A stretch of 47,455 nt of DNA from a virus, in the IMG/VR virus record IMGVR_UViG_3300009165_000001, positions 1 to 47,455 of that record; one strand, given 5' to 3'. Under the pieces are notes generated by a model. The model was given only the letters and a program-made list of their open reading frames with translations, was not told the origin of the DNA and made no database searches. Position 1 is the stretch's first letter, and every line of letters starts with the position of its first letter. This document shows, piece by piece, positions 1-47,455 of the stretch. The position numbers were made by a program, and so were the translations under genes.

Positions 1-123
1 CATGTTCTTGACGGCGGTCTTCTCCAGTACGGCGACGGACTGCCGAATCGCCTGCTCCAGGCCGGCCCGCTGGGCCGCCGGGAGCTTTCCCAGGCTCTCG
101 CCGAAGGCTGCGGCGTCCTGCTC
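1..123. repeat. Terminal direct repeat, left copy (123 bp)
   Basis: These bases are identical to the last 123 bases of the window. The repeat lies inside a coding frame that continues from one copy into the sequence beside the other, so it marks closure of a circular or circularly permuted molecule and not a transposon end. It may be assembly overlap or genuine terminal redundancy; the sequence alone cannot tell these apart. Confidence 0.97.
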
Positions 124-2265
124 GGTAGGTTCCCACCCTTTCCCGCCGAGCTTCATGCCCATTCTCTCCAGCCATGTCCACAGGGTGCCGGTGACGTTCT
201 TGAATTCGTCCGTTTCATTCTTCGCGGGGACGCCACCGCGAATGTAGCCGAAGAAGTTCATCATGGCTTCCATCTGTGCGGCGCCGGCCAGGTGGCCCTT
301 CGTGGTGATATTCTCCAGAGCTAGTTCGAGCCGGTCGAAGCCGACGCCCTCCAGCTTGTTCCAGTTCATCTCTCGGTCGAACAGCGCGATCGTGCTGTTG
401 GTCTCCCGTTCGATGTACCGCTGCTCCTTGATGGGCAGCCTGGAGAACGCAGACCCGGGGCCCGACGACTTCGCAGCAAATCCACCGCCGCCGCGCTTGC
501 GACGCATGGCCGCAATTTCCTTTGCGTTGGCCAGCTTCTTGTCGGTCTCGCTGGACTGGAAGGCCTGTCGGTCTTCGCGGTCGGAGGCTTGGAAGTCCTG
601 GCGCCCGGTGCGCTCGCTGGCCTGCTGGAAGAAGCCCTTCTCCTGGCGGGCATCCGCCCCGGTCAGCCCAGCGCGGGCGGCGGCGAGCTCGCGGGCAATC
701 ATCATCTGGTCCATCGAGCCGGGCGGTGCGGTGTCGAACCTGCGCTCGAGCTGGGCGACGCGGTTCTCGGCCTCATACTTCCTCGCCTCCTGGCGCTGGC
801 CCTCGTCGATAACGAACGGCTCCTCGCCCTCGGCCTCGTACACCCACCGCGGCCCGGGTGGCTTCCGCATGTCGTACCGCTCGCCCTGGACCCTGGTGGG
901 CGGAACGGACGTCACCTCTGGCCCGCCCTGCATCAGGCGGCCCCGGCGTTCTTCGACATCGCCTCTCGGGGGGAGCGGTTCGGCGAAGGGGTTGCCCTTG
1001 CGCCCGTCGGCCCCTACGTCCGCGTCGGAGTAGCGCTGCCCCTCCTGTACCCCGGGCGGGAAAGCATCCTCCGGCATGGAGACGCGGCGATCTTCGAGCG
1101 GGCCAGGAAGGGCCTGAACGGTGCCATCGTCCACCTCGTCGACGAACATGGTTCCCGGCTTCGCGAGCAGTTCGCTCCGCTTTGCCTCGATATCCTCGCG
1201 CGGAGGGAGTGGCTCGGCGAACGGGTTACCCTTGCGGCCACCTTCACCGACATCGTTACGGTCGAACATCTGTCCTTCGCCGGCCCCGGGCGGAAACGCA
1301 TCTTCGGGCAGGTTGGCCGTGTCGTCGCCGATGAGAGCCTGGACGAGCCCGTCGTTGTTCTCGTCGTAGAAGACCGTATCGCCCTCGGGTGCAGGCCTGT
1401 AGGAAGCGCCCTGGACGCTCGTCGGAGGCACCGAGAGAACCTCGGAGCGCGGGCCAGCGTCGACCCGGCCGGCTGCCTTCTTGGCCTCATACTCGCGTTG
1501 CATCGTCTCGAAGTCGGCGCTCGCGTTTCTCCCGTAGAAGTCGGCCCACTCCTTGTTGTGCGCGGTGGGCATGGCGCCGGACTCTCCGCGCTCGAGCGCC
1601 TGGTTCGCTGTGTCCAGGTCTTGCTGCTGACGCGGGTACATCTGCCGACTGCGCTCTTCCAGGTCGTCGCGGGCCGGGTTCCTGGCATCGTACAGATCGC
1701 CGCGGGTCTGTTGCGGCGGAACGGCCATGACCTGGGCTTCGGACTGCGGCCCCTCTTCGAGGCCCATGGGTTCGCCGTCCTGGGGTAGGCTGGCGGAGCT
1801 CATCAGGTCGGTCAGCTCGTCAGGCTCGGCCGGCGGAGTCGGCGGCGCGGTTCCTGGCATGCGGCCGAAGCCCTGGAGGGCCGAGTCGATGTCCTGCGGT
1901 GGCGCCGCGGGGGCGGATTGGGCGCCCCGGTCGAAGCGCGGGTTGAACATCCGGGCCCGGCCGCCGCGGTGTAGCACGATGGGACCAGCCCCTGGAGCCT
2001 GGCGCGCGGCCCGGATCTCGGCCGCGTCCATGCGGGTCTGCTCGTTCGCGGCTAGCTGTTCGTTGCGCTTCTCTTGGGCTGCCACGCGCCCCCGGTAGTA
2101 CTGGTCCTTCTCGCGGTTCACCCGCTCCTGCTCCTCCATCTTGGCGATGGCAATCCGGCGCTGGGTGAAGCCGTCGATCATGGTCCCGAGATCCGCGATC
2201 TGCGGGGCGAGGCTTTGCGGCATCGCCACCTGGCCGAACTGTGGAGTCTGGAACCTGGTTGCCAT
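1..2265 (-). CDS. Large virion/ejection-type protein, N-terminal 755 codons (gene split by window ends)
   Basis: The minus frame is open from the ATG at 2265 to base 1 without a stop, then continues through the terminal repeat to a TGA at 47090. The whole protein is about 835 aa. It is hydrophilic and rich in Gln, Arg and Glu, with coiled-coil-like stretches after the first 40 residues, and has no membrane segment. A motif around GRKGNPFAEPLPPR occurs twice (about 965-1000 and 1205-1240). It follows the 476-aa virion gene after a 3-base gap and precedes the 837-aa gene. Position and composition fit an internal or ejection protein of a short-tailed phage; that is inference, and I recognise no enzymatic domain. 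Confidence 0.85.
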   Translation of the reverse strand, partial: MATRFQTPQFGQVAMPQSLAPQIADLGTMIDGFTQRRIAIAKMEEQERVNREKDQYYRGRVAAQEKRNEQLAANEQTRMDAAEIRAARQAPGAGPIVLHRGGRARMFNPRFDRGAQSAPAAPPQDIDSALQGFGRMPGTAPPTPPAEPDELTDLMSSASLPQDGEPMGLEEGPQSEAQVMAVPPQQTRGDLYDARNPARDDLEERSRQMYPRQQQDLDTANQALERGESGAMPTAHNKEWADFYGRNASADFETMQREYEAKKAAGRVDAGPRSEVLSVPPTSVQGASYRPAPEGDTVFYDENNDGLVQALIGDDTANLPEDAFPPGAGEGQMFDRNDVGEGGRKGNPFAEPLPPREDIEAKRSELLAKPGTMFVDEVDDGTVQALPGPLEDRRVSMPEDAFPPGVQEGQRYSDADVGADGRKGNPFAEPLPPRGDVEERRGRLMQGGPEVTSVPPTRVQGERYDMRKPPGPRWVYEAEGEEPFVIDEGQRQEARKYEAENRVAQLERRFDTAPPGSMDQMMIARELAAARAGLTGADARQEKGFFQQASERTGRQDFQASDREDRQAFQSSETDKKLANAKEIAAMRRKRGGGGFAAKSSGPGSAFSRLPIKEQRYIERETNSTIALFDREMNWNKLEGVGFDRLELALENITTKGHLAGAAQMEAMMNFFGYIRGGVPAKNETDEFKNVTGTLWTWLERMGMKLGGKGWEPTEQDAAAFGESLGKLPAAQRAGLEQAIRQSVAVLEKTAVKNM

Positions 2266-2268
2266 GGC

Positions 2269-3699
2269 TTACCCCTTGTTCTTGTCGAGCAGCTTGGTCA
2301 TGACGTAGCTGTTGAGCGCCGCCTGGTTCATGACCTTCATGCCGGCAAGCGCCTCCTCGGCCTGGATCATCGCCTGGCTCAGTGACAGGTTGCCCTGCTG
2401 AAACTGCACCTGGATGGCAGCCATGTCGGTGGCGAACTTCTGCGATTCCGCCTGCGAGTAGAAGACCCCCGACAGGTTGGCCATGTCGTCGGCGATACCC
2501 TGCTGTGTCGCCAGGCCGCCGCCGAGCCGTTTCTCCTTCGCGGCCTGCGCGCCCTGGGCCGCCACGCCGTAGGACGTGGCCTTGGCAAGCTCGCCCGTGT
2601 CCACTTCGCCGGCCATGTTGAAGCGGTCGATGCCGGCCTTGTCGGCCATCCCGGCCAGGCCCATGCCCGTGGTGGCCTTGGCGTTGATGCTGCTGTCGGC
2701 CGCGCCAGCGAGGCCCATGCCCGTTTGCGCCCACTGGCCCTTGGCCAGGAGAGCTCTGTCGGCAAAGTCGCGGTCGATATTGGCGGTCGCGCGCGCCGCC
2801 GCGCTGGAGCCGCCCCAGCCCCGGGACGCGGCCTTGCGGTCGAGCGTCATCTGGGCCTTCTGCGCCTCACGGCCATAGTAGTCGTCGAGGTAGGTCGGGT
2901 CGGAGAATAGCGACTCCCAGTTGCCGTAGAGTTCGCTCTGCTCGGTCCCAGGGTTCGCGTAGACGCCCTCGTATTTGTTCCAGGTCTGCTCCTGCTCGGT
3001 TGGCTGATCCTTCATCTGGTCCCACTTGGTGCGCTGTTCGGTGGGCGCCTTGTAGAAGCTGTCGCTCAGGTCCTCGAAGACCGTCTCGCCGTAGCCGGGC
3101 TGAGCTAGCTCGCCGGTGGTCTGCACAGTGGGAGCCGCAGCGGGCGCCGTCGAGGTGGCCGGCTGTCCGGAGGCCGCCGCCTGCTGTCCAGCATTCCAGG
3201 CCACGTACTTGTCCCTCGCCGCCTTTGCCTCCTCCGCGGTGTCGAACACCTGGCCGCCGCCCATCTCGGTCAGGGCGAAGAACTTCACCGCCTGGCCCTG
3301 CGCGTTATGAGCGATGGGCATGACGCCGACGTACCCGGAGCCGAGACCATAGTCCATGTCCGGCTGGTACGACAGGGTGTGTCTGGTGTCCATCGTGCCA
3401 GCGTCGGTCTGGTACGGGTTGGCGTAGTCGTTGTAGAGCGTGTCGCCCGGGTTGTACTTCTGCCCGCCCACCTCCTGCTCAGTGAGAAACAGCTTCATGG
3501 GCTGGCCGCCCCACTCTTCTCCGCCCCACTGCGGGTTAAGCGTGTAGTCGATGGACCCGTTGTAGTAGCGCAGGCTGTTCGGATCTCCGGTCGTCTTCCA
3601 GTCCCACGGCGTCAGCGCCTGGGCGCCACCGCTCTGCGATGCCTGATACTCCTTGGCCGCTTCGATTGGGCCGCCCCACCCACCCTTCGCGGTCGCCAT
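2269..3699 (-). CDS. Virion protein, probable internal/ejection protein (476 aa)
   Basis: The protein starts MATAKGGWGG. Its N-terminal half is rich in Tyr, Trp and Gly, a low-complexity linker of Ala, Pro and Thr lies near residues 165-190, and the C-terminal half is Ala/Gln/Met-rich and probably helical. There is no signal peptide or catalytic motif. It sits between a 117-aa glycine-zipper protein and the 835-aa virion protein. In P22-like phages this place, after the tail-hub genes, holds proteins ejected with the DNA. The role is inferred from position; the coding frame is certain. Confidence 0.8.
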   Translation of the reverse strand: MATAKGGWGGPIEAAKEYQASQSGGAQALTPWDWKTTGDPNSLRYYNGSIDYTLNPQWGGEEWGGQPMKLFLTEQEVGGQKYNPGDTLYNDYANPYQTDAGTMDTRHTLSYQPDMDYGLGSGYVGVMPIAHNAQGQAVKFFALTEMGGGQVFDTAEEAKAARDKYVAWNAGQQAAASGQPATSTAPAAAPTVQTTGELAQPGYGETVFEDLSDSFYKAPTEQRTKWDQMKDQPTEQEQTWNKYEGVYANPGTEQSELYGNWESLFSDPTYLDDYYGREAQKAQMTLDRKAASRGWGGSSAAARATANIDRDFADRALLAKGQWAQTGMGLAGAADSSINAKATTGMGLAGMADKAGIDRFNMAGEVDTGELAKATSYGVAAQGAQAAKEKRLGGGLATQQGIADDMANLSGVFYSQAESQKFATDMAAIQVQFQQGNLSLSQAMIQAEEALAGMKVMNQAALNSYVMTKLLDKNKG

Positions 3700-3700
3700 G

Positions 3701-4054
3701 CTACTTCACCCCCATCTTCGAGCGCATGGTCTGGTCGCCTGCCTTGCCGTAGAGGCTGTCCCAGGTGTCCATGACCGGTCCGTAGTAGCCGAGCGTCTTG
3801 TTGAGCTGCTGGAGGTAGTTGTCGTAGTTGCGCTGCGACATCGCCCGCAGGTTGTTGGCGATGGTGGTCAGGTTCTTGCCCTGGGCCGCGGTACCCTCGT
3901 CGCGCTTCGAGTTGGCGTAGGCGCCGCCGAGGCCACCGATAACCCCTCCGGCCAGCGCTCCCCAAGGCCCGCCCACCGAGAGGCCCGTCATTGCTCCGGA
4001 GCCGGAGCCTGCAAGTGCGGAACCGCTGTAGAGGTCGGCGAAGTCCATTTTCAT
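3701..4054 (-). CDS. Small glycine-zipper protein, probable internal virion/ejection protein
   Basis: A 117-aa protein starting MKMDF. Residues about 20-45 form a glycine zipper (GGPWGALAGGVIGGLGGAYA) that could insert in or cross a membrane. The rest is a helical C-terminal region rich in Asn, Gln and Tyr. The ATG overlaps the stop of the upstream gp10-like gene as ATGA, which fixes the start. Comparable glycine-rich small proteins occur among ejection proteins of short-tailed phages, so a role in forming a DNA channel is plausible. A holin is less likely at this place. Confidence 0.75.
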   Translation of the reverse strand: MKMDFADLYSGSALAGSGSGAMTGLSVGGPWGALAGGVIGGLGGAYANSKRDEGTAAQGKNLTTIANNLRAMSQRNYDNYLQQLNKTLGYYGPVMDTWDSLYGKAGDQTMRSKMGVK

Positions 4055-5556
4055 ACCCCCAGAATCTCGAAGGTTTCCTCGGCCGAGACTAGCTCGAGCT
4101 GGTCTCTTCCTGTGTATTCTACACTCCACTGGCGCGTTCGGTACACACCAACGCTGCGGCTGATGATCTGGATCTGCAATTCCGTGGACAGCTCGACGTC
4201 CTTCAGGATGCGCCAGGCCCCCTGGTTGTCCCGGTACTTGATGCGCACGTGCCCACTCGGGCTGACCCCGTAGGTCGGGGCGGGTAGGGCAGTGAAGGTG
4301 CGCTTCAGGTTGAACGCCACGGCCCGGCAGGCCTTCTGCGCCGCGGTCCCGTGGTCCTCGAAGCCGGATGTCAGCTTGACCGCGATGGATACCGTCAAAT
4401 CGGCGTTCACGCTGTCGTCGAGCTTGGCGATGCTGCCGTCGGACAGGCCGACCAGCAGGACACCCTCCTCGGCCCAGTCGTAGGCGGAAGTGATGGTCAG
4501 CGGCCCAGCGCCTACCTCGCCGGCTCGCCACTCGCACCAGTTGCCGCTGGCGGTGTCGTAGATGAGCCCGTACCCGTCCGTGGGGAACATCCACACCAGG
4601 CAATCGAACCGCCCAAGGCGCATGCGGAAACCCCAGGCATCTTCAATGCTCTGCATGTCGCGCAGCACCTGATAGATGGGCTTGCCGATGTCCTGGTAGG
4701 TCCTGGCGTCCGTCAGGATGGCACGCTTCCGGTGGTCGATGAGCCCGAAGTGGTCATCGTTCGCGACGATGGAGCAGGGCGAGCGCGTTCCGATGTTCTG
4801 GGTACGCGCGAGAGCGAAGTCGAGAATATTGTTGGGGTCGTTCTCGTCGATTTGAAGAGCCGAGGGGGCGTACGCCTGGATGGTCTCGGTTCCGAAGACG
4901 AACAGCTCGTTGGTGTTGTCGGCGATCCACATCGTCGGGTCCGGCTTGCCGCTGGCCTGCATGGAGCCCGCGCCACCGCCGGCCGTCAGATCCCAGTTCT
5001 CCCAGGCGTAGTTGGGGCCCGACCACCACACGTCCTCACTTTGGTACCCGGAGTACTGTGCCACCAGGCGCTCCGCCAGGGCGCACACCGACACCGCGGG
5101 GGGCGGGTCGCCCGATGGCGGATCTACTCCGTTGCCCGCGTTGGTCAGCCTGGCGGAAAGCCCGCTCCCAGTCCACTTCTGCATCGCCCCGCCGCCGGCG
5201 AGTGCAATCATGTCGGGCTTCGCAACCATGGACGGTCGGCCCCCGCCGTCCAGCTCGGTTCCCCAGTTGCCCGAAGTCAACTCGGTCTTGAGCCCGGCGC
5301 TGTTGATGGAGTGGATGTGGCGGTCGGCGGTAACGTAGATGAGCCGCTGCCCGAAGGCGGCCATACCGATGACGGGACTACCCGAAGCGTAGCTGGGATT
5401 GAACGGCGCCCACGCCGAAATGCCCGGCCGGCGACGCATGACGCCCGCGCTGTCGGGAAGAGCGTTCTGCACCAGCGGCATGACGCCGCCGAGTTCGGAC
5501 GCGCTCTTGTCTTCCGAGGTGGCGAAGCGAAGCTTGGCTGTGCCGACTTGTCCCAT
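4051..5556 (-). CDS. Tail hub / DNA stabilisation protein, P22 gp10-like
   Basis: The 501-aa product resembles the packaged-DNA stabilisation (P22 gp10) family: an early RRRPGI motif in a GVMRRRPGISAW context, then repeated short beta segments, and a length close to the 470-residue P22 protein. Such proteins extend the short tail below the portal adaptor and stop packaged DNA leaking. I chose the ATG at 5556 because it forms a TGATG overlap with the upstream gene; an in-frame start at 5592 would overlap more. Gene order (gp4-like, tail adaptor, gp10-like, ejection proteins) supports the call. Assignment is from remembered family features, not a search. Confidence 0.7.
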   Translation of the reverse strand: MGQVGTAKLRFATSEDKSASELGGVMPLVQNALPDSAGVMRRRPGISAWAPFNPSYASGSPVIGMAAFGQRLIYVTADRHIHSINSAGLKTELTSGNWGTELDGGGRPSMVAKPDMIALAGGGAMQKWTGSGLSARLTNAGNGVDPPSGDPPPAVSVCALAERLVAQYSGYQSEDVWWSGPNYAWENWDLTAGGGAGSMQASGKPDPTMWIADNTNELFVFGTETIQAYAPSALQIDENDPNNILDFALARTQNIGTRSPCSIVANDDHFGLIDHRKRAILTDARTYQDIGKPIYQVLRDMQSIEDAWGFRMRLGRFDCLVWMFPTDGYGLIYDTASGNWCEWRAGEVGAGPLTITSAYDWAEEGVLLVGLSDGSIAKLDDSVNADLTVSIAVKLTSGFEDHGTAAQKACRAVAFNLKRTFTALPAPTYGVSPSGHVRIKYRDNQGAWRILKDVELSTELQIQIISRSVGVYRTRQWSVEYTGRDQLELVSAEETFEILGV

Positions 5557-6302
5557 CAGAGCGTCCAGAGCGCGGCGCCGACCGCGCACCACGGCGTCGC
5601 TTGGATCAGGTATCCGGAAGTGGTCATCTCGTAGTCGGCAGAGAACGTCTCGGGGAACGTGAGCCCCTCCGTCAGGACAAGCTCGTCCAGCGTTGGGTAT
5701 TCAGCGGAAACGAGAACGTCACCGTCTGCCCACGAAAATGTCGGATCCGCCGTCGCCCCCGTGACGAACTGCACATAGAGCCTGAACCGCGTACCGGCTG
5801 CGATAGTTGGCGCGGGCGAGGGCCATGTAACCGTGATGCTGGTGATGGCGGTTCCGCTCACGGAAAAGACGTTGGTCTGGACGTCGGTGTCAAACTCGAA
5901 GGATGGCGTCGTTCCGCCCAGCGACTGGATGGTGTACGTCGCGGTGGTCAGCCGGGTTCCGATGTCGGTCAGGGCCGCGTTGAGCGTCGAGGCGGAGCCG
6001 TTCCACGTGACATCCACCTGTTCCGCGTTGACGCTGGTACCGTTCACCGTCGTGCGAACGGTGGCGCCGGCGGCGGTCTTGATGATGATCTCAGCCTGAA
6101 CCTTGCAGTACACCTCGGCCCGTCCGGCGGCATCCAGGACCACCGGCTGCACGAGCGGCGTCGTCTCGGCGTGGTCGGCGTAGACCGTGACGGCCACCGA
6201 AGTGCTGCCCTCCTGGTAGAAGTAGGCCAGGCCGGAGGCCACCGGGGCGCCGGTCACGTCGTGTGCGCCCGATCCGAAGAGCCACTCAATCAATCGTGCC
6301 AT
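5556..6302 (-). CDS. Tail appendage/adaptor protein with fibre-type N-terminal domain
   Basis: The 248-aa protein starts MARLIEWLFGSG. The first 90 residues resemble virion-attachment domains of tail fibres and spikes: a Y-D/H-x-T-P-L-x-Q-P-V-V-L-D-A-A-G-R-A-type segment followed by a beta-rich strand. The remaining 150 residues are Thr/Ser/Val-rich beta structure with no obvious receptor-binding repeats. It lies between the gp4-like and gp10-like genes, so it may join an appendage to the tail hub. The virion role is likely; the exact function is open. Confidence 0.7.
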   Translation of the reverse strand: MARLIEWLFGSGAHDVTGAPVASGLAYFYQEGSTSVAVTVYADHAETTPLVQPVVLDAAGRAEVYCKVQAEIIIKTAAGATVRTTVNGTSVNAEQVDVTWNGSASTLNAALTDIGTRLTTATYTIQSLGGTTPSFEFDTDVQTNVFSVSGTAITSITVTWPSPAPTIAAGTRFRLYVQFVTGATADPTFSWADGDVLVSAEYPTLDELVLTEGLTFPETFSADYEMTTSGYLIQATPWCAVGAALWTL

Positions 6303-6305
6303 GCG

Positions 6306-7019
6306 TCACCAATTTCTCCCCGAGTGGCCTACCCGGAACCGGACGGCCACGCGCTGGATGTCCTGCCCCTTGGTGCGCTCTCGGATGCTCGCCGCCTTGG
6401 CGTCGAACTGCGCGCCCAGCTCGGGCTTGCTGTTGTCGTAGGCGATGCCGGCGGCGGTCGCCCACATCACATAGGGGCACCACACGCGCCGCAGCTCCAG
6501 AGTTACGGCGCCGGTATCGGTGGCCCGTAGGAGACGGATCTTCGTGTAGCGGAAGCTGATGAGCGAGCTGTTCGGCACCGGCCAGAACACGGCCTTGAGC
6601 GTGTTTCCCGCCTTGTCGATGAAGCAGCGGCTCGGGCGCCCGGTCATGGTCGACTTGGACGCGATCTTGAGGTACTCGTTGTCGGACATCGAGCGGACGA
6701 TGGTCTCCGCGTCACTGCTGGACGCCGGGATAATGGTCCCCACCGTGTCGTCGCTGTCCACCCGGACATCGATGGTGTCGGTGTCCAACGTGTACTCGGC
6801 GATCCCCGAGACCAGCGCGAGTGTCGTGCGCACGGCTGAGGTCAGGACCACGCCGTCGGCCTGGAGCTCGTCCAGGACCAGGTTCATCAGGGTGGCGCCG
6901 CGGGCGAGCTGGTCGGCGTCCGGCGCGCTGCCCATGGGGATGAGCCCGCAGACCCCGTAGGCTGCCAGAAGGAGTTGGTCGCGCTGGAAGTCCGGGGTCG
7001 GGTTGGCGGATACGGTCAT
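6306..7019 (-). CDS. Head-tail adaptor / tail accessory factor, P22 gp4-like
   Basis: A 237-aa protein with an N-terminal helical stretch including LMNLVLDELQADGV, a central beta region, and a C-terminal basic region. This is the arrangement of gp4-type tail accessory factors that bind below the portal ring. It begins with an ATGA overlap with the upstream zinc-ribbon gene and is followed by the tail adaptor and gp10-like genes, in P22-like order. The call rests on that order and general resemblance; a different connector family is possible. Confidence 0.65.
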   Translation of the reverse strand: MTVSANPTPDFQRDQLLLAAYGVCGLIPMGSAPDADQLARGATLMNLVLDELQADGVVLTSAVRTTLALVSGIAEYTLDTDTIDVRVDSDDTVGTIIPASSSDAETIVRSMSDNEYLKIASKSTMTGRPSRCFIDKAGNTLKAVFWPVPNSSLISFRYTKIRLLRATDTGAVTLELRRVWCPYVMWATAAGIAYDNSKPELGAQFDAKAASIRERTKGQDIQRVAVRFRVGHSGRNW

Positions 7020-7243
7020 GGGCCTTCCCTTCGCTTGCCCTCGACCGGCTTGATCTGCCCGGCCTCGGCCTGTCCGATCTGGTCAAGCTCCAAGGGAGTG
7101 AGCCCGTTGCCCTCTTGCGGACAGCGGAGCTTCCCCTCGGCATCGAGATGCAGCTTCGAGCGGTGCCACATGGTCCCGCAGTAGTCGCACATGTCCGTGT
7201 GTTCGAACAGCCGACCGTGGTAGCGCTTCCCGATGGTTCTCAT
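7016..7243 (-). CDS. Small zinc-ribbon-like protein in the virion operon (75 aa)
   Basis: The protein starts MRTIGKRYHG and contains CDYCG near residue 19, followed about 20 residues later by a single further Cys (RCPQEG), with nearby His residues. This may bind one metal ion. The ATG at 7243 is chosen because a longer upstream frame lacks coding character. Its stop overlaps the next ATG as ATGA, so it is translationally coupled to the gp4-like gene. The function is unknown; a small assembly or head-completion factor is possible from position. Confidence 0.7.
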   Translation of the reverse strand: MRTIGKRYHGRLFEHTDMCDYCGTMWHRSKLHLDAEGKLRCPQEGNGLTPLELDQIGQAEAGQIKPVEGKRREGP

Positions 7244-7311
7244 GTTGCACGCGAAAGTGGCGGGAGAGCGGGCCAAGGAGTGAGCCACCGGCCCACTCCC
7301 CCGCCGGATAG

Positions 7312-8295
7312 CTAGGTGCTGGCCGTGCCGACCTGGAGGCCGGTCTCGTTCACGGCGTTCACGCCGTAGTTGAGGTACAGCGACAGGTCGCCGGCCGCGT
7401 TCACGCCGATGTGGGCAACCCCGCCATCGGTGGTGACGCGAAGCCGGTTCTCCGCAACGATGCCCGTGTTGGCCAGAGCCGCCGTGAAGTTGATACACGA
7501 CGTGCTGGAGGCCTTCCACGAGTAGATGAAGTTGCGGCGAATCGACACGTTGGTGCTGGCGGTCGTGAGCGAGCGGATTGCTCCCTGGGCCGTGCCCACC
7601 GTCACCTTGATGTCGTTGTCCTCGATCTTGCAGTAGTCGGCGCCCGTGAGCACGATGCAGTCCGTGATCTCGGCCGCGACCGCTGCCGTCTCGACCCTGT
7701 TCCCGCAGAACGAGCAGTTGTCGCCTGTGATGGTCAGGAACGTGGTGCAGATCTGGTCAGCGTCGATGCCAACCTCGAACTGGTTCCCGATGAGCGCACA
7801 GCCCGCCGCCGACATCGCGAACGGAGCGGCCACCGTGAGGGCGGTCGTGCCGGCCGGGCCGGCGCAGAGGAACCGGCACCCGCTGATGGTGACGTCCGCG
7901 CTGTCGAGCAGCAGCGTTGCCGCCGCCACCGTGAACGTGAACGTCGGGATGGCCGACCCCGACGGGATGCCAACGATGTGAACGCCGGCCACGAACGTCC
8001 AGGCGTCCGCGGAGGCGATGTTCTCGGTGTGCTTCGGGAGCACAACGATGGTGTCGCCACGGCTCGCCTTGCAGTCGGCGAGGGCGAGGGCGACCGACGG
8101 GTACAACGGCCGGTTGCTGGGAATCAGCCTGCTGTACTGGTCGTCGTAGTTGGAGACGGTCGTACCGTCGCCACGCACGAAGTAGACCTTGCCGGTCGGG
8201 GGCAGCGCGTAGATGCCGCCCAGGTCCAGGGTCTTCTCCAGCGTGTACGGAGCCGGGATACTCCACTCGGAAGGCGGAAGCGCTCTGGTGAACAT
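7312..8295 (-). CDS. Right-handed beta-helix virion protein
   Basis: A 327-aa protein, starting MFTRALPPSE. From about residue 100 onward it shows short repeated strands with aligned Asn, Cys and hydrophobic positions (such as DVTISGCRF, NCSFCGN, YCKIEDNDI), typical of a right-handed parallel beta-helix. The N-terminal 90 residues look like a compact anchoring domain. It lies directly after the major capsid gene and a small coiled-coil gene, so it is probably a capsid decoration or tail-associated protein. A polysaccharide-degrading spike is less likely, because no catalytic acidic cluster is evident. Confidence 0.75.
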   Translation of the reverse strand: MFTRALPPSEWSIPAPYTLEKTLDLGGIYALPPTGKVYFVRGDGTTVSNYDDQYSRLIPSNRPLYPSVALALADCKASRGDTIVVLPKHTENIASADAWTFVAGVHIVGIPSGSAIPTFTFTVAAATLLLDSADVTISGCRFLCAGPAGTTALTVAAPFAMSAAGCALIGNQFEVGIDADQICTTFLTITGDNCSFCGNRVETAAVAAEITDCIVLTGADYCKIEDNDIKVTVGTAQGAIRSLTTASTNVSIRRNFIYSWKASSTSCINFTAALANTGIVAENRLRVTTDGGVAHIGVNAAGDLSLYLNYGVNAVNETGLQVGTAST

Positions 8296-8298
8296 GAG

Positions 8299-8433
8299 CT
8301 ACCCCTTCCTCGGCTTCTGGGCTTCCGCCGGCTGCGCTGCGATTAGCGCCTCCAGCTTGGCTACGCGCTTCTCCAGCGTCTCGATGTCGACCTTCTGCTG
8401 CTTCTTGGCTTCCGCCTGTGCTCTAGTGAACAT
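8299..8433 (-). CDS. Small coiled-coil protein downstream of capsid gene (44 aa)
   Basis: The frame reads MFTRAQAEAKKQQK and continues through heptads (VDIETLEKRVAKLEALIA) to an Ala/Pro/Lys tail ending in PRKG. It has a good ribosome site (AGGAGGAACCC) upstream of the ATG. Its first five residues, MFTRA, and their DNA are nearly identical to the start of the next gene, the beta-helix protein, suggesting a duplicated start region. The short amphipathic helix could trimerise with, or assist, the capsid or beta-helix protein. Confidence 0.7.
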   Translation of the reverse strand: MFTRAQAEAKKQQKVDIETLEKRVAKLEALIAAQPAEAQKPRKG

Positions 8434-8442
8434 GGGTTCCTC

Positions 8443-9348
8443 CTAGATGTTCCCGAGGATGAAGCGCCGCCAGTTGGACCAGCCGAGCGCCATGCGGTAG
8501 CTGACGCCGTGGAAGGCCACCATGCCGTCGTTGTCGACCCAGGTGTTGCTCGTGATCTTGCGACGCTGCTTCGCCTTGACCCCATCGTCCGCGTTGGTCA
8601 GACCGCCCCAGAAGTCGGTGTTGACCGCGTCGAACCACTTGACCGGGATCTTCTTGAGCCCGTAGTCCTTGACGACGTTCAGGTCGTTGTACTCGGTGCC
8701 GGGCCGCTTGTCGCTGCCCGTGATGACGTTCCACATGTCCAGCTGGACGTCGGGGAACGTGATGGCTTCCAGCTCGAGCGAGTCGATGAGACCGTTCGGG
8801 CCGGGCATCAGGACTGCCATGTTGCGCATGAGCATCAGAGCCTGCGGGCTCGGGGTCATGCCGGTACCCGCGTTCAGGTAGTTGCTCGCGGCGGCGCCGC
8901 CGGGCAGCGCGTGGGAGGTGCTGGCCAGGACGACGTTGTCGTAGCCGCCGGTATCCGCCGTGCAACGCAGGAACAGGGTCGCCACGTCGATGTCCTGCGT
9001 CTTGTAGGCCGAGGCCATCAGGCGCTTGGACAGGCTCATGGTGTCCTTGTACTTGTTGTCCTCAAGCGCTTCCTCCGTGATGGGCACCTTCTTGGCCATC
9101 GTCCGGGGGATGTAGCGCTTGATGCCGCCGAGACGGACATCGTCGGTCGCCATCGCGGCGCCCTCTTCCTTCTCGACGAGCAGCGTGGTGCCGGCGACCT
9201 CCAGGTCATCCTCGTAGCCTTCGTCCATGGACTCCAGCTTGACGAGCTTGCCGCCGCCGATGCAGACCTGCGCCTTTTCCAGGCTCTCCGTGGTGATCCC
9301 GGAGATGGTCTTCTTCATGAGCTTCCAGAGTGGGTTACTTGTGATCAT
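8443..9348 (-). CDS. Major capsid protein
   Basis: A 301-aa protein with no signal or membrane segment. It has an early charged N-terminal helix region (residues 1-30), then an acidic, HK97-like pattern with mixed alpha/beta stretches and a conserved-looking C-terminus ending in GWSNWRRFILGNI. It is preceded in the operon by scaffold and decoration-like genes and has a strong ribosome site (GGAAGGAG). Position between scaffold and tail-hub genes and its length fit a major head protein of HK97 fold. A promoter inside an inverted repeat lies 1.2 kb upstream and could raise its expression. Confidence 0.85.
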   Translation of the reverse strand: MITSNPLWKLMKKTISGITTESLEKAQVCIGGGKLVKLESMDEGYEDDLEVAGTTLLVEKEEGAAMATDDVRLGGIKRYIPRTMAKKVPITEEALEDNKYKDTMSLSKRLMASAYKTQDIDVATLFLRCTADTGGYDNVVLASTSHALPGGAAASNYLNAGTGMTPSPQALMLMRNMAVLMPGPNGLIDSLELEAITFPDVQLDMWNVITGSDKRPGTEYNDLNVVKDYGLKKIPVKWFDAVNTDFWGGLTNADDGVKAKQRRKITSNTWVDNDGMVAFHGVSYRMALGWSNWRRFILGNI

Positions 9349-9361
9349 GGTCGGCTCCTTC

Positions 9362-10015
9362 CTACATCAGCTCGTCGACTTCCGACGCATTGACCTCGAA
9401 CCAGCCCTTCCAGCGAGCGACCGCCGGATTGTTCGCTGCCCCATTCTGGCAGTAGCGCGGAACCTCGCGCAGGATGAATTGCCCCTGGTCGGTGAGACCG
9501 GTGCTCGTGTCGATGAGCACGTTGGAGTAGCCCCCGGCGCTCGTGCTGCCGGCGGACCAGATGATGTCGAAGCCGAGACCGACGAGCAGCTGGGCCGCGG
9601 CCCAGTCCGTGGTCGCTTCGTCCATGTCGAACTCGACGATCTGCCCGAGCAGGGGGATGCCGAGCACGATGCTGGCACTGGGGTTGTTCGGCGCCGCGTC
9701 GCCCGTGAAGGTCAGCGACGAGGACGATGGCAGATAGTTACCCTTGCGCATGATGCTGTCGCCGGGGTCCAGATACTGCTTCGCCGACACCATGAGGTGC
9801 GACGGGCTGCCCGCCGTCGCCTCGGAGCCGGGGCAATACTTGACCGTTCCGTCGTTCACGCGGGCAAGGACGTCGCCCGGGAACAGCTTCGTCGCGTATC
9901 CGCTCGCCACGACCAGCCCCTCGATGGGCGGGCCGCCGAGGCCGGATTGGACGCGAGACTTGATCCATCTTCCGCCGGCTCGCTTCGGCTGGATGAGTAC
10001 GTTGGAATTGGCCAT
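9362..10015 (-). CDS. Capsid decoration/stabilisation-type protein
   Basis: A 217-aa beta-rich protein starting MANSNVLIQP, rich in Gly, Ser and Ala. It includes a segment resembling small head-decoration proteins (PGDVLARVNDGTV, near residues 47-60). It lies immediately upstream of the major capsid gene and downstream of the scaffold gene, with a short leader carrying an AAGGAGTCACC ribosome site. Binding to the capsid surface is inferred from position and composition. No enzymatic motif is visible. Confidence 0.65.
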   Translation of the reverse strand: MANSNVLIQPKRAGGRWIKSRVQSGLGGPPIEGLVVASGYATKLFPGDVLARVNDGTVKYCPGSEATAGSPSHLMVSAKQYLDPGDSIMRKGNYLPSSSSLTFTGDAAPNNPSASIVLGIPLLGQIVEFDMDEATTDWAAAQLLVGLGFDIIWSAGSTSAGGYSNVLIDTSTGLTDQGQFILREVPRYCQNGAANNPAVARWKGWFEVNASEVDELM

Positions 10016-10024
10016 GGTGACTCC

Positions 10025-10417
10025 TTACTCGGCGCCCTTCCAGTCCTGAAGACCGGGGAGCCCGTCGATGCCGCCCTTGCCGCGGCTCCTGGCTTGGCGC
10101 GCGCTTGCCAATCCCAGCCTGTCCGCCTGGAAAGCCTCGTACTCGGCCAGGTCGAACCAGATCAGGACCTGACCTTGGAAGGTCACGGATCCATCGGCTT
10201 CGACCTTGCCGCCGTTCACCCGCTCCTTGTCGCCGTCCTTGGACCCGTTCACCTTCGACCAGCCCTGGTCGAGCTTCATCGGCAAGCCGTGAATCTCGTC
10301 GGCCGGGTTGGCGAGCTTGTAGACGCGATCGGGACGCTGGTTGCGGACTTGGCCCACCTCGACCGTCATCAGACGGCGCTTCGGCGGGTCGGCTCTCTTG
10401 GCAGTTGCTTCTGGCAT
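10025..10417 (-). CDS. Head-module protein of unknown function (130 aa)
   Basis: This protein begins with a basic, Ala/Pro-rich 15-residue tail. A central domain contains RPDRVYKLANPADEIHGLP and a later FQGQVLIWFDLAEYEAFQADR helix. The C-terminal 30 residues are basic and Gly-rich. The start carries the recurring AAGGAGTGAGC ribosome-site cassette. It is the first gene after the promoter and inverted repeat at 10555-10593. I do not recognise its family; its place between scaffold and decoration-like genes suggests a head component. Confidence 0.7.
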   Translation of the reverse strand: MPEATAKRADPPKRRLMTVEVGQVRNQRPDRVYKLANPADEIHGLPMKLDQGWSKVNGSKDGDKERVNGGKVEADGSVTFQGQVLIWFDLAEYEAFQADRLGLASARQARSRGKGGIDGLPGLQDWKGAE

Positions 10418-10554
10418 GGCGCGCTCACTCCTTCTCGCGGGTGAGCGCCCTGCCGCCGCCAGTCGTCACGAGCGCCGCTGGGAGGTTGGGCCGTCCTGCC
10501 TCTGGCTTCGTTCCCGCTCCGCCGGCAGGTGCGGGGGAAAAAGCCCTTCAATTC
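10418..10554 (-). promoter_or_regulatory. Leader of the capsid sub-operon
   Basis: This non-coding stretch lies between the promoter candidate and the 130-aa head gene. It is GC-rich, has a pyrimidine-rich CTTTTTCCCCC run on the minus strand and ends in an AAGGAGTGAGC ribosome site. No open frame of credible composition is present. It probably serves as a 5' untranslated leader for the capsid genes. Confidence 0.45.
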
Positions 10555-10582
10555 ACTGTACGCTGGGCCGCCAAAATGTCAA
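10555..10582 (-). promoter_or_regulatory. Sigma-70-like promoter for the capsid sub-operon
   Basis: On the minus strand a perfect -35 box TTGACA (10582-10577) is followed by a 16-base spacer and TACAGT (10560-10555; four of six consensus bases). It faces the decoration and capsid genes and lies just downstream of the scaffold stop. The -35 box sits in the loop of an 11-bp inverted repeat. Both boxes are read directly; activity is inferred. Confidence 0.55.
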
Positions 10583-10593
10583 GCGGCCCAGCG
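10561..10593. repeat. 11-bp perfect inverted repeat around the -35 box
   Basis: CGCTGGGCCGC at 10561-10571 is exactly complementary to GCGGCCCAGCG at 10583-10593, with an 11-base loop containing the -35 box. It could be an operator for a dimeric regulator, an RNA processing or attenuation hairpin after the scaffold gene, or both. No uridine run follows, so it is not a canonical intrinsic terminator. Confidence 0.85.
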
Positions 10594-10599
10594 CTTCGG

Positions 10600-11562
10600 T
10601 CACATGGCTGGGTTGTCGCGGAAGTAGTTCGGGTCGTCCTTGAGCATCATCCTGGCCCACTCCGCCGCTGCCTTCTCGGAAGGCACCCCGGAAGCGTCGG
10701 CCCATTCCCGGGCCATGTGCATCTCGACCTTGCCCAAGGGGCGCGAGAACGGGCCGCCGCCGGCGCCGTTGCCGCCAGGGGCCGCGGCCGCGAACCGGCC
10801 GCGCTGGGCGTCCGTGGGCGCGGGGGCGCGAACGTTGCGCAGGCCAAGCTCGACCCCGGCGCGCAGAATGGCGTCCCGGTGGACGGAAGCCGGGTTGACG
10901 ACCCGCCGCTCGCGCCGTGCCTTGACCAGCTCGGCCTGGGCGTAGCTCTGGGCCAGCGAGCGCGCGTCGGGGTCGGACAGCACGTCCGAGAACTCCTGCC
11001 GGATCATCGTCATTTCGATGGGCTCGGCCTGGCCGGAGCCACGGACCTTCTCCAGCTCGGGACTCATGGTCTTGGAGGCTACGATCTTCTGCTTCTTGAA
11101 CTCGGCCCTGCGCCACTCGCCCATGATGCGGGTCTGCTCTTCCTGACTCCGGGCGGACTGCATGAGCTGGCTCAGCTCGACCTGGCGGTCGGTCAGTTTC
11201 TGCCACTCGGGATCCACCTCGTCCGGGTCTTCCTGGCGCTGCTGCTGCGTGGAAGCCTGTCCCCCGCTTCCGACGCGGGCCGAGAGAGTCTCCACGGTGC
11301 GCTGAAGGGCCGCGATGGTCTCGTTCGTCTGCCGGCGCTCGGCCTCGCGCTCGCGGCGGCGCTCCTCGTCGCGTTCGCGGCGCCGCTCGGCGCGGGTCTT
11401 CCCCGATCCCTCGACGACGGTCTTGCCGCCCTCTTCGCGGGTCTGGACGTCCGGCGCTTCATCATCGCCGCCCTCGTCTCCGTCGTCGGCGTCCCGCGCG
11501 GTCGCGCTCGAGACCTTGGGTTCCTTCGGCTCTGCTACTTGGTCCTCTCGGTTCTTTGTCAT
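10600..11562 (-). CDS. Scaffolding protein
   Basis: A 320-aa, highly charged protein. Residues 1-60 are acidic and disordered, residues 60-85 are an Arg/Glu-rich helix, residues 85-100 form a coiled-coil (IAALQRTVETLSARV), and the middle and C-terminal parts are helical. There is no membrane or catalytic motif. This composition, and the position between portal and capsid genes, is typical of internal scaffolds that shape the procapsid. The ATG at 11562 follows the AAGGAGTGAGCC ribosome-site cassette. The gene ends just before the inverted repeat with the capsid promoter. Confidence 0.82.
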   Translation of the reverse strand: MTKNREDQVAEPKEPKVSSATARDADDGDEGGDDEAPDVQTREEGGKTVVEGSGKTRAERRRERDEERRREREAERRQTNETIAALQRTVETLSARVGSGGQASTQQQRQEDPDEVDPEWQKLTDRQVELSQLMQSARSQEEQTRIMGEWRRAEFKKQKIVASKTMSPELEKVRGSGQAEPIEMTMIRQEFSDVLSDPDARSLAQSYAQAELVKARRERRVVNPASVHRDAILRAGVELGLRNVRAPAPTDAQRGRFAAAAPGGNGAGGGPFSRPLGKVEMHMAREWADASGVPSEKAAAEWARMMLKDDPNYFRDNPAM

Positions 11563-11573
11563 GGCTCACTCCT

Positions 11574-12122
11574 TCAGATTTCGTCGGGCGAATGGGTAGG
11601 CTCGGTCCTGGGATAGTCCATGCTGGACGCCACGTCCTGCATGATGAACTGGTTGCTCCGCTGGTTGAACACGACTTGCATCTCGGGCTTGCCGGTGATG
11701 TTTCCCTTCTCGTCGTTCGGGGGCGTCAACCTGCCGAGCACGTCCTCGCTCAGGATGATGTCGCCCACGTTCATGAACGAGAACTCGTCGTCTTGCCCGC
11801 TCCGCTGCTTGACCACGAACCGGAACGGCACATGTGGCGCGAACCAGATGAGCTCGCCGAGCTCCATGCCCTGGGCCCGCATGATGTCCATGGCGCGCAG
11901 ACCGGCGCTGACGATGATGCCGCGGGGGCACCTGGAGACGTCGACCCCGACCCTGGTCTCCGGCTTCACGAGCTTCTTGCCGTCGCCGATGTCGATCTCG
12001 TCGCTCGCCGTGCTGGCCTCCGGGATCTTGAAGATGAGCACGCGCTCGTAGAGGGCCTGGCCGGGCCACGCCGGTATCTTGAACTCGTGGACCCGCCTCG
12101 TCAGTCGCTCAAGACCGCGCAT
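11574..12122 (-). CDS. Head-module protein of unknown function, beta-rich (182 aa)
   Basis: The protein has a short basic N-terminus, then alternating beta strands with motifs such as LYERVLIFKIPEA, GVDVSRCPRGIIVSAGL and FMNVGDIILSED. The overall look, a compact beta domain with a mobile segment, is faintly reminiscent of GroES-type co-chaperonins, but key GroES motifs are not clear, so I do not assign that. It overlaps the upstream 92-aa gene by 14 bases and lies between portal and scaffold, which suggests a capsid-assembly or head-completion role. Confidence 0.7.
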   Translation of the reverse strand: MRGLERLTRRVHEFKIPAWPGQALYERVLIFKIPEASTASDEIDIGDGKKLVKPETRVGVDVSRCPRGIIVSAGLRAMDIMRAQGMELGELIWFAPHVPFRFVVKQRSGQDDEFSFMNVGDIILSEDVLGRLTPPNDEKGNITGKPEMQVVFNQRSNQFIMQDVASSMDYPRTEPTHSPDEI

Positions 12123-12387
12123 ACTTCTCCCCCTCGGCGATGAGCGCCTTCACGTTGTCGATGGCCATCAGGGAGGCGCCGCGGGCGAGGGCCAGCTTGT
12201 CGAGCAGGACGCTGTCGATGCCACCGGTGGCGGCGCTGATGGCCGTGTTCTCCAGCTGACGGACGTGCTCCTCTCGGCGCTTCGCGAGGATGTCGCGGAA
12301 GCGGATGAAGAACTCGCTCGCAAGGACGAGTTGCACGTCGCCCTTGTCGAGCCCATCGAATGGATTCGGCGCTTGTTCGATTTTCAT
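12109..12387 (-). CDS. Small helical protein in head module (92 aa)
   Basis: It starts MKIEQAPNPF and is predicted mostly helical (ASEFFIRFRDILAKRREEHVRQ), with no membrane segment or motif. The start has a clear AAGGAGTGAGCC ribosome site. Its last codons overlap the 182-aa gene, implying coupled translation. It directly follows the portal gene. The function is unknown; a head assembly accessory protein is the most economical reading. Confidence 0.7.
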   Translation of the reverse strand: MKIEQAPNPFDGLDKGDVQLVLASEFFIRFRDILAKRREEHVRQLENTAISAATGGIDSVLLDKLALARGASLMAIDNVKALIAEGEKYARS

Positions 12388-12403
12388 GGCTCACTCCTTC
12401 TGG

Positions 12404-14698
12404 TCAGTGTACCGCGGCCGGCGCCGCTTGTGGGGGAACTCCTGCTGGGACGTGCGTCCGCGGAGGCGCTGCCCCGGGGGTGCCCGTCGGCTGCCCCGTG
12501 GGGATGGTCGGGTGCGGGGCTGGGCCGCCGGGTCCTGCTGGCGGGCCGCCCGGTGCTCCACCGGCCGCCGCGGCCATGGCCTGGGCCTGCTGCTGGGCCA
12601 TCATCCGCTGCGCAATCTCGGCCTCGCCCGGGATCATCGCGGCAATCTCATGAGCCCCGCGCACCACCAGGCAGTCGCGCATGATGGCAGCGTACACGGG
12701 GCCGAGCTGCGGACCGAGGATGATCTGGGAGAGCTGCGGCGGAATCCCCTTGGTCATCATGCCCAGGATGTCGTCCTTCTCGGCCACCTTGGCGGCACGG
12801 CTGGTGAAAGTCAGGTCGGCGGTGAAGGTGATGTCCAGGTCGTCCTTGTACATGTCCCGCCCGACCGTGATGGCCTCCGGCTTGTTGGTCACCGGGTGCG
12901 GAACCGTGAGGTTCTGCGCGTCCGGGAGGAACTGGTACTGGAGCAAGGCCTCGTTCTTGGCAATCTGGGTCATCGCCAGCATGAAGTTGCCCGCCAGCAC
13001 CGTCAGTTGCTTGACGGCCTGCTCGACGCGGGTGGCCTGGCCTCGGAAGGTCTCGTCGCCCTCCCGCTCCCCGGAGAGCACGTCGGGGGCGCTCGACACG
13101 GCGTCCGCGGCGTCCGACTGCATCGCCACGCCGGTCATGAGCGACGGGTTTGGGCTCGGGATGGGCAGCTGGAAGATCCCCTTCCCGGTGCTCTCGATGG
13201 GTACGCCGTCCACGACGTTCAGCTTCCCTGGTTCCAGGCTGGTGGTGCCCGGGGGGAGCTTGCACTGGCTGTTGATGAAGGTGATCCCGCCGTTGGCCAT
13301 CGTGCCCTGGTCAATGATCTGGTTGAGCAGGATGTTCGCCGCCATGTTGTGCGGCTCGATGAGCTGGCCCACGCCGAGCCCATAGGAGCCGTCGGGGTTC
13401 TCGATGCATACCGCGTGCGAGAACGGCTCAATGACCTTCTGGCGGCACGGCCGCGGCTCGGCGCCGTCCTCCTGCATCCATTGGGGCTTGATGGGGGGCG
13501 CAGGGCGCTGCTGCTGGACCTGCTGGGCAATCATCTGTGCTTCCATCGGATCCACGTCGGGCTGCTGGATGCGCAGCAGGACCTGCTGCTCGCGCTCGAG
13601 CGCCGAGGTAAACCCCTGCATGGCCTGGTGATACTGCTCGTGCTCCATCATCTCACGGTCGAAGCGCAGTCGGTCGTCCGGGTCGTCGTAGAGCCGCGAG
13701 TACATGCCAAGGATGAGCTTCTTGTTCTTGGCCAGGAGCACCCGCATGGGCACTTCCTCGTCCTGACCGGGCAAGAGCACCCATCCGTGGTACTCCAGGC
13801 ACGTGTAGGGGGCGTCTCGGGTCACCGTCGTGCGGTCCACACCCTCATGGCGGTTGGCCTCGTCGAGGACGGGGTGGTCGATGTCGTCTTCATAGGTGCC
13901 CTTGTCGGCGAGCACCTTCTCAAGCTGCTCCTTCGCGATGAAGCCGCTCTTGGCCAGCTTCTTGAGGTCGCGCTTCCGGTAGTGGCGAATAACCACCTTC
14001 CAGGGCACGTCGCTCATGTCCGGCTCGACCGTCTTGGTCACGTACGGGTACACGAACTCCTCGGGGCTCAGGTGCTCGTGGACGTTCACCTCGCGCGTGG
14101 TGTCGCGCCAGGAGTAGAACACGCAGTCCCCATCGCGGAAGAACTCATGGAGGCCGCGCTGGATGTGCCGCGGGAACGCCGGGCACTTGCGGCGGAGCTG
14201 GCTGTTCATGTGCTTGGTGACGATTTCGGCCCGCTCCTCGGTCAGTCGGCTGTTTGCCTGGGCCGTGAGGATGGGGCGCCCCGAGCCGAAGATTTCCGCG
14301 AACGTGCGCGAGGTGAGGCGCAGGCAGCGCGACATCAGCAGCGGTACGTGCATGTTGGCGCAGTTCTTCCAGGGCTCGCTCTTCTCTTCGAGAGCCCCGA
14401 GCCAGAGCTTCATGCGAATGCGCCGCGGCTCCATCCACCCCTCGCGGGTCTCCATGCCTTCGCGGAAGTCCTCCAGGATGCCATCGGGGAGCGTCTCTTC
14501 GAGAAACTTCTTGAGCTTCTCGCCGCCCGGGGCCGCGGCCTGCGTGAGCAGGAACGGGAGCACGTTGACCACGTTGTCGGGGAGCTGGAGGCCAGGCTGG
14601 GCCGGGTTCTCGGTGGCGGCCGGCGTGGGCTGCTCGCCTTCGAGCTCGGGCTCCGGCGTCTTGGGCTCGTTTTCGAGGTCGTCGTCTTGGTCCTTCAT
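12404..14698 (-). CDS. Portal protein
   Basis: A 764-aa protein, near the 725 residues of the P22 portal and much longer than typical siphovirus portals. An acidic, Pro-rich N-terminal 45 residues is followed by a helical wing region and a core with several Trp/Tyr-rich strands. Residues 420-520 contain a stem-like region (LGVGQLIEPHNMAANILLNQIIDQ-type helix, shortened here). The C-terminal 60 residues are Ala/Gln/Pro-rich. It lies one small gene after terminase. The product forms the dodecameric DNA channel at the capsid vertex and the docking site for terminase and tail adaptor. Confidence 0.85.
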   Translation of the reverse strand: MKDQDDDLENEPKTPEPELEGEQPTPAATENPAQPGLQLPDNVVNVLPFLLTQAAAPGGEKLKKFLEETLPDGILEDFREGMETREGWMEPRRIRMKLWLGALEEKSEPWKNCANMHVPLLMSRCLRLTSRTFAEIFGSGRPILTAQANSRLTEERAEIVTKHMNSQLRRKCPAFPRHIQRGLHEFFRDGDCVFYSWRDTTREVNVHEHLSPEEFVYPYVTKTVEPDMSDVPWKVVIRHYRKRDLKKLAKSGFIAKEQLEKVLADKGTYEDDIDHPVLDEANRHEGVDRTTVTRDAPYTCLEYHGWVLLPGQDEEVPMRVLLAKNKKLILGMYSRLYDDPDDRLRFDREMMEHEQYHQAMQGFTSALEREQQVLLRIQQPDVDPMEAQMIAQQVQQQRPAPPIKPQWMQEDGAEPRPCRQKVIEPFSHAVCIENPDGSYGLGVGQLIEPHNMAANILLNQIIDQGTMANGGITFINSQCKLPPGTTSLEPGKLNVVDGVPIESTGKGIFQLPIPSPNPSLMTGVAMQSDAADAVSSAPDVLSGEREGDETFRGQATRVEQAVKQLTVLAGNFMLAMTQIAKNEALLQYQFLPDAQNLTVPHPVTNKPEAITVGRDMYKDDLDITFTADLTFTSRAAKVAEKDDILGMMTKGIPPQLSQIILGPQLGPVYAAIMRDCLVVRGAHEIAAMIPGEAEIAQRMMAQQQAQAMAAAAGGAPGGPPAGPGGPAPHPTIPTGQPTGTPGAAPPRTHVPAGVPPQAAPAAVH

Positions 14699-14958
14699 GT
14701 GTCGACCCTTCCATTTTCAACGTCTTCTGCGTTCTGGAGAAGGCGATAGGCGACCATCCTTGCTTGCTCTGGGGTCAAGCTGAGGCGGTCGCCGCTTCTC
14801 TCTGGATATTGCAGAGAAACGCAATTTCCTTCCCTGTCAGCTTTCACCTCGATCTCCTCGCCTCCCCCCTTCGGCTTGTCGCGGCCGAAGCCCAGATCTG
14901 TCGATGTGAACAGGATGACTCCTTCCGGTCCGACTACGAGCGTCCCGTTTGCTCTCAT
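14695..14958 (-). CDS. Small protein between terminase and portal (87 aa)
   Basis: I choose the ATG at 14958 because it overlaps the terminase stop as ATGA; a start at 14973 would overlap more. The protein begins MRANGTLVVGPEGVILFTS, a beta hairpin, and ends with a helix (LSLTPEQARMVAYRLLQNAED). Its stop overlaps the portal ATG. The function is unknown; conserved small genes are often found at this spot and can assist packaging. Confidence 0.75.
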   Translation of the reverse strand: MRANGTLVVGPEGVILFTSTDLGFGRDKPKGGGEEIEVKADREGNCVSLQYPERSGDRLSLTPEQARMVAYRLLQNAEDVENGRVDT

Positions 14959-16469
14959 GTTCCGTACCCCCATCGGCGCCCGCTTCGTACCAGGCGCGCT
15001 CGGTCAAGGTCGTTCAAGTCGCATTCGTCGGTGTGCTTCTTCGGCTGCTTGCCGGCGGCCCTGGTCCTGTACATGCAGGCGTACATGAGGTTATCGTACC
15101 AGTGGTCTTCGCCGCCGTCCTCGGGAACTTCTGGGTCGTTCTTGCTGGTGGGGAGCAGCGGAATGGTCCGGCGCAGCTCCGTGCAGGTCTCGAACACCTG
15201 AAGGCCCGGCTTGGCGTCGCCGGACTTCGGGATGTCCCGCATCCGTCTGACGACCTCGGCCGTGCCGGCGAAGCGGTTCTTGGTGCACGGGACCCAGTGC
15301 ACACCCTCGGCGGCCATCTTGTCCACAATACGCCATCCGCCGTCGATGTTGCCCCAGATCTGGTTGTCGGCCGGGCCCGTGATCTTGGAGCAGTTCCGCT
15401 TCTCGTCCCACAGGCCCATCTCCTTCTCGATGTTGCGAATGGAGATGGCCACGAGCTGGGAGTCCTTCCGCTTGCTCGGGTGGATCTTGTAGTTGAAGGT
15501 AACCTCCTTGAAGAAAACCAGGTCTCCGTCCTCGTTCACAGCCACCCAGTGCACCGGGCATGGGCTCTTGTAGCCCCAGTCCATCACGCGGAACTTCGGC
15601 CAGTGGTCCGGGATTGGGAACGGCTTCACCACGTGGACGCTCGGCTCCCACTCGTGCTCGAAGAACGCCCCCTCGATGACGTCCCAGTTGCAGAAAAGGC
15701 GCGCCTGCATGACCGCCTTCGAGTTGAGCCCGCGGAGGCGGTCTTCGTAGTCCCGAGAGAACCCTTTGTCCGGGTTGTCGGACAGATAGGCCGGGATGTA
15801 GATACGCGTCGTCTCGCCCACGGTTCCGTCGCTGCGAGTGTGTTGGGCCCGTAGTAGCCTGCGGCCGTCCCGGTGCGGATCCACGAACAGCCGCTTGACC
15901 CATGCCCCGTGCGCGGGCGCGTCCGGGTTGGTCGCCAGCCCGAAGCGCAACTTCCTCGCGAGGACGGGGTCTCCGGTACGTAGGCGCCCGTACAGGCCGT
16001 CGAACTGCGACAGGTGCAGGTTGACCGCCTCGTCCATGTAGATGGCGGTGTACTCGTTCGTGTCGTACTTGCGCCAGGAATCCTCGTGCTCGAGGTGGCC
16101 GAACTGGTAGCGGTACCCGCACGAGAACACGATAGTGTTGAGGCTGGCGACCCACCGCGAGCCCGGGTCCACCTTCGAGGCGATGTCCTTCACCTTGTCG
16201 ATGGTCTGGTCGAGCTGGGTCATGTTCTCGCGGACATGCAGCGCCCAGCCGGCCGACTTGAAGTCCTCACCGCGGGCGCGAGCTTGCAGGTAGCGCGTGT
16301 GCTCGCCTGGCTCCCCCCAGTGGTCGTAAAGCTGCGTGATGATTGGGTCCCAGCGCAGCCACCAGGTTTTGCCGCATCCTGCTGTGCCGCCGTAGAGAAT
16401 CTGGACCGCTCGACAGTCGTGCGCCTCCTGCTGTACGTCGGAAGGGGCGTATATGGCCTGCTCTGTCAC
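14955..16469 (-). CDS. terL: Terminase large subunit (TerL)
   Basis: The 504-aa product has a Walker A motif GGTAGCGKT at residues 27-35, Walker B AIYMDEA near 140 and a C-terminal nuclease domain with the first acidic residue in VMDWGYKSP and another in the GNIDGGW context. It pumps DNA into the prohead through the portal and cuts concatemers. The length matches P22-type TerL (about 500 aa), fitting headful packaging. A GTG at 16469 is the first sensible start; the open frame extends upstream, but that part overlaps the opposing lipoprotein gene and has unnatural composition. The start has a weak ribosome site. Confidence 0.9.
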   Translation of the reverse strand: MTEQAIYAPSDVQQEAHDCRAVQILYGGTAGCGKTWWLRWDPIITQLYDHWGEPGEHTRYLQARARGEDFKSAGWALHVRENMTQLDQTIDKVKDIASKVDPGSRWVASLNTIVFSCGYRYQFGHLEHEDSWRKYDTNEYTAIYMDEAVNLHLSQFDGLYGRLRTGDPVLARKLRFGLATNPDAPAHGAWVKRLFVDPHRDGRRLLRAQHTRSDGTVGETTRIYIPAYLSDNPDKGFSRDYEDRLRGLNSKAVMQARLFCNWDVIEGAFFEHEWEPSVHVVKPFPIPDHWPKFRVMDWGYKSPCPVHWVAVNEDGDLVFFKEVTFNYKIHPSKRKDSQLVAISIRNIEKEMGLWDEKRNCSKITGPADNQIWGNIDGGWRIVDKMAAEGVHWVPCTKNRFAGTAEVVRRMRDIPKSGDAKPGLQVFETCTELRRTIPLLPTSKNDPEVPEDGGEDHWYDNLMYACMYRTRAAGKQPKKHTDECDLNDLDRARLVRSGRRWGYGT

Positions 16470-16489
16470 TGCCGTGCTACCGTTGAGCC

Positions 16490-16834
16490 ATGAAAACGAC
16501 GATTCTCGCCCTGCTGGTTGCCGCGCTCGCGGCCTGCGACATGGAAGGCGCCGAGGGCGAGCGCACTTGGAACGACCGCTCGACGGTGCCCATCGTCGCC
16601 GGCCCGTCCAGCGCACAACCAAGCGCTGAGGCCGCGGACTGGACGAAGCTTGCGCCGATAACTCCGCCACCGCCCCCTCCAGCAACGTGCGCCGACGGTT
16701 ACGAGCGCCTGGCCTACGAGCCGCCGACCGTGTTGTTCTGCCGTCCGCTGCCTGGCACCGCCGAGAACGAAGACCCGTGCCTTGGCCTGCGCGTCGTTGT
16801 ACGCGGCGATGACGGTCTGGTCGCCTGCGAGTAG
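16490..16834 (+). CDS. Small lipoprotein, inverted in the late operon (114 aa)
   Basis: The frame starts MKTTILALLVAALAAC, a short lipoprotein signal with lipobox LAAC, so the mature protein would begin with Cys16 and be anchored to a membrane. A Pro run (PPPPPP) and four further Cys residues (in TCADGY, LFCRP, DPCLG, VACE) follow, suggesting two disulphides outside the cytoplasm. It is the only plus-strand gene between 1 and 22 kb and lies head-to-head with terminase and tail-to-tail with the glycosyltransferase. That isolation suggests a moron, for example for superinfection exclusion or host-surface change; this is inference. An o-spanin is possible from the Pro-rich stretch but less likely with so many Cys. 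Confidence 0.75.
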   Translation: MKTTILALLVAALAACDMEGAEGERTWNDRSTVPIVAGPSSAQPSAEAADWTKLAPITPPPPPPATCADGYERLAYEPPTVLFCRPLPGTAENEDPCLGLRVVVRGDDGLVACE

Positions 16835-16839
16835 GCGAG

Positions 16840-17421
16840 TCACCCGAGCACCTCGCTGTCCATGTTGGCGAAATGGTGGACGGCGTACCATTTTGGATCC
16901 GGTTTGCGCCCAAGGCGGCGCCAGAATGGGCGCTGTAGGACGTCATCGCGACCGAGCAGCCTAACGTCGTCTCGGCTGTCTAGCGCCTCGCTGATGAGCT
17001 TGGAACCCATGGATAGGTGAGTTGCCGGATCCGCTTCTTTGAGCAGATCAAGACATCTGCCGATCCATGGATGATGTGGGGCCGCTGCCAAGAAAGCGTT
17101 GCAGGCGCGGAGCCGCGCCCCTCTCGCATAGAATGGCGACGCCACCGCCGTCGCGCCGGAAAGCAGCGGCTCGATGTTACGCAGGAACTCGGTATCCCAG
17201 TCAGCGTATACGCCGCCGTACTCCCACAGGATATGAAGGCGCGCCCAATTGGACTGCTGCCGAACGTGACAGCACGATGCTGGCGGATTCGTCGCAAGCC
17301 CGTCTGAGCGACGCTCGATCCACCCTGGGTGCAACTCCAGGAATGACGCCGACCACTGCTCATATGGCGCCGGCACCAAGCTTGTCTGGACCCAAACCCG
17401 ATGGATGATTCGCGGGATCAT
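16840..17421 (-). CDS. GT32-type (Och1/capsular) glycosyltransferase
   Basis: The 193-aa protein begins MIPRIIHRVWVQ and contains YGGVYADWDTEFLRNIEPL near residues 75-95, with the DWD (DXD-type) metal/nucleotide-sugar motif of the glycosyltransferase family that includes Och1 and bacterial capsule enzymes (Gly_transf_sug). The usual N-terminal P-x-I-I-H-x-x-W motif is also present, and the length suits the catalytic domain alone. The ATG at 17421 forms an ATGA overlap with the tail-fibre-like gene, so the two are translationally coupled. Likely substrates are host surface glycans or a virion protein; coupling favours the latter, but this is inference. Confidence 0.82.
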   Translation of the reverse strand: MIPRIIHRVWVQTSLVPAPYEQWSASFLELHPGWIERRSDGLATNPPASCCHVRQQSNWARLHILWEYGGVYADWDTEFLRNIEPLLSGATAVASPFYARGARLRACNAFLAAAPHHPWIGRCLDLLKEADPATHLSMGSKLISEALDSRDDVRLLGRDDVLQRPFWRRLGRKPDPKWYAVHHFANMDSEVLG

Positions 17422-19403
17422 GAGATCTTTTTCACTTCCATCCACGAATTTTCGAGGATGTAACTGGTATGGTAATCAGTCGGCTCGCAATCGGCCGCAA
17501 CAGTGAGCGTGCCAGAAGCCGACACGTGCACGATTGCATCAATTTCGCCAACAGCGAGCCCGGATCCGCCATAAATGTTGTACGTCGCCGCCCCGGCGCT
17601 TCCAAGCGCAGAACGCAGTAGCCGCGAGTCTTGGCCGACGAACGCCGGATACGGCCACACGGCAGCGCTGATTGCGTCGGCGATGCGATGGCTGATCAGG
17701 CACGAACTGGCAGTGCACGTCCCGTCCAAATTTATGTCGCAGCCTTCGCCGCCTAGCTGAATGAACAGAAACGCTTTCACCAAGTACGAGAACCCGGCCT
17801 CGACATCGACTGATAGTCCGGGGACGTTAGCCCATGTGTCGGAGTCCCAATCTGCATCAGTGTAGGCGATTTGGTGGTTGACCGAGGATAGCGGGTGCTG
17901 GTCGGCGAGTTCGCGCCCGGTCAGATCTGGATGGTAGCTCGTGCCGCCGATGACCGAGTTCGCCCAGGTGACACCGACCTTCGTGTAGCGGTCGGCGCTA
18001 TTGTACGTGAACGAGCAGCTGACCTCGGTCGTCGAGTCGGTGGTGAAGTCGTACTCCAACCGCAGCGTGTGGCCCGGGGTCCAGGTGTAGTCCGCATTGA
18101 GCGTCCCCTGGCAGGTCAGATCTCGCGCCGACTGGCTGTAGAGCGTGGACCAGTCGATGTGCTGGGTCGTGGCGCTCAGGATCTCGACCGGGGTGGCGCC
18201 GTCGTCGTCGAAGAGGCGGCACGTGATGACGTTGGCCGTGCCGTTGCCCTTGGAGCCGCTGAGGATGACGTCCTTCAGGAAGAAGTTGACCTTCCCGGCA
18301 GGGAGTACCGATGGGAGCGGCGCAACCGTATTGAAGTGGTCGAGCCCTTCGCCGGCGACCATGGTGGCGGTGCCGTTCGTGGCAGCCGCGGCGAGATCGA
18401 GCGTGGCCGAGCTTGCGCCCCTGGTGGTGATCTCGGCGGACGACAGCAGCTCGTAGGCGTCATTCCACGTCGGCGCCGAGGCCGAGAAGGTCCAGTTCTG
18501 CTCGGTGGTGTCGAGAACCACGCTGGCGCTTTGGAGTGTCGCGTACTGGCCTCCGAAGTTGGTCCCCGCCTCGATGTAGTAGGTCATGCCCTGGACAAAG
18601 TCAGCCGAGGCGTTGAGCGTGCCGACGCGCCGGAAGACGGCGTGGGTGTCGACGGGCGTGGCGCCCTCGAAGTGGCGGCCGACGTCCAGGATTACGTAGA
18701 CGCCCCAGTCGACCTTGTCGGCAGCGAGCAGGTCGGCAGACGGGGGTAGGCACACGAGCGCGCCGGTGAGCACGGAGTAGCCGTCATCGTCGTAGACCTG
18801 CGGATCTTCTCCATCGAAGTGGGTCGCCGACAGCAGAGGCGTCACGTCGTCGCGGGTGAACGTGTCGCCGTCCTGGGTCCATCCCATAATGAACGCGCCG
18901 TAGGCGCCGCCACCGCCACCACCGTCGACGCCGAACACGCATCGGACGTTGCCCTTGTTGAGCGGGTCGGGAACCTTGGCCGGGTAGAGGTACGACGACT
19001 CGACCTCCGGGTCGGGCCTTGGGTGGACGTGGAGCCCGTGGGCTGGCAGGCCCGTGCCGGGGTCGGCGACACCATCGGGGAGCGGGTCGCCCTCGAAGTA
19101 GCCCGGGAACGGTGTGCCCCAGCCGGAAGCGGCCGCACTGAGGGTACGGGCGCCAGCGGTGCCGCCCTTGGTCCAGGTGACGGTAGCGGAGTTGACAAGG
19201 GCGCTCTCGAGCGCCTTGGGCTCGTCCGTGGCGTCGACCTGGACCTTGCCGAGGTAGTCGACGGCCCAGTTGAGCACAGCTCGGGTCTGGCGGAGCAGCT
19301 CCCAGAGCTCCTTCTTGAGCCACGCGCCAATGCTCTTCGGGTCATCGTCCGGCTGGCGGGACCCGAGGGGCTTTTCGACCTTGGCGCGTGGAAGGAAGGC
19401 CAT
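17418..19403 (-). CDS. Tail fibre-like virion protein
   Basis: A 661-aa, beta-rich protein. Residues 1-50 are an N-terminal anchor with a helix (WLKKELWELLRQTRAVL). A Gly-run (GGGGGG) lies near 160, and the segment DLTGRELADQHPLSSV near 495-510 matches the G-R-x-x-x-D-Q-H-P motif common in tail fibre and baseplate-associated proteins. The C-terminal 150 residues resemble a receptor-binding or carbohydrate-binding beta domain. It is the first large gene of the late arm and overlaps a glycosyltransferase gene. Host recognition is the probable role. Confidence 0.72.
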   Translation of the reverse strand: MAFLPRAKVEKPLGSRQPDDDPKSIGAWLKKELWELLRQTRAVLNWAVDYLGKVQVDATDEPKALESALVNSATVTWTKGGTAGARTLSAAASGWGTPFPGYFEGDPLPDGVADPGTGLPAHGLHVHPRPDPEVESSYLYPAKVPDPLNKGNVRCVFGVDGGGGGGAYGAFIMGWTQDGDTFTRDDVTPLLSATHFDGEDPQVYDDDGYSVLTGALVCLPPSADLLAADKVDWGVYVILDVGRHFEGATPVDTHAVFRRVGTLNASADFVQGMTYYIEAGTNFGGQYATLQSASVVLDTTEQNWTFSASAPTWNDAYELLSSAEITTRGASSATLDLAAAATNGTATMVAGEGLDHFNTVAPLPSVLPAGKVNFFLKDVILSGSKGNGTANVITCRLFDDDGATPVEILSATTQHIDWSTLYSQSARDLTCQGTLNADYTWTPGHTLRLEYDFTTDSTTEVSCSFTYNSADRYTKVGVTWANSVIGGTSYHPDLTGRELADQHPLSSVNHQIAYTDADWDSDTWANVPGLSVDVEAGFSYLVKAFLFIQLGGEGCDINLDGTCTASSCLISHRIADAISAAVWPYPAFVGQDSRLLRSALGSAGAATYNIYGGSGLAVGEIDAIVHVSASGTLTVAADCEPTDYHTSYILENSWMEVKKIS

Positions 19404-19472
19404 CTACATCGTCTTGAGCACGCCGACGGTGGTCTTGGGGGTCGACTTCCGCACCCTCTTGCGCTTCTTCAC
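19404..19472 (-). CDS. Possible very small basic peptide (22 codons)
   Basis: A GTG at 19472 overlaps the stop of the 77-aa gene as GTGA and opens a 22-codon frame rich in Lys and Arg (VKKRKRVRKSTPKTT), ending just before the tail-fibre start. Overlap and spacing match real neighbours, but so short a frame could be chance. If translated, it may act mainly to couple translation. Confidence 0.35.
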   Translation of the reverse strand: MKKRKRVRKSTPKTTVGVLKTM

Positions 19473-19702
19473 GGCCGCTCCAGCTTCTTCGCGGCCTCGA
19501 GCACGAGCATTGCTTTCTGGTGGACATCGTGCCCCCATCCGTTCGTGTTCAGGACGGCTGCGGCCGTCTTCACGACGTTGGCGAGTTCATCGTAGGTCAG
19601 CTTCGGCGGCTCGGTGGCCTTTGCAACCTTCCCCCCGAAGGTAGCATCCCAGTTGTCGTAGGCTCCGAGGTCCAACGGGCGGCTCATGATGTGGTCAGCC
19701 AT
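19469..19702 (-). CDS. Small protein of unknown function (77 aa)
   Basis: It starts MADHIMSRPL at the ATG 19702, which has the AAGGAGTGAGC ribosome-site cassette immediately upstream; an in-frame GTG six bases earlier is less likely. The C-terminal half is helical (YDELANVVKTAAAVLN, LVLEAAKKLERP). There is no membrane segment or recognisable motif. It lies in the small-gene cluster before the tail-fibre gene. Confidence 0.7.
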   Translation of the reverse strand: MADHIMSRPLDLGAYDNWDATFGGKVAKATEPPKLTYDELANVVKTAAAVLNTNGWGHDVHQKAMLVLEAAKKLERP

Positions 19703-19704
19703 GC

Positions 19705-19851
19705 TCACTCCTTTCGCCCTGAATCCGGGCGGTTTTGGTCGATGGAATCAGGCATGTAGGCCGCGATGACCTGTCCCACGGCATACGAGCCAGCCGCGGC
19801 GACGCCCACGCAGCCGGCGCAGAGCAGGATGGCCAGGAAGGCAAGCCTCAC
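19705..19851 (-). CDS. Small membrane protein or lipoprotein (48 aa)
   Basis: A GTG start overlaps the previous stop as GTGA. Residues 2-30 are a hydrophobic helix (LAFLAILLCAGCVGVAAAGSY). The Cys in LCAGC could be lipidated, although the lipobox is imperfect; otherwise this is a single-span membrane peptide. The short hydrophilic tail ends in SGRKE. A small holin- or antiholin-like role is possible, but the only direct evidence is the hydrophobic helix. Confidence 0.6.
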   Translation of the reverse strand: MRLAFLAILLCAGCVGVAAAGSYAVGQVIAAYMPDSIDQNRPDSGRKE

Positions 19852-20114
19852 TTCTTCGCCCTCCGTGGGGCCGGGCTCAAGAACCGTTCCACCAGCACGC
19901 GCATCCCTTCGACCGACTTCGCGAGCCCGCGCGTCTCTTCGCGGAGCTTCTGAATCTCCAGCAGCTCCTGCGATGGCGTCTGTGTCCACGTCCATGTCAC
20001 CGGCTGCCCAGGGAATGGCTGGTCCGGCACGCCTGCCATGTACATGGTTACCTGTGGAAACGGGTTTTTGTCGTAGTGGATGCATTGCATGCACTGGCAG
20101 CCTATGGGATGCAT
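19848..20114 (-). CDS. Small Cys-rich and coiled-coil protein (88 aa)
   Basis: The N-terminus has CQCMQC within HPIGCQCMQCIHYD, which could bind a metal. A Pro-rich linker follows, and the C-terminal 45 residues form a coiled coil (LLEIQKLREETRGLAKSVEG). The ATG at 20114 forms TGATG with the upstream stop. The gene overlaps the next by GTGA. No family is recognised; the coiled coil suggests an oligomer. Confidence 0.65.
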   Translation of the reverse strand: MHPIGCQCMQCIHYDKNPFPQVTMYMAGVPDQPFPGQPVTWTWTQTPSQELLEIQKLREETRGLAKSVEGMRVLVERFLSPAPRRAKK

Positions 20115-20500
20115 CACTTCGTGTCCTCCGGGGTAACGTCGATAACCTCGTACTCGCGTTTCGGGGCCTGCACGACGGAAATCACGAGCCGCGCCAGCTC
20201 AGGCGGGGCATTGGAACGGTCGCCGGCAATCTTGTGGGCCAGCTCAACCCGCCCGTAGTGCCTTGCCAAGTAGGTCGGGACCTCCTTGTTTGGGAGGAGC
20301 GCGTGCTGCATGATGGTGAGCTGCTCTTCCGTGGCGCCCGGGGGCCCCTGGAGCTTGCCGTCTGACCCAACCTTGAGCTTGTAGGCCTGGTCGGCCACTG
20401 CCACGACGTCCACCGAATCCGCCACCATGCGAGAAAATCGAAGGCCTATCTCTCGGCCCACCGCAGGGTCGTTCGCCATGAGAGCCTTGTCATTCGGCAT
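20114..20500 (-). CDS. Protein of unknown function (128 aa)
   Basis: The ATG at 20500 follows a GAGTGAGG ribosome-like site and begins MPNDKALMAND; a start at 20533 is in frame but less supported. The sequence is helical with a central segment EEQLTIMQHALLPNKEVPTY and a basic end. It might be a DNA-binding packaging protein, and a small terminase subunit is otherwise not recognised in this genome, but I see no clear helix-turn-helix and leave it unassigned. Confidence 0.65.
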   Translation of the reverse strand: MPNDKALMANDPAVGREIGLRFSRMVADSVDVVAVADQAYKLKVGSDGKLQGPPGATEEQLTIMQHALLPNKEVPTYLARHYGRVELAHKIAGDRSNAPPELARLVISVVQAPKREYEVIDVTPEDTK

Positions 20501-20510
20501 GTCAGCTACC

Positions 20511-20768
20511 TCACTCAATTCTGCCCCCGGCACGCTTCGCCGTCAACCAGCCCCAGTTTGCCTCCGCGGTGGCCCGCCGGCACCCCTCCTCGTGCTGCTG
20601 GAGGTAGCACCCGTAGGCTAGGCCGGTGTAGCGAACGTGTAACCTGGCGTACCCTTTCTTCGCGTACTCTACCTCTCGGAACTCGTCGAGAGCTCTAAGG
20701 AAGGCCTCGAGCACGGCCTCCTCACCTGGCTCGATTTCCTCTCCGACGTTCACGAGGATGTCAGGCAT
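20511..20768 (-). CDS. Small protein of unknown function (85 aa)
   Basis: Starts MPDILVNVGEEIEPGEEAV at an ATG with a GAGAGGTGGCG leader. It has an acidic N-terminal third and a C-terminal half with two Cys and several Tyr and Trp. No signal or membrane segment is present. It lies downstream of a GC-rich inverted repeat (20793-20826), so its expression may be separated from the operon above. Confidence 0.65.
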   Translation of the reverse strand: MPDILVNVGEEIEPGEEAVLEAFLRALDEFREVEYAKKGYARLHVRYTGLAYGCYLQQHEEGCRRATAEANWGWLTAKRAGGRIE

Positions 20769-20792
20769 CGCCACCTCTCACCAGGTTAGCCT

Positions 20793-20826
20793 GCGGGGGC
20801 CCCAGGACCATCCCCAGGACCCCCGC
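20793..20826. repeat. GC-rich inverted repeat between two minus-strand genes
   Basis: GCGGGGG (20793-20799) is complementary to CCCCCGC (20820-20826). The 20-base loop contains the direct repeat CCCAGGAC. There is no uridine run on either side, so an intrinsic terminator is unlikely. It may attenuate transcription or protect mRNA ends. Confidence 0.6.
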
Positions 20827-20878
20827 TTGCGGCCGCTCGCGCCAGGCATCGGTCACCAGCGGCCACGCAGCAACCGTA

Positions 20879-21187
20879 TCACCGCGGTGACGGGGTGTCT
20901 ATTTTCCTCGGCGGCCTACACCATATCCGCGCCAGCCGCTCCTCGACCAGGTCCACGAACGTTACTGGCCACAACGAATCCTCCATCATCTGCCGCGTGT
21001 AGACGCTCTCGTCCTTCCGCCCGCAGCACTCCACCCAGAGGCGCAGACCGCCCTCTGGAGTGTCGGCCCACCCGCAGCACGACACCGTTCCAATGCACAC
21101 GGGGCACGTGGGGAGCCGCGTGACCTGCTCGGATAGAGGGGCCGCCTTGGCCACGGACTCACCTGACGGAGCATTGGCGCGTGTCAT
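20879..21187 (-). CDS. Zinc-ribbon-like protein (102 aa)
   Basis: Contains CPVC and a later CC pair (SCCGW), then ECCGRKD, all in the first 60 residues, suggesting a zinc-binding fold. The ATG overlaps the preceding stop as ATGA. No DNA-binding helix is evident, and the family is unknown. It belongs to a three-gene set beginning with the helix-turn-helix gene at 21872. Confidence 0.7.
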   Translation of the reverse strand: MTRANAPSGESVAKAAPLSEQVTRLPTCPVCIGTVSCCGWADTPEGGLRLWVECCGRKDESVYTRQMMEDSLWPVTFVDLVEERLARIWCRPPRKIDTPSPR

Positions 21188-21510
21188 TTGGCGCCCGCCG
21201 CTGCGAGGGCCGCGTCCTCGATGGCGAGCCTCGCCAAGTCCTGCGCGGCTGCCGATGCGAACGGGACCCAGAGCGGCGCCTTCGTGCGCATGCAGCCCGC
21301 GATGTCTTCCTCGCCGAACGAGACCACCTCCCTTTCCCCGTGATGGTCAGCCCTTATCATGAGCCGGTCACCGCTCTTCCATACCCACATGAGGTCAATC
21401 GAAACGCCGCACGCGGAGCACCTCGGCAGCCGCTCCGCCGTCCCGATGGCCAGGCTAAGCGTCGCCACCAATAGGTCTACCAACGACTCTGTATTGTCAG
21501 TGCGTGTCAT
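21184..21510 (-). CDS. Small protein of unknown function, one CxxC (108 aa)
   Basis: The protein starts MTRTDNTESLVDLL. A hydrophobic helix LLVATLSLAIGTAE precedes a CSACG motif; a beta region with MWVWKSGDRL follows, then an Ala-rich C-terminal helix. Its start and stop both form ATGA overlaps. It could be a small metal-binding regulator. No catalytic motif is visible. Confidence 0.7.
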   Translation of the reverse strand: MTRTDNTESLVDLLVATLSLAIGTAERLPRCSACGVSIDLMWVWKSGDRLMIRADHHGEREVVSFGEEDIAGCMRTKAPLWVPFASAAAQDLARLAIEDAALAAAGAK

Positions 21511-21872
21511 TTAGCTGGCTCCTGGATTTTTGTGGGAGGAGAAGTAGGGGGCGAGTCGGGGGCGGGCCTCTCTGACCCGGTACCCCCCGTCCTGTAGCGG
21601 ACCAGTGGTCCCGATGACCCAGTGAGTCGCGCATCCTTGGCCAGCCTCTCCCGTGCTCGCCGGTTGGCCCTGCGCTGCACCAACCTGGGTAACAGCCTGT
21701 CCAGCAGGCCCACGGCATCCTCTACCGTGCAGTACCAGAGACCCTTCCCGGGTTTCGCGGACTCGCGGCTAACGCGCACCAGCTTGCCCTGCATCGCGCC
21801 GATTACCACGTCGCGTCCTACTCCGAGGACTCGGGCCACGGCAGAGACTCTCACTAGTCCAGGCAGCGCCAT
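21507..21872 (-). CDS. Helix-turn-helix protein, probable DNA-binding regulator (121 aa)
   Basis: From the ATG at 21872 the protein begins MALPGLVRVSAVARVLGVGRDVV. The segment VSAVARVLGVGRDVVIGAMQ looks like a helix-turn-helix of the excisionase/MerR type, with a following strand KLVRVS. The C-terminus is basic, then Pro/Thr-rich. It is the first minus-strand gene leftward of the arm divergence, a common site for a switch regulator. A TTG at 21959 would add 29 residues of poorer quality. The ribosome site is weak, so leaderless expression is possible. Confidence 0.65.
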   Translation of the reverse strand: MALPGLVRVSAVARVLGVGRDVVIGAMQGKLVRVSRESAKPGKGLWYCTVEDAVGLLDRLLPRLVQRRANRRARERLAKDARLTGSSGPLVRYRTGGTGSERPAPDSPPTSPPTKIQEPAK

Positions 21873-22003
21873 CCATATAATGTAGCACTGCCGGATTCTG
21901 TCCGCATATCTTGCGCGTTGCCGATTTACGTCACGTTCTCCCGTCGAATAGTGGCGCAATTCCGAGGCTCCTCTTCGGCACGTGGCGTGCAGTAGCGGTG
22001 TCC
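21873..22003. promoter_or_regulatory. Divergent intergenic control region
   Basis: This 131-bp gap separates the leftward and rightward arms. Plus-strand TATAAT (21876-21881) is present but has no good -35 box at the right distance. On the plus strand, TTTACG, 16 bases and AATAGT near 21923-21950 is a weak alternative. Promoters for both arms are expected here; I cannot fix them. Confidence 0.4.
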
Positions 22004-22198
22004 ATGGTCAGCATCCTAATCGCCCGCGGAATGGTAGTCGAGCAGTGCGCGCGGCGCGGTCACTCGGTCCTTCGGCGCCGCGGTGACCGTGACTGCCCGG
22101 TCTGCCGCGCGGAGGCAGAGGCTCGGTACGCGGCTCAACTGGCGTGGGAGCTGTTCCTCCCGGACCTAACGGAGCACGCAATGGAGATGTCCCAATGA
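22004..22198 (+). CDS. Small Cys-rich protein (64 aa)
   Basis: Starts MVSILIARGMVVEQCARRGH and contains C-x-x-x-H and later CPVC, arranged like a small zinc ribbon. The C-terminal half is helical. It ends in an ATGA overlap with the next gene. It is the first rightward gene after the divergence. The upstream part of the open frame has no coding character, so I take the ATG at 22004. The role is unknown. Confidence 0.6.
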   Translation: MVSILIARGMVVEQCARRGHSVLRRRGDRDCPVCRAEAEARYAAQLAWELFLPDLTEHAMEMSQ

Positions 22199-22383
22199 AC
22201 ATGCCGCTCGAAGTCAAGCTTGCACTTGGTCGTCTGTTTCGCATGATGTCGCGTCCTGAACGGCCCGGCGATGGCGAGGATTACGCTGCGTGCCGCTCAA
22301 TCATCATGGGCTCTGTGGAACCCCCGGCCGAGTATTCACCGTGTTACCAGCGGGACCGCCTGAAGGGAGCTCGTGGCGACTAA
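22195..22383 (+). CDS. Small protein of unknown function (62 aa)
   Basis: Starts MNMPLEVKLALGRLFRMMS by ATGA overlap. The N-terminal half is an amphipathic helix, the C-terminal half contains two Cys and an acidic patch. It forms a two-gene unit with the zinc-ribbon gene. After it, rightward coding stops for about 2.4 kb. No function can be read from the sequence. Confidence 0.6.
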   Translation: MNMPLEVKLALGRLFRMMSRPERPGDGEDYAACRSIIMGSVEPPAEYSPCYQRDRLKGARGD

Positions 22384-23041
22384 CGCGCGAAGCTATCGAG
22401 ATTTTCTAAGCGTTGTCCATGTAGGGAAACCCAGGATGTCTGTGTGATGCGCGCTTACATGCTCGCGCGTCGCTGGAGGGCCGCTCGGGCCGCATCCATG
22501 GTGCGTTTGGAGTGTGTGGCAATGTAGTCAACACGCGATTCCGCACACTTAGGTCCAGTTGTGTAAACGGAACCCCCGTAATAGCGGGTATTGTTTCTAA
22601 AGGGTCACATGTGGGTAGTGTTGGCCACCTCACAGGTGTTGACGGTTCGGGATGCATCTCCGGGCCTACCGGGCCGGAGAAACGCTCATCCCGCGGCCCC
22701 TTGGGCCTTGGGGACACGCATCCCGCGGCCTGCTGGGCCGCGCGGAACGGCCCTACCTCGCTGTACGTTCGCTGTCGCCTCTCCTCGCCCGGCGCTCGTA
22801 ACCCTGCACAATCCCACGGTTGGGTAATGTAGTTACACGTCGTGCCACCTCGCCTCGCCGCGTCGTCGCCTTCGTAGGAGGCCCGCACAGCAATCCCGCA
22901 TGAGAGTCATCCCGCACGAGTCTGTCTTGCTATCTACCCTTGGTAGTGGGTAGTGGCTTGTGATGGCTTGGTGGTAGTTCAGTGGGGCGGATTCTGCCTT
23001 CTCGCGGGCCCCTCCGAGTAGTGCTGCCCTCTAGCAGGCCT
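22384..23041. other. Non-coding control segment with repeats
   Basis: No frame here shows credible protein composition. The segment contains three tandem GGGCC-type hairpins (22654-22748), two plus-strand copies of an ATGTAGT-x-A-x-A-type motif (about 22522 and 22827), and a small hairpin with loop TAATAG near 22574-22587. It may include the replication origin or early regulatory sites; this is inference. Confidence 0.5.
22654..22748. repeat. Three tandem GGGCC hairpin units of about 32 nt
   Basis: Units start at 22654, 22684 and 22717, each beginning GC-x-CATC or GCATC, followed by a stem built on CCGG/GCGGCC and GGGCC. The third has the best stem (GCGGCC TGCTG GGCCGC). Sequence differs between units while pairing is kept, which suggests selection on structure. 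The string GCTGGGCCGC recurs in the capsid-promoter inverted repeat at 10562. Confidence 0.65.
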
Positions 23042-23452
23042 TCACAGGCCACGGTCAGCTCGAGCTCGCTCTCGGGACTCCTGCTTGGCCCACCTGGCCC
23101 GCAACTCCTCAACCCCGCGCGGCGCTACCCACTGCGGCTTGGCCTCGCCGTCTACCCAACGCATGAGCATCATCCGCGAGCACAGCTCCCTTATGCTCAT
23201 GTTGCGCGTCCCTACCCACCATGCAGCGTTCCGCACACGCAGGATGCGGTCTATCGCCTCCATGAGCTTCGCCCGGGTCTGCTCTGCAGCTACGTCCGGG
23301 TGAGCTGCATCCAGCGCCTGAAGTCTCCTCTCCTCTGCCAGTAGCTGACCGTAGCGGCGGGTTCTGATTGCCTCCGCGTAGGCTATCTGCTTGGGCGTCC
23401 CGTGTAGTGGTGTATCGGGCGGCTCTCGCCCTGGTCGGCTGTGCTCACTCAT
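23042..23452 (-). CDS. Phage/plasmid small protein with GTPKQIAYAEAIR motif (136 aa)
   Basis: The ATG at 23452 follows a strong AAAGGAG ribosome site. Residues about 18-30 read GTPKQIAYAEAIRTR, like the G-[ST]-x-K-Q-I-x-[WY]-A-E-x-I-R motif found in many phage and plasmid proteins of unknown function. The middle is helical, and the C-terminus is basic with several Trp residues, suggesting nucleic-acid contact. It is one of only two minus-strand genes in the control region and has its own promoter candidate at 23587-23616. Confidence 0.75.
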   Translation of the reverse strand: MSEHSRPGREPPDTPLHGTPKQIAYAEAIRTRRYGQLLAEERRLQALDAAHPDVAAEQTRAKLMEAIDRILRVRNAAWWVGTRNMSIRELCSRMMLMRWVDGEAKPQWVAPRGVEELRARWAKQESRERARADRGL

Positions 23453-23586
23453 CTCGTGTGCTCCTTTCGGGGCCTCCGGGTCCGGCTCTGCTCTCCGTCG
23501 TCTGCCGGTTGGCTCTGTCCGGCGAGAGCCGGACTTGCACTTGGCCTCGGGGCGTCCTGCACGCCCTGAGTATCTACCCGCGCGCG

Positions 23587-23616
23587 ATTGTGCACCGCAT
23601 TTTCTGCGCCAGTCAA
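23587..23616 (-). promoter_or_regulatory. Sigma-70-like promoter for the 136-aa gene
   Basis: Minus-strand TTGACT (23616-23611), an 18-base spacer, then CACAAT (23592-23587; four of six). It points at the gene starting at 23452. A 13-bp palindrome immediately upstream (23619-23631) would place a regulator next to the -35 box. Confidence 0.45.
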
Positions 23617-23618
23617 TA

Positions 23619-23631
23619 TGGCAAAATGCCA
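23619..23631. promoter_or_regulatory. Operator-like palindrome TGGCAAAATGCCA
   Basis: A perfect 13-bp inverted repeat with a three-base centre, two bases from the -35 box of the candidate minus promoter and overlapping the start of the first 21-bp direct repeat. It has the size and symmetry of a dimeric repressor site. Confidence 0.5.
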
Positions 23632-23647
23632 CGTTTTTGACTACATC
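23627..23647. repeat. 21-bp direct repeat, copy 1
   Basis: TGCCACGTTTTTGACTACATC occurs here and again at 23694-23714 without a mismatch, 67 bp apart. Looser relatives on the opposite strand lie near 22522 and 22827. It may be an iteron or regulator-binding site. Confidence 0.8.
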
Positions 23648-23693
23648 ATCCCACCACGGTTTTCCTGGACTTGTTGCAGCGCGTGCCCCTTTT

Positions 23694-23714
23694 TGCCACG
23701 TTTTTGACTACATC
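23694..23714. repeat. 21-bp direct repeat, copy 2
   Basis: Identical to 23627-23647. The spacing of 67 bp is close to six and a half helical turns. It lies 44 bp before the 15-bp inverted repeat. Confidence 0.8.
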
Positions 23715-23757
23715 TGCATACAACGTAGGGGCACATCCTAATCGTGTGTAATGCGCA

Positions 23758-23808
23758 GCGCTCACGCAGTGCTCGTAAGCTACCTCACCAATCGCACTGC
23801 GTGAGCGC
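23758..23808. repeat. 15-bp perfect inverted repeat
   Basis: GCGCTCACGCAGTGC (23758-23772) and GCACTGCGTGAGCGC (23794-23808) are exactly complementary, with a 21-base spacer. It lies just after the stop of the 102-aa minus gene, so it could act as a transcription-ending hairpin, although there is no uridine run. Origin or operator roles are also possible. Confidence 0.85.
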
Positions 23809-23827
23809 ACCTCGGCAAGAAAACGCG

Positions 23828-24136
23828 TCAATAACAGGGCAACTGCCCCGAGAACTGCGACTCCTGTTCCTCTGCCATGCGCTCGAGCTCCCTCCTGCGC
23901 CGCTCCCCTTCCGCTTCCCCTGACTCCAGCCAAAGGGCAAGCTCGGCACTCTCATCCCAGCACAGGTCACACGAGCAGCCGTGCTCCGCGTGCCACTCGC
24001 CATTCGCCACGGCCCACACACTTCGGTCTCCCAGCATGCTCACTCTCCACAGTTGCCCGTCTGGTCCACGGACCATGGTCAGATGCTCGCCGCGCTCGCT
24101 GGTTCCCTTCTTCTGTACCGTACCCATGGCATACAT
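23828..24136 (-). CDS. Protein of unknown function, CxxC and charged tail (102 aa)
   Basis: From the ATG at 24136 the protein reads MYAMGTVQKKG, a beta-rich first half (TMVRGPDGQLWRVSMLGDRS), then H-x-x-H-x-C-x-C-x-x-C around HAEHGCSCDLCW, and a Glu/Arg-rich helix to the end. The Cys/His cluster may bind zinc. An ATG at 24127 is an alternative. It stands alone on the minus strand in the control region, which suggests a regulator. Confidence 0.6.
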   Translation of the reverse strand: MYAMGTVQKKGTSERGEHLTMVRGPDGQLWRVSMLGDRSVWAVANGEWHAEHGCSCDLCWDESAELALWLESGEAEGERRRRELERMAEEQESQFSGQLPCY

Positions 24137-24203
24137 CTTGCCACTGTAAGCTGCGCTACGCAAGAAGTGTCACTTCGCCCCGGGATGGTGCCGTTTCTCG
24201 TCC

Positions 24204-24226
24204 CATGTGATTCCGCCTACTTGCGC
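24204..24226. repeat. Imperfect 23-bp repeat, copy 1
   Basis: Matches 24287-24309 at 19 of 23 positions. Lies upstream of the rightward structured RNA and of the 102-aa minus gene, so it could serve either. Confidence 0.5.
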
Positions 24227-24286
24227 CGATTGGCATGGAACCAGCGCCGTAGATTGTCGCTCCCATGTTTCCAGATGTAACTTCGC

Positions 24287-24309
24287 CACGTGATTTCGCG
24301 TAGTTACGC
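24287..24309. repeat. Imperfect 23-bp repeat, copy 2, with palindrome
   Basis: Second copy of the 24204 repeat. Its right half is the near-palindrome TCGCGTA-GT-TACGCGA (24296-24311). The two copies are 83 bp apart. Confidence 0.5.
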
Positions 24310-24461
24310 GAGTCGAAGGGTTGGCATCAGGACTGCAATAGCCTCTATCCGTGGATGGCAGGTGGCAGGGAGGGGCGGGAGGCAAGGTTCTGGCGAGCCG
24401 AGAATCGGCGCCACGTACCCCGGGCCCAGTCGGATAACCCAAGACACCGGAGCAGCGTTCT

Positions 24462-24735
24462 TTGACAACTCAACCCTCTGGCGGCAGCGCGAAGCGCTCA
24501 TGCGAGGAAGCTCCCAAGCGGAGAAGGCCACCCGGGCCGCTGACTCGAGCCCAGTAAGCACGCGACGAAACCAGAGGCAATACCAGGACCAAGCCCAATG
24601 ACCGGCGAACCGCGTGAGTCGTCCGGGGCAGGCTGCAACGGTCCGTAGGCGGGAACTCGCAAGCCCGCTGCCCAAGGGGCCTAGCAAGCTGTCCTTGGGC
24701 CTTCGCTGAAGCCCGCAAGCAGATTGCGGGTTTCA
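24462..24735 (+). ncRNA. Structured RNA of about 270 nt, HEARO/omega-RNA-like
   Basis: A dense set of pairings is visible: CCTCTGG (24475-24481) with CCAGAGG (24571-24577); AGCGC-GAA-GCGCT (24486-24498); CACGCG (24559-24564) with CGCGTG (24611-24616), extended by GACTC (24542) with GAGTC (24616); GGGCA (24626) with TGCCC (24669) enclosing GCGGG (24649) with CCCGC (24664); CCAAGG (24672) with CCTTGG (24693); and an 11-bp hairpin at 24708-24734. The first and third cross, so a pseudoknot is implied. The strings GGAAGCTCC and ACCAGAGGCAATACCAGGAC recall my memory of the HEARO (IscB omega-RNA) consensus. No IscB gene follows. The fold is well supported; the family name is tentative, and both ends are approximate. 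Confidence 0.6.
24708..24734 (+). terminator. 11-bp hairpin at the 3' end of the structured RNA
   Basis: GAAGCCCGCAA, loop GCAGA, TTGCGGGTTTC: ten Watson-Crick pairs and one G-U. It ends 15 bases before the next ATG. Only three uridines lie in the 3' arm and none follow, so it may be a processing or stability stem and not a strong terminator. Confidence 0.5.
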
Positions 24736-24749
24736 TGGAGGGAATCCAC

Positions 24750-24989
24750 ATGACGATCTATCCTCGCTTCGTCGGCAAGGTTTCGCTGTACCGCGTTCGC
24801 CTAAACTCCCAGGGCTACAACAGCGACGGTCGCTACTTCGGCATCGGTGACCCGGTCTATCGTGCGGACGATGAGGACTGCACCTTCGAGCACGTGCGCG
24901 CCAAGTCCCGAGCCGAGGCGGCACAGAAGCTAGGTATTTCTCAGGAGCAGCTTCGCAGGCCCACAACCAACGAAAGGCCCGTCCCATGA
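24750..24989 (+). CDS. Conserved small phage protein, GRYFGIGDPVY type (79 aa)
   Basis: The ATG at 24750 has a GGAGGG ribosome site eight bases upstream; an in-frame ATG at 24735 lies in the RNA hairpin. The protein has a compact beta domain with a YNSDGRYFGIGDPVY segment and a helical end (KSRAEAAQKLGIS). Similar small proteins with G-R-Y-[FW]-G-x-G-x-P-[VL]-[YF] occur in many phages; their function is not known to me. It ends in an ATGA overlap. Confidence 0.75.
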   Translation: MTIYPRFVGKVSLYRVRLNSQGYNSDGRYFGIGDPVYRADDEDCTFEHVRAKSRAEAAQKLGISQEQLRRPTTNERPVP

Positions 24990-25276
24990 AACGCATCCAG
25001 ATCACCGCCCTTGTCATCGCCCAGTTCATCTCGCTCGGCTACATCTACGGCGCGGAGAAGCCAGCCGTCATCAAGAAGGCGGACCTCCCAGCGCTCAAGG
25101 GCGGCAAGGTCGCCAAGAACTCCGACGGTATCCCGAGTTGCACCACGGGCCGCGCCAAGGTGCAGAGCTCGACCCTGGGCGACTGGGCGACGGCCCACAA
25201 GGACCATGCGTGCGCCGGGGTGGCCGAGGTGTACGTCTGCCGGGCCGGCAAGAACCTGTCCGTTCGTTGCGAGTAG
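24986..25276 (+). CDS. Secreted or periplasmic small protein (96 aa)
   Basis: Starts MKRIQITALVIAQFISLGYIYGAEK, a classical signal sequence with likely cleavage after YGA. The mature part has four Cys (PSCTT, HACAG, YVCRA, VRCE), suggesting two disulphides in an oxidising compartment. Its start overlaps the previous stop as ATGA. A role at the host envelope, such as exclusion or inhibition, would fit, but there is no recognised domain. Confidence 0.7.
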   Translation: MKRIQITALVIAQFISLGYIYGAEKPAVIKKADLPALKGGKVAKNSDGIPSCTTGRAKVQSSTLGDWATAHKDHACAGVAEVYVCRAGKNLSVRCE

Positions 25277-25563
25277 CGACGCGCGGCTTATGTGGTGTGC
25301 AAGCCGACTGAACACCACGCAAAAAAGCGGGACGGCTCTGCGGACTGGGCGCGCGACCAAAATACATGCCTGGGCTGGCAGTCGGGTTTCGACTGTGCTC
25401 CGTGAGGGAACCATGTGAACCAGATACCCAAGGCGAAACCCGGCCACCTCCCGGCCGGGTCTGCGGACAAGCCCAACCCGCACTGATGAGCGACGGAGAG
25501 CGGAGGCGCTACCAAGGCACAAAGCGTGTCCTGATTCGACCGTAGCAAACCAAGGAGACGACG
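25277..25563 (+). other. Structured non-coding leader
   Basis: There is no convincing gene. It contains a hairpin GCAGTCG-GGTTT-CGACTGT (25378-25396) followed by the hammerhead-like core, then 70 bases leading to an AAGGAGACG ribosome site for the 109-aa gene. Confidence 0.55.
25434..25491 (+). ncRNA. Candidate type II (permuted) hammerhead ribozyme
   Basis: The core reads C-GAAA (25434-25438), stem III CCCGGCC/GGCCGGG (25439-25445 with 25453-25459), U-C (25460-25461), stem I TGCGG/CCGCA (25462-25466 with 25478-25482), then CTGATGA (25483-25489) and G-C. The A of GAAA pairs with the U before the cleavage site, as required, and cleavage would follow C25461. All conserved core bases are in register. 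The weak point is open stem II: only G25490-C25434 and C25491-G25433 pair cleanly next to the core. It lies in the leader of the early arm. Confidence 0.65.
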
Positions 25564-25893
25564 ATGACCAAGACGACGACGATCGCGACCACGACTGACG
25601 GCATCCAGCTCTATCGCATCACTCGCGGAGACGCCGAGCACCTCATGATGGCCCCCGCGGTGTCCGGTGGCTTCTGCGCCGTCGCACTCGACGCGCGCAA
25701 CGCGCTCGGTGACATCTACCACGACGGTCGCGATATCCTCGCGGCGCTCCCGGGGTCCCTTGCTCGCGGTCGTGCCGTCCAGGCTGACGAGCTTCCGTCT
25801 ATCATTCGCGCGCTGACCACCGCGGCGAGGCGCCCCGTGAATTCTGACGACGGCAGCGAATGCTCCGCTATCGTCGCTCGCCTGCGGCGGTAG
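25564..25893 (+). CDS. Protein of unknown function (109 aa)
   Basis: Begins MTKTTTIATTTDGIQLYRIT with a good AAGGAG ribosome site. It is a mixed alpha/beta, soluble protein with no cluster of metal ligands. A central NALGDIYHDGRDILAALPG segment and a basic C-terminus (VARLRR) are visible. It is the first gene after the hammerhead candidate. Confidence 0.7.
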   Translation: MTKTTTIATTTDGIQLYRITRGDAEHLMMAPAVSGGFCAVALDARNALGDIYHDGRDILAALPGSLARGRAVQADELPSIIRALTTAARRPVNSDDGSECSAIVARLRR

Positions 25894-25963
25894 GCGCGCC
25901 CGCGCCTCGTGCGCGGCAGCTCCACCCGAACGCGAGCGGAGCTGCCGGACAGGAGGATATCCC

Positions 25964-26182
25964 ATGGCCATCATCTGCACCGATAATAGCCCCTACGAGG
26001 TGTTCTGCATCCAATCCGTGCCCCCTGCTGGCGGACCAGTGGTAGCTGTCTCGCCGACCTACGCATGCGCGCACGGCAGTTCTCACGTCAATGTGGGCTT
26101 CTTCATGTGCCCGGCCGACGCGCGCAAGCTGGCGGCTGACCTGCTCGCGGGGGCGGACTTCGCGGATGGTAAGGGCGCATGA
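25964..26182 (+). CDS. Small protein of unknown function (72 aa)
   Basis: Starts MAIICTDNSPYEVFCI with GGAGGATATCCC upstream. It contains four Cys and one HVNVGFFMCPADARKLAADLL segment, a strand followed by a helix. It ends in an ATGA overlap with the next gene. The fold may be a small alpha/beta sandwich, but no family is recognised. Confidence 0.7.
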   Translation: MAIICTDNSPYEVFCIQSVPPAGGPVVAVSPTYACAHGSSHVNVGFFMCPADARKLAADLLAGADFADGKGA

Positions 26183-26382
26183 GGCCAGGCGACCGTACGC
26201 CAGAGGAACGGCTCGCGTTCGCGGCTATCACAAACGGCGGCGGCGTTGCCCAAATGCTCATCGTGGCCCGAACCGACGACGAGCGGAAGAAGATCGGGCG
26301 TTACGCTGATCTGGTCATCCGCTGGTACCAACGCGAGGACATCCGACGGACGACCTATGCGCGCATCATGGGGGCAGCATGA
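26179..26382 (+). CDS. Small helical protein (67 aa)
   Basis: MRPGDRTPEERLAFAAITNG opens a fully helical, basic protein with the pattern DDERKKIGRYADLVIRWYQRED. Both ends overlap neighbours by ATGA. It could bind nucleic acid or a host protein, but there is no diagnostic motif. Confidence 0.7.
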   Translation: MRPGDRTPEERLAFAAITNGGGVAQMLIVARTDDERKKIGRYADLVIRWYQREDIRRTTYARIMGAA

Positions 26383-26564
26383 GCCGCGTTGTCCCGTTCC
26401 TGTACCGCTGTGGCCACACGGAGTGGATGGACAAGGGGAGCGAGCCGGAAAAGCGCGACCACTGCACCGACTGTGAGCGAGAGTACCAGGAGAACCGCCC
26501 GCGCCAAACACGGCTCTTCGATAACGAAAGGAAACCACCATGCAATCCGCGACTGTACGATTGA
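26379..26564 (+). CDS. Small zinc-finger-like protein (61 aa)
   Basis: MSRVVPFLYRCGHTEWMDKG has C-x-H, later H-C-T-D-C, a C/H set that could hold one zinc ion. It is basic and Gln/Arg-rich toward the end, as in small nucleic-acid-binding proteins. Its last 25 bases overlap the start of the alanine-repeat gene. Confidence 0.65.
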   Translation: MSRVVPFLYRCGHTEWMDKGSEPEKRDHCTDCEREYQENRPRQTRLFDNERKPPCNPRLYD

Positions 26565-27184
26565 CCCGCGCTCTGCTCCGCGAACACGATGCCTGCTACA
26601 CCGACGCTCAGCTAGACGCGCTCGGCCTGCCTGACGGAGTTGACCTGCTGACGGTGCTACGTCGTGACGACATCCCCGCCGTTGACCGCATCTGGGTGTC
26701 AACACTGCCCGGCGCATGTGTGCCAACCGCGTTGTGGCGTTGGCAGGCGAAGCTCGTAGCGCGCGCGCTAGCCCGCGTGGAGAACACGGATCCGCGTAGC
26801 CTCGCTGTCGTCGCGTTGCTGGACCGACTCGACTCCGGTGAGGACGTTCCGCAGGCGGAACGCGACGCAGCCATGGGCGCAGCCTGGGACGCAACCTGGG
26901 ACGCCAGGGAAGCAGCCATGGGCGCAGCCTGGGACGCCAGGGAAGCAGCCATGGGCGCAGCCTGGGACGCAGCCAGGGCCGCAGCCATGGGCGCAGCCAG
27001 GGCCGCAGCCTGGGACGCAGCCAGGGACGCAGCCTGGGACGCATCCAGGGCCGCAGCCTGGGACGCAGCCATGGGCGCATCCAGGGCCGCAGCCTGGGAC
27101 GCAGTCTGGGCCGCCGCCAGGGCCGCCGAAGAAAAGCAGCAGATCGAGGATCTGATTGCGGTACTCACGGAGCAACCGCGATGA
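26540..27184 (+). CDS. Alanine-rich AAWDA-repeat protein (214 aa)
   Basis: Residues 1-105 form a helical N-terminal domain with Trp-rich DRIWVSTLPGA and LWRWQAKLVARALAR. Residues about 110-195 are built of five-residue units of the form A-A-[WMR]-[DGA]-A (AAWDA, AARAA, AAMGA), placing Trp, Met or Arg at every fifth position, like a narrow helical solenoid. A short coiled coil ends the protein. Such repeats are known in phage and bacterial proteins sometimes called Imm-5-like; their role is unclear. The start has AAAGGAAAC upstream. Confidence 0.8.
   Translation: MQSATVRLTRALLREHDACYTDAQLDALGLPDGVDLLTVLRRDDIPAVDRIWVSTLPGACVPTALWRWQAKLVARALARVENTDPRSLAVVALLDRLDSGEDVPQAERDAAMGAAWDATWDAREAAMGAAWDAREAAMGAAWDAARAAAMGAARAAAWDAARDAAWDASRAAAWDAAMGASRAAAWDAVWAAARAAEEKQQIEDLIAVLTEQPR
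26870..27130 (+). repeat. Coding repeat array, 15-nt units
   Basis: The DNA of the AAWDA region is made of imperfect 15-nt units around GCAGCCTGGGACGCA. A 33-nt block starting GGGACGCCAGGGAAG occurs twice in tandem from 26898 and 26931. The low complexity makes length change by slippage likely and could confuse assembly. Confidence 0.8.
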
Positions 27185-27462
27185 CCATGCGACCGACGTG
27201 CGCATGCGGCGCGCCCGCCATCCTGGCCGCCGACGTCTTCCGGGAGGGCGGCACTCGGCCAGCGCGGTTGCTGCTCTGTTCTCCGCTGTGCGCGACGGTG
27301 CGACACCCTGGGACCAAGCTCGACATCTTCTTGGAAGGGCGGGATTTCGTTGCGGTACTTTCGGACATCCGCCCGTGCTGGTGCCCGAGCGCGGCTCACC
27401 CCAGCGTATCGCCCATCGCGCCGTTCTGCCCGCGGCACGGACACCGGAGGATTGCGCCGTGA
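27181..27462 (+). CDS. Cys-rich small protein (93 aa)
   Basis: MTMRPTCACGAPAILAADVF has CACG, then CSPLC, CWC and FCPRHGH near the end: seven Cys and three His that could form two zinc sites. Overlaps both neighbours (ATGA and GTGA). Similar proteins are frequent in phage early regions. The function is unknown. Confidence 0.7.
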   Translation: MTMRPTCACGAPAILAADVFREGGTRPARLLLCSPLCATVRHPGTKLDIFLEGRDFVAVLSDIRPCWCPSAAHPSVSPIAPFCPRHGHRRIAP

Positions 27463-27908
27463 AGCTGGCCGACAGACTTATGGAGCTGAGGGCCGAAGCG
27501 ATGTGCTCACCAAGCCAGGGAATTTCGGCTCCGACCCTACTGCGCACAATCGACAAGCATAGGGTCACAAGCGAGTCCATCGACAGCCCGGAAGACACCG
27601 CCGTCGACTGCATCCAGATTCTCATGGCGTTGGCCAGGGAGTACGAGGAGCACATGGTGAAGCTCCACATGAGACAGGCCCCGCCGATCGTCATCACTCG
27701 AAAGGACCACGCCATGATGATAGGATGCCAACTCATGCCAGAGGGTGAGCTGCGAGACCTGGCCGAAGCTGCCGTGCTGCTCGGCCTCCGCCCCAACGAA
27801 GCGCCGACGGTACTCGGATTGACCTGCGCGCCGTTCAATGATGACGATGTGCGCGCACTCGAATCCATGATCGAAGAACACCAAGGAAAGGCCGCCCAAT
27901 GCCCCTGA
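27459..27908 (+). CDS. Protein of unknown function preceding Sak4-like gene (149 aa)
   Basis: The GTG at 27459 forms GTGA with the previous stop and has GGAGG eight bases upstream. The N-terminal helix (VKLADRLMELRAEAMC) is followed by a mostly helical, acidic body. It overlaps the Sak4-like start by 10 bases. Position suggests a replication or recombination accessory factor. No motif is recognised. Confidence 0.7.
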   Translation: MKLADRLMELRAEAMCSPSQGISAPTLLRTIDKHRVTSESIDSPEDTAVDCIQILMALAREYEEHMVKLHMRQAPPIVITRKDHAMMIGCQLMPEGELRDLAEAAVLLGLRPNEAPTVLGLTCAPFNDDDVRALESMIEEHQGKAAQCP

Positions 27909-28810
27909 AGATCACTCGTGCAATCGACCCCATCCAGGTTGAAACCATCACAGCCTGCATCTACTCGGTGCCAGGCGTCGGGAAGACGTCGACGGCGTTC
28001 ACGGCCGACGACGTGCTGCTGCTCGACTTCGACCGCCGCGTCCACGCCAGCCGCAACCGTGGCGACTCCGTCACCGTCCACACCTGGGCCGACGTGACGT
28101 CCATCGCCAAGGACGACCTGGTCACCTACAAGACCATCGCCGTCGATACCGTCGGGCGCGCCCTCGACGTGCTCTCTCTCTCCATCATGGACGACGACCC
28201 CCGCTTGGGCCGTGGCGGCGCGCTGACCCTGCAAGGGTTCGGGCGGCTCAAGGCCGAGTTCTTGGGCTGGCTCCGCATGATGCGGGGCTTCGGCAAGGAC
28301 GTGGTCATGTTGTGCCACAGCGACGAGCAGAAGGCGGGCGACGACCTGCTCGAGCGCCTCGACGTTCAGGGGGGCAGCAAGAACGAGATCTACAAGTCGG
28401 CCGACGTGATGGGTCGACTCTACGTCCAGGGCGGGAAGCGCTGGCTCAACTTCTCCCCGACGGACACCAGCTTTGGCAAGAACCCGGCTGCCTTCCCGGC
28501 GCTCCAGGTCCCCGACTTTGCCAGGGATCCGTGCTGGCTCGCCGGTGTCATCCAGAAGACCAAGGATGCCATCAACGCCGCGACGGCCGCGCAGGCCGAG
28601 GCCGCCCAGGCCCTGGCCGAGTGGCAAGCCCTGGTCGATGCGACGGACGACGGTCCGAGCTTCGAGGCTCTGGTGGAGAGCAGCAAGACGGCACCGCCTA
28701 GCATCCGGGAGGCTTGCCAGGCCATCCTGAAGGCGCGGGTCAAGGCTGCGGGGTGGAAGTTCAACAAGGAGAGCGGGCGCATCGAGAAGGCACCCGCGGC
28801 GAAGCCGTGA
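27899..28810 (+). CDS. Sak4-like RecA-fold single-strand annealing ATPase
   Basis: The 303-aa protein has Walker A SVPGVGKT (residues about 23-30), a Walker-B-like VLLLDFD strand (38-44), a second acidic strand TIAVDT (about 80), and a basic tail. This matches the AAA_24/Sak4 family of phage annealing proteins, about 250-300 aa, which load on single-strand DNA and promote annealing. A PD-(D/E)XK exonuclease follows 262 bases downstream, the usual partner. The C-terminal 90 residues are Ala-rich and helical, an addition beyond the core. Confidence 0.78.
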   Translation: MPLKITRAIDPIQVETITACIYSVPGVGKTSTAFTADDVLLLDFDRRVHASRNRGDSVTVHTWADVTSIAKDDLVTYKTIAVDTVGRALDVLSLSIMDDDPRLGRGGALTLQGFGRLKAEFLGWLRMMRGFGKDVVMLCHSDEQKAGDDLLERLDVQGGSKNEIYKSADVMGRLYVQGGKRWLNFSPTDTSFGKNPAAFPALQVPDFARDPCWLAGVIQKTKDAINAATAAQAEAAQALAEWQALVDATDDGPSFEALVESSKTAPPSIREACQAILKARVKAAGWKFNKESGRIEKAPAAKP

Positions 28811-29076
28811 AGAAGCGCCGCAACATCATTGCTCGCGCCCTGCTCGACATCGTGGCCCCGCTGTCCAGGTACGAAGGCGAGGTATCCCGCGTGTGGGTGC
28901 AAGGAGTGACACCGGAAGTCGAGCAGGCACGGATCGTTTCCATGGAACGTCGCCTGATCCACGATGTAGGCAAGATGAACAGGAAGGCTCGTAGAGCATT
29001 CGTTGCGGCCAAGAGCAGCGGAAAGGACACGGAGAAGGCTTTCCGTCTCGCCGTCGCGAAGGGCAGGATACCGTGA
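28807..29076 (+). CDS. Small basic helical protein (89 aa)
   Basis: A GTG start with GTGA overlap, reading VKKRRNIIARALLDIVAPLS. Strongly basic and helical, with a C-terminal segment MNRKARRAFVAAKSSGKDTEKAFR. It lies between the annealing ATPase and the exonuclease, so binding of DNA or of either enzyme is plausible. No family is recognised. Confidence 0.7.
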   Translation: MKKRRNIIARALLDIVAPLSRYEGEVSRVWVQGVTPEVEQARIVSMERRLIHDVGKMNRKARRAFVAAKSSGKDTEKAFRLAVAKGRIP

Positions 29077-29687
29077 GGTTCTCCGTCTCAGACCTGGAAA
29101 CATGGCGTCGGTACAAGGAGGACGAGGACCAGGACATCGGCGTCCTGCTGCGCCGCCTGGCCCACGTAGACCCGCCGACGCCCGCCACGCTCGCTGGCCG
29201 TGCGCTGGCCAAGTGGTTCGAAGCGGGCCATGAGGGAGAGCACGAGTCGGCCTACATGGACGGCTGGACCTTCGACTTCGCGATCGACGGCTCGCTGTCG
29301 CTCCCCAGGTGGCGCGAGCTGCCCACCGAGAAGACCTTCGCCACCCCGAGCGGCCCGGCCACCCTGTCTGGGCGCGTGGACGGTTACGACGGGTACACCG
29401 TCCGCGACCAGAAGCTGACCGAGCGCTGGGAGGCCGACCGCTACGCCGACAGCATGCAGTGGCGGGCGTACCTTTCGATGCTCGGGGCGGGCAGGTTCAT
29501 GTATGACGTCTTCGAGGCCAAGATCGTCGGCTCAAAGGTACGCGTGTCCGGGTTCCAGCAGCTTGGCCTATGGCGGTACCCGGCCCTTGACCAGGACGTG
29601 GCCGCCGCGGTTGGTGAGCTGGCAGAAGTGTTCGCGAGGCACGGTGCGAAAATCGAACTGCTCAAGACGGAAGCGAGGAAACCATGA
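29073..29687 (+). CDS. PD-(D/E)XK exonuclease (RecB/Cas4-like)
   Basis: A 204-aa protein starting at GTG 29073 (GTGA overlap). Motifs are in order: SGRVDGYDGYTVRDQK, giving the acidic Asp and the D-x-K pair (about 100-115), then DRYADSMQWRAYL with the Q-x-x-x-Y helix of RecB-family nucleases (about 125-137). It would resect double-strand ends for the Sak4-like ATPase. The length is typical of a minimal domain. No Cas4 Cys cluster is present, so an iron-sulphur cluster is unlikely. Confidence 0.8.
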   Translation: MRFSVSDLETWRRYKEDEDQDIGVLLRRLAHVDPPTPATLAGRALAKWFEAGHEGEHESAYMDGWTFDFAIDGSLSLPRWRELPTEKTFATPSGPATLSGRVDGYDGYTVRDQKLTERWEADRYADSMQWRAYLSMLGAGRFMYDVFEAKIVGSKVRVSGFQQLGLWRYPALDQDVAAAVGELAEVFARHGAKIELLKTEARKP

Positions 29688-29926
29688 TGACGGACCAGGA
29701 GATGCAGGCATCCATCGGCGAGAAGGTGCGACACGTGCTCGACGCGCTGGCGCAGGAGTGCCACAACGATGCGCAGGTGGCCATCGTGCTCGGGGCGCTC
29801 GTCGGCGTTGTCAACGGCGCTATGGGCGACGAGATGCGAGAGCTGCTCCACACCATGGTGACCCGCGGGCTGGTCGCGGGGAAGGAGGCGGCAGACCTGC
29901 GCGCCGCCACGGTGGCGAGGGCCTGA
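29684..29926 (+). CDS. Small helical protein (80 aa)
   Basis: MMTDQEMQASIGEKVRHVLDAL, helical throughout, with a hydrophobic middle (IVLGALVGVVNGAMG) too interrupted for a sure membrane span. It starts in an ATGA overlap with the exonuclease stop. No motif; possibly a partner of the nuclease or the following membrane protein. Confidence 0.7.
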   Translation: MMTDQEMQASIGEKVRHVLDALAQECHNDAQVAIVLGALVGVVNGAMGDEMRELLHTMVTRGLVAGKEAADLRAATVARA

Positions 29927-29928
29927 CC

Positions 29929-30147
29929 GTGCTCGCCCAAGTCGTCATCGCCGTGGGACTGGCCGTCGGGCTGAGCGTCGGCTCGTTCATCTACGGCGTC
30001 CTTGTCGGGCGCCAGGAGCGCGACGGCGAGCTGGCGGACCTGCGACTGACCAACGCCGCGCTCGAGCGCCAGGTGGTGAAGTTGTCCAGGGTGGCCGAAA
30101 GGCTCGCCAAAGGGGAGACCGATGCAAAAGCTCGTCCTTGCAATTGA
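29929..30147 (+). CDS. Single-span membrane protein with coiled coil (72 aa)
   Basis: A GTG start at 29929. Residues 3-27 are a membrane helix (VVIAVGLAVGLSVGSFIYGVL). The remainder is a coiled coil (LADLRLTNAALERQVVKLSR). It overlaps the 5' nuclease start by 26 bases. The topology resembles i-spanins or small anchors, but the early-gene location argues for a membrane-tethered accessory protein. Confidence 0.65.
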   Translation: MLAQVVIAVGLAVGLSVGSFIYGVLVGRQERDGELADLRLTNAALERQVVKLSRVAERLAKGETDAKARPCN

Positions 30148-31087
30148 CGGGTCGAACTGGGCCCACCGGGCCTGGCACACGCCGGGCAACGGACCCAACC
30201 ATGCAGCCAGCGTCTTCTGCCAGATGTTGGCCAAGGCCGACCGCACCCTAGGACCGAGTCACCTCGTGGTGGCGTTCGACTACCCGGGACCGACCTGGCG
30301 CCACGAGCTGTTCTCGGCCTACAAGGCCGGGCGCGACGAAAAGGACCAGGAGCTGGTCAAGCAGCTCGCCCTCTCGTCTCAGGCAGCGCAGGCCTACGGG
30401 TGTCAGGTGTTCTCCGTCGAGGGCGTGGAAGCCGACGACGTGCTCGCGACGGTGGCCACCCGGGCGACCTGCGCTGGCGTGGAATGCATCATCGGCTCCG
30501 GCGACAAGGACATGATGCAGCTCTGCTCCGCTACCGTGAAGCAGTTAGACGCGGCGTACAACGTGGCCGGGCCTGAGCAGGTGGAGGCCAAATGGGGCGT
30601 GCCGCCCGAGAAGCTCGCCGATGTGCTTGCGCTCATGGGTGACAGCGTTGACGGTATCCCTGGCATCGACGGCATTGGGGCCGTCACAGCCGCGGAGCTC
30701 GTGGCCAAGTACGGGTCCGCCCTGGAAGCGGTGGCTCATGCCGACGAGGTTGGTGGGAAGCGCGGGGCCGCGCTGGCGGCGGGCGCCGAGATGGTGCGGC
30801 TTGGGCTCCAGCTCGTACGGCTCAAGACGGACGTGGACCTGGGCGCCAAGCTCACCGCCACCAGGCGTACGCCGGAGGCCTTCGAGGCCTTCCGGGCGAA
30901 GCTGGAACACGTGGACATCTCGCGCACGGTGACGTGCTACGGGGTGTGCGGCGGGAATCCGAAGTACCGCACCGTGCAGGGCTACTCCTGCTCTTGCTGC
31001 GGCGGCTCGGGGAAGGTCACGAGCTACAACGAGCGGGCTCTTCAGGCCAAGGAATGGGACGAGATCACACACAGGGGAAATCCGTGA
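30122..31087 (+). CDS. FEN-type 5'-3' exonuclease with zinc tail
   Basis: A 321-aa protein resembling the 5' nuclease domain of DNA polymerase I and T5/T7-type flap nucleases. Acidic sites are AIDGSN (residue 9), DDVLA near 104 and GDKDMM near 120; GDSVDGIPGIDGIG near 173-186 is the helix-three-turn DNA grip. After residue 265 an extra segment has CYGVCGG and CSCCGG, a probable zinc ribbon not usual in the family. It removes primers and flaps. The gene ends by overlapping the helicase GTG (GTGA). No polymerase domain follows. Confidence 0.85.
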   Translation: MQKLVLAIDGSNWAHRAWHTPGNGPNHAASVFCQMLAKADRTLGPSHLVVAFDYPGPTWRHELFSAYKAGRDEKDQELVKQLALSSQAAQAYGCQVFSVEGVEADDVLATVATRATCAGVECIIGSGDKDMMQLCSATVKQLDAAYNVAGPEQVEAKWGVPPEKLADVLALMGDSVDGIPGIDGIGAVTAAELVAKYGSALEAVAHADEVGGKRGAALAAGAEMVRLGLQLVRLKTDVDLGAKLTATRRTPEAFEAFRAKLEHVDISRTVTCYGVCGGNPKYRTVQGYSCSCCGGSGKVTSYNERALQAKEWDEITHRGNP

Positions 31088-33858
31088 GCCAGCTCGGCTT
31101 CGCCTTCGCGCCACCCACGGCGCCTACCCGCCTGGCCAGCGTACAGCCCATGCGCGGTTACCAGGAGGAGGCCGTGGCCGGCGCCCTGCGCAGCTTCGAG
31201 AAGTGGGACGACGCGCTATGGGTCATGGCCACTGGCACGGGCAAGTGCCTCGGGCGCGGAACCCCGGTATTGTTGGCAGACGGCAGAATCGTTCCCGTCG
31301 AACACGTCAGCGTGGGATGCAAGATCCAAGGACCCAATGGGCAAGTGCGCCAGGTTCTGTCAGTCACGTCCGGCGTCGGCAACCTATGGCGCGTCACCCC
31401 GGTCAAGGGTGAGCCTTGGGTCTGCAACGACGTCCATGTCCTTACCTTGGTCCACACCGAGACCGGCCGGGTGGTCGACATTCCGCTCAACGAGTACATC
31501 GGCAAGCCGAAGCATTGGAAGCATTGCCATAAGCTGTTCCGGTCCGATGTCCCGACGTCCCACGATGAGGACGAACCGCTCCCGGTCGACCCATACTTCC
31601 TAGGCCTATGGCTGGGCGACGGCTCGCTTCGCAACGGGACGATCTCTATCTGCAAGCCCGACAGAGAAGTGCTCGAGGCCTGCCAGACAGAGGCTGCCCG
31701 CTGGGGGCTTGAGGTTCGCACGCACGATATCGACAGGTGCCCACAGCATTTCCTTTGTCGCAAGGTCATGGGGCGCGGACACCGCAACCCGCTGTCCTGC
31801 GCGATCCTGGACATGGGCCTCCTCGCGTCCGATAGGTTCATCCCTATGCGCTACAAGCGCGCCAGCCCAGCGAAGCGCCTTGAGCTCCTGGCCGGACTAC
31901 TCGACTCCGATGGTAGCCTGTCCTGCAATGGGTTCGATTGGATCTCCGTGTACCCGCTACTGGCGGACGCCGTGGCGTACATCTCACGCAGCGTCGGCTT
32001 GGCGGCGTACGTGACCCAGTGCCAGAAGAGCTGCCAAGGCGGGTTCACGGGGACCTACTACCGGGTCTCGATTTCTGGAGACACGCACAAGATCCCGACG
32101 CGAATCGTAAGGAAGCAGGCCGCCCCGCGAAAGCAGAAGAAGGACGTTCTTCGCACGGGGTTCTCAGTGAGGCCGATCGGTGAAGGCGAGTTCTTCGGAT
32201 TCGAGCTGGACGGCGACGGTCGCTTTCTGCTCGGCGACTTCACTGTCACCCACAACACGCGATGCTTCACCGAGGTGGCCCACCTGTGGCCGCAGTGGGC
32301 GCGCACCCTCAAGGCCAAGAGCAACCGCGTGCTGGTACTAGCCGAGCGGGACGAGCTCATCGGCCAGGCCAAGCGCCGCATCGCCGCCCAGACGGGCCTG
32401 CCCGTGGGCCGCGAGCAGGCCGACAGCCGCAGCTCTGGCGAGCCCATCGTGGTGGCCAGCATCCAGACCCTGCTGCGCCCCCAGCGGCTCAACAGCTTCC
32501 GCCCGGACGAGTTCGGCCTGGTAATCTACGACGAAGTGCATCATGTTTGCGCACCGACCCGCAGAAAAATCGTGCGCTACTTCCAGGACGGAGGCTGCAA
32601 GTTCCTCGGGGTCACCGCCACCCCAGACCGCAAGGACGAGCGCGGCATGGCCAGCGTGTTCCGTTCGGAAAAGCCGGCGTTCTGCTACGAGATCGACGAG
32701 GCCATCGCGGATGGGTGGCTGGTCGAACCTCGCCCGAGGACGATTCGCGTCGAGTCCATCGACTTCTCGAAGGTGCGGAAGGTGAGGGGTGAGCTGTCGG
32801 AGGGCGAGATGGAGGCCATCATCTGCGCCGAGGAGGCGCTGCACGGCATCGCCAAGCCATGCGTTCTCGAACATCGCGGACGTGCCCTGGGTTTCTGTCC
32901 GGGCATCAACAGCTCGAAGCTGCTCGCGGACATCTGCGGGCGGTTCGCCGTCTCGTACGGGGTAGGCGACAACTCGTGGGCGCGGTGGATGGCCGGCCAA
33001 GGGGCGATGGAGCTCGACGAGCGCCGCCGGGTCATCGCTGGCCACCAGCGGGGCGACTTCACAGCGCTCTGGAACTGCCAAGTGGCCACCGAGGGCTACG
33101 ACGATCCTGGGCTGGGCACGCTGTTCATGGCCCGCCCAGTCATGAGCCGCATGCTGTTCGCCCAGATGGTCGGCCGTGGCACCCGCCCGGTGTTCCCCGA
33201 CGGGTTCGATAGCCTGCGCGCCACCGCGGAAGAGCGCCGCGCAGCCATCGCCAGCAGCACCAAGCCCTGGCTCCATGTGCTGGAGTTCACTGGCAATTTC
33301 GGCAAGCACGACCTGGCCTGCACCGTCGACATGATGGGGGAGAAGTACGACGAGGAGACCGTCGAGGCCGCGAAGAAGATCGTCGAGAAGGAAGGCGGCT
33401 CCCCGGGCGCCGCGCTCGAGCGCGCCCTGAAGGAAGCCGAGGCCGCGCGGCTGGCCGCCATGGCCGCCCGCGCCCGCGTGACTGCTGACGTTCGCTACCA
33501 CGTCGACCCCTTCGAGTTGATGCACATGAAGGGCAAGGACGACAGCTGGGCCAAGCGCTTCTCTGGCGACCCCGCGACGGACGCCCAGATCGGCTACCTG
33601 TCCAGCTTCGGCGTTCCCCGCGAGGACGCCCGCAAGATGACCAAGGCCCAGGCCAAGCTCATGCTCACCACGTGCATCAAGCGCAAGGAGTTCGGCAAGC
33701 CCTACTTCTCGCAGGTGGCAAAGCTCCGAGCCGTGGGCATCGACGGGTTCGACCTGTCACTGAAGCAGGCGCAGGATCTGTGCTGGGAAATCCAGCAGGC
33801 CCACGGGAAACGACCGGCCGAGGAGAAGATCGCGGCAATCGTGAACCGAGGAAAGTGA
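31084..33858 (+). CDS. Superfamily 2 DNA helicase interrupted by an intein
   Basis: The 924-aa precursor starts at GTG 31084, overlapping the FEN stop. The helicase sequence runs to Walker A ATGTGK (residues 49-54), is broken by a 337-aa intein, then resumes with Thr and continues: IYDEVHH (motif II, about 482-488), VTATPDRKD (motif III, about 510), and MVGRGTRP (motif VI, about 693-700). The spliced product is about 587 aa, similar to phage UvsW/Res-type helicases that remodel forks and recombination structures. The C-terminal 130 residues form an extra basic helical domain. It must splice to bind ATP. Confidence 0.9.
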   Translation: MSQLGFAFAPPTAPTRLASVQPMRGYQEEAVAGALRSFEKWDDALWVMATGTGKCLGRGTPVLLADGRIVPVEHVSVGCKIQGPNGQVRQVLSVTSGVGNLWRVTPVKGEPWVCNDVHVLTLVHTETGRVVDIPLNEYIGKPKHWKHCHKLFRSDVPTSHDEDEPLPVDPYFLGLWLGDGSLRNGTISICKPDREVLEACQTEAARWGLEVRTHDIDRCPQHFLCRKVMGRGHRNPLSCAILDMGLLASDRFIPMRYKRASPAKRLELLAGLLDSDGSLSCNGFDWISVYPLLADAVAYISRSVGLAAYVTQCQKSCQGGFTGTYYRVSISGDTHKIPTRIVRKQAAPRKQKKDVLRTGFSVRPIGEGEFFGFELDGDGRFLLGDFTVTHNTRCFTEVAHLWPQWARTLKAKSNRVLVLAERDELIGQAKRRIAAQTGLPVGREQADSRSSGEPIVVASIQTLLRPQRLNSFRPDEFGLVIYDEVHHVCAPTRRKIVRYFQDGGCKFLGVTATPDRKDERGMASVFRSEKPAFCYEIDEAIADGWLVEPRPRTIRVESIDFSKVRKVRGELSEGEMEAIICAEEALHGIAKPCVLEHRGRALGFCPGINSSKLLADICGRFAVSYGVGDNSWARWMAGQGAMELDERRRVIAGHQRGDFTALWNCQVATEGYDDPGLGTLFMARPVMSRMLFAQMVGRGTRPVFPDGFDSLRATAEERRAAIASSTKPWLHVLEFTGNFGKHDLACTVDMMGEKYDEETVEAAKKIVEKEGGSPGAALERALKEAEAARLAAMAARARVTADVRYHVDPFELMHMKGKDDSWAKRFSGDPATDAQIGYLSSFGVPREDARKMTKAQAKLMLTTCIKRKEFGKPYFSQVAKLRAVGIDGFDLSLKQAQDLCWEIQQAHGKRPAEEKIAAIVNRGK
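31246..32256 (+). mobile_element. LAGLIDADG intein in the helicase P-loop
   Basis: The in-frame 337-codon insert begins with Cys (CLGRGTPVLLADGR, block A) after GTGK and ends in FLLGDFTVTHN (blocks F and G) before an extein Thr. The final His-Asn and the +1 Thr are proper splicing residues. Two LAGLIDADG motifs, FLGLWLGDGS (about 31597) and LLAGLLDSDGS (about 31885), both keep the acidic residue, so the homing endonuclease is probably active. Block B is present as CNDVHVLTL, with a variant where Thr is usual. Confidence 0.92.
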
Positions 33859-33865
33859 GGGCTAC

Positions 33866-34111
33866 ATGGCGGTATGCTCATTGTGCGAACGCGAGATGAT
33901 GGATGGCGTCTCGTGCAACTCGACCAGGTACTCCGACATGCCAGACCATGACCGGATCCCGTGGAGGCCGGATGATGAGCATCGCAGGTGCCCCGACTGT
34001 TGGTGCCCCGCCGGCGGGTTTCACCACCCGGGATGCGACACGGAGCAGTGTCCGGTTTGTGGCGACCAGGCCATCTCGTGCGAGTGCGTGTCGGCCGCTG
34101 ACGGTGAGTAG
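33866..34111 (+). CDS. Zinc-binding phage protein, HHPGCD family (81 aa)
   Basis: Starts MAVCSLCEREMMDGVSC and carries CPDCWCPAGG, FHHPGCDTEQCPVCG and ISCEC. In all eleven Cys and several His could hold two or three zinc ions. The HHPGCD-x-E-x-C-P-x-C-G signature recurs in many phages (from memory). It follows the helicase by 7 bases. The role is unknown, perhaps nucleic-acid binding. Confidence 0.8.
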   Translation: MAVCSLCEREMMDGVSCNSTRYSDMPDHDRIPWRPDDEHRRCPDCWCPAGGFHHPGCDTEQCPVCGDQAISCECVSAADGE

Positions 34112-34113
34112 CG

Positions 34114-34343
34114 ATGTCCTCCCGCTACGGCGCCCGCCACGACCTGCCCGGCTACGACCGATTCCGCACCGGGCTCACCTACCAGGACGTCAAGCGCATG
34201 ATGTGGACGAGTCTGAGGACCGGGCGGATTGGACCTACAAGCGCCGCGGCACCGTGCTGGGGCGCTGGCATCAGCTCAAGCTCGAAATGTACAACCAGGC
34301 CATCGACGCCGGAATGGACCCGTCGAGGCCGAATGAGAAGTGA
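34114..34343 (+). pseudogene. Conserved small phage protein broken by a frameshift
   Basis: The first 31 codons from ATG 34114 read MSSRYGARHDLPGYDRFRTG and then GLTYQDVKRMMW. In the next frame the text continues naturally from about 34204: DESEDRADWTYKRRGTVLG, RWHQLKLEMYNQAIDAG, ending at TGA 34343. A -1 shift joins them into a protein of about 76 aa of a type common in phages (Y-D-x-F-R-T-G ... W-x-Y-K-R-R-x-T-V-L-G). No classical slippery heptamer is present, so a base loss or a sequencing error is likelier than programmed shifting. Confidence 0.7.
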
Positions 34344-34350
34344 GGACTCT

Positions 34351-34521
34351 ATGGCTCTCGACCTGGCCCGCGCCGAAGTGCGCATCCGTATCTCGAACGC
34401 TGCTGACGAGCTGAGCCGCATCTCCGTGGAGCAGCTCGCCCACGTGTTCCGCCGGTTCCCCGAGCTGCTGACTAAGTGCAAGGCCGCCATCAAGGCGCAG
34501 AAGGAAGGATATGGCAAATGA
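34351..34521 (+). CDS. Small helical protein (56 aa)
   Basis: MALDLARAEVRIRISNAADELS, with GAGGACTCT before the ATG. Predicted as two amphipathic helices with a basic end (KAAIKAQKEGYGK). The same frame is open upstream only because of the broken gene there. The stop overlaps the next start as ATGA. Confidence 0.65.
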   Translation: MALDLARAEVRIRISNAADELSRISVEQLAHVFRRFPELLTKCKAAIKAQKEGYGK

Positions 34522-34942
34522 GCGACCACAGTGGGACGATTCCCCCAATGCCAATCGATTGCTCGCCCTGCGGGCCGAATACCGCCAACTTGGGTGCTGC
34601 CCCCTCTGCTCTCTGTGGGCCGCCCTCGGCGACATGGATGATTCTTGGCGGGAGCGACGCGTCTGTGCCAAAGGCTGCCTTGCCACCATTACCCAGCACC
34701 GAGACGCCCGCGGAACCGTGCCGGTTCTGCGGGAGGCTTCCGGTAGCGCTGCGAAGCAAGGCCCGACCGAGCCTAGTCCGTCTGGCGTGCGAGAACCGCC
34801 GCAAGCGAGGCCGCCCGCTCCCGGGTGCGACAAGGTGCCGCGGAGCAACCCAGTACCTGGCGCCGGAGTCGGCAGTCCTCGCGTGGAACAAGCTGCAACT
34901 GCGTGGCGGGGAGGGCCAAGGCCGCCTCGACCGCGCAGGTAG
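34511..34942 (+). CDS. Alternative overlapping frame with zinc motif (143 aa)
   Basis: MANERPQWDDSPNANRLLAL has a good ribosome site (AAGGA) and CCPLCSLWAALGDMDDSW in natural protein style, but after residue 65 it turns Pro/Arg-rich. It overlaps the 174-aa frame almost fully. Either both are translated or one gene was split by a frameshift near 34700. Confidence 0.4.
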   Translation: MANERPQWDDSPNANRLLALRAEYRQLGCCPLCSLWAALGDMDDSWRERRVCAKGCLATITQHRDARGTVPVLREASGSAAKQGPTEPSPSGVREPPQARPPAPGCDKVPRSNPVPGAGVGSPRVEQAATAWRGGPRPPRPRR

Positions 34943-35042
34943 CAGGTGCCGGTGCGGGCTACTGGAGCCGTGCTGGGAGTGCATCAAGCCGCTGGCGGAG
35001 TTCGCCCGCTCTGGGCGCCCATCGGGAGGGGAAGCGCTGTGA
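34518..35042 (+). CDS. Zinc-ribbon protein, Lar-like C..C...AWN pattern (174 aa)
   Basis: From the ATGA-coupled start at 34518, the first 60 residues are Pro-rich and poor in order, but from about residue 65 the frame is convincing: CRFCGRLPVAL, a later Cys-rich turn, and ESAVLAWNKLQ. This is the C-x-x-C ... A-W-N arrangement of restriction-alleviation (Lar/Ea22-like) proteins. CRCGLLEPCWEC near the end adds metal ligands. The stop overlaps the RuvC GTG. A second frame, 34511-34942 (143 aa, MANERPQWDD...), also looks natural in its first 60 residues (GCCPLCSLW), so the true structure may be two overlapping genes or a frameshift. Confidence 0.5.
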   Translation: MSDHSGTIPPMPIDCSPCGPNTANLGAAPSALCGPPSATWMILGGSDASVPKAALPPLPSTETPAEPCRFCGRLPVALRSKARPSLVRLACENRRKRGRPLPGATRCRGATQYLAPESAVLAWNKLQLRGGEGQGRLDRAGSRCRCGLLEPCWECIKPLAEFARSGRPSGGEAL

Positions 35043-35500
35043 GGTTCATGGGCGTGGATGTTGCCACGATGTGCGGGTGGGCTGTGGTGGACAAGCCATC
35101 ACGCGGGAAGGCGGATCTGTTCACTTTCAGCGTGTGCAACATGGGCAACGGTCTAGCCGCATGCCACGCGACCATGTTGGCGGCCAAGGCCCTGGAGTGG
35201 AAGGTTCGCCTCGTCGGCCTGGAAGAGCCATACCTCGGCGAGAACCCGAGAAGCCTCAAGGTGCTCGCGCGGCTCGTGGGCCGCTTCGAGCAGGCTTTCG
35301 GCGAGGCCGGCATCCCCACCATGCTGGTGCCTGCGCAGACCTGGCAGACCGCGGTGCTGGGGCGCTTCGGTGGCATGAAGCGCGAGGAGCGCAAGAAGGC
35401 ATGCCGCATCTGGGCCAAGGCGATGTTCGGTCTGGATCTGGACGAGGACGCGGCGGACGCGGCGGGGCTGGCGTACCACCTTGCGACGAGGCGACCATGA
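35039..35500 (+). CDS. RuvC-like Holliday junction resolvase
   Basis: A 153-aa protein from a GTG coupled by GTGA: VRFMGVDVATMCGWAVVD gives the first catalytic Asp in the G-x-D-x-A-x-x-x-G-W core; GLEEPY carries the second acidic residue, and DEDAADAAGLAYH supplies the C-terminal Asp pair. The length fits RuvC (about 170). It would cut four-way junctions made during recombination-dependent replication and clear branches before packaging. It stands apart from any HNH domain, so it is not an IscB relative. Confidence 0.8.
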   Translation: MRFMGVDVATMCGWAVVDKPSRGKADLFTFSVCNMGNGLAACHATMLAAKALEWKVRLVGLEEPYLGENPRSLKVLARLVGRFEQAFGEAGIPTMLVPAQTWQTAVLGRFGGMKREERKKACRIWAKAMFGLDLDEDAADAAGLAYHLATRRP

Positions 35501-35688
35501 CGAAGGCTGACCGCGAGGCGCTGCGGAAGCGCTTCGACATGACCGTGCCGGTGCGATCCAGGTTCGGCGTCAAGTTCGGACCATGCACCGACTACGTTGA
35601 GAAGGCGTCGGTGCTCAGGTTCGCCGAGAGAGAGCGACCGCGCCGTCCGCCTGGAGCGGAAGCGGATACTCGACGAGGTACGACGTGA
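35497..35688 (+). CDS. Small basic protein after RuvC (63 aa)
   Basis: MTKADREALRKRFDMTVPVRSR, ATGA overlap with the RuvC stop. Arg-rich with a FGVKFGPCTDYVEKASVLRF middle. It could bind DNA or modulate the resolvase. No family is recognised. Confidence 0.6.
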   Translation: MTKADREALRKRFDMTVPVRSRFGVKFGPCTDYVEKASVLRFAERERPRRPPGAEADTRRGTT

Positions 35689-35721
35689 GATGCGCGAACA
35701 ACTTGAACAGGGGATTGGATC

Positions 35722-37314
35722 ATGACAACCGAGACGAAGACCGAGACGATGAGCGACGAGGCGATGGCGTGGGAACTGAGCGACGCGCATCACAGGATTG
35801 TGTGCTGCGAGACGGGTCACCTCAACCCGTTTGGCATGTGGGACCCGCGTGACCGCGCCCGTGCGATGGAGTTCCTAGCCAAGGCCCGCGCACTGCTCGT
35901 CCCCGCCGCAGAGGCGAGCGCCTACGAGCGCGCTGCCGGCGTCGTGAATAGGCTTCTGGCCGAGGCGACAACCGAGGACGCGCGGGCAGAGCTGGCGACG
36001 GCGATCGAACGAATCGAGGCGCTGCGCGACGGGTGCGGGGCGGCGCCAAAGCAGACCACCGGCGTGATCCCGGCGTCTCTGGTCGGCAAGATGCCGCACC
36101 TTGAGATGCGCGTCCGGGGCAACTGCGGAGGCGAGGCTATCATGTTGGCGGCGTGGAAGGACTGTCAGGACGCCGAGGCGCGCGGGAGGTGGGAGGCGTT
36201 CAAACAAACCGCATCATGTCTGTTCAAGATGTGGTCCGCGTGCAGCGACGCGAGCGGCAGCGCTGAGCTGTATAGCGCACTTACGTGGGCCGAGCAGCAG
36301 CGCGACTCCTGCGGCCCCGGCGTGAAGGCGGAAGCGCCCGCTCCATCTGGCTGTCTGGCGTGCTGTCAACCGGACTTCGGGTTAGATCCGCCGAGTGTGC
36401 CGCATATCTCTGGGTGTCCGAAGGCGGAAGCGCAGCCGGCCGAGCAGCGGTGCCCGCTCTGCGGTAAGCTCGACCATGAGGACGGCGGTTGCAACGTCGA
36501 CGAGCAGGCAGAGCGCGACGTGCACACCGAGCACTGCTGCAAGAGCCACGGCGCGCAGCCGGCGGCAAGCGAAGGCTACGACTGGGCGGAGCGCGCAGCG
36601 CTGCTCGGGGCGAAGGTTGCACGCCTGACCCGCGACCTGGAATGCACCGCACGTCAACTCGCCGAAGATCAACAGCGAGTCGGCGATCTAACTGAGCAGG
36701 TTGCGCGCCTGACCCGCGAGCGCGACGAGGCTCGGTTGGCGCAGACGAAAACCAAGGCTCATCTCGAAACGGCTCTGCGAGAGGTGCTGGGCAGTGACGA
36801 AGTGTACCCGGTGGCGGAGACTACCGTCCGCGTCTTCCGCGAGCAGCGCAAGCAGCTCGACGAGCAGGCGGCCGAGATCGCGCGGCTCAAGGAGCAGCTT
36901 GCCATCGTAAAAACGCCGGTCGAGGGCATCTGGCGCTGGCAGGGCGACGACTTGGACATGCCGGAATCGCTCACGTGCCCCGTGGTCATGAGCGTCGAGA
37001 TATTGCGCGGCCTGCTGGCGAAGGAAGTGCCCGCCCCGCAAGCGCCGCCCGCCGAGGCGACGATGCCGAGGCTGGTAGCAGCGGTCAGCGCCCGCGCGCT
37101 CGAACCAGCAGGGCTGATGCTTGGCGAACTCGAAGCAGCTGCCCGCGCCGACATGGCAGACGCCGTGAAGGCTGCCGTAGAGACGTGCGCCAAAGGGTTC
37201 GCGGTGTTGCAGGAGCGGGCCGCACTGGAGCTCAAGCAGATGCGCGAGGTCATCGTCGGGCACGAAGCGGCGAAGCCGGAAGACGCTGAACAGAAGAACG
37301 AAGGAGGAAAGTGA
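35722..37314 (+). CDS. Large composite coiled-coil protein with zinc motifs, Ea22-like (530 aa)
   Basis: Residues 1-110 are helical; 195-275 hold Cys/His groups (GCLACCQ, CPLCGKLDHEDGGC, HTEHCCKSH), then a long coiled coil (about 295-400) and an Ala-rich helical end. Pro/Ala linkers separate modules, as in mosaic Ea22/Ead-like phage proteins that grow by shuffling short domains. It starts the downstream small-gene cluster after a 33-base gap. No enzyme motif. The likely role is accessory; confidence in the coding frame is high. Confidence 0.7.
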   Translation: MTTETKTETMSDEAMAWELSDAHHRIVCCETGHLNPFGMWDPRDRARAMEFLAKARALLVPAAEASAYERAAGVVNRLLAEATTEDARAELATAIERIEALRDGCGAAPKQTTGVIPASLVGKMPHLEMRVRGNCGGEAIMLAAWKDCQDAEARGRWEAFKQTASCLFKMWSACSDASGSAELYSALTWAEQQRDSCGPGVKAEAPAPSGCLACCQPDFGLDPPSVPHISGCPKAEAQPAEQRCPLCGKLDHEDGGCNVDEQAERDVHTEHCCKSHGAQPAASEGYDWAERAALLGAKVARLTRDLECTARQLAEDQQRVGDLTEQVARLTRERDEARLAQTKTKAHLETALREVLGSDEVYPVAETTVRVFREQRKQLDEQAAEIARLKEQLAIVKTPVEGIWRWQGDDLDMPESLTCPVVMSVEILRGLLAKEVPAPQAPPAEATMPRLVAAVSARALEPAGLMLGELEAAARADMADAVKAAVETCAKGFAVLQERAALELKQMREVIVGHEAAKPEDAEQKNEGGK

Positions 37315-37595
37315 TGCCCGAACGAATGCTGAACGCGTGGACGATCCGAGGCTGGTCCGTCGTGGCCGTGGCGATGGTGCTGGCGATCATCGCCGTCGCG
37401 TGGAATGCCCGTGTGCTCGCTTCGTGTCGAAGAAGCGCCCCGCGCGCAAGCCGGCGGCGAAGAAGCGTCCGTTCCGTCGGTGGAGTTACGTCGACCACGA
37501 TACGTCACCATCTTTGGCGTACTTCGACGGCGACGTTACGACCAACCTGTGGGTGGTTCCGATCCAAATTCGGCGAAGTGACTGGGAGAGGGTAG
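37314..37595 (+). CDS. Small membrane protein, C-terminus uncertain
   Basis: The ATG at 37314 is coupled by TGATG. Residues 11-35 form a membrane helix (GWSVVAVAMVLAIIAVAWNA). After residue 40 this frame becomes Arg/Ser-rich and unnatural, while the neighbouring frame (37424-37648) becomes natural. So either the membrane gene is short in function, or a frameshift has split one gene. Confidence 0.5.
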   Translation: MPERMLNAWTIRGWSVVAVAMVLAIIAVAWNARVLASCRRSAPRASRRRRSVRSVGGVTSTTIRHHLWRTSTATLRPTCGWFRSKFGEVTGRG

Positions 37596-37648
37596 CGATC
37601 GCACTCAACCGCGCCAACGTCGTGCTGCCTGGGAGGGTGCGGAGATGA
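37424..37648 (+). CDS. Basic small protein or C-terminal half of a split membrane gene (74 aa)
   Basis: A GTG at 37424 opens VSKKRPARKPAAKKRPFRRW followed by a well-formed domain, SYVDHDTSPSLAYFDGDVT and WERVAIALNRANVVL. No ribosome site of note precedes the GTG, which lies inside the membrane gene. A +/-1 shift would fuse it to the helix of the gene above. It ends in GGTGCGGAGATGA, the variant of the repeated junction. Confidence 0.55.
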   Translation: MSKKRPARKPAAKKRPFRRWSYVDHDTSPSLAYFDGDVTTNLWVVPIQIRRSDWERVAIALNRANVVLPGRVRR

Positions 37649-37863
37649 AGAAGCTTGCAGGACTGTTCTTCGACAACTCTCGGATTCGCATGTGCGACAC
37701 GGGAGGTCGGTTGCAGCGCACGGTTCACTTCATCGAGCTGCTTTTTGAGCCGCGCGATCTGTGGGTGGGGCTCTACATCGCGGGCGACGCTTTCTACCTG
37801 TGCCTAGTACCGACGATCGTCTTGAAGATTCATCGGGGACCATGGAAGGCGGTGCGGCGGTGA
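37645..37863 (+). CDS. Small phage protein (72 aa)
   Basis: MKKLAGLFFDNSRIRMCDTG starts in an ATGA overlap; the body is beta-rich, ELLFEPRDLWVGLYIAGDAF, and ends KAVRR. Similar small proteins with L-F-F-D-N-S-R-I-R recur in phages, to my memory. It is the first gene ending in the GGTGCGGCGGTGA junction. Confidence 0.7.
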   Translation: MKKLAGLFFDNSRIRMCDTGGRLQRTVHFIELLFEPRDLWVGLYIAGDAFYLCLVPTIVLKIHRGPWKAVRR

Positions 37864-38006
37864 AGAAGCAACCGCGTATGTGCGCCAACGGCTGCCCGCG
37901 ACCAGTTGCCGGCGACCACGTGTGCATCTGCCAAGAGTGCGTCGACAAGATCACGCGCAACCTAGAAGATGCGCTGGAGTACGGACGCAAGCAGGTGCGG
38001 CGGTGA
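37860..38006 (+). CDS. Small zinc-binding protein (48 aa)
   Basis: VKKQPRMCANGCPRPVAGDH, with C-x-x-x-C and CICQEC, a compact one-zinc arrangement, then a helix (DKITRNLEDALEYGRKQVRR). GTG start by GTGA overlap; it ends with the same junction. Probably regulatory or nucleic-acid binding. Confidence 0.65.
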   Translation: MKKQPRMCANGCPRPVAGDHVCICQECVDKITRNLEDALEYGRKQVRR

Positions 38007-38245
38007 CGTCCTACCGAAAGATCGATCGCGAGCGCATCCGGCCCGGCATGCTGGCGCTCGCCGAGATGGAGCTCTCCGGGCAGCGCGGGCAGCGGCTCTG
38101 GTGCGCCGTCCAGGTGATCGACGTTTGGCCAGGGCGAGTCGAGGTGACGCCACTCGGGTCCGTGGTGGCGGGCGGGAACGAGTCGGTCATCTTGCGAGAC
38201 ACCGGCGACGGCGTCCAGCTGTACGAAGCGGAGGCGCGGCGGTGA
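38003..38245 (+). CDS. Small beta-rich protein (80 aa)
   Basis: VTSYRKIDRERIRPGMLALA begins a soluble, beta-rich domain (LWCAVQVIDVWPGRVEVTPLG). No metal cluster. The GTG start and the AEARR end both use the 13-nt junction. The function is unknown. Confidence 0.65.
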   Translation: MTSYRKIDRERIRPGMLALAEMELSGQRGQRLWCAVQVIDVWPGRVEVTPLGSVVAGGNESVILRDTGDGVQLYEAEARR

Positions 38246-38469
38246 AAGCTGGCGTGTGCGCCGAATGCGATGGGCTCGGCATTGTCGACCTTGAAGACGG
38301 CGGACCGGACGCTGATATCGTGACATGCAGAAAGTGCGGCGGCCGCGGGTTCATCTCATCCAAGGACGTCCAGAGAAATCAGGCGTACATGTCGCGACGC
38401 TGGACCGGCAAGAAGCGTAGGCGGTTCATAGAACTGTTCCGTCGTGAAATGCGCGAGGTGCGGCGGTGA
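38242..38469 (+). CDS. DnaJ-type zinc-finger small protein (75 aa)
   Basis: CAECDGLGIVDLEDGGPDAD followed by CRKCGGRGFI gives the C-x-x-C-x-G-x-G pattern of DnaJ central domains in one repeat pair. The C-terminal half is strongly basic. GTG start and MREVRR end. It may act as a small nucleic-acid or protein-binding factor. Confidence 0.7.
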   Translation: MKAGVCAECDGLGIVDLEDGGPDADIVTCRKCGGRGFISSKDVQRNQAYMSRRWTGKKRRRFIELFRREMREVRR

Positions 38470-38771
38470 CGGTGCGGGAGGCGCGGGAGAAGCTGGAGCT
38501 GCAGATCGCTACCCTCTCGGCGACAACGGCAGCATACCAGGCGATGAACACGCCACTGCAGAACGTGACGAAAGAGCGGGAGGCAGCTACCGCCGCCATC
38601 GACGCGCTCGTGGTGGCCGTGCTGGCGGAGGTGGTTGAGCCTGCGCTGGTGCCACTCAAAGCAATCCCGGAGAGGCATCGGCGCGACGACGGTGCGGGGT
38701 GCGGCTGCGGCGGGTGCATGCTAGCGCGCGACGCGATCGCGCTACTCAAGAAAGCGAGGAACGGACGATGA
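38466..38771 (+). CDS. Helical protein with Cys cluster (101 aa)
   Basis: VTVREAREKLELQIATLSAT opens a long helix or coiled coil. Near the end GCGCGGC provides a metal cluster before DAIALLKKARNGR. It is the last gene joined by the GGTGCGGCGGTGA junction on its left. It overlaps the next ATG as ATGA. Confidence 0.65.
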   Translation: MTVREAREKLELQIATLSATTAAYQAMNTPLQNVTKEREAATAAIDALVVAVLAEVVEPALVPLKAIPERHRRDDGAGCGCGGCMLARDAIALLKKARNGR

Positions 38772-39184
38772 GCGCGATGCGCGAGCGTTGGGTCGAGTTC
38801 ATGCGGCTGCGCGGGTTCACCGGCAACGTGCTGGCCCAGGATGCGGTCAAGGCTGCGATAGCCTTCGCGGAGGACGAGGTCCGCCTTGCGCTGCAACCTC
38901 GCGAACAGGCGCCGGGGCTGGCGGAGGCGGAACGCGCGATACGGAACACCAAGCTGTCGGCGTACGAGGTTACACAGTGCGAACGCAAGGCCATCGCCGA
39001 CGAGCTGGACCGGCTTAGGGCCGCGCTGGCGAGGCTGCGGGGAATCGAGGAGCGAATGGCGAAGATCGCTGCCGCGTACGTGCGATGGCACGACGACAAC
39101 GACTGCGGCGGCGAGTCGGCCATGAGCGATATCGGCGACGTTCTGGAATGGGCTGACGTCCGGAAGCTGGGCGGTGAGCCGTGA
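38768..39184 (+). CDS. Helical protein of unknown function (138 aa)
   Basis: MSAMRERWVEFMRLRGFTGN, largely helical with coiled-coil character around ADELDRLRAALARLRGIEER, and a single CGGES turn. Start ATGA, end GTGA overlap. No recognisable domain. Confidence 0.7.
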   Translation: MSAMRERWVEFMRLRGFTGNVLAQDAVKAAIAFAEDEVRLALQPREQAPGLAEAERAIRNTKLSAYEVTQCERKAIADELDRLRAALARLRGIEERMAKIAAAYVRWHDDNDCGGESAMSDIGDVLEWADVRKLGGEP

Positions 39185-39645
39185 CGCTTGTCCAGTCGAT
39201 GATGGCGAGGCTCAAAGCCCTGCAGGCCGAGAACGACGACCTGAGACGTCAGCTCGAAGAACACAAGACCGAGTCGGCCGCGCTCGATGTGGAGTTGTCC
39301 GAATCCGTGACCGACCTGAGACGTCAGCTCGCAGAGGCGCGCAAAGGCCGCTGCTACGACTGCGGTGGAGTCGGCTGCGACGGTGCCGGCGACGCAGGAA
39401 CGCAGACGCTGAAGCTCAAGAATCGCGTCCACGAGCTGGAGGTGAAGCTCGAAGAGGCCGAGCACGAGCGAGCGGAGGCCCGGGGCGAGGCGCAGCGGAC
39501 GGTGTACGTCGCCGCTGACTCCGCAGGCGACGCCGTGAAGAGCGCTCCGTGGTGGCCCACCGAGGAACTCGCAACTATGGTCAAGGGAGTCGTGGGAGAG
39601 CACGTGTACGCCGTCACGCTGACGGCGCGGAAGGTGAGGCCATAG
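39181..39645 (+). CDS. Coiled-coil protein with short zinc motif (154 aa)
   Basis: VTLVQSMMARLKALQAENDD is a strong coiled coil with two DLRRQL repeats. CYDCGGVGCDG near 58-68 may bind metal. A second coil (VHELEVKLEEAEHERAEARG) and a soluble C-terminus follow. GTG start. The stop TAG overlaps an ATA that may start the next gene. Confidence 0.7.
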   Translation: MTLVQSMMARLKALQAENDDLRRQLEEHKTESAALDVELSESVTDLRRQLAEARKGRCYDCGGVGCDGAGDAGTQTLKLKNRVHELEVKLEEAEHERAEARGEAQRTVYVAADSAGDAVKSAPWWPTEELATMVKGVVGEHVYAVTLTARKVRP

Positions 39646-39950
39646 CCAACGAGGACCGAGACTACCTGTCCTGGCTGCGCATGCGCAAGTGCTGTGCGCC
39701 TGGCCCGCCCCACTGGGGCGGCGACCCACATCACCCGCGCCACGACGAGAATGGCCCGGTGGGCATGGGCCTTCGAGCTCACGACCACCGGGCCATTTCC
39801 CTGTGCCGTCGTCACCACCAGGACATCGAGCAGCGTCTCGGCCCGTTCGCCGGCTGGACACGCGAGCAGGTCCGCCTTTGGCATGACCAACAGGCGGACC
39901 GCTTGAGGGCTATCTATGCCGCGGAACTGGAGTCGGATTTTCCTCGGTGA
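39642..39950 (+). CDS. HNH-like zinc nuclease-type protein (about 102 aa)
   Basis: The frame holds DYLSWLRMRKCC, HHPRHDENGPVGMG and ISLCRRHHQDIEQR in the order of phage HNH/DUF968-like proteins, where two Cys and several His bind metal. No ATG, GTG or TTG gives a sensible start: ATA at 39642 overlaps the prior TAG as ATAG and lies after AAGGTGAGG, so a rare ATA start is plausible; an ATG at 39549 would overlap by 97 bases. Nuclease activity is not certain. The gene is the last in the rightward arm. Confidence 0.6.
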   Translation: MANEDRDYLSWLRMRKCCAPGPPHWGGDPHHPRHDENGPVGMGLRAHDHRAISLCRRHHQDIEQRLGPFAGWTREQVRLWHDQQADRLRAIYAAELESDFPR

Positions 39951-40162
39951 CGTTTTTTGGCTCCACCTCTCCCATATCCGAATCTGCTGACTTTAATCGC
40001 CTTTAGTTCCAATCGTGCGACGGAACTCCAATGATAGTGAAACACTGTTCCTTCGGTCATCTGGACGCGCAGTCCATCCGGCTCGTGTACCTGGTAGCCG
40101 TCTACTCCAGCATGGCGTTGGCAGTCTCCGCAGCGGAACCACAACGTCAACTGCAACGTCAC
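39914..40162 (-). CDS. Small protein at the convergence of the arms (82 aa)
   Basis: A GTG at 40162 overlaps the 262-aa gene's stop as GTGA. The protein reads VTLQLTLWFRCGDCQRHAGV, with C-x-x-C and a basic, Ser-rich end (KKRHRGKSDSSSAA). Its last 37 bases overlap the end of the HNH-like gene on the other strand. No terminator hairpin with uridines is visible between them; a TTTTTT run lies at 39954-39959. Confidence 0.6.
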   Translation of the reverse strand: MTLQLTLWFRCGDCQRHAGVDGYQVHEPDGLRVQMTEGTVFHYHWSSVARLELKAIKVSRFGYGRGGAKKRHRGKSDSSSAA

Positions 40163-40947
40163 GACGCCGCCGCCTTCCGCTTGATCACCTGCGACTTCGG
40201 CACCAGGCCGAGCTCGCGCTCGCCGGACACCAGGAACACGTCGCGCTCGGTTGCGACCTCGATGGTCAGGTTCTCGAGCACGGCGGCAGGGTAGTGCGCG
40301 AGAAAGCGCTTAAACGCGGCCTCGTTCAGGGAGACCTCAGCCCCGGGTCGCATCCAGGCGTCGCGCCGGCTGCGTGGGGTGACCTTGACGACGACTCCGG
40401 CTGCATTCATGGCCGCGAGGCGGGTGCCGAACCACTCCCAGGCTACGCGGAGTTCGCCGACGTGGGCATCGAACTCCGCTTGCCACCCGTCACCGACCAC
40501 CCACGACTCCAGCCTGGTAAGGTACGTCTGGATGTCGCGGTCCAGGTTGCCGTAGCGCTCGATGGCCACGTCCAGGGTTGGGCGGGGCGGGAGCTTCGAG
40601 ACCTGCTCCTCGGCGGAAGGGGTGCCGGGAAGGCCGGCGGGCCCATGGGCGAATAGCCCCGTGCTGGCCTGCTCGGCAGCGTCGGTAGCGATTGCCGTCA
40701 TGACGTTGACGGCGTCCAGCGCCAGCGGTTCCGTGCGCACATCTACACCGGCTACCTCCGCCGGCCCGGCCGCGAACCGCCAGCTACTCCGCAGGTCCGC
40801 CATGGTGTACTTGACGCCGCTCTCCGCCACGAAGCCGTCCTCCGTGACCGTCGCCACCTTGCCCGGCTTCCACTCCATCCCATCGCATCCGTAGAACTCC
40901 TCGATTGCCGCGCCTTCCTGTACCAATTCGACTCGTTTTCTTGCCAT
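40159..40947 (-). CDS. Protein of unknown function (262 aa)
   Basis: The ATG at 40947 has the AAGGAGTGAGC cassette; the open frame extends further but without coding character. A beta-rich first 80 residues is followed by helices (YLTRLESWVVGDGW) and a C-terminal basic domain with RSRRDAWMRPGAEVSLNEAAF. No signal or membrane part. Near the end of the late arm it may be a structural or host-takeover protein; I cannot assign it. Confidence 0.65.
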   Translation of the reverse strand: MARKRVELVQEGAAIEEFYGCDGMEWKPGKVATVTEDGFVAESGVKYTMADLRSSWRFAAGPAEVAGVDVRTEPLALDAVNVMTAIATDAAEQASTGLFAHGPAGLPGTPSAEEQVSKLPPRPTLDVAIERYGNLDRDIQTYLTRLESWVVGDGWQAEFDAHVGELRVAWEWFGTRLAAMNAAGVVVKVTPRSRRDAWMRPGAEVSLNEAAFKRFLAHYPAAVLENLTIEVATERDVFLVSGERELGLVPKSQVIKRKAAAS

Positions 40948-41014
40948 TCGCTCACTCCTTTGTGCGGTTTCCCGTGACGTTGCTATCGCACGGTATCGCA
41001 ACGCTGGAGAGCGG

Positions 41015-41413
41015 TCAATTTGTATCGGACGGCGGCGGCTCCCTTTCCACCTCTGCCGCGGTTGCAGTGGAGATGATGCTCGGGACCATGGCCGGCTGCC
41101 TAGCCACCGTCCTGCCGGCGAGTTCCTCGCGCACCACGTCGCGCACGGTCTCGCGGATGATAGCGCGTCCTGCCATCAGCCAGCCGAACTGGACCACCAG
41201 GGCGGCGCCTATGCCGGCGGCGATCCAGAGGCGCCACTTCCGGATGGCCCTGGTAGCGTCGCAGTCTCCGCGGTGACTGGCCAGCTTCCGGTTGAGCTCG
41301 CGTTTCACGTAGGCAACGGATGCCGGCTCTTCCGCCTCCTTGGCAAGAACTACCGGTGTTGTCTCGGGCTCACTGCTGTTCTGCTCTTGCTCGTCGAAGT
41401 CTGCGATTTTCAT
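41015..41413 (-). CDS. Single-span membrane protein (132 aa)
   Basis: An acidic N-terminal 45 residues, then a basic stretch, one membrane helix at about 62-83 (LWIAAGIGAALVVQFGWLMA), and a soluble tail. N-in topology is likely from the positive residues before the helix. It lies near the lysis-type genes 42-43 kb, so it may be an i-spanin or holin accessory. No ribosome site of the cassette type but CGAGGAGTAGCTCC is present. Confidence 0.65.
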   Translation of the reverse strand: MKIADFDEQEQNSSEPETTPVVLAKEAEEPASVAYVKRELNRKLASHRGDCDATRAIRKWRLWIAAGIGAALVVQFGWLMAGRAIIRETVRDVVREELAGRTVARQPAMVPSIISTATAAEVEREPPPSDTN

Positions 41414-41454
41414 GGAGCTACTCCTCGGCCCGGATGGGCCGTGCTACGAGTGAA

Positions 41455-42156
41455 TTACAGACGCGCCAAGTCGGCGCGCAAGGCCTCCAGGTCGAGTCCG
41501 CACGGCGCCGGCCTGTCGGCCATCAGGACCGCATAGGCCTCGTCGCACTGGCGCTGGACGAACAGGGACCGCATCGGGCGACGCTGACCCCACGTGTTAC
41601 ACACCAAGATCTCTGGCGAATAGGCATGCACGAATACGGCGTGGCCGCCGGCAAGCTGGCCACCGGTGGCGGTCCAGATATCCTCTCCCCAGATGGTCTC
41701 TGGCAGCTGGAGACCGAGCAGGACACCGCCGAACAGCGCAGCCGCCAGCGGTATCTGCTCGATGCTCACTGAAACGAAGGCCTCGCACCGGTGGCCGCAT
41801 ATCCCATCGTTGCGCCACTGCTTGAGCACGTCGAGCATGTACGCGCCGCGGTCGGTCTCCGGTTTGGCCGGGTCGTAGCCGGTGCCGGCAGAGTAGGCGG
41901 CCAGGATGCCAGCCGCGGTGACAGGCGACGGAAGGCCCACGAGCTGCGACGCCAGCGTGATGGCGTGTCCGGGGGCCGCGTATGCACAGTCGCCCGCTTC
42001 GACGTTGCCCAGCGGGTCGGCGTCGTAGCGGCTCATGCCATACGTCCAGTCGCGAGCGGCGGGAACCATGGGGAACTCCTCGCCGACGAGGTATGATTCC
42101 AGGCGCAGGGTGCGACCGTCCGCCTTCGCAGGTAGCTTGCCAAGCCTCGGCGTCAT
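41455..42156 (-). CDS. Papain-like cysteine protease-fold protein (233 aa)
   Basis: The ATG at 42156 overlaps the lipoprotein stop as ATGA. Residues around 50 read PLGNVEAGDCAYAAPGHAIT with a candidate catalytic Cys and following helix; GGHAVFVHAY near 180 provides His; CNTWGQR near 195 provides Asn. This Cys-His-Asn order is that of papain/C39-type folds. Similar L-G-N-x-x-x-G-D-C proteins are found in phages. It might cut peptidoglycan cross-links (lysin-like), process a host protein, or be inactive. No other endolysin is visible in the window. Confidence 0.7.
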   Translation of the reverse strand: MTPRLGKLPAKADGRTLRLESYLVGEEFPMVPAARDWTYGMSRYDADPLGNVEAGDCAYAAPGHAITLASQLVGLPSPVTAAGILAAYSAGTGYDPAKPETDRGAYMLDVLKQWRNDGICGHRCEAFVSVSIEQIPLAAALFGGVLLGLQLPETIWGEDIWTATGGQLAGGHAVFVHAYSPEILVCNTWGQRRPMRSLFVQRQCDEAYAVLMADRPAPCGLDLEALRADLARL

Positions 42157-42539
42157 CGGTAGCCCAACCTCTCTGCCTGAATCCAGGCCCTGGCCGCGTT
42201 GTCGATTGCCGTGCTGTCGGCGCCCACGTGGCCGCTCAGCACGCGGCGGTTCTCGATGTCGCCAAGATCGCGCACCACGCACGCGATCGTGTCCACGCGG
42301 TGCTGGCCCGTCAGATCGACCAGGCACGACGCCACAGTCTCGCCGACGAGGCACCCGCGCACGGATGACTCAGCCTGCGGAGACTCGCCCACGACCTCGG
42401 GGAGCGAGCAGTCGACGACGGCGCCGGTGAAGGCGTCGGGCGTCGGGCCCGGCGGGTCGGGCACCGGGGTGGGGCCGGTGCCGCAGGAGATATGGCAGGC
42501 GGCAAACAACACCGCCACCCAGAACAGTGCGCGCTTCAT
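42153..42539 (-). CDS. Small lipoprotein with Pro-rich neck, spanin candidate (128 aa)
   Basis: Starts MKRALFWVAVLFAACHISCG: a signal with possible lipobox LFAAC or ISCG. A Pro-rich linker (GPTPVPDPPGPTP) follows, as in o-spanins, then a helical body with four Cys. Start and stop overlap neighbours by ATGA. Between a holin-like fusion and a protease-like gene, it could be part of the lysis set. The length is more than usual for an o-spanin, so this stays tentative. Confidence 0.65.
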   Translation of the reverse strand: MKRALFWVAVLFAACHISCGTGPTPVPDPPGPTPDAFTGAVVDCSLPEVVGESPQAESSVRGCLVGETVASCLVDLTGQHRVDTIACVVRDLGDIENRRVLSGHVGADSTAIDNAARAWIQAERLGYR

Positions 42540-43285
42540 GGCGCCCTCCCCGCGTAGGTCGGCGTGCCCCCAAAGTCGGCCCCCACGCCGAAGACGAGCG
42601 ACCACGCCCGCAGCGTGCCCACGGACTGCTCGGCAATCGAGTAGGCCGCGCCAAGGCGCAGGTAGTTGGCGAAGCTCGCGATGACCGCCGGTTTCGCGCT
42701 GTTCGGCTGCCCACCGCCGACCGAGAACGCCAGGTAGCCAGCGAGCCCCACCGCATACCAGCGGTCGGGCGCGTAGGTCAGCCCGTAGCCGAGGCCGGGA
42801 GACACGCCGCCCGCGAACTTCTGCGTCGCCAAGTCGAACGTGCCCAGCGTGACGGTGGCCGACGGTCCGGCGCAGAGCTGGCCCCCGGCGAAGCAGCCGC
42901 CGAACTGCGAGTCAGCAGCCCGCGCGTGGCCGGCTGCGAACATGGCCAGGAGAAGCAGCAAAGCGCCCGTCTGCGCCGATCCGAGCGCCTTCTGGAGCTT
43001 CGTCAGCACGGCGATGGCCACGGCCACGACCGCGCCGGCCTTCGCCCCCATGCTCGACTGTGCGAGCACGAAGGTCAGTACCGGCACGAGCACCGCGGAG
43101 ACGCCCAGGACCACATGAGCGATTTCCCCCCGCTTGCTCGGCTCGAAGGCCAGCGCCAGCACCGCCGCGAACGACAGCGCGATCTTGGACGCCAGGTCCG
43201 TCTGGGCATCCCCCCAGATGGTCAGCACCGGTACGGCGATCACGGTCAGTAGCTGGAAGAGGTGTCGAATTCGCTCTTTGGACAT
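42536..43285 (-). CDS. Membrane domain fused to beta-barrel-like domain (249 aa)
   Basis: Residues 1-95 contain three or four hydrophobic helices (LLTVIAVPVLTIW, IALSFAAVLALAF, VVLGVSAVLVPVLTF, GAVVAVAIAVLTKL) like a holin. A further hydrophobic stretch, ALLLLLAMFAAGHARA, resembles a signal peptide with a cleavage site before ADSQFGG. The last 125 residues alternate Gly, aromatic and polar residues in strands (GVSPGLGYGLTYAP, WYAVGLAGYLAFSVGG) like a small outer-membrane barrel. A fusion of these two parts is unusual. Whether it is cut into two proteins is open. Confidence 0.7.
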   Translation of the reverse strand: MSKERIRHLFQLLTVIAVPVLTIWGDAQTDLASKIALSFAAVLALAFEPSKRGEIAHVVLGVSAVLVPVLTFVLAQSSMGAKAGAVVAVAIAVLTKLQKALGSAQTGALLLLLAMFAAGHARAADSQFGGCFAGGQLCAGPSATVTLGTFDLATQKFAGGVSPGLGYGLTYAPDRWYAVGLAGYLAFSVGGGQPNSAKPAVIASFANYLRLGAAYSIAEQSVGTLRAWSLVFGVGADFGGTPTYAGRAP

Positions 43286-43303
43286 GGGGTACTCCTTTCG
43301 CGA

Positions 43304-43573
43304 CTACGTGCCGTTGTCAGCGTCTTCGGCCAGATCTTGCAGCGCCATTCCGCACAGAATCGCGAGCGCCTTGTCACGATCTGCGGCGTTCGCCGTGCTG
43401 TCTCGAAACTTCTGCTTGAGCGAGCGCAGCTTGTTGCGTCTCCGATTCTCCTTCAGATCTTGCGCAGCACGGGCCGCCTCGATCGCCGCCTGTTCGGGAG
43501 AAACGTCGGGCAGGACTCCCTCGATGAGTGCCCCGGTGCCAAGATTGACGGACATGTGTCTTCCGCGAGCCAT
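43304..43573 (-). CDS. Small helical protein (89 aa)
   Basis: The ATG at 43573 forms TAATG with the upstream stop. MARGRHMSVNLGTGALIEGV is followed by a basic helix (AARAAQDLKENRRRNKLRSL) and an acidic end. It may be a capsid- or lysis-associated factor; there is no family match I recognise. Confidence 0.65.
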   Translation of the reverse strand: MARGRHMSVNLGTGALIEGVLPDVSPEQAAIEAARAAQDLKENRRRNKLRSLKQKFRDSTANAADRDKALAILCGMALQDLAEDADNGT

Positions 43574-44193
43574 TAGAGCCTCCGAGCCAAGTAGGTTGAC
43601 GTCGCCGCAATATTGTTGGTCACCGTGTTCTCGACGCCGAAGGACACGATTTCGGCCGTGCTCCGAATGGTGATTGACCACTCCGCAACTTGCCACAGTG
43701 GGGTTGCGGGATTCGCGAGCCCGGCCATCGTGCATTTTGCGATACGACCTGGCCCGGAAATCGGCGATTCGAGGCGCCAGATACAGAGCCAATCGGAACC
43801 TGCGGCTCCCGACGTTGCATTGACATTCACAGTCGGCGGCGCCGCATCTCCGTAGTTCGTCGGCGCCACGGCGTTTTGGCCATACCAGCCGGTCCGATTG
43901 AGGTCAGTCGTCACGCCGTTTAGCCGCGGGGTGAACGTGGCCGAGTCTCCCCCAACGGTGGTTCCACGCAAGACCACCACGATTCCGTCGCTCGGAGCGG
44001 TATCAAGCGCGAGCCCCGTCACGTCGAACGCCGTGCAGGCTGACACGAACGTCCCGCTGACTCTCTTGGCTTCGCGCGCAGCTACCGTCGCCAGATCTGT
44101 CTGCATGGCAACGGTCTGCAATACGCCGTTGATCGTCGGCGTCGTGATAGTCGGCGATTCGAGCGCGGACGGCGGTGCTTCGATGAATGACAT
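43573..44193 (-). CDS. Beta-rich virion protein (206 aa)
   Basis: MSFIEAPPSALESPTITTPT opens a Thr/Ala/Val-rich protein without signal or membrane helices. A GTTVGGDSATFTPRLNG strand set and a C-terminal SWLCIWRLESPI-type core suggest a jelly-roll or appendage domain. GCAGGAGGTCGCC gives a strong ribosome site. Together with the 125-aa protein it probably makes a decoration or tail-side appendage. Confidence 0.65.
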   Translation of the reverse strand: MSFIEAPPSALESPTITTPTINGVLQTVAMQTDLATVAAREAKRVSGTFVSACTAFDVTGLALDTAPSDGIVVVLRGTTVGGDSATFTPRLNGVTTDLNRTGWYGQNAVAPTNYGDAAPPTVNVNATSGAAGSDWLCIWRLESPISGPGRIAKCTMAGLANPATPLWQVAEWSITIRSTAEIVSFGVENTVTNNIAATSTYLARRL

Positions 44194-44205
44194 GGCGACC
44201 TCCTG

Positions 44206-44583
44206 CTACCTCGTGAGCGAGCCGGAATCGGCCGTGATGTTGACGTACCAGGCCGACGGGCCCGTGGCGCCCGCCGTGAGAGTGATCTTCACATGCTGCG
44301 CGGAACCCACGTAGATCTTGACGGTGGTGTCGCCGGTAGGAATCTGCACTCCCAGCACGGCGCCGAAGTCATCCTCGCGCCAGTTCAGCCCGCGGTCGAC
44401 GCTCTTGTAGCCCTTCAGGCCGGCGGTCGCGCTCGCCTGGTCCAGGTTGGTGAAGTCGATGGTGACGAACCGGATGCAGCTCGCCTGGAGGCCAGCCGGG
44501 AAGGTCACGGTCGAGTCGAACAGCGTCACCGTGGCGTTGTTGCCTGGAGCCGCTGGGGCACCGAGTCTGATGGGGAAGTTCAT
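44206..44583 (-). CDS. Beta-sandwich virion protein (125 aa)
   Basis: MNFPIRLGAPAAPGNNATVT leads a compact beta domain with repeated Thr/Val strands and a WREDDFGAVLGVQIPTGDTT turn. No catalytic motif. Coupled to the 837-aa ejection-type gene by ATGA. Likely a minor structural protein or cement. Confidence 0.65.
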   Translation of the reverse strand: MNFPIRLGAPAAPGNNATVTLFDSTVTFPAGLQASCIRFVTIDFTNLDQASATAGLKGYKSVDRGLNWREDDFGAVLGVQIPTGDTTVKIYVGSAQHVKITLTAGATGPSAWYVNITADSGSLTR

Positions 44584-47093
44584 TGGCGGTTCTCCTTGCT
44601 CAAGAGCTGTTCTCCGATTGTAGCGCGTAGACGTTGCCCGCGGGCGCCGTTGATGAGTTCCTTCACCTGATCCCGTGGCTCTCGCCGCTTTAGGGTCAGC
44701 GTGTAGTCGAGCGATCCCGGGATGGCCGCACCGGGCAGCGAGAATCCGGGGACGGCAGCGGCCGGCGGCGTGAGCGCGAGCCTAGAAGCGACCGGGATCT
44801 TGATGGAGTCCATGATGCCGAGCCCTTCGGCTGCGGCCATGGCCATGTGATGCGGCGACGGCGATGTCACCCCGGCCGCGCCCCACGCCAGCGGGCGGAG
44901 CAGTTTTCTGTTCCCGGTGAACCTGGCAGCCTCCTGGGCGAACTTGTCCTGGACGAGCTCGTCGCCGGCCCGTTGCGACCTTTCGACGGCCTGCCCGGCG
45001 CGGCCCTCGAGGCGGGCCTTCTCGGCGGCGATCTCGCGCCCCTCGGCCTCCCTGCGAGTCGCCGCGGCCTCCTCGGCCTGACGGCGCATCCCCGCAGCTC
45101 GTTGGTCGAGCGCACGGTTACTCGCCGTCATCCTGTCCAGAGGCTCCCCGAAGCCGGCCTCTTCCATGGCCGGGCGGTCGGGGGCTCGGATTGCCTCGTC
45201 CGGCGACGGACGCCCAACGCCCATCAGCCGGCGTCGGCCGGCGAGCTGCTCGGCCGGGCTGACCCTCTGCGGGGTGAAGGGGGCATCCACCTCTGGCGCG
45301 TCCACCGCGTCCCGTGCCCCCTCGATGCCCTGCTTGTGCATGTCCTCGGAGCCGTAGAAGCGCTGACGAGCGTCCTCCAGGGTCTTCGTTCCCGCCTTCC
45401 ACCGGTCCAGCGCCTCGGCCGCGGTCGTATTCTGCTCGTAGAGGTGTTTGCGGACGGCGCCGATCATCTGCTTGGCCGGGAACGACTCCTCGGGCGAACC
45501 GCTGTCCGCCTTGGACTTGAGGAACTTGATGAAGTTCCGCACCCCCTTGACCGTGGCGGGCTGGCCGGCTGGCAGGTAGCTGAGCGCCTCAACCTCGAGC
45601 GCTCGGAGCTTCTTGCCGTATGGGGTATGAGCCTCGGCCGAGCCGGTCGGGCCCACCGTCTCCGTTCTCATGATGGGAACAGGGTTCTTGTCCCCTGTCA
45701 CGAGCCCGGTATCAACCTCCCTCGTGGTAGTCGCGCCACCGCTTCCTGGGCGCGCTTCGTTGGCCACGATGGACCGGATGTCCTTGTGGATCCCAGTGAC
45801 GTCGATGGGCGCATCATTAACCGCGTCCAGCGACCTGGCCAGCCGGTTGTTGGTGGCGATGCGCAGCTCGGTGAACCGCGCGTCAAAGTCCGGCTCGATG
45901 GAGGCCGCCGTTCTCCCGCGCTCCATCTCGACTTCGCCCAGGCCGCGCTCGAGCTGCTCGTCATTCCTGGAAAGGTCTTCGCGGGTCCGCGCCTTGATGG
46001 GAGGCTCGGCCGCCTGCATCCCACGCTGCGTCTCCGCCTTGACGACCCCGCGGACGTACTCGACGCCCTTGTCGGCCGCCTGCTTCGCCTGCTGTACTCC
46101 GATGTTCCCGCGCGGAAAGTCCTGCTCGAGCTGGGCGTTGCGCCCCGAGCGCTGGTTGGTAGCCCAGCGGGTCGCCGTTATCCCGGTCTCCGTCTTCGGG
46201 TTCGTGGCCCAGGCTCGCGCCCCGGTGCGGGCGGCGTTGGGCAGAGCACCAGCACCGCCCATGACCACGGACGGGAGGACCTCTCCGGCGGGGTCGAGAG
46301 GCTCGACCGCTTGATTCTTGTCGACGGCCGCCGGGAAGCGCCTGATACCGGCGTCCGCGAGCGCTACTTCTCCGCCGGTCATGGCGCCGGCGAGCACCTT
46401 GGTGCGCCCGGCCCCCGGGGGCAGGAGTTGGCCGAACTTCCCGAGCATGGCCTCGTTCCCGCGGAACAGCGTTCCCATGGGACGCATGGCGGTGGCGCCG
46501 CCTGGAACGCCGCCTGGAACAGCGGCCACGAGCATGCCTGTCGCCTTGGACAAGAACGGGTCCGGCGACGACTCGATGTACTGCGCGGAATCGCCCGTCT
46601 GCGGCAGAAGGCCCCGCTCGCCTTCCTTCGACGTCATGGAGCCGAGCGCCTCGACAGCGGGCAGCACCGGGCCAGTAGCGCCGAGAGCGGTGATCCCGGC
46701 CGCGCCGAGGTGGTGCCCAAGGGCGGAACCGTAGCCCTTGCGCCCGACCGAGTAGTCATCCTGCGCCTGGCTCTCCAGGGCAGCGGCGGCCTCTTTCCCG
46801 CGGCCTGGGGCGACCGAGATTTGCCCAGCGGCCTCCTCCTCCGGCGTCTTCGGCCTGATGCGGTCGCCGGCATGCTCGTAGAGCTCGGCCTTGTTGTAAT
46901 CCTTCGCCTGGCGCATGCCGGCCAGGTCGCTCTCGACGCCAGCGCGGGCGAGGTTGCGGAGCGTCGCCGCGTACTGGCGCTCCTTGCCCTCGAAGAACGC
47001 TTTGGTCTGTGGCGACGCTGTCTCCCAATCGGGATCTTTCCTCATCTGGGCAATGAGGCCCAGTTGCTGCTCAGCCTTTTCCTTGGGGTTCAA
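44580..47093 (-). CDS. Large internal/ejection virion protein (837 aa)
   Basis: The ATG at 47093 overlaps the preceding TGA. Residues 1-110 are helical and charged. A Gly/Ala-rich, weakly hydrophobic region (about 120-270) could be membrane-active. The middle (330-450) is coiled coil with many Arg/Glu pairs, and 620-740 is a further Ala/Glu/Arg-rich coil. The C-terminus is again mixed. No lytic-transglycosylase motif is evident. Size, composition and position beside two other large virion genes fit ejection proteins that form a channel across the cell wall. Confidence 0.8.
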   Translation of the reverse strand: MNPKEKAEQQLGLIAQMRKDPDWETASPQTKAFFEGKERQYAATLRNLARAGVESDLAGMRQAKDYNKAELYEHAGDRIRPKTPEEEAAGQISVAPGRGKEAAAALESQAQDDYSVGRKGYGSALGHHLGAAGITALGATGPVLPAVEALGSMTSKEGERGLLPQTGDSAQYIESSPDPFLSKATGMLVAAVPGGVPGGATAMRPMGTLFRGNEAMLGKFGQLLPPGAGRTKVLAGAMTGGEVALADAGIRRFPAAVDKNQAVEPLDPAGEVLPSVVMGGAGALPNAARTGARAWATNPKTETGITATRWATNQRSGRNAQLEQDFPRGNIGVQQAKQAADKGVEYVRGVVKAETQRGMQAAEPPIKARTREDLSRNDEQLERGLGEVEMERGRTAASIEPDFDARFTELRIATNNRLARSLDAVNDAPIDVTGIHKDIRSIVANEARPGSGGATTTREVDTGLVTGDKNPVPIMRTETVGPTGSAEAHTPYGKKLRALEVEALSYLPAGQPATVKGVRNFIKFLKSKADSGSPEESFPAKQMIGAVRKHLYEQNTTAAEALDRWKAGTKTLEDARQRFYGSEDMHKQGIEGARDAVDAPEVDAPFTPQRVSPAEQLAGRRRLMGVGRPSPDEAIRAPDRPAMEEAGFGEPLDRMTASNRALDQRAAGMRRQAEEAAATRREAEGREIAAEKARLEGRAGQAVERSQRAGDELVQDKFAQEAARFTGNRKLLRPLAWGAAGVTSPSPHHMAMAAAEGLGIMDSIKIPVASRLALTPPAAAVPGFSLPGAAIPGSLDYTLTLKRREPRDQVKELINGARGQRLRATIGEQLLSKENRQ

Positions 47094-47455
47094 CGCATCC
47101 CCTCGTTCTGCATGAACTTCTTGGCCAGATCGTCAATTCTGTTGCCTCCGGTGGCGGGCGACTGGCTTGGGGTGGCCCCCGCCTGCCCGGGATTGTAGTC
47201 CGGGATGAGCGGCGTTTCCGCGAACCACTGACGAGGCTTCCCGCCGATGAATCGCATCTTCGCGTTGATCTTGTCCTGCACCCTCTCCTTGAACGGAACG
47301 CTGGTGGTCTTGAAGCCCTCGATCTGCGCCTCCATGTTCTTGACGGCGGTCTTCTCCAGTACGGCGACGGACTGCCGAATCGCCTGCTCCAGGCCGGCCC
47401 GCTGGGCCGCCGGGAGCTTTCCCAGGCTCTCGCCGAAGGCTGCGGCGTCCTGCTC
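47090..47455 (-). CDS. Large virion protein, C-terminal part (gene split by window ends)
   Basis: This is the end of the 835-aa gene that begins at 2265. The frame runs from the right window edge through the terminal repeat to a TGA at 47090. Its last 81 codons lie outside the repeat and read, in part, KTTSVPFKERVQDKINAK and GGNRIDDLAKKFMQ. The ATG at 47335 is an internal Met and not a true start. The stop overlaps the 837-aa gene as ATGA. Confidence 0.88.
   Translation of the reverse strand, partial: EQDAAAFGESLGKLPAAQRAGLEQAIRQSVAVLEKTAVKNMEAQIEGFKTTSVPFKERVQDKINAKMRFIGGKPRQWFAETPLIPDYNPGQAGATPSQSPATGGNRIDDLAKKFMQNEGMR
47333..47455. repeat. Terminal direct repeat, right copy (123 bp)
   Basis: Exact copy of bases 1-123. 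With it removed, the circular unit is 47,332 bp and the split virion gene becomes continuous. Confidence 0.97.

Follow-up and report, generated by a model that had tools for sequence, protein, structure and literature searches.

The gap between the second and third early genes of a tailed phage probably contains a genuine type II hammerhead ribozyme, which would process the early mRNA, possibly slowly. The motif itself is, judging from its sequence, almost certainly real, and its activity as a ribozyme is favored as well, with appreciably less confidence. A genuine hammerhead is the best reading; in its favor are the covariance-model match, the complete core, the rarity of such an arrangement by chance and the location in a non-coding gap. 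The covariance-model match, the sequence parse and the rarity of the descriptor uphold the original prediction of a type II hammerhead predicted to cut after C25461.

The window, i.e. the whole stretch of DNA that was analyzed, is a single virus record of 47,455 bases. Most of its late genes are encoded on the minus strand (among them terminase, 14955-16946, and a portal-like protein, within 12404-14716), and the plus strand carries the early/replication genes, at about 24.7 to 38 kb. The plus-strand genes include those for a Sak4-like annealing protein (at 27899), an exonuclease (at 30122) and a helicase (within 30934-33858). Early genes 2 and 3, which encode proteins of 96 and 109 aa, respectively, are separated by 287 nt (25277-25563), and the motif lies within this gap. 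As assessed by codon usage trained on long ORFs, these two ORFs score as coding and all six frames of the gap as non-coding, and a 59-aa plus-strand ORF and a 230-aa minus-strand ORF spanning the motif were rejected as non-coding by the same score. Two plus-strand genes lie just 5' of the motif (84 aa at 24735 and 96 aa at 24986). The motif is therefore intercistronic and not at the head of a transcript, which corrects its earlier placement in an early leader. Elsewhere on the plus strand, a 214-aa ORF (26540-27184; PHROG 8332, unknown function) has a repetitive Ala/Trp/Asp-rich stretch with AWDAAWDA-like units, and the helicase gene (30934-33858) appears to hold an intein, with Hom_end-associated Hint and LAGLIDADG domains ahead of and within the helicase parts.

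Parsing of the sequence recovers every invariant hammerhead core base, in type II order, at 25433-25491 on the plus strand. Indeed, CUGAUGA and GAA, the A15.1-U16.1 pair and an H at position 17 are all present, and the permutation is that of type II, with loops closing stems I and III and stem II open. The predicted GAAA, 8-bp stem III, UC, 5-bp stem I and CTGATGA were all found, and in register. Stem III is perfect over its 8 bp, the A25438-U25460 pair counted in, and its 5' strand has a pairing probability of 0.87-1.0 in the minimal stretch. The corresponding prediction for the 5' strand of stem I ranges from 0 to 0.96 and depends strongly on the flanks.

Features of the hammerhead motif and its surroundings in the 47,455-base window
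Feature	Position	Strand	Basis or remark
Upstream early gene, 96 aa	24986..25276	+	coding score +0.61 per codon
Hairpin CAGUCG-GGUUU-CGACUG, 6 bp, loop GGUUU	25379..25395	+	contains anti-core segment
Anti-core segment	25381..25391	+	11 bp, one G-U, complementary to 25434-25444
Stem II 3' strand (GC)	25433..25434	+	pairs with 25490-25491; 2 bp
Stem II pairs	G25433-C25491, C25434-G25490	+	sequence parse
Core G12 A13 A14 (= G25435 A25436 A25437)	25435..25437	+	RF02276 alignment and parse
Stem III 5' strand, first base A15.1	25438..25445	+	sequence parse
Loop III (ACCTCCC)	25446..25452	+	sequence parse
Stem III 3' strand, last base U16.1	25453..25460	+	sequence parse
C17, predicted cleavage 25461/25462	25461..25461	+	deduced from hammerhead core
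Stem I 5' strand	25462..25466	+	parse; 5 bp with 25478-25482
Loop I (ACAAGCCCAAC)	25467..25477	+	no contact of at least 3 bp with first 12 nt of tail
Stem I 3' strand	25478..25482	+	sequence parse
Core C3 U4 G5 A6 U7 G8 A9 (CTGATGA)	25483..25489	+	RF02276 alignment and parse
Stem II 5' strand (GC)	25490..25491	+	sequence parse
3' tail, site of pseudoknot partner in other type II hammerheads	25492..25503	+	
Downstream early gene, 109 aa	25564..25893	+	coding score +0.25 per codon

The Rfam model Hammerhead_II (RF02276) matches 25431-25499 on the plus strand over its full length, with a score of 36.1 bits. The E value is 7.6e-6 for 4227 families and 401 bases, 9e-4 for all families and the whole window, and 2.1e-7 for the one family and the record. 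The search with type II hammerhead covariance models that had been proposed thus gives a match, at a score 0.9 bit under the gathering score of 37 bits, and a default Rfam scan is therefore blank at the motif. Neither a descriptor search nor the Rfam scan revealed a second copy of the motif in the window. An RF00223 match at 7909-7968 is far under its own cut-off and was treated as chance.

Motifs of this kind are already known, since a pattern scan of viral contigs (GCGAAAC...GTC...CTGATGAG) found the same motif in at least 120 stretches. Among the matches listed, 122 distinct type II motifs were parsed from the fetched viral loci. RF02276 matches 44 of the 50 motif-bearing viral records listed at E<=1e-3; 28 of these exceed the cut-off and 16 score solely under it. 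Scores listed for viral records run from 23 to 74 bits, and no match at E<=1e-3 was obtained in 14 control genomes. Because many viral motif records also fall under the cut-off, 36.1 bits is an ordinary score for a genuine member. Six viral_contigs loci with well-formed motifs have no RF02276 match at E<=1e-3 (L004, L050, L067, L073, L078 and L085, i.e. records G039, G065, G072, G075, G077 and G080), which indicates that viral type II hammerheads are more diverse than the Rfam model captures. A 57-kb viral record (L061, record G070) has 24 type II hammerhead matches in ~8 kb, at about 9.9-17.5 kb, and most of the hammerheads parsed from it end directly ahead of a potential start codon, as though almost every small gene came with a ribozyme. 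The window motif illustrates the placement of phage type II hammerheads shortly before ribosome-binding sites. Using a start finder that is a simple heuristic, a start preceded by a Shine-Dalgarno sequence was found within 40 nt of stem II for 79% of the viral motifs listed, compared with 18% of random positions. In the window, 72 nt separate stem II from the next start, against a median of 23 nt for the other viral motifs listed.

A weak stem II had been considered the main doubt about the motif, and this concern proved unfounded. Stem II has 2 bp in 45 of the 122 parsed viral motifs listed, it commonly consists of only two base pairs in published type II hammerheads, and active hammerheads with a 1-2-bp stem II have been reported (Perreault et al. 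2011, PMC3088659). The true weak point of the motif lies elsewhere, in the absence of a pseudoknot joining loop I to the 3' tail. In the window motif, loop I can form at most 2 bp with the first 12 nt of the tail, whereas at least 3 bp are possible in all 45 of the other viral motifs listed with a 2-bp stem II, and at least 4 bp in 44 of them. Across 70 listed motifs with a 22-nt stem I hairpin, loop I/tail pairs in a fixed register are kept through two-sided changes (GTGGTG with AGCC, GTCGTG with AGCG, GTGTCG with AGAC). This covariation is a stronger argument for the pseudoknot than individual 4-bp loop/tail pairings, which are not significant alone and are favored by the composition of loop and tail. 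Two other contacts were considered and dropped: a 6-bp substitute pseudoknot of loop I with an upstream UGGGCU at 25371-25376 (p 0.20), and a pairing of loop III with GGAGG at 25502-25506 (p 0.30). RNAfold, which models neither the hammerhead core nor tertiary contacts, disfavors stems I and II of the window motif in most sequence contexts; it also predicts stem II weakly in most other viral motifs listed.

Several other explanations of the motif have to be weighed. A chance resemblance in G+C-rich non-coding sequence, with hairpins that serve otherwise, e.g. in termination, could be argued from the narrowly missed Rfam gathering cut-off. It is nevertheless very improbable in view of the single-family E value given above and of the frequency of such motifs in simulated sequence (348 Mb of order-1 Markov sequence with the composition of the window, both strands). 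A loose descriptor (stem II of at least 2 bp, stem III of at least 5 bp and stem I of at least 4 bp) found 3 matches in this background, equivalent to 4e-4 per window. A strict one, requiring as in the motif at least 13 bp in stems III and I together, found 0, in agreement with the earlier judgment that a chance origin is unlikely. Nor is there an intrinsic terminator (a G+C-rich hairpin followed by a T run) at the motif, where CTGCGG comes after stem III. A decayed hammerhead, i.e. the descendant of an active type II ribozyme whose pseudoknot partner is gone and whose cleavage has become too slow to be of consequence, is unlikely too, but a good deal less so. It would explain an intact core combined with a loop I/tail pairing down to 2 bp, the unusually distant next start, and the weak predicted stem I, which ranks 13 of the 122 motifs listed. 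However, all core bases and the perfect stem III have been retained, which neutral decay would not favor. Furthermore, the loop I/tail pseudoknot is common but not universal in type II hammerheads; it is also absent in three phage motifs with other loops (L005, L098 and L217), and absence alone is thus not decay. Trimming the pseudoknot lowered the rate about 20- to over 100-fold in the construct of Perreault et al. (PMC3088659). Because pseudoknot-less relatives exist, we take its absence in the window to lower the expected rate and not to affect membership in the class.

An altogether different possibility is that cleavage is regulated. The anti-core segment listed in the table could pair with GAAA and the 5' strand of stem III and compete with the active fold, so that cleavage would vary with the speed of transcription, with a protein or ligand, or with where the transcript starts. 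An 11-bp match over the core is rare: it was equaled in 0 of 3000 shuffles (p<3e-4) and in a fraction of 0.0025 of random window pieces, and a comparable segment was found in 0 of the 121 other viral motifs listed. Its significance is modest once the comparisons made are allowed for, because the segment was spotted in an unrelated alignment and tested afterwards, among several comparisons. The predicted populations are split between two folds in a near-bistable manner, and the balance changes with the position of the transcript's 5' end. For most long transcripts that start at 25277 or 25320, the predicted probability of the anti-core fold is 0.27-0.39; it rises to as much as 0.96 when transcription reaches only 25450. 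Against regulation, stem III is usually favored in the predictions, a start at 25360 almost abolishes the anti-core fold in longer transcripts, making it dependent on the transcript start, and the searches described below gave no close relatives in which the segment could show conservation or covariation. We therefore regard a regulated hammerhead as doubtful, well behind decay in plausibility. In its fullest form, which is a long shot, the motif would be a natural conformational switch built on a phage hammerhead: in place of the usual pseudoknot, the upstream anti-core strand would tie up the catalytic GAAA and stem III in an inactive helix, from which a signal or the progress of transcription would free them.

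For the preferred reading, a hammerhead that processes the early mRNA, the following mechanism can be proposed. Once transcribed, GAAA, stem III, stem I and CUGAUGA would assemble on the 2-bp stem II; attack by the 2'-OH of C25461 on the next phosphate would cut the RNA after C25461, by established hammerhead chemistry. The upstream mRNA would thereby acquire a 3' end formed by the strong stem III hairpin and bearing a 2',3'-cyclic phosphate, and the downstream mRNA would start at a 5'-OH on U25462, the first base of stem I. The predicted cut would leave a leader of 102 nt (25462-25563) before the 109-aa gene, compared with the 100 nt given originally, and this leader is longer than usual. Both new ends would be hairpins because the type II permutation leaves stem III upstream and stem I downstream. 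A 5'-OH end is expected to resist the bacterial RNA decay that is triggered by a 5' monophosphate. Hairpin-capped ends could uncouple the stability of the two halves of the mRNA, i.e. genes 1-2 and gene 3 onward. As the loop I/tail pseudoknot is absent, cleavage is predicted to be slow at cell-like Mg2+, unless another contact substitutes for it.

Searches for relatives, which may not cover records close to that of the window, found no close relatives by DNA (small matches were weak, with E 0.4 and 21% of the query), and searching phages, viral contigs and genomes with the 109-aa protein gave none either. The best relatives are those of Sak4 (43-54% identical) and terminase (45-52% identical). 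No convincing hammerhead was found in these Sak4/terminase relatives, and this absence in distant relatives says only that the element is not universal. Pattern scans for the same loop I and for the tail returned coincidences that are not hammerheads, except L005 and L217. The motif extends the type II hammerheads to the early operon of a lineage of phages that has no close relatives in the collections searched. It also offers a clean test of two questions: can a type II hammerhead still work when stem II has 2 bp and the classical pseudoknot is lacking, and can a natural hammerhead be gated by an anti-core strand upstream of it?

The motif can be compared with three known systems. It shares with the type II hammerheads of RF02276 and Perreault et al. 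(PMC3088659) the permuted order stem II-GAAA-stem III-UC-stem I-CUGAUGA-stem II, the closed stems I and III with an open 2-bp stem II, the G10.1-C11.1 and A15.1-U16.1 pairs, and the location in a phage. Its stem I hairpin of 21 nt is like those of other viral type II motifs (mostly 21-23 nt). It differs in its missing or 2-bp pseudoknot, in its tail (GACGG in place of AGCC), and in its score just under the RF02276 cut-off. The three viral motifs L005, L098 and L217 resemble it in having a type II core and no loop I/tail pseudoknot. They have a 6-bp stem I, a 7-nt loop I of the form AA(A/C)(A/U)CGG and a 3-bp CGC/GCG stem II, the latter two being absent from the window motif; L005 and L217 score 39.1 and 34.8 bits, respectively, with RF02276. 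Their common loop I and stem II suggest another tertiary contact. HHphage of the haloviruses HF1/HF2 (PMC3088659) is likewise a hammerhead 5' of an early phage gene. Located 13 nt from a helicase start in a haloarchaeal virus, which it precedes, HHphage has a variant core, whereas the window motif has a consensus core and precedes an orphan gene, with its next start at the greater distance past stem II given above. In vitro, 14 of 18 consensus hammerheads were active (Perreault 2011, PMC3088659). Among experimental precedents, the closest are the active hammerheads that occur in tandem in prophage operons and the HF1/HF2 transcript 5' end that maps within 3 nt of the HHphage cleavage site, upstream of the early helicase gene (PMC3088659).
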